The translations under genes were made by a program, and so were the position numbers. Below the pieces are notes generated by a model. That model did not search any database. It was not told the origin of the DNA and saw only the letters and a list, made by a program, of their open reading frames with translations. DNA of 33,206 bases. Source: Acidimicrobiaceae bacterium (lineage in GTDB: Bacteria > Actinomycetota > Acidimicrobiia > Acidimicrobiales > RAAP-2). The first letter of the stretch is position 1. Each line of letters starts with the position of its first letter. The DNA lies in the NCBI GenBank assembly GCA_947372925.1, contig CANBVQ010000011.1:1-33206 (forward strand), given 5' to 3'. Positions 1-33,206 of this stretch are shown in pieces.

Positions 1-695
1 CCGGAACCGTTGGTGGCCTGCTGGAGCTGGACCATGTAGGCCAGGGTCTCCGTGCTGGGCTCGCCGGGCTTGACGCCGTCGGGCTCAAAAAAGAAGGTGA
101 TGCGCATCAAGTCGGTGAACTTGACCGATGCGGGATCGGTCGTGATGACGGGATCCTTTTGGCCGAACTGCGACCAGTAGGCGATGCCGAAGTGTCCGAC
201 CTGGCCGGCGTACTTCGAGCCCTTGGGGCACTTCGAACCGTCCTTGTACGTAGCCGGCGAGGTAATCCACTCGGTGGGAACGGGAAACTTGACCGTGTTG
301 TTCACGTAACTCAAATCGGCATGCTGGACCATGAACTTGGCCAGCGTGGCGTTACGGCCCGCCTCTGCGGCAACCTTTGGTGAAATGACGAGAACGTTCT
401 TTTGGGTAACGGTGAGACCGTTCGTGGCGGTGGTGGCATCGGCAACCAGTGCCGGCATGGTGGTGCCACAGGCTTCACCGTTGAAGGCCGCAAACCAGGT
501 GGTGCCAATGGCGGGTGCCTCGGCGCTGGCGGGGTTTTGATACTCGTAGCGCGAGTAGATGACTGAAAGGAGCCCGAGCACGACAATGAGGGTGATCGCG
601 CCGTAGTAGTTCATTGGTCGCGCCTTTTGGTAGGCCTTACCGCCACCAGCTGCGCCGACTCGACTAACCCATTTACCTGAATTGCTCTTTGCCAC
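1..695 (-). CDS. Membrane-anchored protein of unknown function, 3' end cut by window
   Basis: The frame is open from a GTG at 695 to the window edge, giving 231 residues without a stop. An in-frame TAG lies four codons upstream, so GTG is the only possible start. The N-terminus is basic and glycine-rich, followed by one membrane segment at about residues 30-48 (YYGAITLIVVLGLLSVIY) and a long outside part. Two cysteines, near residues 75 and 164, could form a disulfide bond. The topology is therefore a short cytoplasmic tail, one helix and an extracytoplasmic domain. I do not recognise a characterised family; similar single-pass proteins occur in Acidimicrobiia as hypothetical proteins. A TAGCCT box six bases before the start suggests a leaderless message. 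Coding is certain from length and composition; function is unknown. Confidence 0.75.
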   Translation of the reverse strand, partial: MAKSNSGKWVSRVGAAGGGKAYQKARPMNYYGAITLIVVLGLLSVIYSRYEYQNPASAEAPAIGTTWFAAFNGEACGTTMPALVADATTATNGLTVTQKNVLVISPKVAAEAGRNATLAKFMVQHADLSYVNNTVKFPVPTEWITSPATYKDGSKCPKGSKYAGQVGHFGIAYWSQFGQKDPVITTDPASVKFTDLMRITFFFEPDGVKPGEPSTETLAYMVQLQQATNGS

Positions 696-707
696 GGCTT
701 CAGGCTA
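696..707 (-). promoter_or_regulatory. Putative leaderless promoter (-10 box) of the gene starting at 695
   Basis: On the minus strand TAGCCT (702-707) lies six bases before the GTG start at 695. This is the spacing expected when transcription begins at or next to the start codon. There is no Shine-Dalgarno sequence in between. Inferred from sequence only. Confidence 0.4.
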
Positions 708-743
708 CTAAAGACCGGCCAGAGCGACCGAATGCGGTTCACG

Positions 744-816
744 TAGGGGCGGAGGGACTCGAACCCTCACTGGAGGCGGTTTAAGCGCCTTGCCTCTGCC
801 ATTGGGCTACGCCCCC
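744..816 (-). tRNA. tRNA with anticodon UAA (Leu), short variable loop
   Basis: The minus strand folds into a full cloverleaf of 73 nt. The acceptor stem is GGGGGCG/CGCCCCT, the D-loop holds GG, the anticodon stem AGGCG/CGCCT closes the loop CTTAAAC, and the T-arm is GAGGG-TTCGAGT-CCCTC. The anticodon is UAA, which reads the leucine codon UUA, and the discriminator base is A, as in leucine tRNAs. The odd point is the variable region, only five bases (CCAGT), whereas bacterial leucine tRNAs normally carry a long variable arm. No CCA end is encoded. The gene lies between two divergently transcribed genes and seems to be transcribed alone. Confidence 0.88.
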
Positions 817-934
817 ACGTCAACACGACGTCACCACCGTAATACCTCTAGAACTGGTGTGAGAACTCGAGAGAAAACTCCCGTACGAATTCGTCGATGC
901 CCTTTCCTGTCCTGATTTCTTAGGAGTACGCCGG

Positions 935-947
935 TAGCCTGTTCGTT
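935..947 (+). promoter_or_regulatory. Putative leaderless promoter of the NlpC/P60 gene
   Basis: TAGCCT (935-940) is followed by seven bases and the GTG start at 948. An AGGAG at 922-926 is 21 bases from the start, too far to act as its ribosome binding site, so a leaderless message fits better. The rest of 817-934 holds only a 10-bp palindrome (ACGAATTCGT, 885-894) and no gene. Confidence 0.4.
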
Positions 948-2114
948 GTGACCGGCCTCTGGAAGGTTTCACTGGCCCGAATCTGGGTATTTGTCGGTGT
1001 CGCCTCACTCGTCCTCCCCTTAGTAGTTGCCCCTGCCCGCCATGCGGACGCCCTGACGATCAAGCAGACCCGGGCCCTCATCGAAAGTCTCTCGGCCAAA
1101 CTGGCCAAGCAGGAGCAGTTGAGCGAAGCGCTCGCCGAGAAGTACAACAACTCCAAAGTCGTCATCGGCCAACTCGACCGAGAGCTCGCCAACCTACGAG
1201 TTCAGATCATCGAAAAGCGTCGCCAACTCGGTACTACCTCGGAATCGATGAAGACGGCCTCGGTCCGCGCCTACGTCTACGGGGCGGCCGACGCACAGTT
1301 TCTCGCCCTCTTCCAACAGGACATCAGCCTCTCGGACGCCCGTACGCAGTACGAAGAGCAAGTCCTCGGCAACCTCCACTCCCTGGCCGACTCCCTCAAG
1401 CAACAGCAGGCCTCACTGAACAGTTCGCTGCAGAGTGAAACGCACAAGCGCGCCGCCAAGGCGGTCGAGGCCGCGAATATTCGCAGCCTGCTCGCCCAGA
1501 ATGCGGCCAACGAGAAGAGCACCCGCGCCACACTCGCACTGGTCACCAAGAAACTCAAGCGCCAGATCATTGACTACGAAATTGCCGTCGCCAAGGCCGC
1601 CTCCAAGCGTGGCGACACCAAGGCCGTCGCCGCCGCCGTCGCCGCCGCCGCGGCCGTGGGTGGCCAGTCCGCGGCCAACGAAGTAATCGCCGCCATCAAA
1701 AAGAAGCCCGGTGTCAACGGATCGGCCGCCGGTTCTAAGGCGGGCATGGCCGCACTGGCCGCGGCGAAGAGCGTGATTGGCACGCCCTACGTCTGGGGTG
1801 GCGAGTCACCTCGGTACGGCTTTGACTGTTCGGGACTCACCCAGTGGGCGTGGCGTCAGGCCGGCTATCGCATTCCCCGCACTGCGGCTACGCAGTACTA
1901 CGGCATGCGTCACATTCCCCTCAACAAGATCCAACCGGGCGACCTGCTCTTTTATTACAACCTCGACAACGACCATCAGATTGACCACGTCGTTATGTAC
2001 GCCGGTTCCGGTCCGTGGGGTCTGAACACGATTATCGCTGCGGCCCACCGCGGTACCAACGTCTCGCTCGCGCCGATCTTCACCTACGGACTCATCGGAG
2101 CCGGGCGACCGTAG
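948..2114 (+). CDS. Secreted NlpC/P60 peptidoglycan endopeptidase with coiled-coil N-terminus
   Basis: This 388-residue protein has a signal peptide (residues 1-34, hydrophobic WVFVGVASLVLPLVV, cleavage near ADA). A long coiled-coil region follows (about 35-210, rich in Lys, Glu, Gln and Ala), then an Ala-rich linker (about 220-265) and a C-terminal NlpC/P60 domain (about 268-388). The catalytic set is visible: Cys294 in DCSGL, His347 in DHVVMY and His367. The family cleaves stem-peptide bonds in peptidoglycan. This architecture matches actinobacterial RipA/CwlO-type enzymes, in which the coiled coil controls activity during cell separation. The gene starts with GTG and its stop is 11 bases before the glycosyltransferase start. 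Fold and activity are nearly certain; the exact division role is inferred. Confidence 0.92.
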   Translation: MTGLWKVSLARIWVFVGVASLVLPLVVAPARHADALTIKQTRALIESLSAKLAKQEQLSEALAEKYNNSKVVIGQLDRELANLRVQIIEKRRQLGTTSESMKTASVRAYVYGAADAQFLALFQQDISLSDARTQYEEQVLGNLHSLADSLKQQQASLNSSLQSETHKRAAKAVEAANIRSLLAQNAANEKSTRATLALVTKKLKRQIIDYEIAVAKAASKRGDTKAVAAAVAAAAAVGGQSAANEVIAAIKKKPGVNGSAAGSKAGMAALAAAKSVIGTPYVWGGESPRYGFDCSGLTQWAWRQAGYRIPRTAATQYYGMRHIPLNKIQPGDLLFYYNLDNDHQIDHVVMYAGSGPWGLNTIIAAAHRGTNVSLAPIFTYGLIGAGRP

Positions 2115-2125
2115 GATTGACCGCT
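2112..2125 (+). promoter_or_regulatory. Possible internal leaderless promoter before the glycosyltransferase
   Basis: TAGGAT (2112-2117) overlaps the stop codon of the upstream gene and lies eight bases before the ATG at 2126. The AGGA inside it could also serve as a weak ribosome binding site, so the two readings cannot be separated by eye. Confidence 0.25.
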
Positions 2126-3061
2126 ATGGCGATTCGCCTCTCCATCATCATTCCGGCTCACAACGAAGGTTCGCGCCTCGAGGAGGGTCTACGTCGCCTC
2201 GAACCGATTCTCGAAGTCCTCGGTCGTGACGAGGTCGAAGTCATCGTGGTCGACGACGGCTCGAGTGATGACACGGGACTGCGCGCCAGCAAGCTGCTGG
2301 CCTCACTCCCCCACTCCCTCGTTATCAAGATGGAGCAGAACGCCGGGAAGGGTGCGGCCCTCAAGCTCGGCGCCTCGGTGGCCCTGGGTCGCGAGGTCAT
2401 CATCACCGACGCCGATACCGCCATCAACCCCAGTCAGATGCCGGCCCTCCTCGCCGCACTACGTGGCCACGACATGGCCGTGGGGTCGCGAGCCATTGAC
2501 GGCGTCATCCGGTACGACAGTGCGCTGCGCACCGTGGCCGGAAGTCAGTTCAACCGCCTGGTGCGCCACTGGACCAAGACGACGATTCGCGATACGCAGT
2601 GTGGCTTCAAGGCCTTTCGTCTGCCGATTATTCGCCTCTTCGCCATCTTTGGACAGGTCGAAGGGTTTGCCTTCGACGCCGAGTGGCTCTACCTCGCGAA
2701 CCGTCTCGGTCTCACCATCGCCACGACCCAGGTCACGTGGGACGACGTGGCCGGATCTTCAGTGAGTCTGGGCCGTCACGCCTGGTCCATGCTGAAGGAG
2801 ATTCATGATGTGCCGCAGACCTCGTACCGCACCGTGGTGGTGCGGGTGCCTCGTGGTGCCGTCGATCGCGACGCCGTCGCCACGGCCTGCAAGCAGTCCC
2901 GTATTCAAGGGGTCGTCTTGGCGCACCAGGGTGAGCTGGACATTGTGGTCCTCCCCCGCGACGGGGCTCCGGGCGCACTCAGTATCGCCAAGGTCTGTGG
3001 TGGTGAGATGGGGCTCATGTCCATTGACGAGCTCCGCGGCTGTGAGTTCGAAGCGCTCTAG
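2126..3061 (+). CDS. Family 2 glycosyltransferase, dolichyl/polyprenyl-phosphate sugar transferase-like
   Basis: This is a 311-residue GT-A fold enzyme. Visible motifs are IIIPAHNE at the N-terminus, VDDGS at 42-46, the metal-binding DAD at 95-97 and DTQCGFK at 156-162. The last is typical of ALG5-like glucosyl- or mannosyl-phosphoprenol synthases, which move a sugar from a nucleotide sugar to a lipid phosphate on the cytoplasmic face of the membrane. There is no C-terminal membrane helix. About 80 C-terminal residues (VVVRVPRGAVD onward) are an extension I cannot assign. ATG 2126 was chosen because the conserved strand begins at once; a longer frame from 2015 would overlap the peptidase. The sugar is unknown. 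A role in glycosylating the Thr-rich exported proteins of this region is possible but only an inference. Confidence 0.88.
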   Translation: MAIRLSIIIPAHNEGSRLEEGLRRLEPILEVLGRDEVEVIVVDDGSSDDTGLRASKLLASLPHSLVIKMEQNAGKGAALKLGASVALGREVIITDADTAINPSQMPALLAALRGHDMAVGSRAIDGVIRYDSALRTVAGSQFNRLVRHWTKTTIRDTQCGFKAFRLPIIRLFAIFGQVEGFAFDAEWLYLANRLGLTIATTQVTWDDVAGSSVSLGRHAWSMLKEIHDVPQTSYRTVVVRVPRGAVDRDAVATACKQSRIQGVVLAHQGELDIVVLPRDGAPGALSIAKVCGGEMGLMSIDELRGCEFEAL

Positions 3062-3699
3062 GCCTTCGGCAGCAACCAGTTCGAAACCAGTTCCGGGGCG
3101 CGCTCGCGCCACTCTTCGGACGTGATGGCGTATCGCGTGTGGTCTTCCCAGACGCCGTCAATCTGAATGTACCGTTCGGCGATTCCCTCCATGCGGAGTT
3201 GGAGCTTGTCGGCCACGCGAATTGAGGGGACGTTGCGAGGAATGATGTTGATCTCCACGCGGTGCAGTTCGAGCGCATCAAAGGCGTACTGCATAACGGT
3301 GACGACGGCCTCGGGGGTATAGCCCTGACCGGCGAGGGCTTCATCAATCCAGTAGCCGATGTACCCGGACTGCACGGGACCACGCTGAATAGAGGACAAC
3401 GTAATTTCTCCGGCGAAGCGGCCGCCGACGAACATGCCGAATCCCATGCCGGTGCCCATCTGACGTTCACGTTCACGAATGGCGCAGCGACTGTTGAAAC
3501 TCCGGCGATCTTCGGCGAGGTGCGGGGCGGTGGCCGGACGGGGCTCCCACTTGACGAGCCACTCCTGGCAGCGCTGGCGAACTTCGTACCAACCGTCATA
3601 GTCGTGCTCGGTCATCGTGCGTAGGACGAGGCGCCGCGCGTGGAGCACCAGGGGCGCCATGGGCCGTGGTCGGCTTCCGATCTCACTCCCTCTCACCAC
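3058..3699 (-). CDS. GNAT N-acetyltransferase, RimJ/RimL-like
   Basis: This 213-residue protein belongs to the Acetyltransf_3 branch of the GNAT superfamily. Visible features are the first strand (HARRLVLRTMTEHDYDGWYEVR), the acetyl-CoA loop in EALAGQGYTPEAV near residue 125, and the LHRVEINIIPRNVPSIRVADKL segment typical of RimJ/RimL enzymes, which acetylate N-terminal amino groups of ribosomal and other proteins. The substrate here is unknown. GTG 3699 is chosen because GAGGGG ends four bases upstream; a second GTG at 3696 and an ATG at 3660 are possible. It follows ppx by nine bases and ends the long minus-strand cluster. Its stop overlaps that of the convergent glycosyltransferase through a shared CTAG. 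Confidence 0.88.
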   Translation of the reverse strand: MVRGSEIGSRPRPMAPLVLHARRLVLRTMTEHDYDGWYEVRQRCQEWLVKWEPRPATAPHLAEDRRSFNSRCAIRERERQMGTGMGFGMFVGGRFAGEITLSSIQRGPVQSGYIGYWIDEALAGQGYTPEAVVTVMQYAFDALELHRVEINIIPRNVPSIRVADKLQLRMEGIAERYIQIDGVWEDHTRYAITSEEWRERAPELVSNWLLPKA

Positions 3700-3708
3700 T
3701 TTGCCCCT

Positions 3709-4632
3709 CTACGCCCGATCCTGCAACTGTGCCGCGACACCATCCAAGATGTCACATTCTGAACTGAGAAGCTCTTCAATTCCAAATCGAGCCATGACGG
3801 CGTCAAGAACGAGCAGTCCCCCCACGAGAACGTCTTCGCGTCCGGGCACCATCCCGGCGTGGCGGAGGCGCTCACTCGCCGTTTCGGCGGCCAACGTTTC
3901 GTACCAACGCTGCACGTCACTTCGACGAATGGTTCGGTGGTGCACGGCGTCGCGGTCATACTCGCTGATGCCGGCGTCCATCTGCGCAATGGTGGCCACC
4001 GTGCCGGCCAGGCCGACGAGGCGAACAGCGCCAATCAGACCCGTGAAGGCGGGGACGGCCACGAACATGCGATCGATTTCGCGTTCAATCATCAGACGCG
4101 CCACGTCGGCCTCGTCGCTCGTCACCGTCGGTTGGTGAAAGGCCGCTTCCGAGACGCGAACACAGCCCAGCTGCATCGAGAAGGCCACCAAGGAGTCGTT
4201 CACACAACAGGCCAGCTCGGTCGAGCCACCACCGATGTCGATAATCATGACGGGCTGCGACGACGGCGGAAGGTCAGCGGTCGCCCCGATGTAGGAGGCC
4301 GTCGCTTCCTCTTCACCCGATAACAGCGCCGGCGTAATACCAGTGATGGCCTCGCAGCGGGCGAGAAACTCGGGACCGTTCGCGGCATCGCGGGCCGCGG
4401 AGGTGGCGACCAACTTGCCCGCACTCACCCCGAAGCGATCCATGATGGTTCGATAGCGGGTGAGGCAGGTAAAGACGCGATCGAGCGCGGCATCACTCAA
4501 GACTCCGGTCTGGGCCACACCTTCGCCGAGACGGGTAATCGTCATCTCGCGGGCGAGCGTGCGTCCGTCGGCGTCGACAATCAAGACGCGGGTGGAGTTC
4601 GTTCCGCAGTCGATGACGGCGACGGGCTTCAA
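3709..4632 (-). CDS. ppx: Exopolyphosphatase / guanosine pentaphosphatase, Ppx/GppA family
   Basis: This 307-residue ASKHA-fold protein has phosphate-binding motifs IDCGTNSTR at the N-terminus and DIGGGSTEL near residue 130, plus the conserved TSAARDAANG and SGEEEA segments. The family removes terminal phosphate from polyphosphate or pppGpp. The length matches the short form found in mycobacteria, without the C-terminal HD domain of longer enzymes. The start is TTG at 4632, which overlaps the TGA of the DUF501 gene (TTGA) and has GAGG about seven bases upstream. A longer frame to 4740 is open but would run inside DUF501 and lacks family similarity. The order eno-ftsB-DUF501-ppx is typical of Actinobacteria. 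Confidence 0.93.
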   Translation of the reverse strand: MKPVAVIDCGTNSTRVLIVDADGRTLAREMTITRLGEGVAQTGVLSDAALDRVFTCLTRYRTIMDRFGVSAGKLVATSAARDAANGPEFLARCEAITGITPALLSGEEEATASYIGATADLPPSSQPVMIIDIGGGSTELACCVNDSLVAFSMQLGCVRVSEAAFHQPTVTSDEADVARLMIEREIDRMFVAVPAFTGLIGAVRLVGLAGTVATIAQMDAGISEYDRDAVHHRTIRRSDVQRWYETLAAETASERLRHAGMVPGREDVLVGGLLVLDAVMARFGIEELLSSECDILDGVAAQLQDRA

Positions 4633-5107
4633 CGGACGTCCTCGATAATTAGTTCGGGCAGCACGATTTCTTGTGCCACGAGGGTGCCCACGGGATCGGC
4701 GAAGCCGGCCAGATGGTTGGCCACGTGGGCGTGCAGACACTTAATGCCCGTTCGCGTGCCACCGACACCGCCACTGGGCTGGGGCGCCGTGGTGTTCAGC
4801 GTGGCCGCCTTGCGGCGTGCCTCGTACTCGTCGTGGGTTCGGCGAAGTTCCTCTTCGTCAACGAGCGGTTCGAAACGGTGAACCCCACCGTTGCTCTCAA
4901 TGCGCGACACGGCGTCGTGAATTTCGGGATCGAGGAGCCAGAGCAACGTCGGCATCGGGGTGCCGTCACGGAGATGGGGTTCGTTTTCAATAACGACGGG
5001 CTCGCCGGTCTTGCGACGGACGACTACCGCGAATCGACCAGCCGCCTCTCGTCCTAGTGCCTCTTGCACGTAGGTCACATCAGCGGCCGAAGCGTCGATG
5101 AATGTGG

Positions 5108-5111
<4 letters not shown>
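4629..5111 (-). CDS. DUF501 family protein
   Basis: This 160-residue cytoplasmic protein of the DUF501 family has an N-terminal part with GREAAGRFAVVVR and RDGTPMPTLLWLLDP. Its C-terminal signature is GGVGGTRTGIKCLHAHVANH, followed by LAGFADPVG, with Cys and His residues that could bind metal. The family is almost confined to Actinobacteria and is conserved beside ppx and the ftsB-like gene; its function is not established. The start is TTG 5111, overlapping the TGA of the preceding gene, and its own TGA overlaps the TTG of ppx. The three genes are therefore probably translationally coupled. Confidence 0.9.
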
Positions 5112-6848
<1,737 letters not shown>

Positions 6849-6887
6849 TTACGACTCCTTCGCACAGCAGATGCGTTGTACCTAACG

Positions 6888-8291
6888 CTAGTCCGAACCC
6901 TGCTCGAGCGAAAGTCCCTCGTTGGCCACGATGTGATCACGCAACTTGGCCGCTTCGTAGCGGGCCACACTCTCCACGTCCACGCCATTCCATCGCGCGA
7001 GTTCGCCGAGCGCCGCTATCACTTCACCCCAGAGAACTTCCGGTTCGGCACTGCGTTGGGCGTCATCACTCTCGTGGCGTTCCACGATGAGACGACCCAC
7101 GGCGTTAACGAGACGTTGGTGGGCCGCTTCGCCCGAGGCGATCTCAATGCCCACGGCGCGAGCCTTGCGGAGCAGCTTGGCCTGCAGCACGAGCCCGGGG
7201 AGTTGCCACGCGATGCCGTCGGTGACCGAGGTGCGCTGCTTCTCTTTCTTCTTAAGTTGTTCCCAGCGCGACGCGGCCTCTTCGGCCGTTGCTACTTCGA
7301 CGTCGCCAAAGACGTGGGGGTGGCGAGCGATGAGTTTGTTGCGGACGCCATCGGTTAACGAGGTGAGGTTGAACCGATCCTCCTCGTCGCCGAGTTCGGC
7401 GTGAAAGACAATCTGAAAGAGCAGGTCGCCGAGTTCCTCTTCGGCGTGCAGGGCCGTCGCTTCAACGTCTCCGTCACCTTCGAGGGCGCGGGCGTAGGCC
7501 TCGAGCGCGTCGATGGCCTCGTAGGCCTCTTCGAGGAGATGCCGGGTGAGGGAGGCGTGGGTCTGCTCGATATCCCAGGCACACTCCTGTCGCAGGTGGC
7601 GCATCAAATCAACGAGGTCATCGCCGGCGGCTCCGGCCGTGCGAAGTTCATCGATCCAGAGCGACGTCAGATGATCGGCCGCGACGAACGAGGCCAGCTC
7701 CTGGGAGGGCACCGTGAGTAGTTGTTGAGTGGGAAGGCCCACGTGATGCAAGATCGTGACCGGCGTATCGCGGGGCAGTCGATCAACCACGGTGGCCAGA
7801 ATCTCCGGCGCGTAGGTCTGGAGAACCAACAACGGACCGGGTCCGCGAAAGGCCGTGGTATCGGCCAGGGCGTCCACGACGCGTAACTGCACGGCCATGG
7901 GATCTCGGCCGAGGGCGGCGCAGGCCACGTCGACTACGGAGACGGCCGGATCGAGAATCACCTCAACGGAGGAGTCGGCGACGAGCAGCTCGACCGTGTG
8001 TTCGGCCACCACGGGCGAACCGGGCACCGCGTAGATGACGGGCTCGCCGTTGGCCTCGTGGGCTAGGCGAATCAGATCGTTGGCGATGGTGGCGTAGAGC
8101 AACTCGAAGGACTCGGCCCGCTCGTACTCCTCGTCGTAGGAGGGAACGTCGGAAAAACGTGCTGCGGCCGGGTGACGGCGGGTTCGCAGTCGAGCGACGG
8201 GGGCAGATTCAAGGGCGGCGACGGCCGAAAGCGTGAGCCACTGTTCGTCGCCGGGACCGAGTCCGACAACACGAATAGTCGGGCGAGCCAC
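6888..8291 (-). CDS. mazG: YabN-like fusion: tetrapyrrole-methylase-like domain plus MazG NTP pyrophosphohydrolase
   Basis: This 467-residue two-domain protein has an N-terminal half (about 1-215) starting with VVGLGPGDE and containing YAVPGSPVVAEHT, the marks of the SAM-dependent tetrapyrrole methylase fold. The C-terminal half (about 225-460) is MazG, with HLLEEAYEAIDAL and EEELGDLLFQIVFHA (the EExxE and ExxD metal-binding residues) and a second MazG-like repeat near AKLLRKARAVG. MazG hydrolyses non-canonical or excess NTPs to NMP and pyrophosphate. The fusion is the same as Bacillus YabN; what the methylase half does is not known. The start GTG 8291 lies three bases after the stop of the chaperone gene, so the two are cotranscribed with mfd. 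Confidence 0.93.
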   Translation of the reverse strand: MARPTIRVVGLGPGDEQWLTLSAVAALESAPVARLRTRRHPAAARFSDVPSYDEEYERAESFELLYATIANDLIRLAHEANGEPVIYAVPGSPVVAEHTVELLVADSSVEVILDPAVSVVDVACAALGRDPMAVQLRVVDALADTTAFRGPGPLLVLQTYAPEILATVVDRLPRDTPVTILHHVGLPTQQLLTVPSQELASFVAADHLTSLWIDELRTAGAAGDDLVDLMRHLRQECAWDIEQTHASLTRHLLEEAYEAIDALEAYARALEGDGDVEATALHAEEELGDLLFQIVFHAELGDEEDRFNLTSLTDGVRNKLIARHPHVFGDVEVATAEEAASRWEQLKKKEKQRTSVTDGIAWQLPGLVLQAKLLRKARAVGIEIASGEAAHQRLVNAVGRLIVERHESDDAQRSAEPEVLWGEVIAALGELARWNGVDVESVARYEAAKLRDHIVANEGLSLEQGSD

Positions 8292-8294
8292 GAA

Positions 8295-9371
8295 CTAAAA
8301 GTGCAGCGCCGAAGCGGCGTCCAGTCCGAGGCCCTCGTTAGGAACGTTGGTGGTGGCCGGCGAGGCGGGGGCGTAGATACCGACACCCTGTTGGCCCGAT
8401 CCGAACTGACCGAGCAAGGGATTGACGTTGACACCGACGCGCTGGTAGATGCCCTGCTTGGCCGCTTCGATGGAGCCGGCGTTCACGTTACGAACATCGG
8501 TCAGCACCTGGGATGAAACGGTCTCGAAGGGCAACTGCTTTCGAGAGGTGGCCGCCACGTAGAGCGAGTAAGGCATGCCTTGCACGGTGACGGTCTGCGG
8601 CAGGCCGAAGGTATTGAGCGGCACACCTCGAACGAGGTCGCGAGCATTCGAACTCGGATCGAAGCAACCGTAGGCACCACCGGACGTCGCCGAGGGGTCC
8701 TGGGAGTACTTCGCTGCTAACGCGCCAACCGAGAGACCGGCCGCCTTGTCGGCGTTGAAACTGGCGACATCACTGGGACGAACCAACGCAATACTGGCGC
8801 AGATGGTCTGATACTCACTGAGGTGACCTTGATAGAAGGCTCGCAAGGAAACATCGGTTTCAGCAATGCGGGCGGGCAGTTTCGAGGACATCAACTCACT
8901 GGCCGCTTCGGCCTGCAGTAAGGAGGCCGCGACGGCAGTCGGCAGGCTGGCCAGCGCGTTCAGCGGCGTGGCCAGTGCCGCGCATTCGGCCCCGTTGGCA
9001 CTGGCGGCCGCACTCATCTGAGCCTCCAGGTTGGTAGCGGCGTTACTCAAAATCTCCGAGGAGTAGACGAGGCCGAAGTGGTCTTCGGCGTAGGAGATTT
9101 CGGCCAGTCCCTCGAGACGGAGGTTGGCCCACGCCGTAATCGTCGTTTCGTCGATGGTGTTCGTACCGGCACCACTCGCAAAGGTGACACCCCAGAGATT
9201 GGTGACGTAACAGGCCATGGCCGCATTGGTCGAGATGGCGTTCACCTCGTGGGCGAAGTCGTAGCGACTGAGGGAGTAGTGGCCCCCGGTGACAGCGGCG
9301 TTGCCGTAATTGATGGCGAGGAGGGGAATCCCCACCACGGCCAGGACTAGGGAAGCGAAGATGCGGCGCAC
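8295..9371 (-). CDS. Secreted SurA/PrsA-like parvulin-type peptidyl-prolyl isomerase
   Basis: This 358-residue exported protein has a signal peptide (about 1-26, SLVLAVVGIPLLAINYGNA) without a lipoprotein cysteine. A helical chaperone-like region occupies about 30-180. A degenerate parvulin (PpiC) domain follows at about 180-290, where AAKYSQDPSATSGGAYGCF and the QTVTVQGMPYSLYVAAT strand are recognisable. The family folds exported proteins outside the membrane. Its place between mfd and mazG is conserved in many Actinobacteria. Several parvulin active-site positions are not obvious, so it may be a chaperone more than an enzyme. GTG 9371 is four bases after the mfd stop. The family call is fairly sure; the substrate is unknown. 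Confidence 0.8.
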   Translation of the reverse strand: MRRIFASLVLAVVGIPLLAINYGNAAVTGGHYSLSRYDFAHEVNAISTNAAMACYVTNLWGVTFASGAGTNTIDETTITAWANLRLEGLAEISYAEDHFGLVYSSEILSNAATNLEAQMSAAASANGAECAALATPLNALASLPTAVAASLLQAEAASELMSSKLPARIAETDVSLRAFYQGHLSEYQTICASIALVRPSDVASFNADKAAGLSVGALAAKYSQDPSATSGGAYGCFDPSSNARDLVRGVPLNTFGLPQTVTVQGMPYSLYVAATSRKQLPFETVSSQVLTDVRNVNAGSIEAAKQGIYQRVGVNVNPLLGQFGSGQQGVGIYAPASPATTNVPNEGLGLDAASALHF

Positions 9372-9375
9372 AGCG

Positions 9376-12300
9376 TCATGCTACTGACGGGGCGGCCATC
9401 CAGATTTCACGTACGAGCTGGGTCAGAGGCTCCACCGTGAGCAGCGGGCCCTCAATGGTGGCCGTGAGTTCCATAGCCGTTTCGTCAAAGGCGCGAGAGC
9501 CGTAACGGTGAGCAACCCGCTCGCGAACGTGGGGACCGAGGGCGTGCACCACGAAGCGAACCAACGTCCGATCACCCTGGGTCTGAGTCGAGATCTCCGA
9601 GATGCCGTTTTTCAGACACTCAATACGCAGCGACATGACCTTGAGCAGTCCTTCGGCCGCCGCGGGCAACGGACCGAAACGGTCACGCCATTCGGCCACG
9701 ACATCGTCAAGCTCCTCGTCACCGCTGGCCGCGGTGAGGCGGCGGTAGGCCTCGAGGCGCTGATCTTCCGAATCGATGTAGTCGTTCGGCAGGTGGGCCA
9801 CACCGAGTCGGGGCAGGATAACGGCCGAGGGTGGCACCACGGGGAGGCCCTTGGCCTCCTTGACGGCTTCGGCCACGAGTTGGACGTAGAGGTCGTAGCC
9901 GACTTCGGCCACCGTGCCCGACTGTTCGTGACCGAGCAGGTTGCCGGCCCCACGAATCTCGAGGTCGCGCATTGCGATCTTGAAGCCACTACCCAACGCC
10001 GTGTTGTCACCAATGCAGCGGAGTCGTTCGTAGGCCGTCTCCGAAAGAATCATGTCCTTGGGGTGAAAGAGGTAGGCGTAGGCCCGCGCGCCGGCCCGAC
10101 CCACGCGTCCGCGCAACTGGTGCAGCTGTCCGAGGCCCAGGCGATCGGCCCGATCGACAATCAGGGTGTTGACGGTCGGCATGTCGATGCCCGACTCCAC
10201 GATGGTCGTGCAGACCAGGACGTCGGCCTGCTGCTCCCAGAAGTCCTGGACGATCTGTTCGAGCTGCCCCTCATCCATCTGGGCGTGCGCCACGACCACC
10301 CGCGCTTCGGGCACCAACAGGGTGAGCTTCTTGGCGACCTGTTCGATATCGGAAACGCGATTGTGCACGTAGAAGACCTGGCCCTCGCGCAGCAACTCGC
10401 GGCGAATGGCCTCGACAATGGCCCCCTCGTCGTGCTCGCCGACGTGCGTGAGAATCGGTTGGCGATCGGTGGGCGGCGTCGTCACCATCGAGAGGTCACG
10501 GATTCCCGTGAGCGCTAACTCCAGTGTGCGGGGAATCGGACTGGCCGTCAACGTCAAGACGTCCACGCCAACGGACATGCGCTTGATGGCGTCCTTATGG
10601 GAGACGCCGAAGCGCTGCTCCTCGTCGACGACCAGGAGACCGAGGTCCTTGTACTTAATTGATTCGTTGAGAAGTTTGTGGGTGCCGACCACCACGTCGA
10701 CGGAGCCGTCGGCCAGACCGGCCAATGTCTCCCGGGCCTCTTGATCGGTGACGAACCGACTGAGCAACGCCACCTTCACCGGGAAGGACGCGAACCGCTC
10801 GACCAGCGTCGTGAAGTGTTGTGTCGCGAGCAGCGTGGTCGGGACCAAGAGGGCCACCTGCTTACCGTCCTGGACGGCCTTAAAGACGGCGCGCAGGGCA
10901 ATCTCGGTCTTGCCGAAACCCACGTCGGCGCAGACCAGTCGGTCCATGGGTCGATCAGACTCCATGTCGGCCTTGACTTCGTCGATAGCTCGCTGTTGGT
11001 CCGGCGTCTCGGTGAAGGGAAAGAGATTCTCCATCTCGATCTGCCACTGGGTGTCGGGTGAGAACTGGAAGCCCTTGGCCCCGGCGCGCAGTCGGTAGAG
11101 CTCGACGAGTTCATCGGCGATGCCCTTGGCCGCGACGCGGGCCTTGTTGCGCGTGCGCTGCCATTCGCCCCCACCCATGCGCGAGAGATTGGGATTGGCC
11201 GCCCCGGTGTAGGGGGTGAGGAGATCAATCTGATCGGTCGGCAGGAAGAGGCGGTCGTGACCACGAAACTCCAGCACCAAGTAGTCGCGCGTCGTCTCCC
11301 CCATTGTTCGAGTCGTCGAGCCGGAGTAGCGCGCAATACCAATATTGCGATGGACGACAAAACTACCGACCGCGAGGTCATCAAAGAAGCCGTCGACGTT
11401 GCGCGTACGGGCGCGGGGCTGACGCCGTTGCACTCGCCGTCCGGTGAAGTCCCCCTCACTCCACACAATGATGTCGCCGGTGTCGAGACCGCGTGGCAAG
11501 TGTTCGTGCAGAAAGACAATGTCGGCCACGTCAAACTCGGCCGGGGTCGTGCCCACCAGTAACTCTTGATCGGCCGCCAGTCCGGCCAGTCGATCCCGCG
11601 ACGCATCTGAGGAGACCGTGATGACCGCGAGCGCGGGGTTTCGATTACGGAGATGTCGAGCGAGGCGCTCCACGTCACCTTGGGCCACGGGTGGATCGGT
11701 AACGGCAAACGAGAGCGTGGCCGAGGTGATCTCATGCGCCGTGATGGTGAGTGCCACCTCGCTGGGCACCACGTCGTGCCAGCCGTAGTGCAGGAGGGGA
11801 GCCTCTTCTTCGAGCTCCCACGTCTCGGCGACAGTCGCGGCCAGTTCGCGCTCCTCTTCGAGGAGTTCTTCGGCTCGACGCTGCAGGAGACCAGCGTCAA
11901 TGAGAGCAATGGAGGCCGTGGGTGGCATGAGATCGAGCAGTGTTCGACGCTCGGTGGTGAACCAGGAGAGCCAGCCCTCCATGCCGTCGAAGGACTCCCC
12001 CTCGGCCAGTTGCTCGAAAATCTCCGCAGCAAAGGGGTGACTCACGGCGGCCGCGGCGGCGGCCGAACGTTGCCGGTCAGTGAGCCGCCACTCTCGGGCC
12101 GGCAACACGGGCACGTCGCTCAACTTTTCGAGGGAGCGCTGCGTTTGAATGTCGAAGGTCGCAATACGTTCGATGTCATCGCCAAAGAGTTCGATGCGAA
12201 CGGGAGTGTCGAGGTGCGAGAGCCAGACATCGATGATGTCTCCACGCACCGCTACCTCTCCGCGGTGTTCCACTTGGGGTTCGCGGCGATAGCCGTGGTC

Positions 12301-12759
12301 AACGAGCCAACGGACGAACTCGTCGCGATCGATCTCACCCCCGAGGGCCACGTGACGGCCATCGTTTTCCGGTGGCAACATCTGCAAGAGGGATCGAACG
12401 GTGGCGACCACGACCCGCGGGGCTCCGAGGGGAGCCGCCAGACGCGCGCGAAGCTCGGCCCGGCGTCCCATGACGGCAATATCGGGACTCACCCGTTCGA
12501 AGGGGGCAATATCCCACGCTGGCCACTGGGCCACCAGGGCGTCATCACCGAGCCACGCGGCCACGTCATCGGCCAGGTCGTCGGCCTCGCGCTGCGAGGG
12601 CACGATGGCGAGGACCATTTCTCGTTCGAGCGCGAAACGGGCCAGGACGGGGGCGACCCCGCGAGGCGTCGTTGCGACGAATCCCTCTTCGGCGTCGCGA
12701 TGAACTTCGTGCGTCAGTCGATGCAGCAGGGTGCGAAGAGCGGTCGACTCCCTAGTCAC
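9376..12759 (-). CDS. mfd: Transcription-repair coupling factor Mfd
   Basis: This 1127-residue ATP-dependent translocase removes RNA polymerase stalled at DNA damage and recruits UvrA. The N-terminal UvrB-like module (about 1-350) precedes the RNA-polymerase-interacting domain (about 470-530, FDDLAVGSFVVHRNIGIARYS). The RecG-like helicase follows, with Walker A GFGKTE near residue 610, DEEQRFG near 710, the TASPIPRTLELALTG motif and GRVGRAG. The TRCF C-terminal domain (about 970-1070, VPPSAVILPRLGVAHLPNDY) ends it. The start is GTG 12759, overlapping the end of pth by eight bases; the frame is open to 12807 but that would add unrelated residues inside pth. Length and all domains are normal. 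Confidence 0.97.
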   Translation of the reverse strand: MTRESTALRTLLHRLTHEVHRDAEEGFVATTPRGVAPVLARFALEREMVLAIVPSQREADDLADDVAAWLGDDALVAQWPAWDIAPFERVSPDIAVMGRRAELRARLAAPLGAPRVVVATVRSLLQMLPPENDGRHVALGGEIDRDEFVRWLVDHGYRREPQVEHRGEVAVRGDIIDVWLSHLDTPVRIELFGDDIERIATFDIQTQRSLEKLSDVPVLPAREWRLTDRQRSAAAAAAVSHPFAAEIFEQLAEGESFDGMEGWLSWFTTERRTLLDLMPPTASIALIDAGLLQRRAEELLEEERELAATVAETWELEEEAPLLHYGWHDVVPSEVALTITAHEITSATLSFAVTDPPVAQGDVERLARHLRNRNPALAVITVSSDASRDRLAGLAADQELLVGTTPAEFDVADIVFLHEHLPRGLDTGDIIVWSEGDFTGRRVQRRQPRARTRNVDGFFDDLAVGSFVVHRNIGIARYSGSTTRTMGETTRDYLVLEFRGHDRLFLPTDQIDLLTPYTGAANPNLSRMGGGEWQRTRNKARVAAKGIADELVELYRLRAGAKGFQFSPDTQWQIEMENLFPFTETPDQQRAIDEVKADMESDRPMDRLVCADVGFGKTEIALRAVFKAVQDGKQVALLVPTTLLATQHFTTLVERFASFPVKVALLSRFVTDQEARETLAGLADGSVDVVVGTHKLLNESIKYKDLGLLVVDEEQRFGVSHKDAIKRMSVGVDVLTLTASPIPRTLELALTGIRDLSMVTTPPTDRQPILTHVGEHDEGAIVEAIRRELLREGQVFYVHNRVSDIEQVAKKLTLLVPEARVVVAHAQMDEGQLEQIVQDFWEQQADVLVCTTIVESGIDMPTVNTLIVDRADRLGLGQLHQLRGRVGRAGARAYAYLFHPKDMILSETAYERLRCIGDNTALGSGFKIAMRDLEIRGAGNLLGHEQSGTVAEVGYDLYVQLVAEAVKEAKGLPVVPPSAVILPRLGVAHLPNDYIDSEDQRLEAYRRLTAASGDEELDDVVAEWRDRFGPLPAAAEGLLKVMSLRIECLKNGISEISTQTQGDRTLVRFVVHALGPHVRERVAHRYGSRAFDETAMELTATIEGPLLTVEPLTQLVREIWMAAPSVA

Positions 12760-13381
12760 GGCGTGCCGCGTTGACCCGGCGTTGGGCCTCTTCGAGTCCA
12801 AAATCAATCACGGCTTCGAGGGCGTCAGCCGCTTCGTTGGTGTCAATGAGCAGTGATTCCCGCATCGCCCCGGTGGGTCGGCGCAGCACCCAGTCGGTGA
12901 CCTGCTCCTTGCGCTCGGGCTTACCAATGCCGATACGCAGTCGAGGGAACTCGTTGGAAGACAAGACGCCGGCGATCGAACGAAGTCCGTTATGTCCGGC
13001 CAGTCCGCCGCCAACTTTGAGCTGGAGCCGTCCGGGTTCGAGGTCTAGTTCGTCGTGAACGACCAAGACGGTGCCGGGATCAGTGATGGAGATACGGCGC
13101 ATGAGCGGCGGGAGTGAGGCCCCCGATTCGTTCATGAACGTCGTGGGGATCGACAACGTCACGATGCCCCGGGCGGAAGTAAAGGAGCAGGTTTCGGCCC
13201 GTTGGCGGCGCTCAATTTGAAACGTGGCGTTACGGCGTTGCGCTACGAGGCGAACGGCGTCACCACCAATGTTGTGTCGCGACCCCTCGTACTTGGTACC
13301 GGGGTTAGCGAGACCGACGATGAGGAGTGAACTCGCACTCCCCCGACGGGGCTCGCCGGTGCGCGGACGCCGGAGCGCCAC
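12752..13381 (-). CDS. pth: Peptidyl-tRNA hydrolase
   Basis: This 209-residue enzyme releases peptides from peptidyl-tRNA that drops off the ribosome. Visible are the VGLANPGTKYEGSRHNIG motif with catalytic His36 and Asn26, the FMNESG segment, HDELDLEPG and GHNGLRSI. The first about 18 residues (MALRRPRTGEPRRGSASS) are a basic extension not usual in the family. No other start codon is available in frame before the first strand, so GTG 13381 is taken, although no clear ribosome binding site is seen. It follows rplY by six bases and overlaps mfd. The rplY-pth pair is a widely conserved translation unit. Confidence 0.95.
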   Translation of the reverse strand: MALRRPRTGEPRRGSASSLLIVGLANPGTKYEGSRHNIGGDAVRLVAQRRNATFQIERRQRAETCSFTSARGIVTLSIPTTFMNESGASLPPLMRRISITDPGTVLVVHDELDLEPGRLQLKVGGGLAGHNGLRSIAGVLSSNEFPRLRIGIGKPERKEQVTDWVLRRPTGAMRESLLIDTNEAADALEAVIDFGLEEAQRRVNAARRD

Positions 13382-13387
13382 GACCGA

Positions 13388-13981
13388 CTATTCGGCTGCG
13401 GCGTTGGCGTTACCGGCGGTCTTGGCCGCACGTCCGGCGCGGGTACCGACGAGACCAACGGTCGCGTCGAATGCCACGACACCCTCAGGCAACGTCAAGT
13501 CACCGACGCGAATCGTGTCACCGACCTTGAGGTCAGAAATGTCGACCGTGATGAACGAAGGAATCTTGTCCGGCATGGCGTTAACGACAACGGAGAAGGC
13601 CATCTGGTTGATTTCGTAGTCCGCGTGGCGAACTTCGACGGCGTCACCGACGACGTGGATTGGTACTTCGACCTTTACACCGGCCTTGGTGTCAATGACC
13701 TGAAAGTCAATGTGCTGAACGGTGCCACGCACGGGGTGGCGCTGAATCTCGCGAGCCATGCAGGTGAACTTGCCGACGGGCGTTTCGAGGTTGATGACGG
13801 TGTTGAGACCGAGGTCGCCGGAGACGGACGTACGGAACTCCTTGGCGTCAACCGAGACGGGTACGGGGGTAACACCCTGGCCGTAGACAACGCCGGGGAT
13901 TGAACCGGCGATGCGAAGACGACGAACGTTACGGCTGCCCTGAACGCGCTCAGACAGAGCGCTCAACGTGACCTGCGACAT
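13388..13981 (-). CDS. rplY: Ribosomal protein bL25 with CTC extension
   Basis: This 197-residue bL25/TL5/CTC-type protein binds 5S rRNA in the large subunit. The N-terminal L25 domain (about 1-95: RNVRRLRIAGSIPGVVYG, REIQRHPVRGTVQHIDF) is followed by the beta-rich TL5 C-terminal domain (about 96-185) and an Ala-rich tail. It is the first gene of the long minus-strand cluster. The ATG at 13981 has a strong AAGGAG six bases upstream, in a TATAAGGAG context that also contains a possible -10, so a promoter here probably drives the pth-mfd-mazG run. Confidence 0.96.
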   Translation of the reverse strand: MSQVTLSALSERVQGSRNVRRLRIAGSIPGVVYGQGVTPVPVSVDAKEFRTSVSGDLGLNTVINLETPVGKFTCMAREIQRHPVRGTVQHIDFQVIDTKAGVKVEVPIHVVGDAVEVRHADYEINQMAFSVVVNAMPDKIPSFITVDISDLKVGDTIRVGDLTLPEGVVAFDATVGLVGTRAGRAAKTAGNANAAAE

Positions 13982-14069
13982 GGGGACTCCTTATAGAAAA
14001 AACGGTGGGCAAACCCCTGGCTTGCACCGGAGGAACAGTTTAGCCGAGGCCGCAGAGGGCCCCGTTGGC

Positions 14070-15071
14070 CTAGGCCAAATTCTCGCCGCCGAAGATTTCC
14101 GACACGGAATCGTCCGAAAAGACCGCCATCATGGCCCGTGCGACGAGGGGCGCCACGCTCAAGATTTCGAGCTTGGGGAAACGACGATCTTCGGGCAACG
14201 GCAAGGTGTCGGTGACGACCACGCGCGAAACTGGTGCCGCCATGAGCCGTTCAATGGCTGGTGGCGAGAAGACGGCGTGGGTAGCCATCACCCAGATATC
14301 ACCGGCCCCTTGGGCCTTCAGCAGCTCGGCGGCGGCCAAAATCGTGCCGGCCGTGTCGATCATGTCGTCAATCAGGATGCAGTGGCGTCCGGCCACGTCA
14401 CCGACGACGTCACGGGCGACGGCCACGTTGGCCGTGCCGCGAGGGCGGGTCTTGTGGACCAGAGCCAGGTCACAGCCGAGGTGCTGGGCGTAGCGCTCCG
14501 CGACCTTTACGCGTCCGGCGTCCGGAGCCACGACGACGAGGTCCTGAGTCTTCGTGTGGGCCTTGAGGTACTCCTCGAGCACCGGGGCGGCGGTGAGGTG
14601 GTCCACCGGCACGTTAAAGAAACCTTGGATCTGGCCGGAGTGCAAGTCGACGGCCAGCACGCGGTCGGCCCCGGCGGTCTGCAACATGTCGGCCAGCAAC
14701 TTCGCGGTGATCGGTTCGCGACCAGTTGACTTTCGATCTTGTCGGGCGTAGCCGTAGTTCGGGCAAACGGCCGTGATGCGCTTAGCCGAAGCACGCTTGG
14801 CGGCGTCAATCATGATGAGCTGTTCCATGATGGAGTCGTTCACTGGTGAAGCGTGTGACTGCATAATGAAAACGTCGGCGCCGCGAATGGAGTCTTCGAA
14901 CCGGCAGTGAATTTCACCGTTCGCGAATTCTCGCAGTTGCACTGCTGAGAGGGTTCCGTTGAGTTCTTCGGCAATGGACTGAGCGAGACCGGGGTTGGTC
15001 CGACCCGTCACCATCACCATGCGACGTAAGGGGGAGGCTTCCACGACGACAGCGTAGTTCGTCTCGCCCAT
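14070..15071 (-). CDS. prs: Ribose-phosphate pyrophosphokinase (PRPP synthetase)
   Basis: This 333-residue enzyme makes 5-phosphoribosyl 1-diphosphate from ribose 5-phosphate and ATP for nucleotide, His and Trp synthesis. Motifs visible are YGYARQDRKSTGREPIT (107-122), VDLHSGQIQGFF with metal-binding His144, VAPDAGRVKVAERY, the flexible-loop basic residues KTRPRG (207-212) and the PRPP loop ILIDDMIDTAGT (232-243). The N-terminus carries about 17 residues before the usual first strand (RMVMVTGRTNPGLAQ). ATG 15071 is kept, but ATG 15020 just before that strand is an alternative, since no good ribosome binding site marks either. In Actinobacteria prs normally follows glmU directly; here a two-gene module lies between them. 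Confidence 0.96.
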   Translation of the reverse strand: MGETNYAVVVEASPLRRMVMVTGRTNPGLAQSIAEELNGTLSAVQLREFANGEIHCRFEDSIRGADVFIMQSHASPVNDSIMEQLIMIDAAKRASAKRITAVCPNYGYARQDRKSTGREPITAKLLADMLQTAGADRVLAVDLHSGQIQGFFNVPVDHLTAAPVLEEYLKAHTKTQDLVVVAPDAGRVKVAERYAQHLGCDLALVHKTRPRGTANVAVARDVVGDVAGRHCILIDDMIDTAGTILAAAELLKAQGAGDIWVMATHAVFSPPAIERLMAAPVSRVVVTDTLPLPEDRRFPKLEILSVAPLVARAMMAVFSDDSVSEIFGGENLA

Positions 15072-15122
15072 GCCTCACTGTGGTGGATTCTTCAAACTCT
15101 CGGGTCCTCAGAATGCAGCGCC

Positions 15123-15141
15123 TGTCATCAGTTCGATGACA
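15123..15141. repeat. Perfect inverted repeat between prs and the toxin-like gene
   Basis: TGTCATC and GATGACA (7 bp each) flank the five-base spacer AGTTC. It lies in the 100-base gap downstream of the toxin-like gene and upstream of prs, both on the minus strand. No T-run follows on the minus strand, so it is a weak terminator candidate at best. An operator for prs is the other reading. Confidence 0.45.
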
Positions 15142-15171
15142 ACTGGTGAAAACGAAAAACGACTGACGTGC

Positions 15172-15780
15172 CTATGAATCGAGGTTTTCTTCTCCGAGCA
15201 GGTCCTCAAGGAGTCGAACACGCCTACGACTCCGGCTTCGTCGACCAGGACGAGCCGCTTGCTCGACCAAGCCCACCGCAAGATCCCGTCGAACTGGCGG
15301 AAGCCCCGCCTCCAAGGTGCGCTCGAGAAATTGCTCAGCCTTGAGATGTCCAGACTTCAGTAACGACTTGATCCAGTCAATATCTTTTTGTCTACCGGCT
15401 GCCAATTTTGCAACGGCCAAATCATGGATTTCTGGACACAGCCCCGTGGTCTTGTGCGTCGCGTGACCATCGACCGCGATGGCACGCTCCCGCCATGTAG
15501 GTGGTAGGACGAAAAGTTCCCTTGAGACACCTTCGGCGAAAAACCCATGGGTGGTATGAAACAGCGTGTCTTCGCCAATATTCCCGTTAATAATCATGGC
15601 CTTTTGGTCAATCGGATCGTCGACGGCAGCAATGTCCGCCTCCCGTGAAACCACGACCGATTTAGGCAAATCGTTCGGGAATTGGGCTAGCGCTGCTTGA
15701 GAGCCACCGACGATGACTACGTCTTCTCCCAATAAGTCACAAGCAGCTCGAATCACGTGTTGTAGTTCTTCGAGTTTCAT
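15172..15780 (-). CDS. DUF6036-type nucleotidyltransferase, probable toxin
   Basis: This 202-residue protein has the layout of the minimal nucleotidyltransferases related to AbiEii/MenT: VVIVGGSQAAL (GGS at 25-27), an acidic strand with Asp49 in READIAAV, and HDLAVAKLAAGRQKD (119-133), the most telling segment of DUF6036. Its neighbour is a small XRE regulator that overlaps it by ATGA, the usual toxin-antitoxin arrangement. Related toxins add nucleotides to tRNA 3' ends or modify other targets; the target here is unknown. The usual second aspartate of a DxD pair is not evident (E-A-D), so activity is uncertain. The DNA looks more A+T-rich than its neighbours. A chromosomal nucleotidyltransferase without toxicity is the alternative. 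Confidence 0.72.
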   Translation of the reverse strand: MKLEELQHVIRAACDLLGEDVVIVGGSQAALAQFPNDLPKSVVVSREADIAAVDDPIDQKAMIINGNIGEDTLFHTTHGFFAEGVSRELFVLPPTWRERAIAVDGHATHKTTGLCPEIHDLAVAKLAAGRQKDIDWIKSLLKSGHLKAEQFLERTLEAGLPPVRRDLAVGLVEQAARPGRRSRSRRRVRLLEDLLGEENLDS

Positions 15781-16394
15781 CTAGACGCCGATTCCGTGCC
15801 GGCGAGTCGAATTGCAGAATTCTCAATTTGGCCGAGCATCTCTCGTCGCACTTCATCAAGTGGTCGTCCGGACTTCGCCGCCACCCGGACACCATCGGTC
15901 GCCATCAATACTTCGAATCGCTCATCGTCAGAAAGGATGCCGCTGAAGGGGCTCGCTTGACGCAACTCTTTTGCGGCCGCATCGGTTGAGGTCATCACGC
16001 GCAACAGGTCATTTAGTGGTCCATCAAGCAAGACTTGCCATGTGTCGAAGTAAAAACTCGATCGTCCGTATTGGTCGCTCTCGCGCATAAGAGACAAATT
16101 TCGCCGTGCAATCGCCATCATGTCCGTGGGATTGGCTTCGATATTCAATGCCACTGCTCGGTGCAGCTCCAAGGTACGAATTTCAGGATCGCTCATTCGA
16201 GGGCGAACTTCGATCACTAGATCACACCCAGCAGCGTCGGCCAGACGTACAAGAGTTGCCAGACCTGGATCCTGACGCCCCTTGGCGTAGGCGACCAAAG
16301 AGGAGTTGGACATCTGAGCGCGGCGGGCCAATTCACGTTGCGTGAATCCACTGGCGCGACGTAAACGCTGCAGGATGGTGTCACTTGAGTTCAT
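15777..16394 (-). CDS. XRE-family DNA-binding protein, probable antitoxin/autoregulator
   Basis: This 205-residue protein has an XRE helix-turn-helix at about residues 6-58 (GFTQRELARRAQMSNSSLVA, then YAKGRQDP). A C-terminal domain of about 130 residues follows (from about 75) that I do not recognise. The ATG at 16394 is chosen because a near-consensus promoter lies directly before it; the frame is open to 16448 but that extra part contains the promoter. Its TGA overlaps the ATG of the nucleotidyltransferase gene. In such pairs the upstream HTH protein represses the operon and neutralises the partner. Neutralisation is inferred from context only. Confidence 0.75.
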   Translation of the reverse strand: MNSSDTILQRLRRASGFTQRELARRAQMSNSSLVAYAKGRQDPGLATLVRLADAAGCDLVIEVRPRMSDPEIRTLELHRAVALNIEANPTDMMAIARRNLSLMRESDQYGRSSFYFDTWQVLLDGPLNDLLRVMTSTDAAAKELRQASPFSGILSDDERFEVLMATDGVRVAAKSGRPLDEVRREMLGQIENSAIRLAGTESASR

Positions 16395-16429
16395 AACGGT
16401 ATTGTATTCCATACCACTAACGAAGGCAA
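16395..16429 (-). promoter_or_regulatory. Promoter of the toxin-antitoxin-like operon with an operator-like repeat
   Basis: On the minus strand TTGCCT (16424-16429) and TACAAT (16401-16406) are separated by exactly 17 bases, and the ATG of the regulator follows six bases after TACAAT, so the message should be leaderless. The arms GGTAT and ATACC of an inverted repeat straddle the -10 box. This is where an autorepressor of the XRE type would be expected to bind. Confidence 0.65.
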
Positions 16430-16492
16430 TATCGAGTCGGCGTCTCATTTTTGTTCAGCCTTATGGGTTGAAGGCCATGAAAGAGGCCAAGC

Positions 16493-16505
16493 GGGCGATG
16501 CGCCC
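16493..16505. terminator. Small hairpin after glmU, weak terminator candidate
   Basis: GGGCG and CGCCC pair around a three-base loop in the 133-base gap between the glmU stop and the toxin-antitoxin promoter. On the minus strand it is followed by GCTTGGCCTCTTTC, a poor T-run. No gene is seen in the gap, and no trace of a missing glmU 3' part in any frame. Confidence 0.3.
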
Positions 16506-16527
16506 CGTCGCTGTGATTCTGTCGGCC

Positions 16528-17607
16528 TTAGCTCTCGCGCGAGACCTGTGGTTCAGCATTGACTATTTGTCCTGGCTCGAGCACCACGAATGAGTCGACT
16601 TTCGCTCCGGCGCCAATAGTCACGCCGGTCGCTTCTACGGTGCCCACCACGGCCCGCTCGCCAATGACCGCATCGGTTAAAAAGGCGTTCGGCCCGATCT
16701 GCGCTCCCCCACCAATCTGCGAGTGGCCCTTGAGAATTGTTCCGGGGAGCAGCGAGACGTCCGGGCTGAGTTGCACGTCGGCGTCGATGTAGGTCGTGGC
16801 CGGGTCCCACATCGTGACCCCTCGTCGAAGCCAGCGGTCATTAATACGGCGACGAAGCTCCCGCTCGGCACTAGCCAGCTGGGCCCGGTCGTTCACGCCC
16901 GCCGCTTCGCTGGCGTCTTCGAGTACGAAGGAACGGGTGAGGTGACCACCCTCGTAGAGAACATTGATCAGATCGGTGAGGTAGTACTCGTTCTGCGCGT
17001 TCTGTCGACCGACCATGCGCAGTCCGGCGCCGAGCAGACTGCGGCGCACCACCATGATCGAGGTGTTGATTTCGTGAATCTGACGCTCGGTCTCCGAAGC
17101 GTCTCGCTCTTCAATAATCTTGGCAACTTTGCCGTCACGTCCGTAAATAATCCGGCCGTAGCCCGAGGGCTCATCGACCACGGCCGTCAAAACGGTGAGG
17201 GCCGCACCACTCTCTTCGTGCTGGGTCAGGAGGGCCTGAATAGTGCTCGCCCGTAGCAGCGGAGTGTCGCCCGGGACAATCAGGACGTGACCATCGCGGT
17301 CGCCCATGATGTCGTCAATTGCCGGGAGGGCCACTGAGACGGCGTGGCCCGTGCCTAACTGTTCGCGCTGTTCGACAAAGCGCAACGTCTCACTCGCAGC
17401 CCGTTCCGTCACGGCCTTTTCGACCCACTCGGCCCCGTGTCCGATGACGATGACGGTGGCGACGACGTCATCACCCGTCGCCGTGGCGTCAAGGACGTGC
17501 ACCACCATGGGGCGACCGCAGAGATGGTGGAGGGGCTTCGGTCGGGCCGAACGCATTCGCGTTCCTTCGCCGGCGGCCAGCACCACGACACAGGTCGGTT
17601 GAATCAT
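16528..17607 (-). CDS. glmU: GlmU-like UDP-GlcNAc pyrophosphorylase lacking the acetyltransferase active-site region
   Basis: This 359-residue protein has a complete N-terminal uridylyltransferase domain: LAAGEGTRM (10-18), Lys24, QLGTGHA (83-89), metal ligand Asp114 in GDTPLL, YGRII and Asn239 in GVNDR. It makes UDP-GlcNAc from GlcNAc-1-phosphate and UTP. A left-handed beta-helix begins at about 268 (YIDADVQLSPDVSLLPGT) but stops at residue 359. Full-length GlmU has about 450-490 residues. Missing are the segments carrying the acetyltransferase residues, such as the HLSYLGD and NYDG regions, and the LRPG motif reads LEPG. ATG 17607 begins right at the first strand. The adjacent foreign-looking module makes disruption one explanation; a lineage-specific short form is the other. 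Confidence 0.9.
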   Translation of the reverse strand: MIQPTCVVVLAAGEGTRMRSARPKPLHHLCGRPMVVHVLDATATGDDVVATVIVIGHGAEWVEKAVTERAASETLRFVEQREQLGTGHAVSVALPAIDDIMGDRDGHVLIVPGDTPLLRASTIQALLTQHEESGAALTVLTAVVDEPSGYGRIIYGRDGKVAKIIEERDASETERQIHEINTSIMVVRRSLLGAGLRMVGRQNAQNEYYLTDLINVLYEGGHLTRSFVLEDASEAAGVNDRAQLASAERELRRRINDRWLRRGVTMWDPATTYIDADVQLSPDVSLLPGTILKGHSQIGGGAQIGPNAFLTDAVIGERAVVGTVEATGVTIGAGAKVDSFVVLEPGQIVNAEPQVSRES

Positions 17608-17631
17608 GCCCTCATCTCTACCAGAGCGACC

Positions 17632-17644
17632 TACGATTCGAGGC
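17632..17644 (+). promoter_or_regulatory. Putative leaderless promoter of the alpha/beta hydrolase
   Basis: TACGAT (17632-17637) is seven bases before the ATG at 17645. The 37 bases between this ATG and the divergent glmU ATG must hold both promoters. On the glmU side GAGGG lies directly before the start and a TAGAGA box just upstream of that. Confidence 0.45.
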
Positions 17645-18526
17645 ATGGAACGCATTGCCTACGACGAGTTTTCCTTCTTTCACGAAAATCTGAGTGAGTG
17701 GGACCTCGACCTCCCCGTACCCCCAGTTCGGCGCGAGCGATTTCCCGTCGACGAAACCCGCGATCTCAGTGCACTGGTCTGGGGCGCCAACTCAGCTGAA
17801 TTCCTCCTCGTGCACGGCGGGGCGCAGAACGCCCACACCTTTGACACCGTGGCCCTGGCCCTCCAGCGCAGTCTCGTCGCCGTCGACCTCCCCGGTCACG
17901 GACATTCCGACGCCAGTCCCTTCGGCCTCGCCGCCTCGGCGGCGCACGCCCGAGACCTCGCGGCCATCTTGGAGGCGCTGCCGAGCGAGCCGGTTGTCCT
18001 CGTCGGCATGTCACTCGGTGGACTGACTGCCATTCAGTTCGCGGCCCAGCACCCCGAACGGTTCAGCCATCTCGTGCTGGTCGACATCACTCCCGGTGTT
18101 AACGGTGTCAAGGCCAAGCACATCCACGACTTTGTCAACGGACCTAAGACTTTCGATCGCTTTGACGAGTTGCTGGAGCGCACCATGGCCTTCAACCCGA
18201 CGCGGTCCGAATCATCACTGCGTCGCGGCATTCTCCACAACGCGTTGCAACGCGAAGACGGCACGTGGGTGTGGCGCCACCAGCAGCACGGCCCAGCCAC
18301 CCTCGAAGCACCGCAACCCGGCAACCTTTGGGAGACGCTGCGCGACCTCCCGCTGCCCGTGACCTTGCTGCGAGGTCTCGCGAAGGGTTCGGTCGTAGAT
18401 AACGACGACGTTGCCGAGCTCAATCGACTGCGCCCGGACGCCACGGTGATTGAAATTGAAAATGCGGGGCACTCCGTTCAAGGAGACGCCCCGCTCATCA
18501 TGGCCAACATCTTGCAATCGATGTAG
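17645..18526 (+). CDS. Alpha/beta-fold hydrolase
   Basis: This 293-residue protein has the alpha/beta hydrolase signature: oxyanion segment FLLVHGGAQNAHTF, the strand VAVDLPGHGHSDAS, the nucleophile elbow GMSLGG with the catalytic serine near residue 131, and a C-terminal histidine in ENAGHSVQGDAP. An aspartate before this histidine is plausible but not certain by eye. It has no signal peptide, so it is cytoplasmic. The substrate cannot be read from the sequence; esterase or lactonase-like enzymes are the usual cases. The start ATG 17645 is set by the promoter spacing and family N-terminus. It is transcribed away from glmU and followed by an antisense tRNA-Gln. Confidence 0.9.
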   Translation: MERIAYDEFSFFHENLSEWDLDLPVPPVRRERFPVDETRDLSALVWGANSAEFLLVHGGAQNAHTFDTVALALQRSLVAVDLPGHGHSDASPFGLAASAAHARDLAAILEALPSEPVVLVGMSLGGLTAIQFAAQHPERFSHLVLVDITPGVNGVKAKHIHDFVNGPKTFDRFDELLERTMAFNPTRSESSLRRGILHNALQREDGTWVWRHQQHGPATLEAPQPGNLWETLRDLPLPVTLLRGLAKGSVVDNDDVAELNRLRPDATVIEIENAGHSVQGDAPLIMANILQSM

Positions 18527-18532
18527 GCCCAG

Positions 18533-18608
18533 TGGCTGGCGGGGAAGGAATCGAACCCTCAACCTTCGGGACCAAAACCCGCTGTTCTGCCGATTGAACT
18601 ACCCGCCA
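18533..18608 (-). tRNA. tRNA-Gln (UUG)
   Basis: The minus strand gives a 76-nt cloverleaf: acceptor TGGCGGG/CCCGCCA, anticodon loop TTTTGGT with anticodon UUG, T-arm with GGTTCGATTCC, discriminator G and an encoded CCA (18533-18535). U1-A72 with G73 are normal identity features of glutamine tRNAs. It lies antisense, six bases after the hydrolase stop. Confidence 0.95.
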
Positions 18609-18620
18609 AGGTCTTTCCTG

Positions 18621-18636
18621 GAATCTTCGTAGATTC
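18621..18636. repeat. Perfect 6-bp inverted repeat, possible hairpin
   Basis: GAATCT and AGATTC surround a TCGT loop. It could be a weak transcription stop for the hydrolase message or part of the tRNA-Gln promoter region. No long T-run follows on either strand. Confidence 0.35.
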
Positions 18637-18668
18637 TTAGCAAATCCACAACCATTCTTAGGTCAGAC

Positions 18669-18691
18669 ATCTAATACTAGAGGTGTTAGAT
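18669..18691 (+). promoter_or_regulatory. Inverted repeat in the promoter region of the two-component operon
   Basis: The arms ATCTAATAC and GTGTTAGAT match at eight of nine positions (nine with a G-T pair) around the centre TAGAG. The repeat contains both candidate -10 boxes (TAATAC and TTAGAT) of the following response regulator gene, whose ATG is 20 bases further on and is preceded by GAGAGG. It looks like an operator, perhaps for the response regulator itself. Confidence 0.5.
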
Positions 18692-18711
18692 CAACCAACC
18701 GAGAGGTCGCC

Positions 18712-19413
18712 ATGACGTCCAGTTCCGAAACGCTCCTCACGGTGGCGATCGTCGACGACGACCCGGCAATTCTGGCGGCCCTCTCGCGAGCCCTCAAAAT
18801 GGAGAATTACAAAGTCGAACTCCATGGCGACGGCACCTCGGCCCTGCGGGCCTTCCAGACTGCCGCCCCCGACGCCATCGTCTTGGACTTGCAATTGCCC
18901 GACATCGACGGACTGGAGATCTGCCGTCGTATTCGACGGGCCGGCGACAACGTCCCGATCCTCATGCTGACGGCCCGCGACGCCGTGAACGATCGTGTCG
19001 AGGGACTCGATGCCGGCGCCGATGACTACCTGGTTAAGCCCTTCGATCTCGCCGAGCTCACCGCCCGACTTCGCGCTCTGTTGCGCCGTCACACCCCCCG
19101 CACGGGAGATGAGGGCGTACTCAAGTTCGACGACCTCACGGTCAACCCGTCCACCCGCGAAGTCTTCCGAGGGGAACGGGCCGTGCAGCTCACGCGCATC
19201 GAGTTCGATCTCTTGGAGCTCCTCATGCTCCACCCCCGTCAGGTGCTGACTCGCGATCAGATTCTCGATCTGGTCTGGGGCTACAACTTTGACTCGAGCA
19301 CCAACTCACTAGCCGTCTACGTCGGCTACCTCCGTCGCAAGTTGGAGGAGGCCGGAGAACACCGTCTCGTCCAGACCGTTCGCGGCGTCGGCTACTCACT
19401 GCGCAGCGCATGA
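18712..19413 (+). CDS. OmpR/PhoB-family response regulator, MprA-like
   Basis: This 233-residue two-domain regulator has a receiver domain (about 9-122) with Asp15/Asp16, phosphoacceptor Asp59 in VLDLQLPD, Thr87 and Lys109 in LVKPF. A winged-helix DNA-binding domain follows (about 135-232), with TRIEFDLLELLMLHPRQVLT and VRGVGYSLR. It resembles mycobacterial MprA. ATG 18712 has GAGAGG five bases upstream. Its TGA overlaps the ATG of the kinase gene, so the pair is coupled. It heads a run of seven genes with gaps of at most 12 bases, and therefore very probably controls the electron-transfer genes behind it. The stimulus is unknown. Confidence 0.95.
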   Translation: MTSSSETLLTVAIVDDDPAILAALSRALKMENYKVELHGDGTSALRAFQTAAPDAIVLDLQLPDIDGLEICRRIRRAGDNVPILMLTARDAVNDRVEGLDAGADDYLVKPFDLAELTARLRALLRRHTPRTGDEGVLKFDDLTVNPSTREVFRGERAVQLTRIEFDLLELLMLHPRQVLTRDQILDLVWGYNFDSSTNSLAVYVGYLRRKLEEAGEHRLVQTVRGVGYSLRSA

Positions 19414-20747
19414 CGTTTCGTGTCCGCGTCGTCGTGGCCTCTTCGGTGGCCGTCAGCCTGGCAATCGCCCTGGCCTGCGGGACGGCTTTCCTCATCTCTC
19501 GTCACGCCATCTTTCAGTCGGTGGACGACTCACTCATCCACACGGCTGCAGCCCCCACGTACGGTGAGGCCGAATCGGAGCACGCTCGCGGTTCAGGTTT
19601 CGAACTGATCCTCGCGGACGGTTCGGTCTACGGCGGTCGCAAGATTCCCGTGGAGGCCGCAGTCATTGACGTGGCCCGCTATCAACTCTCGGCCCGCTTC
19701 TTGACGGTGAGCGTCGGGGAGTCCACCTTCCGCGAATACGTCGTTCCGGTGCCGGCCGGCACGGAGATTTCCTGCGCGGCGGATGAGTGCGTGCTCTCAC
19801 AGAACGCGGCCCAGGTCTTCACGAGCGATATCACCGGTCAGCGCCACCAGCTCTCCTCGCTCGCCCATGCACTCATCTTGCTCACGTTGCTCGGCGTGCT
19901 CTTAGCGGCCCTGCTCGGTTACCTCGCGGCGCGGGCGGCTCTCGCTCCCCTCCAAACGGTGACTGACGACATTGAAGAGATTGCCGACACGACCAATCTG
20001 GCCCAGCGCCTCGATGAGGGTGGTCGCGATGAACTTGGTCGACTCCGTCGGACATTTAACAAACTCATGACGACCGTGGAAACCAGTCAACGGCTCCAGC
20101 GACAACTGGTACTCGACGCCAGTCACGAGTTACGCACACCGCTGACCTCGCTGCGCACCAACGCCCAAGTACTCCAGCAGATTGATCGCCTCTCACTCGA
20201 AGATCGCCAGCAGCTCGTCGCCGACATGATTGTGCAGGTCGACGAACTGGCCGCCCTTATTACCGACCTCGGCGAACTCTCTCGTGGCGAAAGTAGCGAA
20301 GGTACCGTCACAACGCTTCGACTCGACGATCTCGTGCAAGAGGCCGTGGACGTCGCTCGAACCCACGCCCGCACTAAGGACATCACGATTGAACTGACAT
20401 CGTCACCCTCCACCGTGGTCGCACGGCGCGATCGCCTCGCCCGGGCCATCAACAATCTCCTGGGCAACGCCATCAAGTTCTCCCCCGTCGGCGGACGAGT
20501 CCAGGTCGATGTTCGCCACGGCACCGTTCGAGTGGAGGACAACGGCCCCGGCATTCCCGAGACCGAGCAGGCCTTCATCTTCGATCGCTTCTGGCGCAGC
20601 CCTTCCGCACGATCGATGCCCGGCTCGGGTTTGGGGCTGGCCATCGTGGCCCAAGTGGCCAGCGAGGCGCGCGGCGCCATTCGCGTTGGCAGCTCAGACA
20701 CCCTGGGTGGGGCGGCCTTCACCTTAGAAATTCCCGAAGAGCAGTAG
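19410..20747 (+). CDS. Sensor histidine kinase, MprB-like
   Basis: This 445-residue membrane kinase has a first helix at about 8-30, an outside sensor domain at about 31-150, a second helix at about 153-175 and a HAMP domain at about 176-228. The DHp helix carries His239 in DASHELRTPLTSL. The ATPase domain shows NNLLGNAIKFSP (N box), VEDNGPGIP (G1) and GSGLGLAIV (G2). Two cysteines in the outside domain (122 and 127, SCAADEC) could respond to redox state or form a disulfide, a speculation that suits the electron-transfer genes downstream. It phosphorylates the preceding response regulator by family rule. Confidence 0.95.
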   Translation: MTFRVRVVVASSVAVSLAIALACGTAFLISRHAIFQSVDDSLIHTAAAPTYGEAESEHARGSGFELILADGSVYGGRKIPVEAAVIDVARYQLSARFLTVSVGESTFREYVVPVPAGTEISCAADECVLSQNAAQVFTSDITGQRHQLSSLAHALILLTLLGVLLAALLGYLAARAALAPLQTVTDDIEEIADTTNLAQRLDEGGRDELGRLRRTFNKLMTTVETSQRLQRQLVLDASHELRTPLTSLRTNAQVLQQIDRLSLEDRQQLVADMIVQVDELAALITDLGELSRGESSEGTVTTLRLDDLVQEAVDVARTHARTKDITIELTSSPSTVVARRDRLARAINNLLGNAIKFSPVGGRVQVDVRHGTVRVEDNGPGIPETEQAFIFDRFWRSPSARSMPGSGLGLAIVAQVASEARGAIRVGSSDTLGGAAFTLEIPEEQ

Positions 20748-20759
20748 AGAGATAGAGCC

Positions 20760-21119
20760 ATGAAAAATCGTCAACCAAGTGCCCTACGAGACCGCCGCAT
20801 TGACCGGTCGCGCCGTATTGCTCAGTCCGTCTTCGTCTTCGCCGCCGCCTCCGGTGGTGTTGGGGTCGGCCTCATGTCGCACGCCGCGGCCACCCCGGCG
20901 ACCACCACGATTCCCCTCAACACCACAACGACCACGCCGGTGAGTCACCCCACCACAACGACCCCGGGCCACGTCACGACGACCACGCCGGGCCAACACA
21001 CCACCACGACTGGCGTCCACACGACCACGACTGTTTGGAAGCCTCCAGTGACGGTGCCGGTAACGCACCCCACCACGTGTCACACCAGTGCCTCCGGACA
21101 GTTTTTGGGCTGCTGGTAG
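20760..21119 (+). CDS. Small exported Thr/His-rich protein of unknown function
   Basis: This 119-residue protein starts with a basic segment, then a hydrophobic stretch at about 21-42 (AQSVFVFAAASGGVGVGL) that is a signal peptide or anchor. The rest (about 43-105) is low-complexity, with blocks of TTTT spaced by Pro, Gly and single His (HPTTTTPGHV, QHTTTTGVH). There are seven His after residue 40. The C-terminus has two cysteines (107 and 118, TCHTSASGQFLGCW). There is no enzyme domain and no flavinylation-like (S/T)GAT motif. It sits 12 bases after the kinase and three before apbE, where related clusters often encode an FMN-binding protein. Surface linker, metal binding or glycosylated spacer are all guesses. 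Coding is supported by position and by the bias of the codons. Confidence 0.75.
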   Translation: MKNRQPSALRDRRIDRSRRIAQSVFVFAAASGGVGVGLMSHAAATPATTTIPLNTTTTTPVSHPTTTTPGHVTTTTPGQHTTTTGVHTTTTVWKPPVTVPVTHPTTCHTSASGQFLGCW

Positions 21120-21122
21120 TTC

Positions 21123-22004
21123 GTGCGCTTTACCACCTGGGGTGTCAGCGGCACATTGGTCGTTGACAATGAGAACTACGCCACGCTGGCCGAAGAAACG
21201 CTGTGGCGGTGGGTCGCTGCTGGCGACCGTGCCGTCAACCGATTCCTTCCAACGTCCGAGCTCAGCGCCATAAACGCCAACCCGCAGGGGACCCACGAGG
21301 TCTCCGAAGAGTTCATCGCGTTCTTTGATGCTGCCCGCGAGTCCTACGACGTTTCCGAAGGTCTCTGCACCCCCACAGTCCTGGACGCCCTGGAAGCCTG
21401 GGGCTACGATGCCGACATCGACGACGTGCAACGCGAGGGCCGCTCGGCACCGCTCACGGTGAGCCCCGCGGTTTCGTTTCTTTCCGTGGCTCTCGATCGA
21501 ACTGCTCGCCGACTGTCACCTCACGGCGTGCGGCTGGACTTCGGAGCCAGCGCGAAGGCCTTCGTGGCCGACCAGGTGGCGCGAGAAGTTGGCCGCCACA
21601 CGCCCGTACTCGTCGAACTCGGGGGCGATGTCGCCGTCGGTGGCGCGGTTCGGCCGTGGTCCGTAGGCGTGGCCGAAGACGCCGAGCACATCGGCGTCCC
21701 GATTGGCATCACCTCCGGTGGCGTCGCCACTTCCTCCACGATGGTGCGTCACTGGACCGCGGGCACCGGTCGCGCGCACCACATCATCGACCCTCGCACG
21801 GGCGCACCCGGCAACTCCTCTTGGCGCACCGTCTCGGTGGCCGCCGAGTCGTGCCTCACGGCCAATGCTCTCAGTACCGCCTCACTCCTGTGGGGCGAAG
21901 ATGCTCTGTACTACGTGACCCAGGCCGGTTGGGCCGCGCGCTTTGTAGACCACGACGGCAAAGTGCTGTGCGTGGGAGGCTGGCCCCAGGAGGTGGCATC
22001 ATGA
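21123..22004 (+). CDS. apbE: FAD:protein FMN transferase, ApbE family
   Basis: This 293-residue enzyme of the ApbE family covalently attaches FMN from FAD to a Thr or Ser of a target protein outside the membrane. Conserved segments are RFLPTSELSAIN, the LDFGASAKAFVAD stretch (the DLGGIAKGYA equivalent), LVELGGDVAVGG, SGGVATSS and HHIIDPRTGAP, followed by the metal-binding region AESCLTANALSTASLL. There is no clear N-terminal signal peptide or lipobox, unusual for an enzyme whose substrates are often outside; some actinobacterial ApbE are cytoplasmic. The start is GTG 21123. Its stop overlaps the ATG of the haem protein gene. No flavinylation target is encoded in the run. Confidence 0.92.
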   Translation: MRFTTWGVSGTLVVDNENYATLAEETLWRWVAAGDRAVNRFLPTSELSAINANPQGTHEVSEEFIAFFDAARESYDVSEGLCTPTVLDALEAWGYDADIDDVQREGRSAPLTVSPAVSFLSVALDRTARRLSPHGVRLDFGASAKAFVADQVAREVGRHTPVLVELGGDVAVGGAVRPWSVGVAEDAEHIGVPIGITSGGVATSSTMVRHWTAGTGRAHHIIDPRTGAPGNSSWRTVSVAAESCLTANALSTASLLWGEDALYYVTQAGWAARFVDHDGKVLCVGGWPQEVAS

Positions 22005-22588
22005 TTGCTCTTACTTCTCCGTACATCTGGTACACCTCGCGTATCAGCGGCGTCATCTCTCTAGTGATGCTCACGCTCGTCATTGTGCTGGGCATCTTGA
22101 TCTCCACTCGCGTCGGTGGACGCCGCGTCGGACGCTTCGAGATCACCGAGATGCACCGTTCGATTTCGCTGATTGCCATGATCTTCGTGGCCATTCACGT
22201 TGTCACTACCGTTATCGACACCTACGTCAATATCCACTGGATCACGGCCGTGGTGCCGATGACTTCGAGTTACAAGCGAGTGCCGGTGGCCATTGGCACC
22301 GTCGCTATCGACCTCATGCTGGCCGTTTGGCTCTCCAGCCAACTCAAGGAGCGTATCGACCCTCGCGCGTGGCGGGCTATTCACTTTTCGAGTTACGCCA
22401 GCTTCGTAGCGGCGGCCATCCACTCCTACCTAGTCGGCACGGACGAGCGCTCCCTGTGGGGACTCATCGTGCTCGGTAGCTGCGTGGCCGTGGTGCTCCT
22501 GGCCACGGTGTGGCGCATTATGGGCCGTCCCGAACGGGCCGTTGGTCGCACGGCCCTCTCCCCGCTCGAACAGTCGAGAGGTCGATAG
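22001..22588 (+). CDS. Ferric-reductase-like transmembrane b-haem protein
   Basis: This 195-residue membrane protein has about five helices (near 13-35, 53-73, 95-113, 128-147 and 153-172). It has two histidine pairs with the spacing of the ferric-reductase/NOX family: His52 and His66 in one helix, His128 and His141 in another. These could hold two stacked b haems across the membrane. It lacks the FAD/NADPH domain found at the C-terminus of full ferric reductases, so electrons must come from a partner, most likely the NuoF-like protein or the ferredoxin encoded next. AGGAGG lies seven bases before ATG 22001, which overlaps the apbE stop. The direction of electron flow and the outside acceptor are unknown. 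Confidence 0.85.
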   Translation: MIALTSPYIWYTSRISGVISLVMLTLVIVLGILISTRVGGRRVGRFEITEMHRSISLIAMIFVAIHVVTTVIDTYVNIHWITAVVPMTSSYKRVPVAIGTVAIDLMLAVWLSSQLKERIDPRAWRAIHFSSYASFVAAAIHSYLVGTDERSLWGLIVLGSCVAVVLLATVWRIMGRPERAVGRTALSPLEQSRGR

Positions 22589-22590
22589 CC

Positions 22591-23859
22591 GTGACCTTGG
22601 AACTCACCACACACCGCGTTCTGGCTAACCACCTCGACCATCCGAAGACACTCGTCGAGCACGAGGCCGACTTTGGACCGATCAACCGGCTCTCCATCAC
22701 GATGGACATCCTCCGAGAGTCGGGCATCACTGGTCGTGGTGGCGCGGCCTTTCCCACCGCCAAAAAGGTGGAGTTCTTGCTCCAGCAACGACGTGCCACC
22801 CGTTACATTGTCGTGAACGCCATGGAGGGTGAGCCGGCCGCCCACAAGGACCGCATGCTGCTCGCGACCAATCCCCACCTCGTACTTGACGGGGCCATGG
22901 TCCTGGCCAATCTCTTAAACGCCGACTCGGTCATTGTCTGTATCGCTCGTGAACACGTAAAGACAATCGCTCAAGTGAAAGCGGCCATCGCCCAGCGCGG
23001 CGCCAAGCGACTCCAGGGACCGAGCTTCGAAGTGCAGTCACCCCCGGGGCGATACGTCGCCGGAGAAGAGTCGGCCCTGGTTCACTGGCTCAACAGCAAT
23101 GAGACGCTGCCGCAGTATCGCCCCACGCGACCTTCCCTTCTGCAGATTGGTCGTGGCGGCGTTCTGCTCGACAACGCCGAGACGCACGCCAATATTGGTC
23201 TGATTGCCCGACACGGGGCCGAGTGGTTCCGTAGCGTCGGCACCGCGACGCGGCCCGGCACCACGGTGACTTCAGTAACGGGTAACGGCAAGGCTCTCGT
23301 AGTTGAAGTTCCCTACGGCACACCAATTCGCTCAATCCTGTCGGGTGCGGGTATTACCTACGAACCACGGGCCCTCCTCCTCGGTGGCTACGGCGGAACG
23401 TGGCTCGACGGCCAGCATCTCGATGTCGGCTTCGACGACGACTCGCTCCGGCCCTTCGGGGCCGGCACCGGGGCCGGCGTGATCATGGCGCTACCCCACG
23501 AGAGCTGTGGCGTCGCCGAGTGCGCTCGCATCGTTGACTACATGGCCAAAGAGAGTGCCCGGCAGTGTGGGCCCTGTGCTTTTGGTCTGCCCGCAATGGC
23601 CGAAGACCTCAAGGCCCTGGCCTCGGGCCGCAACGCCACCCAGTCACTGGCACGCCTCTCGAGCCGGAGCGACGTCATTGAGGGCCGTGGCGCCTGCCGC
23701 CACCCCGACGGCGTGATTCGCTTCGTACGAACGGCACTCAGCGTCTTCGCCGAAGACTTCAATCATCACGCCGCCGGCCATCCCTGCCAGTTCGCCCAGA
23801 GTCCGCGGGTCAGCTATATCCCGCACCAGAGTGATGTCAAAGATTTGGAGTGGGAATAA
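22591..23859 (+). CDS. NuoF-like NADH-dehydrogenase-type flavin/Fe-S protein, stand-alone
   Basis: This 422-residue protein resembles the NADH-binding subunit F of complex I, but no other complex I gene is nearby. FMN-site residues are in GRGGAAFPTAKK (48-59), NADH-site residues in GEESAL (158-163) and DNAETHAN. An SLBB domain (about 232-280) and a C-terminal Fe-S region follow. In NuoF the cluster uses CxxCxxC plus a distant Cys; here the segment reads ESARQCGPC, so the first Cys is Ala and only Cys326 and Cys329 remain, with Cys369 (GRGACRHPDG) and Cys399 (GHPC) as likely further ligands. It probably oxidises NAD(P)H or reduced ferredoxin and feeds the haem protein. GTG 22591 starts two bases after the haem-protein stop. 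Confidence 0.88.
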   Translation: MTLELTTHRVLANHLDHPKTLVEHEADFGPINRLSITMDILRESGITGRGGAAFPTAKKVEFLLQQRRATRYIVVNAMEGEPAAHKDRMLLATNPHLVLDGAMVLANLLNADSVIVCIAREHVKTIAQVKAAIAQRGAKRLQGPSFEVQSPPGRYVAGEESALVHWLNSNETLPQYRPTRPSLLQIGRGGVLLDNAETHANIGLIARHGAEWFRSVGTATRPGTTVTSVTGNGKALVVEVPYGTPIRSILSGAGITYEPRALLLGGYGGTWLDGQHLDVGFDDDSLRPFGAGTGAGVIMALPHESCGVAECARIVDYMAKESARQCGPCAFGLPAMAEDLKALASGRNATQSLARLSSRSDVIEGRGACRHPDGVIRFVRTALSVFAEDFNHHAAGHPCQFAQSPRVSYIPHQSDVKDLEWE

Positions 23860-24095
23860 TGCGTCGCACCGTAACGTTTCGAATTGTCGTTGACCCCATT
23901 CGCTGCGACGGCTTTGGTCACTGCGCCGAGTTAGCGCCCGAGCTCGTGTCCCTCGATGAGTGGGGCTATCCAATCCTGCAAGCGGAGGCCTTTCCGCAGA
24001 GTGATCACGAGCTACACCGTTCGGCCCAACTCGCCGTACGGGGATGTCCCCGTCAGGCCCTCACGCTGCAAAAGATCATCGCGGCGCAGTCCTAG
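23859..24095 (+). CDS. Small ferredoxin with three cluster cysteines
   Basis: This 78-residue ferredoxin has Cys16 and Cys22 in RCDGFGHC and Cys63 in GCP. The pattern Cys-x5-Cys, then Cys-Pro, lacks the middle cysteine of CxxCxxC, as in the [3Fe-4S] ferredoxins that serve cytochromes P450 in Actinobacteria. The acidic middle (ELAPELVSLDEWGYP) is typical of that group. The ATG shares its first base with the stop of the NuoF-like gene (TAATG), so the two are coupled and likely act together. No P450 gene is in the window, so its partner is probably the NuoF-like protein. Cluster type is predicted from the cysteines only. Confidence 0.9.
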   Translation: MRRTVTFRIVVDPIRCDGFGHCAELAPELVSLDEWGYPILQAEAFPQSDHELHRSAQLAVRGCPRQALTLQKIIAAQS

Positions 24096-24100
24096 GGACT
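24088..24100. terminator. Palindrome at the convergent ends of the ferredoxin and SGNH genes
   Basis: AGTCC and GGACT are separated by TAG, the ferredoxin stop. The two convergent stop codons are only three bases apart, so any termination signal must lie within coding sequence. This short hairpin alone is a weak candidate. Confidence 0.3.
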
Positions 24101-25091
24101 ACGGCAGCGTCGTGGACGTCGTCGTAACGACGGGAGTCACCAGCGCACGCAGTTGCGTGGTCACCATCGTTGACAGAAATCGTGAATACGAGGCCGAGAC
24201 GTGGAGAAAGTCCACGTAGACCACGTTCCCCCCAATAACGGCGGGACAGAACGTGGCCGTACAGAACCATGATGACACGGGGACCAACGTGGCGTTGGCC
24301 TGCTGGGCCGTCGTCACATCGCGACGGAGAATCTGACCGTAGGAGTGGGGCGTGGTCGAGTTCACCGAGTACGTCAACCCACATGTCTTGATGGCGCGAG
24401 GCCGCATGATGAGACAGGACGGCACCGGGGCATTTAACCGCGGCGAGGTACCCCACAGCACGCGGCGCGCATTCGGTGACAATGCGATGACAGCCTCGAA
24501 GGCCCTCTGCATCCCACTCATGTACCGAGCGTCACCGAGCTCTCCCGTTGCGTCGGCGGCGGCCACGGCCATGACGACCGTGGGATGGAGCGCGCTGATC
24601 GCCCGGGGCAGATTTTGGTGAAAGGTCGTGCAGTCGTGACTGAGTCCCGTCACGAAGGGGGTGTAGCACCCTTCGTACTGAAAGGTGGCGACTCGAATGT
24701 TAAGGCGAGTGGCGGCAATCTTGAGGGCCGGCATCCACTGATCCACGGCCGACGACCCAAAGAGGACCACGGTGACCGAGGAGTGAGGGTTGCCAAAGAT
24801 GCACGGCTTGGGATTTCGTAACGTCGAGCGGTCGGCCGCCGTGAAGCAGTGCTGCGCCAGCGCCAACGGGAGACCCGAACTCCCCATCGGATCGCGAACA
24901 TCGATTTTGAGAACTTGCGTGCGGACCGTTGGCGTCAGCGTGTTCGTCGAGGCCGCATTCTGGATAACGGTAGCGAGGGCCGCCGGCGTCGACACGGGTG
25001 CACTCTCGGAACTCGCCATCGCCACCGAGATCGACGCGGTGGGTAGGAGCAGTGCGAAAAGCACGGCGATGAGGGGGTGGCGAGATTTCAT
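24099..25091 (-). CDS. Secreted stand-alone SGNH-domain protein with altered nucleophile block
   Basis: This 330-residue protein has a signal peptide (1-26, LIAVLFALLLPTASISVAMA). A domain like the SGNH domain that usually ends acyltransferase-3 (OafA-type) proteins follows, with VTVVLFGSSAVDQWMPALK and, near the end, SSWFCTATFCPAVIGGNVVY and DFLH (294-297). In the family block I reads GDSH; here it is GSSA (112-115), so Ser114 is kept but Asp and His are replaced. The Asp294 and His297 pair is present. Six or more cysteines suggest disulfide bonds. The tail VVTTTSTTLP resembles the Thr-rich linkers of other exported proteins nearby. ATG 25091 begins the signal peptide; the frame is open upstream but enters the bS22 promoter. 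Esterase or acyl transfer on cell-wall sugars is possible, activity uncertain. Confidence 0.78.
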   Translation of the reverse strand: MKSRHPLIAVLFALLLPTASISVAMASSESAPVSTPAALATVIQNAASTNTLTPTVRTQVLKIDVRDPMGSSGLPLALAQHCFTAADRSTLRNPKPCIFGNPHSSVTVVLFGSSAVDQWMPALKIAATRLNIRVATFQYEGCYTPFVTGLSHDCTTFHQNLPRAISALHPTVVMAVAAADATGELGDARYMSGMQRAFEAVIALSPNARRVLWGTSPRLNAPVPSCLIMRPRAIKTCGLTYSVNSTTPHSYGQILRRDVTTAQQANATLVPVSSWFCTATFCPAVIGGNVVYVDFLHVSASYSRFLSTMVTTQLRALVTPVVTTTSTTLP

Positions 25092-25214
25092 AGTTCGGCG
25101 GTTTAACGACTCAATTCGTGCGCGGTGGGTTAGCCAGAGCATAAGAGCGTCACCGGAGATGTTTCCTTCACGAGGCCAAAGAATCACGGAAACGGAGGTG
25201 GGTGAAACTTCTAG

Positions 25215-25229
25215 TACAATCTTCAAACC
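25215..25229 (+). promoter_or_regulatory. Promoter of the bS22 gene
   Basis: TACAAT (25215-25220) lies nine bases before the ATG at 25230, leaving a leader of about two bases or none. No ribosome binding site is visible. A -35 box is not clear. The gap 25092-25229 also has to hold the divergent promoter of the SGNH gene. Confidence 0.5.
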
Positions 25230-25331
25230 ATGGGTTCACTAATTAAGAAGCGCCGCAAGCGCATGCGCAAGAAGAAGCACAAGAAGATGCTGAAGCGGAC
25301 TCGCTGGCAGCGTCGCGCCGCCGGCAAATAG
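25230..25331 (+). CDS. Small ribosomal protein bS22 (AURKAIP1/COX24 domain)
   Basis: This 33-residue, extremely basic protein (MGSLIKKRRKRMRKKKHKK, then a KRTRWQRR segment) matches the actinobacterial small-subunit protein bS22. It was first recognised in mycobacterial ribosome structures and is annotated as an AURKAIP1/COX24 domain protein. It contacts 16S rRNA. It has about 18 Lys or Arg and no acidic residue. It is transcribed alone, divergent from the SGNH gene. An imperfect GC-rich hairpin followed by TTTT lies in 25374-25410, overlapping the end of ispE, and may serve as terminator. Confidence 0.92.
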   Translation: MGSLIKKRRKRMRKKKHKKMLKRTRWQRRAAGK

Positions 25332-25388
25332 TCGCATCTTCAGCAGTACTTCACTCGAGCGACCGTACCGAACACGGCGGGCTTTGGC

Positions 25389-26126
25389 CTACGCCGGAAG
25401 AGTTTTGGTTACCAGTACTTCTACCGGCCCGACCGGTGACGCCACAGTTTTTGCAGCGCCGTCCGCGACGTCACCTTCCACAAAAACCGTGGAACCCGAA
25501 CCGGCCAGCACACTGACGCCGTAGTTGGCATCGATCCAACCCATCAGCTCTTTGAGGCGAGGCTCAACGTTCCAGGCGGCCTCCGTGAGATGGTTACGAC
25601 CCCGGGGCGCTTGACCAAGTTCGTCAAAGGCCCGATAGCACGCGGCCGTATTCACCGAAAACGCTGGCAGGAACAGGGTGACGGTGCGCTCCTCAAAGTC
25701 GAGCGGTCGCACCTTTTCGCCAATGCCCTCCACGAGCGCCCGTCCGCCGAGGAGACAGAAGGGCACGTCGCCCCCGAGTTGGGAGGCGGCCAGCAGATCG
25801 GAGAAGCCGGCCCAACGCAGAACGGCGGCGGCATCGGCACTCCCCCCACCAAGTCCCCCACCGAGCGGAATCTCCTTAGTGACGTCCACCCGGGCCTCGC
25901 GCCCCACCAGGGCCAGCGCGCGCGTCACGAGGTTGTCGGTGACATCTAATTCACTCACCCCCGAGCGGCTGCCGTGAAAGCTAACCCCGGTGCCGTCAGA
26001 AAACGTGAGGGTATCGACGAGGTCGAGGGAGACCATTTCACTGCGTAGGACGTGGTAGCCATCGCTGCGTCGGGCCGTCACTTCTAAAAACCAAGTCAGC
26101 TTGGCCGGCGCCACCACGACGGTCAT
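25389..26126 (-). CDS. ispE: 4-diphosphocytidyl-2-C-methyl-D-erythritol kinase (IspE), short form
   Basis: This 245-residue GHMP kinase of the MEP isoprenoid pathway has the N-terminal APAKLTWFLEVTARRSDGYH with Lys9, the ATP loop PLGGGLGGGSADAA (88-100), catalytic Asp120 in GGDVPFCL and the C-terminal LAGSGSTVF. At 245 residues it is shorter than the usual 280-300; the middle and C-terminal parts are trimmed, but no motif is lost. ATG 26126 overlaps the rsmA stop as ATGA. The frame is open to 26225, but that part overlaps rsmA. The rsmA-ispE pair is conserved in Actinobacteria. Confidence 0.95.
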   Translation of the reverse strand: MTVVVAPAKLTWFLEVTARRSDGYHVLRSEMVSLDLVDTLTFSDGTGVSFHGSRSGVSELDVTDNLVTRALALVGREARVDVTKEIPLGGGLGGGSADAAAVLRWAGFSDLLAASQLGGDVPFCLLGGRALVEGIGEKVRPLDFEERTVTLFLPAFSVNTAACYRAFDELGQAPRGRNHLTEAAWNVEPRLKELMGWIDANYGVSVLAGSGSTVFVEGDVADGAAKTVASPVGPVEVLVTKTLPA

Positions 26127-26938
26127 CGCTGGGCCGCCAGTCGGGCAAACTCCTCGAGACCGAGCTCTTCGGGACGAGCGGTCGGCGCGACATCGGCCGC
26201 CGCGAAGGTCTCGGTCGTCGCCCACTCACTGAGCGTGCCGCGAAGCATCTTGCGTCGATGGGCGAAGGCCGTTCGAATCACGTTAAAGAGTTCGGGCTCG
26301 CTAACGCGGGCCGGATCGATAGCCGGAGCTTCGAGTCGGGTGATGGCAACGAGCGCAGACTCCACCTTGGGCTTGGGGTGAAAGACCGTGGCCGGCACCC
26401 GCCCCGCGACGTGGGCTTCGGCGAAGTACTGCATCCGTAGAGAGACGGCGCCGTAGGCGTCATCACCGACGTGGGCCGCCATCCGTTCACCGACTTCGCG
26501 CTGCACCATGACCAACATCCGGGTAATCAGCGGCACGGTTTCGAGGAGGTGGAGGACGAGGGGTGTAGCGACGTTGTAGGGCAAGTTGGCCACCACGGTC
26601 GCAGTACGTCCCTGCAAGATGGCGTCGTAGTCGGCCGTGAGGGCGTCGGCGTGGTGAATGATTACGCCGTGCGGATCGACGACCTCGTGAAGGGCTGGCA
26701 TCAAGTAACGGTCAACTTCGATGGCCTCGACGGTGGCACCCGTCTCTACCAGCGCCAGGGTCAAACTTCCGAGACCAGGTCCAATCTCTAGGACGAAATC
26801 ACCGGGGCCGACATTGGCGAGACGGGCAATCTTGCGAACCGTGTTGGGATCGGTGACGAAGTTCTGACCGAGCGCGCGCGACGGTGAGAGTCCGTGGCGA
26901 TCAAGAAGATCCTGGATGGCGGGACGAGAGTGGGTCAC
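26123..26938 (-). CDS. rsmA: 16S rRNA dimethyladenosine transferase RsmA (KsgA)
   Basis: This 271-residue SAM-dependent enzyme dimethylates two adjacent adenines near the 3' end of 16S rRNA. Visible are LGQNFVTDPN, the SAM motif VLEIGPGLGSLT, the acidic strand end EAIEVDRYL, and the catalytic NLPYNVATPL (N-L-P-Y). The C-terminal domain has VFHPKPKVESALV and AFAHRRKMLRGTL. The start is GTG 26938, which overlaps the TGA of the RlpA-like gene (GTGA). The frame is open to 27151, but that extension is a shadow of the RlpA-like gene. Confidence 0.97.
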   Translation of the reverse strand: MTHSRPAIQDLLDRHGLSPSRALGQNFVTDPNTVRKIARLANVGPGDFVLEIGPGLGSLTLALVETGATVEAIEVDRYLMPALHEVVDPHGVIIHHADALTADYDAILQGRTATVVANLPYNVATPLVLHLLETVPLITRMLVMVQREVGERMAAHVGDDAYGAVSLRMQYFAEAHVAGRVPATVFHPKPKVESALVAITRLEAPAIDPARVSEPELFNVIRTAFAHRRKMLRGTLSEWATTETFAAADVAPTARPEELGLEEFARLAAQR

Positions 26939-27660
26939 CAGGTAACGACGACGTGCTCGACGCCACGAGACAGAGGAGCCAGCTTCGCAAACTGGTGGAC
27001 GTCCAAGTCGACCACGCGACCCCTGCTGTACGGCTGGGAGTCGGTGACGATGCAGTAGACGATGCGACCAGTGCGCATCGAGCGAATCTTGATGTGCGTG
27101 CCCTTCGGTAGGTAGGACGTGGCGCACTGGCCAGGGCGCCATCGATACCACGTGGCGATGCCATATTTCACGCGGGACGGCTTGGGTTTGGGCTTCGTCG
27201 TCGTGGTGACGTGCACCGTCGTGGTGGTCGTGCTACCCGGAATCGTGGTGGACGTGGCGTCGGTTGTCGTGGTCACCGCGAGCGTGGTGGTCGTGGTTGG
27301 GGTCACCGCAGGCTTGGGCTTGGGTTTCGGCTTGGGCTTGGGCTTAGACAGTGCGTGACGAATGGTCGTGGGCGTGTGATGAACCGTGGTCGGGGCGTGA
27401 TGAATGGTCGTGGGCGTGTGGCGAATCGTGGTCGGGGCGTGATGGATGGTCGTGGGCGTGTGATGGACCGTGGTCGGGGCGTGATGGATCGTGGTGGGGA
27501 CCGGCGGAACGGTGGTGGTTACGGGGGCCGAGACCAGTTGGGTGGCGGCAGTCGTGGGGGCGTGAGAGGACGAACGGGCTGACGCCGGGGCGCGCAACAC
27601 CGTCAGAGGCGCCAGCACCATGGCCACACCTAATCCAAGCGAAATCAAGTGCATTCGCAC
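26935..27660 (-). CDS. Exported RlpA-like double-psi beta-barrel protein with His/Thr repeats
   Basis: This 241-residue protein has a signal peptide (about 1-28, LGLGVAMVLAPLTVLRAPASA). A Thr/Pro/His repeat region (55-103), a Lys-Pro run (107-117), Thr-rich linkers (118-155) and a second Lys-Pro patch follow. The C-terminal double-psi beta-barrel domain (about 166-241) has GIATWYRW, LPKGTHIKI, TDSQPY, RVVDLDVHQF and Cys179/Cys203. RlpA-like domains cleave or bind peptidoglycan. The gene occupies the place between tatD and rsmA where many Actinobacteria carry the cell-wall hydrolase rpfB, so it may do a related job. GTG 27660 or ATG 27654 could be the start. The upstream 138 bases hold no gene. 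Confidence 0.87.
   Translation of the reverse strand: MRMHLISLGLGVAMVLAPLTVLRAPASARSSSHAPTTAATQLVSAPVTTTVPPVPTTIHHAPTTVHHTPTTIHHAPTTIRHTPTTIHHAPTTVHHTPTTIRHALSKPKPKPKPKPKPAVTPTTTTTLAVTTTTDATSTTIPGSTTTTTVHVTTTTKPKPKPSRVKYGIATWYRWRPGQCATSYLPKGTHIKIRSMRTGRIVYCIVTDSQPYSRGRVVDLDVHQFAKLAPLSRGVEHVVVTW
27352..27498 (-). repeat. Seven 21-bp tandem repeats coding for His/Thr/Pro heptads
   Basis: Residues 55-103 of the RlpA-like protein are seven heptads of the type PTTIHHA, PTTVHHT and PTTIRHT. Alternate heptads end in Ala and Thr, so the DNA also has a 42-bp period. This suggests growth by slipped replication or unequal crossing-over, and the copy number may vary between strains. Confidence 0.85.
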
Positions 27661-27663
27661 TTG
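27646..27663. repeat. Inverted repeat across the start of the RlpA-like gene
   Basis: CAAGTGC and GCACTTG are perfect 7-bp arms around a four-base loop. Both candidate start codons (GTG 27660 and ATG 27654) lie in the hairpin, so an mRNA fold could limit translation. Confidence 0.4.
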
Positions 27664-27798
27664 CGTCGTTGAGGTCCTCAGAACTCCACCCTTCTCCGGG
27701 GACTCGCTGGCTAAAAACCAGCATCTCTAAGGCTAGGCAAGGGGGCGACAAGGCACAACTGCACCAGACCAATGATTCATAATTCCTGATAAACGGGG

Positions 27799-28596
27799 TT
27801 AGCCGGGGGGAAGTCGAAACAGGCGGGCCGTGTTAGCGCGAGTTGCGCTCTGGAGCACGGAAACTTCGATTCCGAGCTGCTCGGCAATGAATCCCCCGAC
27901 GATGGCCACGAGGGCCGGTTCGTTCGTCCGGCCCCGGTGAGGCACGGGAGCCAGAAAGGGGCTATCGGTTTCGACGTGGAGTCTCTCCAGCGGGACGACG
28001 GCGAGGGCTTCGCGTAGATCAGCGGCGTTCTTAAAGGTCACGACACCGGCGATAGAGATGTCGGCTCCCCGTTCGAGACAGGCTTCGGCCTCGGCCGGAC
28101 CACCCGTGAAACAGTGGATCACGGTTCGAGGGGGCATCCCCTCTCCATCGAGCACCTCGAAGAGGTCGGACCAGGCGTCACGGGCGTGAATCACGAGGGC
28201 CAGATCGAGTTCATGGGCGAGGCGAATTTGGGCCGCAAAAGTACGTTGTTGCTGGTCACGGGGTGAGTGTTCGTAGAAATAGTCGAGGCCACACTCCCCG
28301 ATTCCAACCAATTTGGGCGATTTGGCGCGGGCCAACGCCTCAATCGGAGCCAGATCGTTGAGGGCGTCATGGGGATGGAGACCGACCGTGGCAAAGATCT
28401 CGACGGGGCCGGTGGTCGCCTCGGCGAGAGCCACCGCTTCCGTTGAGGTGGTGGCGTCAGTGCCGACGACCACTACGCGATCGACGCCGGCCGCCTGCGC
28501 TCGCGCAAGGGTGGCTACAACGTTGGCCTGCACCTCGGGGTCGTCACTGAGGTAACGCTCCTGGAGGTGGCAGTGCGCGTCAGTCCAGCCGCTCAC
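27799..28596 (-). CDS. TatD-family metal-dependent deoxyribonuclease
   Basis: This 265-residue amidohydrolase-fold nuclease of the TatD family has metal ligands in DAHCH (His8, His10), the Glu of GIGECGLDY, His in VIHARDAW, His in VIHCFTGG and Asp in VETDSPFLAP. The family has 3'-5' exonuclease activity on DNA and RNA. GTG 28596 overlaps the metG stop as GTGA. The order metG-tatD is conserved in many bacteria. The chain ends LFRLPPG, a normal terminus. Confidence 0.95.
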   Translation of the reverse strand: MSGWTDAHCHLQERYLSDDPEVQANVVATLARAQAAGVDRVVVVGTDATTSTEAVALAEATTGPVEIFATVGLHPHDALNDLAPIEALARAKSPKLVGIGECGLDYFYEHSPRDQQQRTFAAQIRLAHELDLALVIHARDAWSDLFEVLDGEGMPPRTVIHCFTGGPAEAEACLERGADISIAGVVTFKNAADLREALAVVPLERLHVETDSPFLAPVPHRGRTNEPALVAIVGGFIAEQLGIEVSVLQSATRANTARLFRLPPG

Positions 28597-30125
28597 GCCT
28601 CGGTCCGAATACGGGGGAACAGCGGCTCACCCTTCGTGATGGGAATGCCAGCGGCGAGTTGGCCCCAGCGGGTGACCTCATCAAAGTTCAACGTCGCCAC
28701 TTCGCCGGACTGGCCAATGCGACGCCAGATCTCCTGAGCGGTGGCGGGCATGGCCGGCACGATCAGGGCTGTGATGATGCGGAGCGCTTCGAGGGCGTCG
28801 CCCATGACGGCGTCAACGTCGGAGCCGGGCTCCATCTTCCAGGGTGCGTTCTGCTCGAGGTGGGCGTTGGTCGCACCGATGAGGCGCCACGTCGCTTCGA
28901 GAGCGGTGTGCGGGGCGAAGTTCTGCCAGGCCGAACGAGCCACTTCAACGGCACTCGCCGCCTCGGCGGCCAACGGTGAATCACTCGCTGGAGCGGTACT
29001 GAGGCCCCCGCACTTGGACCCAACGACGGTCGCCACGCGGGCCACCAGGTTGCCGAGGTTGTTGGCGAGGTCAGTGTTGTAGCGAGCCGTAATGCCCTCG
29101 ATGGAAAAATCACCGTCCGTACCGAGCGGCGTATCCCGCAACAAGTAGTAACGAATGGGGTCAACGCCGAACTCACTCGTGAGTGACTGCGGTGCGATAT
29201 CGGTCAACTTGACGGAACCTTCTCCGGCCATGGTCTTGGAAAGCTTTTGTCCCCCAACGAGCAACCAGCCGTGCACTTGAACGTGCGAGGGTGGCTCGAT
29301 GCCGGCCGCCATGCACATCGCCGGCCACCAGACACAGTGGAAGCGAATGATTTCCTTACCGATTAAGTGATGCACGTTGGGCCACCACTTGGCCGTCATC
29401 GCCTCATCACGGCCGTAGCCAATAGCCGTCAGGTAGTTAACGAGCGCGTCGTACCAGACGTAAAACACGTGCTTCTCGTCCCACGGTACGGGGACGCCCC
29501 AGCTCAGCGAGCTACGAGTAATCGAGATGTCGCGGAGGCCGCCCTTGATAAAGGCCACGGCCTCATTGCGCTTAGTGTCCGGGGTGGTGGCCTTGGGGTT
29601 CTCGCCGTACCACTCCAAGAGGCGATCTTGGAAGGCCGAAAGCCGGAAGAACCAGTTCTCCTCTTCCATCTCCACGACGGGTCGTCCGTGGACCGGACAG
29701 TTGCCATCGGTCAGGGCCTCTTCGGTGAAGTAGTCCTCACAGGAAACGCAGTAGAGACCGCGGTAGTAGTCCTTGTAGATGTAGCCGTTGTCGTAGATCG
29801 CGGTCAGAAACTTCTGCACCGTTTCGTAGTGACGGGGCTCGGTCGTTCGAATGAAGTCGTCGTAGGAGATATTGAGGTCGTCCCACGAAGCCCGGAACCG
29901 AGCTGAGGTTTGGTCGGTCCACGCCTGTGGTGAGACCCCGTTGCGCTCGGCCGCTTCGGCCACCTTTTGACCGTGTTCGTCAGTACCCGTAAGGAACAAG
30001 GTCTCGTCACCGACTTGACGGTGCCAGCGGGCCATGGCGTCGGCGTTGACCGTGCAGTAGGCGTGGCCAACGTGCGGGGCATCGTTGACGTAATAGATAG
30101 GTGTCGTGATGTAGAAACGACTCAC
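28593..30125 (-). CDS. metG: Methionyl-tRNA synthetase
   Basis: This 510-residue class I synthetase has the HIGH motif as HVGH near residue 18 and KMSKS as KLSKT near 295. A zinc knuckle with CVSC and CPVH sits near residues 125-145. The anticodon-binding domain shows NLGNLVARV and NAHLEQNAPWK. It charges tRNA-Met. The length is that of the short form without the C-terminal dimer domain, as in mycobacteria. GTG 30125 is preceded by TACCCT with six bases between, which points to a leaderless message. Confidence 0.97.
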   Translation of the reverse strand: MSRFYITTPIYYVNDAPHVGHAYCTVNADAMARWHRQVGDETLFLTGTDEHGQKVAEAAERNGVSPQAWTDQTSARFRASWDDLNISYDDFIRTTEPRHYETVQKFLTAIYDNGYIYKDYYRGLYCVSCEDYFTEEALTDGNCPVHGRPVVEMEEENWFFRLSAFQDRLLEWYGENPKATTPDTKRNEAVAFIKGGLRDISITRSSLSWGVPVPWDEKHVFYVWYDALVNYLTAIGYGRDEAMTAKWWPNVHHLIGKEIIRFHCVWWPAMCMAAGIEPPSHVQVHGWLLVGGQKLSKTMAGEGSVKLTDIAPQSLTSEFGVDPIRYYLLRDTPLGTDGDFSIEGITARYNTDLANNLGNLVARVATVVGSKCGGLSTAPASDSPLAAEAASAVEVARSAWQNFAPHTALEATWRLIGATNAHLEQNAPWKMEPGSDVDAVMGDALEALRIITALIVPAMPATAQEIWRRIGQSGEVATLNFDEVTRWGQLAAGIPITKGEPLFPRIRTEA

Positions 30126-30137
30126 CCTGTAAGGGTA
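30126..30137 (-). promoter_or_regulatory. Putative leaderless promoter of metG
   Basis: On the minus strand TACCCT (30132-30137) is six bases before the GTG start of metG, in the 20-base gap after rsmI. No ribosome binding site at normal spacing is seen. Confidence 0.45.
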
Positions 30138-30145
30138 CTGACTGA

Positions 30146-30985
30146 TTAGGGCTTGGCGGTGCGTCGTTGGAGCGCGAGCTCATAAACGAAGCGGTGCGGA
30201 ACACCTAGTGCGGCACTCACCTGGGTCGCCACATCACGAACTGTGGCGCCATCGGCGAGGGCGTCATCAATGGCGTCGAGGACTACGGCCTCACTCACAG
30301 GGGCGGGCGCGGGCGCTCCGGCCATCACCACCGTGATCTCCCCTTGGAGTTCGCTGTTCGCCAGTGACGTGCTCAACTCGCCGGCCGTACCGCGGAGAAC
30401 TTCTTCGTGCAACTTGGTTAGTTCGCGCACAATCGCGACATGGCGGTCGGGCCAACGGCCGGCCAACTCGTTCATAGTGGCCGCAATGCGTTTGGGTGAC
30501 TCGTAAAAGACGATGGTGCGTTGCTCGCTGTCCCAGGCGTCGAGCCACGCCGCTCGGTCTGACCCTTTACGTGGAACGAAACCCTCCATAACGAAACGAT
30601 CCGTTGGCAGTCCGCTAATCCCGAGAGCGGCGATGACGGCCGAAACGCCCGGTGTCGTTGTGACGGTTAGACCGGCCTCCACGACGGTGGCCACGACCCG
30701 ACTGCCCGGATCGCTGATTCCAGGTGTGCCAGCGTCAGAAACAAGGGCGACTGTTTCACCCCGCGTAATCCGTTCGATGATTTCACCTATTTGGCTCATC
30801 TCGTTGTGTTCGTGCAGGGCAACCAGATGGGCGACTTTGAGCCCGTGGGCCGAGTACAGCGTGCGGGTTCGACGGGTGTCCTCGCAGTAGACGACATCGG
30901 CCGACTGAAGTATTTCAAGCGCTCGGGGCGTGAGGTCACCGAGGTTGCCAATCGGGGTGGCGACGATGACTAAGGCTCCACTCAT
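30146..30985 (-). CDS. rsmI: 16S rRNA 2'-O-methyltransferase RsmI
   Basis: This 279-residue SAM-dependent enzyme methylates the ribose of C1402 of 16S rRNA. It has the tetrapyrrole-methylase fold: VIVATPIGNLGDLTPRAL at the N-terminus, CEDTRRTRTL, LVSDAGTPGISDPG, TTPGVSAVIAALGISGLP and the YESPKRI segment. The C-terminal helical domain (about 230-279) matches the family. ATG 30985 has a well-formed promoter in front and no ribosome binding site. It is upstream of metG by 20 bases, the usual actinobacterial pairing. Confidence 0.96.
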   Translation of the reverse strand: MSGALVIVATPIGNLGDLTPRALEILQSADVVYCEDTRRTRTLYSAHGLKVAHLVALHEHNEMSQIGEIIERITRGETVALVSDAGTPGISDPGSRVVATVVEAGLTVTTTPGVSAVIAALGISGLPTDRFVMEGFVPRKGSDRAAWLDAWDSEQRTIVFYESPKRIAATMNELAGRWPDRHVAIVRELTKLHEEVLRGTAGELSTSLANSELQGEITVVMAGAPAPAPVSEAVVLDAIDDALADGATVRDVATQVSAALGVPHRFVYELALQRRTAKP

Positions 30986-31021
30986 TAGTTAGACGTTACG
31001 CAATTGCGCAACGAGGGTCAG
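30986..31021 (-). promoter_or_regulatory. rsmI promoter with an 18-bp palindrome
   Basis: On the minus strand CTGACC (31016-31021) and TAACGT (30993-30998) are 17 bases apart, and the ATG follows seven bases after the -10, a leaderless layout. The palindrome GTTACGCAATTGCGCAAC (30995-31012, one mismatched pair) fills the spacer and enters the -10 box, so a repressor binding site is likely. The -35 lies on the stop codon of the upstream gene. Confidence 0.6.
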
Positions 31022-31827
31022 CGGGCTCGGTGTGTGCGACGGCGCGCCGCCAACATGCTCGCGGCGCCAAAGAGCACCAGGGTAGAACCCAAAACGAGGA
31101 CTTTGCCCGAGTTGGATCCAGTTGAAGCAAGGTCGGTAGTGACTACCGGCTCAGTTGTGGTGGTCGTATTCACTACGCCGTCACCAATAGCCGCATCTAT
31201 GACGAGGAGCCCGTAGAGCGAACAGGCCCGTGGGTGTCCCTCATCCTCATACGTACAGCCTTCTGCCTGAGTGGCCGTGATGGTCACCGAATCAATTGTT
31301 GATCCATTGACAGCACTGATCGCCAAGGTTGCGCTTCTATCGTCATCACTGCCTGCGGCTGAGCCATCCCACGCGTATTGCGCAGCAGAGCCGTCCGAAC
31401 CAGTAATCGTGTACGTCGTGGCACCATTGTCTTGCGCCATGAGTCGCACCGCGAAAGCCGTGGTACTTGCCGGCAGAGTAAAGGTGAGCGAAGAAGTCTG
31501 ATCGCCACCCATTGAGCATCCAACGAAGCAGAGGAAGGGATAATTTCCGTAAAAGGCTCCGGTGTGATTCAGCTGCACGGTACCGAGAAACGTAGATATC
31601 GTTGAACGCAGTTCGTAGATGTTCGATTCAGCGCCGCCGAAACTTGGGGCCGGCGTTAGAGCTATTCCGTCCAACGTTGCCGGGATGGCGTCGTTGAAAG
31701 CCGACGCTGTGTAGTTGGAGGGGGTCGCCGAAGCCACCGGCGAGAAGACGGGGACGCTCAGCGCCAGAACGATGGTTGCAACCGTGGCCCCCAAGATCGA
31801 CCGGGCGTTGTGGCGGACAGTTTTCAT
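31018..31827 (-). CDS. Cell-surface protein with LASTG sorting signal
   Basis: This 269-residue protein has a signal peptide (about 1-35, ILGATVATIVLALSVPVFSPVASA). A Ser/Thr/Gly-rich, probably beta-sandwich body follows, with FLCFVGC and further Cys near QAEGC and RACS. A Thr linker (NTTTTTEPVVTT) leads to a C-terminal sorting signal: LASTG at 233-237, a hydrophobic helix and RRRTHRAR. LAXTG is the motif used by class E sortases of Actinobacteria, which fix the protein to peptidoglycan. No sortase gene is in the window. The body domain is not recognised. ATG 31827 has GGAG five bases upstream; the frame is open to 31884, but without a signal-like start. Confidence 0.82.
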   Translation of the reverse strand: MKTVRHNARSILGATVATIVLALSVPVFSPVASATPSNYTASAFNDAIPATLDGIALTPAPSFGGAESNIYELRSTISTFLGTVQLNHTGAFYGNYPFLCFVGCSMGGDQTSSLTFTLPASTTAFAVRLMAQDNGATTYTITGSDGSAAQYAWDGSAAGSDDDRSATLAISAVNGSTIDSVTITATQAEGCTYEDEGHPRACSLYGLLVIDAAIGDGVVNTTTTTEPVVTTDLASTGSNSGKVLVLGSTLVLFGAASMLAARRRTHRAR

Positions 31828-31934
31828 CGGAACTCCATGGGACTTGGAACAAACAACGTGATTGGTCAGCGTAACGCAATCCAACAGATACGAGTGGACA
31901 AAAGAGGCCGGAATCGACCTCCTCCGGAGTGCGA

Positions 31935-31949
31935 TAAGGTGTACCTCTT
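31935..31949 (+). promoter_or_regulatory. Promoter of the bL37 gene
   Basis: TAAGGT (31935-31940) lies nine bases before the ATG at 31950, the same distance as in front of the bS22 gene. No clear -35 or ribosome binding site is seen. The gap 31828-31949 also carries the divergent promoter of the LASTG protein. Confidence 0.4.
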
Positions 31950-32033
31950 ATGTCAAAGCGAACCAACAAGCGCAAGCTGCGAGCCAAGAAGAAGGCCAAC
32001 CACGGCAAGAAGCCGAACTGCGGTCGGGGCTAA
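31950..32033 (+). CDS. Ribosomal protein bL37-like mini protein
   Basis: This 27-residue basic peptide (MSKRTNKRKLRAKKKA, then NHGKKPNCGRG) shares the KANHGK-x-PN core and length with the tiny large-subunit protein bL37 known from mycobacterial ribosomes. It has 12 Lys or Arg and no acidic residue. A TAAGGT promoter box stands before it and a hairpin terminator follows, so it is an independent gene. The family call rests on memory of the mycobacterial sequence and should be checked by alignment, but no other reading fits so well. Confidence 0.82.
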   Translation: MSKRTNKRKLRAKKKANHGKKPNCGRG

Positions 32034-32051
32034 GCCCTAACTCAGCCTTTT
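32028..32051 (+). terminator. Intrinsic terminator of the bL37 gene
   Basis: GGCTAAG and CTCAGCC pair with one mismatch around a six-base loop (32028-32047), followed by TTTT. The stem begins within the last codon of the gene and the T-run reaches the convergent glycerophosphodiesterase stop. Confidence 0.65.
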
Positions 32052-32910
32052 AGAGTCGCCCGTCCCACGCCACGCCTCGTTGCGTGAGCAATTGGACCAG
32101 CGGTGAAGGTGTGTCGGTGATAATTCCATCGACTCCAAGATCTAACAGTCGCTCCATCTCTGGAGTTTCATTAATGGTCCACACGTGCACGGCCAGACCG
32201 TGGTTGTGAGCCGCATCTACAAAGACTTGATTAACAACTTCGATTTCCCCAAATGACGTCGGCACCTGCAGTGCGATTGCCTCCATCGGTGGTGGCGTCT
32301 CTCCCCCAGCTACGGCAAAGAAGAACTTGGCCGTCTCCTGCGTTGCCGCACTCGTGAGAACTTCGGGTGCGAACCTTCTGAAGGCCGCAATGGCCTCATC
32401 GTTAAACGAGGCCACGATTACTGAATCGGTGCGACCGAGGCGTCGCAGTTCGTTGGCCAGTAGTTCTTCGTAAGGCTCAACTTCGGGCGCAGTGCGCTTG
32501 ATGTCCATGTTGAGAGGGACGCCGGGAAACGCTTCGGAGACTTCTTCGAGCGTGGCGATGCCAAAGGCACGATTAGCCGGGGCCTTGCCACGGTGAATGT
32601 ATTCGTGGTCCGCGCGACCGGGTGTCGTCGCGTCGCCTTCAATCCACCAGTAGGCGTTGTCCATTTCACGAATCTCGGCCAGGGTGAAGTTGCATATTTC
32701 GCCGGCGTGATTAGTGGTGCGGTCAACAGTCTCGTCGTGGCAGACCACAATCTTGCGATCCTTCGTGGCGTGCACGTCCAGCTCTACGCCGGTGGCACCC
32801 AGCGCAATGGCCTGGCCGATGGCGTGCAGCGTGGAGGATGGTCCTTCAAAGGCGCCGCCCTGGTGGGCAAAGGCCACGACGCGACGATCAAGCCAAGGGT
32901 TGTTCTTCAT
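32050..32910 (-). CDS. Glycerophosphodiester phosphodiesterase (GDPD)
   Basis: This 286-residue TIM-barrel enzyme has the family pattern: FAHQGG with His16, GVELDVHATKD (Glu and Asp metal ligands), VCHDETVDRTT with the second catalytic His, and LNMDIKR, ending in the VHVWTINE and GVDGIITDTP motifs. It splits glycerophosphodiesters into glycerol 3-phosphate and an alcohol. It has no signal peptide, so it works in the cytoplasm, probably in phospholipid turnover. ATG 32910 has AGGAG six bases upstream, lying within the last codons of the DUF3817 gene, two bases away; the two genes are one transcript. Confidence 0.95.
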   Translation of the reverse strand: MKNNPWLDRRVVAFAHQGGAFEGPSSTLHAIGQAIALGATGVELDVHATKDRKIVVCHDETVDRTTNHAGEICNFTLAEIREMDNAYWWIEGDATTPGRADHEYIHRGKAPANRAFGIATLEEVSEAFPGVPLNMDIKRTAPEVEPYEELLANELRRLGRTDSVIVASFNDEAIAAFRRFAPEVLTSAATQETAKFFFAVAGGETPPPMEAIALQVPTSFGEIEVVNQVFVDAAHNHGLAVHVWTINETPEMERLLDLGVDGIITDTPSPLVQLLTQRGVAWDGRL

Positions 32911-32912
32911 AA

Positions 32913-33206
32913 CTATCTCCTAGGGACGAGGTTCTTCTCGGTGTAGCGCTCCATGACGAAGGCGAGGAAGGGAACGAATCCGGCCAGCAACATCAATATG
33001 AAGTAGACGAACTTGATTCGGGCCTTCAAAATGAGGTTGAAACAGGCCGCCATATAGATCGGGTAGAGCACAACGCCGTGGCCGATGCCGATAATCGCAC
33101 GAAAGACCCCCATTGATTCGTAGAGCGAGTTATTAACCGATTTCAACAGCACAAAGAACATCAGTAGTAACAACGTGGAGCCGGTGATGTAGGCCATCAC
33201 CTTGTA
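32913..33206 (-). CDS. DUF3817 integral membrane protein, 5' end beyond window
   Basis: The visible 97 residues contain three membrane helices (ITGSTLLLLMFFVLL, then a segment from VFRAIIGIGHGVVLYPIYMA, then FVYFILMLLAGFVPFLAFV), with ERYTEKNL at the end. This is the pattern of the DUF3817 family, small proteins common in Actinobacteria with unknown function. The frame is open to the window edge (YKVMAYITG), and family members usually have a few more residues before VMAY, so the true start is probably outside; an ATG at 33197 is the alternative. The gene precedes the GDPD gene by two bases. Confidence 0.8.
   Translation of the reverse strand, partial: YKVMAYITGSTLLLLMFFVLLKSVNNSLYESMGVFRAIIGIGHGVVLYPIYMAACFNLILKARIKFVYFILMLLAGFVPFLAFVMERYTEKNLVPRR

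Follow-up and report, generated by a model that had tools for sequence, protein, structure and literature searches.

The acetyltransferase of GlmU is usually regarded as a drug target and as the standard way in which bacteria make UDP-GlcNAc. In the GlmU of E. coli and pneumococcus, the residues for acetyl-CoA and glucosamine-1-phosphate lie in and after the LRPG segment. Cutting E. coli GlmU to 331 residues in the laboratory yields a uridylyltransferase with a shortened helix whose structure was solved alone (PDB 1fwy, 1fxj). A natural loss of the acetyltransferase half is found in Chlorobaculum limnaeum, where GlmU without its C-terminal domain was interpreted as a lost pathway and no replacement enzyme was proposed (PMC7725333). 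Mimivirus has two separate, biochemically characterised proteins: R689 (255 aa), which resembles the N-terminal domain of GlmU and makes UDP-GlcNAc, and L316, a 148-aa GNAT that makes GlcNAc-6-P from glucosamine 6-phosphate and uses glucosamine 1-phosphate five-fold less (PMC9614988). A GNAT fold is also found in eukaryotic GNA1 (EC 2.3.1.4); in the C. elegans enzyme, Glu104 and Asp105 contact the sugar hydroxyls, Lys136 and Arg164 the phosphate, and Tyr149 is positioned at the thiolate (PMC3413214). Here we describe a bacterial order in which GlmU has lost its acetyltransferase half, and we propose that a separate 143-aa GNAT probably acetylates glucosamine phosphate in its place.

The window, the whole stretch of 33,206 nucleotides that was analysed, carries a short glmU at 16528-17607 on the minus strand, which translates to 359 amino acids and a stop codon. 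The uridylyltransferase domain (from residue 1 to around 230; 16918-17607, minus strand; Pfam NTP_transf_3) is complete, with residues 7-250 fully matched and the catalytic-domain residues invariant across the order, and the claim of the first-pass annotation that this half is intact therefore holds. The part of the left-handed beta-helix that is still kept (residues 264-359; 16531-16818, minus strand) appears as short strands in the AlphaFold2 model (pLDDT 93), with a Hexapep match at residues 295-322. Residues 7-355 match positions 3-341 of the 452 positions of the NCBIfam glmU profile (TIGR01173) at 334 bits, under the cut-off of 366.85 bits, and against PRK14352, the nearest model, the match reaches no further than position 348 of 488. 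Alignment with M. tuberculosis GlmU places LEPG (residues 343-346; 16570-16581, minus strand) where that protein has LRPG, with E344 instead of the arginine, and none of 23 GlmU sequences of the order has Arg at this position. The earlier description of a helix that stops at residue 359, with LEPG for LRPG, was thus accurate, as was its statement that no remnant of the missing part is seen: a search of the whole genome with the GlmU profile detected no C-terminal piece near the gene, and a query made of the missing part of full-length GlmU detected no remnant behind glmU in the window or in relatives. Compared with bifunctional GlmU (TIGR01173, EC 2.7.7.23 / 2.3.1.157), the window gene keeps the uridylyltransferase domain, the first helix coils and the operon place ahead of prs, but its protein is without any acetyltransferase segment past profile position 341, the LRPG arginine and the later acetyltransferase residues. 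It matches the 331-residue E. coli protein, also a uridylyltransferase with a shortened helix; however, that cut is laboratory-made, whereas the cut seen here is natural and ancient.

The whole order shares the short GlmU, which became fixed in the order's ancestor and is not a fresh breakage. Almost all GlmU frames of 61 relatives are of the short kind, within the genus as well as in the majority of the order's other sampled families. We also examined a class-wide sample of 110 genomes that are at least 90% complete, 35 from the order and 75 from other orders. Of the order genomes, 31 gave a GlmU match; in every one the protein ends by profile position 347 unless the stop is read through, and none of them passes the TIGR01173 cut-off, whereas full-length GlmU is found in 66 of the 75 genomes from other orders; the remaining nine comprise three fragments at contig edges, five genomes with no GlmU match and one genome with a short GlmU (G237). 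Across the phylum, 83 of 90 are over the GlmU cut-off. Assembly error, frameshift or chance as the origin of the short frame was rejected, as GlmU stops at one and the same point in almost every relative; this disposes of the sequencing or assembly error at 16528 that the first-pass annotation had named as a possible refutation, while the lineage trait that it had offered as an alternative, should all relatives be short, is what the alignment of relatives shows. In two members of the order (G018 and G171) the beta-helix is wholly lost, and these two and G237 encode the uridylyltransferase domain alone (247-294 aa; L179, L276 and L270). Order genomes without a recognisable glmU at the cut-offs used were also seen (G009, G011, G024, G240, G179, G195 and G207), which may reflect assembly gaps or further divergence.

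Two explanations centred on the gene itself were weighed. According to the first-pass annotation, a neighbouring toxin-antitoxin-like module might have shortened GlmU in this genome. The module (15172-16448) consists of genes for an HTH protein (15777-16448, minus strand; Pfam HTH_3) and its DUF6036 nucleotidyltransferase-like partner (15172-15780, minus strand; Pfam DUF6036, 3.8e-10), and it lies between glmU and the usual downstream neighbour, prs (14070-15071, minus strand; NCBIfam PRK03092, above the cut-off). Its start 79 bases past the glmU stop codon and its GC content, 0.541 against 0.619 for the window, speak for such an event. However, the module stands between glmU and prs in the window genome only and is absent from 46 other glmU-prs loci of the order, in which both genes are on one strand, 19-149 bases apart, and GlmU is equally short. 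The module is a separate AT-rich insertion and not the cause of the shortening, a reading that is refuted with virtually no probability left to it. Its HTH protein has a weak capH-like match in PADLOC. The other explanation, that the short GlmU still acetylates through a new active site on its shortened helix, could account for the fact that most members retain part of the helix, with an end point that varies rather little. Against it, the residues for acetyl-CoA and acceptor lie in or after the lost segments in established GlmU knowledge, so acetyltransferase activity of the short protein is not expected; the retained helix is also poorly conserved, and G018, G171 and G237 do without it. We consider continued acetylation by GlmU highly improbable.

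The substrate for the missing step is nevertheless supplied. Every order genome tested has both glmM and glmS, which are adjacent in the window genome, so glucosamine phosphate is made and acetylation is still needed; the earlier conclusion that the cell needs another acetyltransferase is thereby upheld. The same genes bear on the possibility that uptake or recycling supplies GlcNAc or GlcNAc-phosphate and makes de novo acetylation unneeded. Loss of the acetyltransferase domain has been read elsewhere as pathway loss (PMC7725333), and many members of the order have small aquatic genomes; yet glmS and glmM would be useless in pure salvage, and a strict need for external GlcNAc is unlikely in an order whose genomes measure 1.3 to 5.5 Mb. 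Salvage thus appears very unlikely. An acetyltransferase fused to GlmM or GlmS was rejected because both proteins are of ordinary size in the window genome (456 and 613 aa). In 10 of 19 genomes tested, an oversized GlmS-like protein adjoins glmM and replaces ordinary GlmS (L118:3244-6609, L119:2926-6429 and others); these frames are mostly 1,120-1,190 aa (one is 812) and contain GATase and SIS domains with long unassigned parts. This protein, which is found in other families, was rejected as the acetyltransferase as it also occurs alongside full GlmU and has no acetyltransferase match.

The window genome has 12 GNAT matches, one of which, a 143-aa protein encoded outside the window (G000:C12:734-1165), was picked by its resemblance to the Trypanosoma brucei GNA1 (TbGNA1, PDB 3I3G; PMC4964394), its second-best PDB sequence match, before any look at distribution. 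All of 41 order genomes carry this GNAT, at 50-64% identity, and three genomes from other orders of the class are without it; in the class-wide sample, it occurs in 34 of 35 order genomes versus 3 of 75 from other orders. It was present in every order genome without a recognisable glmU that was tested for it, a set to which G009 does not belong. The one order genome with no GNAT match (G238, 96% completeness) has a short GlmU. Records that match the GNAT bear the labels Acidimicrobiales, Acidimicrobiaceae, Ilumatobacteraceae, Ferrithrix or Ca. Microthrix, with a few that are clearly odd, and the order is therefore taken as Acidimicrobiales. The genes surrounding the GNAT encode a Nudix protein, a PAC2-like protein and GlnD, among which no hint of sugar metabolism was found. 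The window itself encodes a RimJ-like GNAT (3058-3699) that is unrelated to the GlmU question.

The three carriers from other orders are informative. G237 has a GlmU of 247 aa that ends inside a contig, with 3.6 kb behind it, in the usual ispE-glmU-prs setting, whereas five other full-length members of its family (f29) that were tested have GlmU proteins of 458-467 aa and no GNAT. In a tree of the uridylyltransferase domain G237 falls within f29, which indicates a second, independent loss. The other two carriers, G185 and G188 of family f79, have a full-length GlmU with its motifs kept, so the GNAT is able to coexist with GlmU. Among the GNATs of the order, those of G237 and f79 fall together (SH-aLRT 91 and 94), a grouping of sequences that points to transfer, and the pattern in these three genomes fits transfer of the GNAT first and loss from GlmU later. 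An independent-pairs test yielded three supported pairs, too few events to reach significance, and the case rests on the pattern.

The 143-aa protein scores 61.8 bits against PF00583 (GNAT), for which the gathering score is 20.7, and 31 of 31 members are above that score. Its AlphaFold2 model (pLDDT 96) has a predicted GNAT fold, and a fold search of the PDB with this model returned an uncharacterised Agrobacterium GNAT at the top and TbGNA1 at rank 2, with AAC(3) aminoglycoside acetyltransferases further down; the top folds include several enzymes that act on amino sugars. Through the alignment with TbGNA1, the invariant E76-D77 and Y124 align with the active-site Glu104-Asp105 and Tyr149 of GNA1. 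Unlike GNA1, with which it shares less than 30% identity, the protein has Thr or Ser at the positions of the phosphate-binding Lys136 and the conserved Cys, and three additional residues in a TSRPxR loop whose R114 and R117 are invariant. Near the C-terminus, R138, which is invariant but missing in G237 and f79, may match the phosphate Arg of GNA1. We infer that the protein acts like GNA1, although we leave it outside the GNA1 family. In a search of BFVD, a 447-aa Yasminevirus protein named "UDP-N-acetylglucosamine diphosphorylase" (A0A5K0UB38) aligned with the GNAT model at a TM of 0.79; its name and length suggest a possible fusion of a uridylyltransferase and a GNAT.

A different acetyltransferase, either an LbH protein or another GNAT, could instead do the job, with the 143-aa GNAT an unrelated enzyme specific to the order. 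The window genome does encode four further proteins of LbH transferase type and some ten further GNATs, most of them without an assigned function, and the 143-aa GNAT has patchy relatives on plasmids. However, the LbH proteins resemble DapD, gamma-carbonic anhydrase, serine acetyltransferase and WbbJ, and the separate LbH glucosamine-1-phosphate acetyltransferase that the first-pass annotation proposed to search for was not found among them; the GNAT fits much better. The best LbH rival, the WbbJ-like protein, was rejected on its distribution, as it occurs in 16 of 20 order genomes, is absent from G237 and is present in three genomes with full GlmU. A control GNAT (L129) was likewise rejected, being nearly confined to the genus (six of seven genus genomes and hardly elsewhere). 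Several other GNATs resemble MshD, RimJ or ArsN1, and among the unassigned GNATs, part of which were profiled, none is known to be order-wide. Replacement by a different acetyltransferase therefore seems unlikely, though it is the strongest of the alternatives.

Several observations nonetheless count against the 143-aa GNAT as the replacement: its occurrence with full GlmU in G185 and G188, its absence from G238, the exchanged Lys136, lost Cys and loop insertion, and its uninformative neighbours. So do other Actinomycetota that are without it, namely family f33 with a short GlmU (L170, L171) and f54 with a gapped one (L172); these changes are probably independent losses, and other replacements must then exist. 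The f33 genomes and C. limnaeum share with Acidimicrobiales the natural loss of the acetyltransferase half and differ from them in that f33 is without this GNAT and no replacement was proposed for C. limnaeum. Also to be counted are plasmid-borne relatives of the GNAT at 44-62% identity in Streptomyces, Actinomyces (Actinomyces oris), Curtobacterium and Phyllobacterium (L314-L319). As Streptomyces and similar species are expected to have a GlmU of the ordinary kind, the family at large may have another role. A further relative of 147 aa, with the motifs QLSS, IEDVVVD and LTSRPSR, is encoded on a 194-kb viral, phage-like contig (L311:3974-4417).

On balance, we think it probable that the short GlmU uridylylates only and that the separate 143-aa GNAT acetylates glucosamine phosphate, as suggested by the order-wide co-distribution, the second case in G237 and the failure of the controls. 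Mimivirus L316 and R689 provide a tested precedent that supports this reading: by description, both systems pair a GlmU-type uridylyltransferase lacking an acetyltransferase with a separate small GNAT, although the viral proteins are characterised biochemically, while the Acidimicrobiales pair is known from genes and occurs with glmM. In the order's ancestor, GlmU would have been cut back to the uridylyltransferase half, and the GNAT would transfer an acetyl group from acetyl-CoA to glucosamine 6-phosphate or glucosamine 1-phosphate, the former being slightly favoured as substrate. With the 6-phosphate, GlmM would then yield GlcNAc-1-P, in the eukaryotic order of steps, and the short GlmU would complete UDP-GlcNAc by uridylylation only. 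More tentatively, and with somewhat less than even confidence, we suggest that a whole peptidoglycan-making order uses GlmS, then a GNA1-like GNAT on glucosamine 6-phosphate, then GlmM on GlcNAc-6-P and finally a uridylyltransferase-only GlmU, and that the GNAT also spread to other lineages, in which GlmU was cut again once.

The Mimivirus pair and loss of the GlmU C-terminus are known, and our search, outside which most subscription journals fell, found no paper describing the GlmU shortening or the GNAT trait in Acidimicrobiia. The order of the pathway, through the 6-phosphate or the 1-phosphate, is directly testable with one small protein. If our reading is true, the missing enzyme has a name in a large group of bacteria from water and soil, pathway surveys err when they conclude from a short GlmU that UDP-GlcNAc synthesis is absent, and a mobile GNAT is able to bypass the acetyltransferase half of GlmU.
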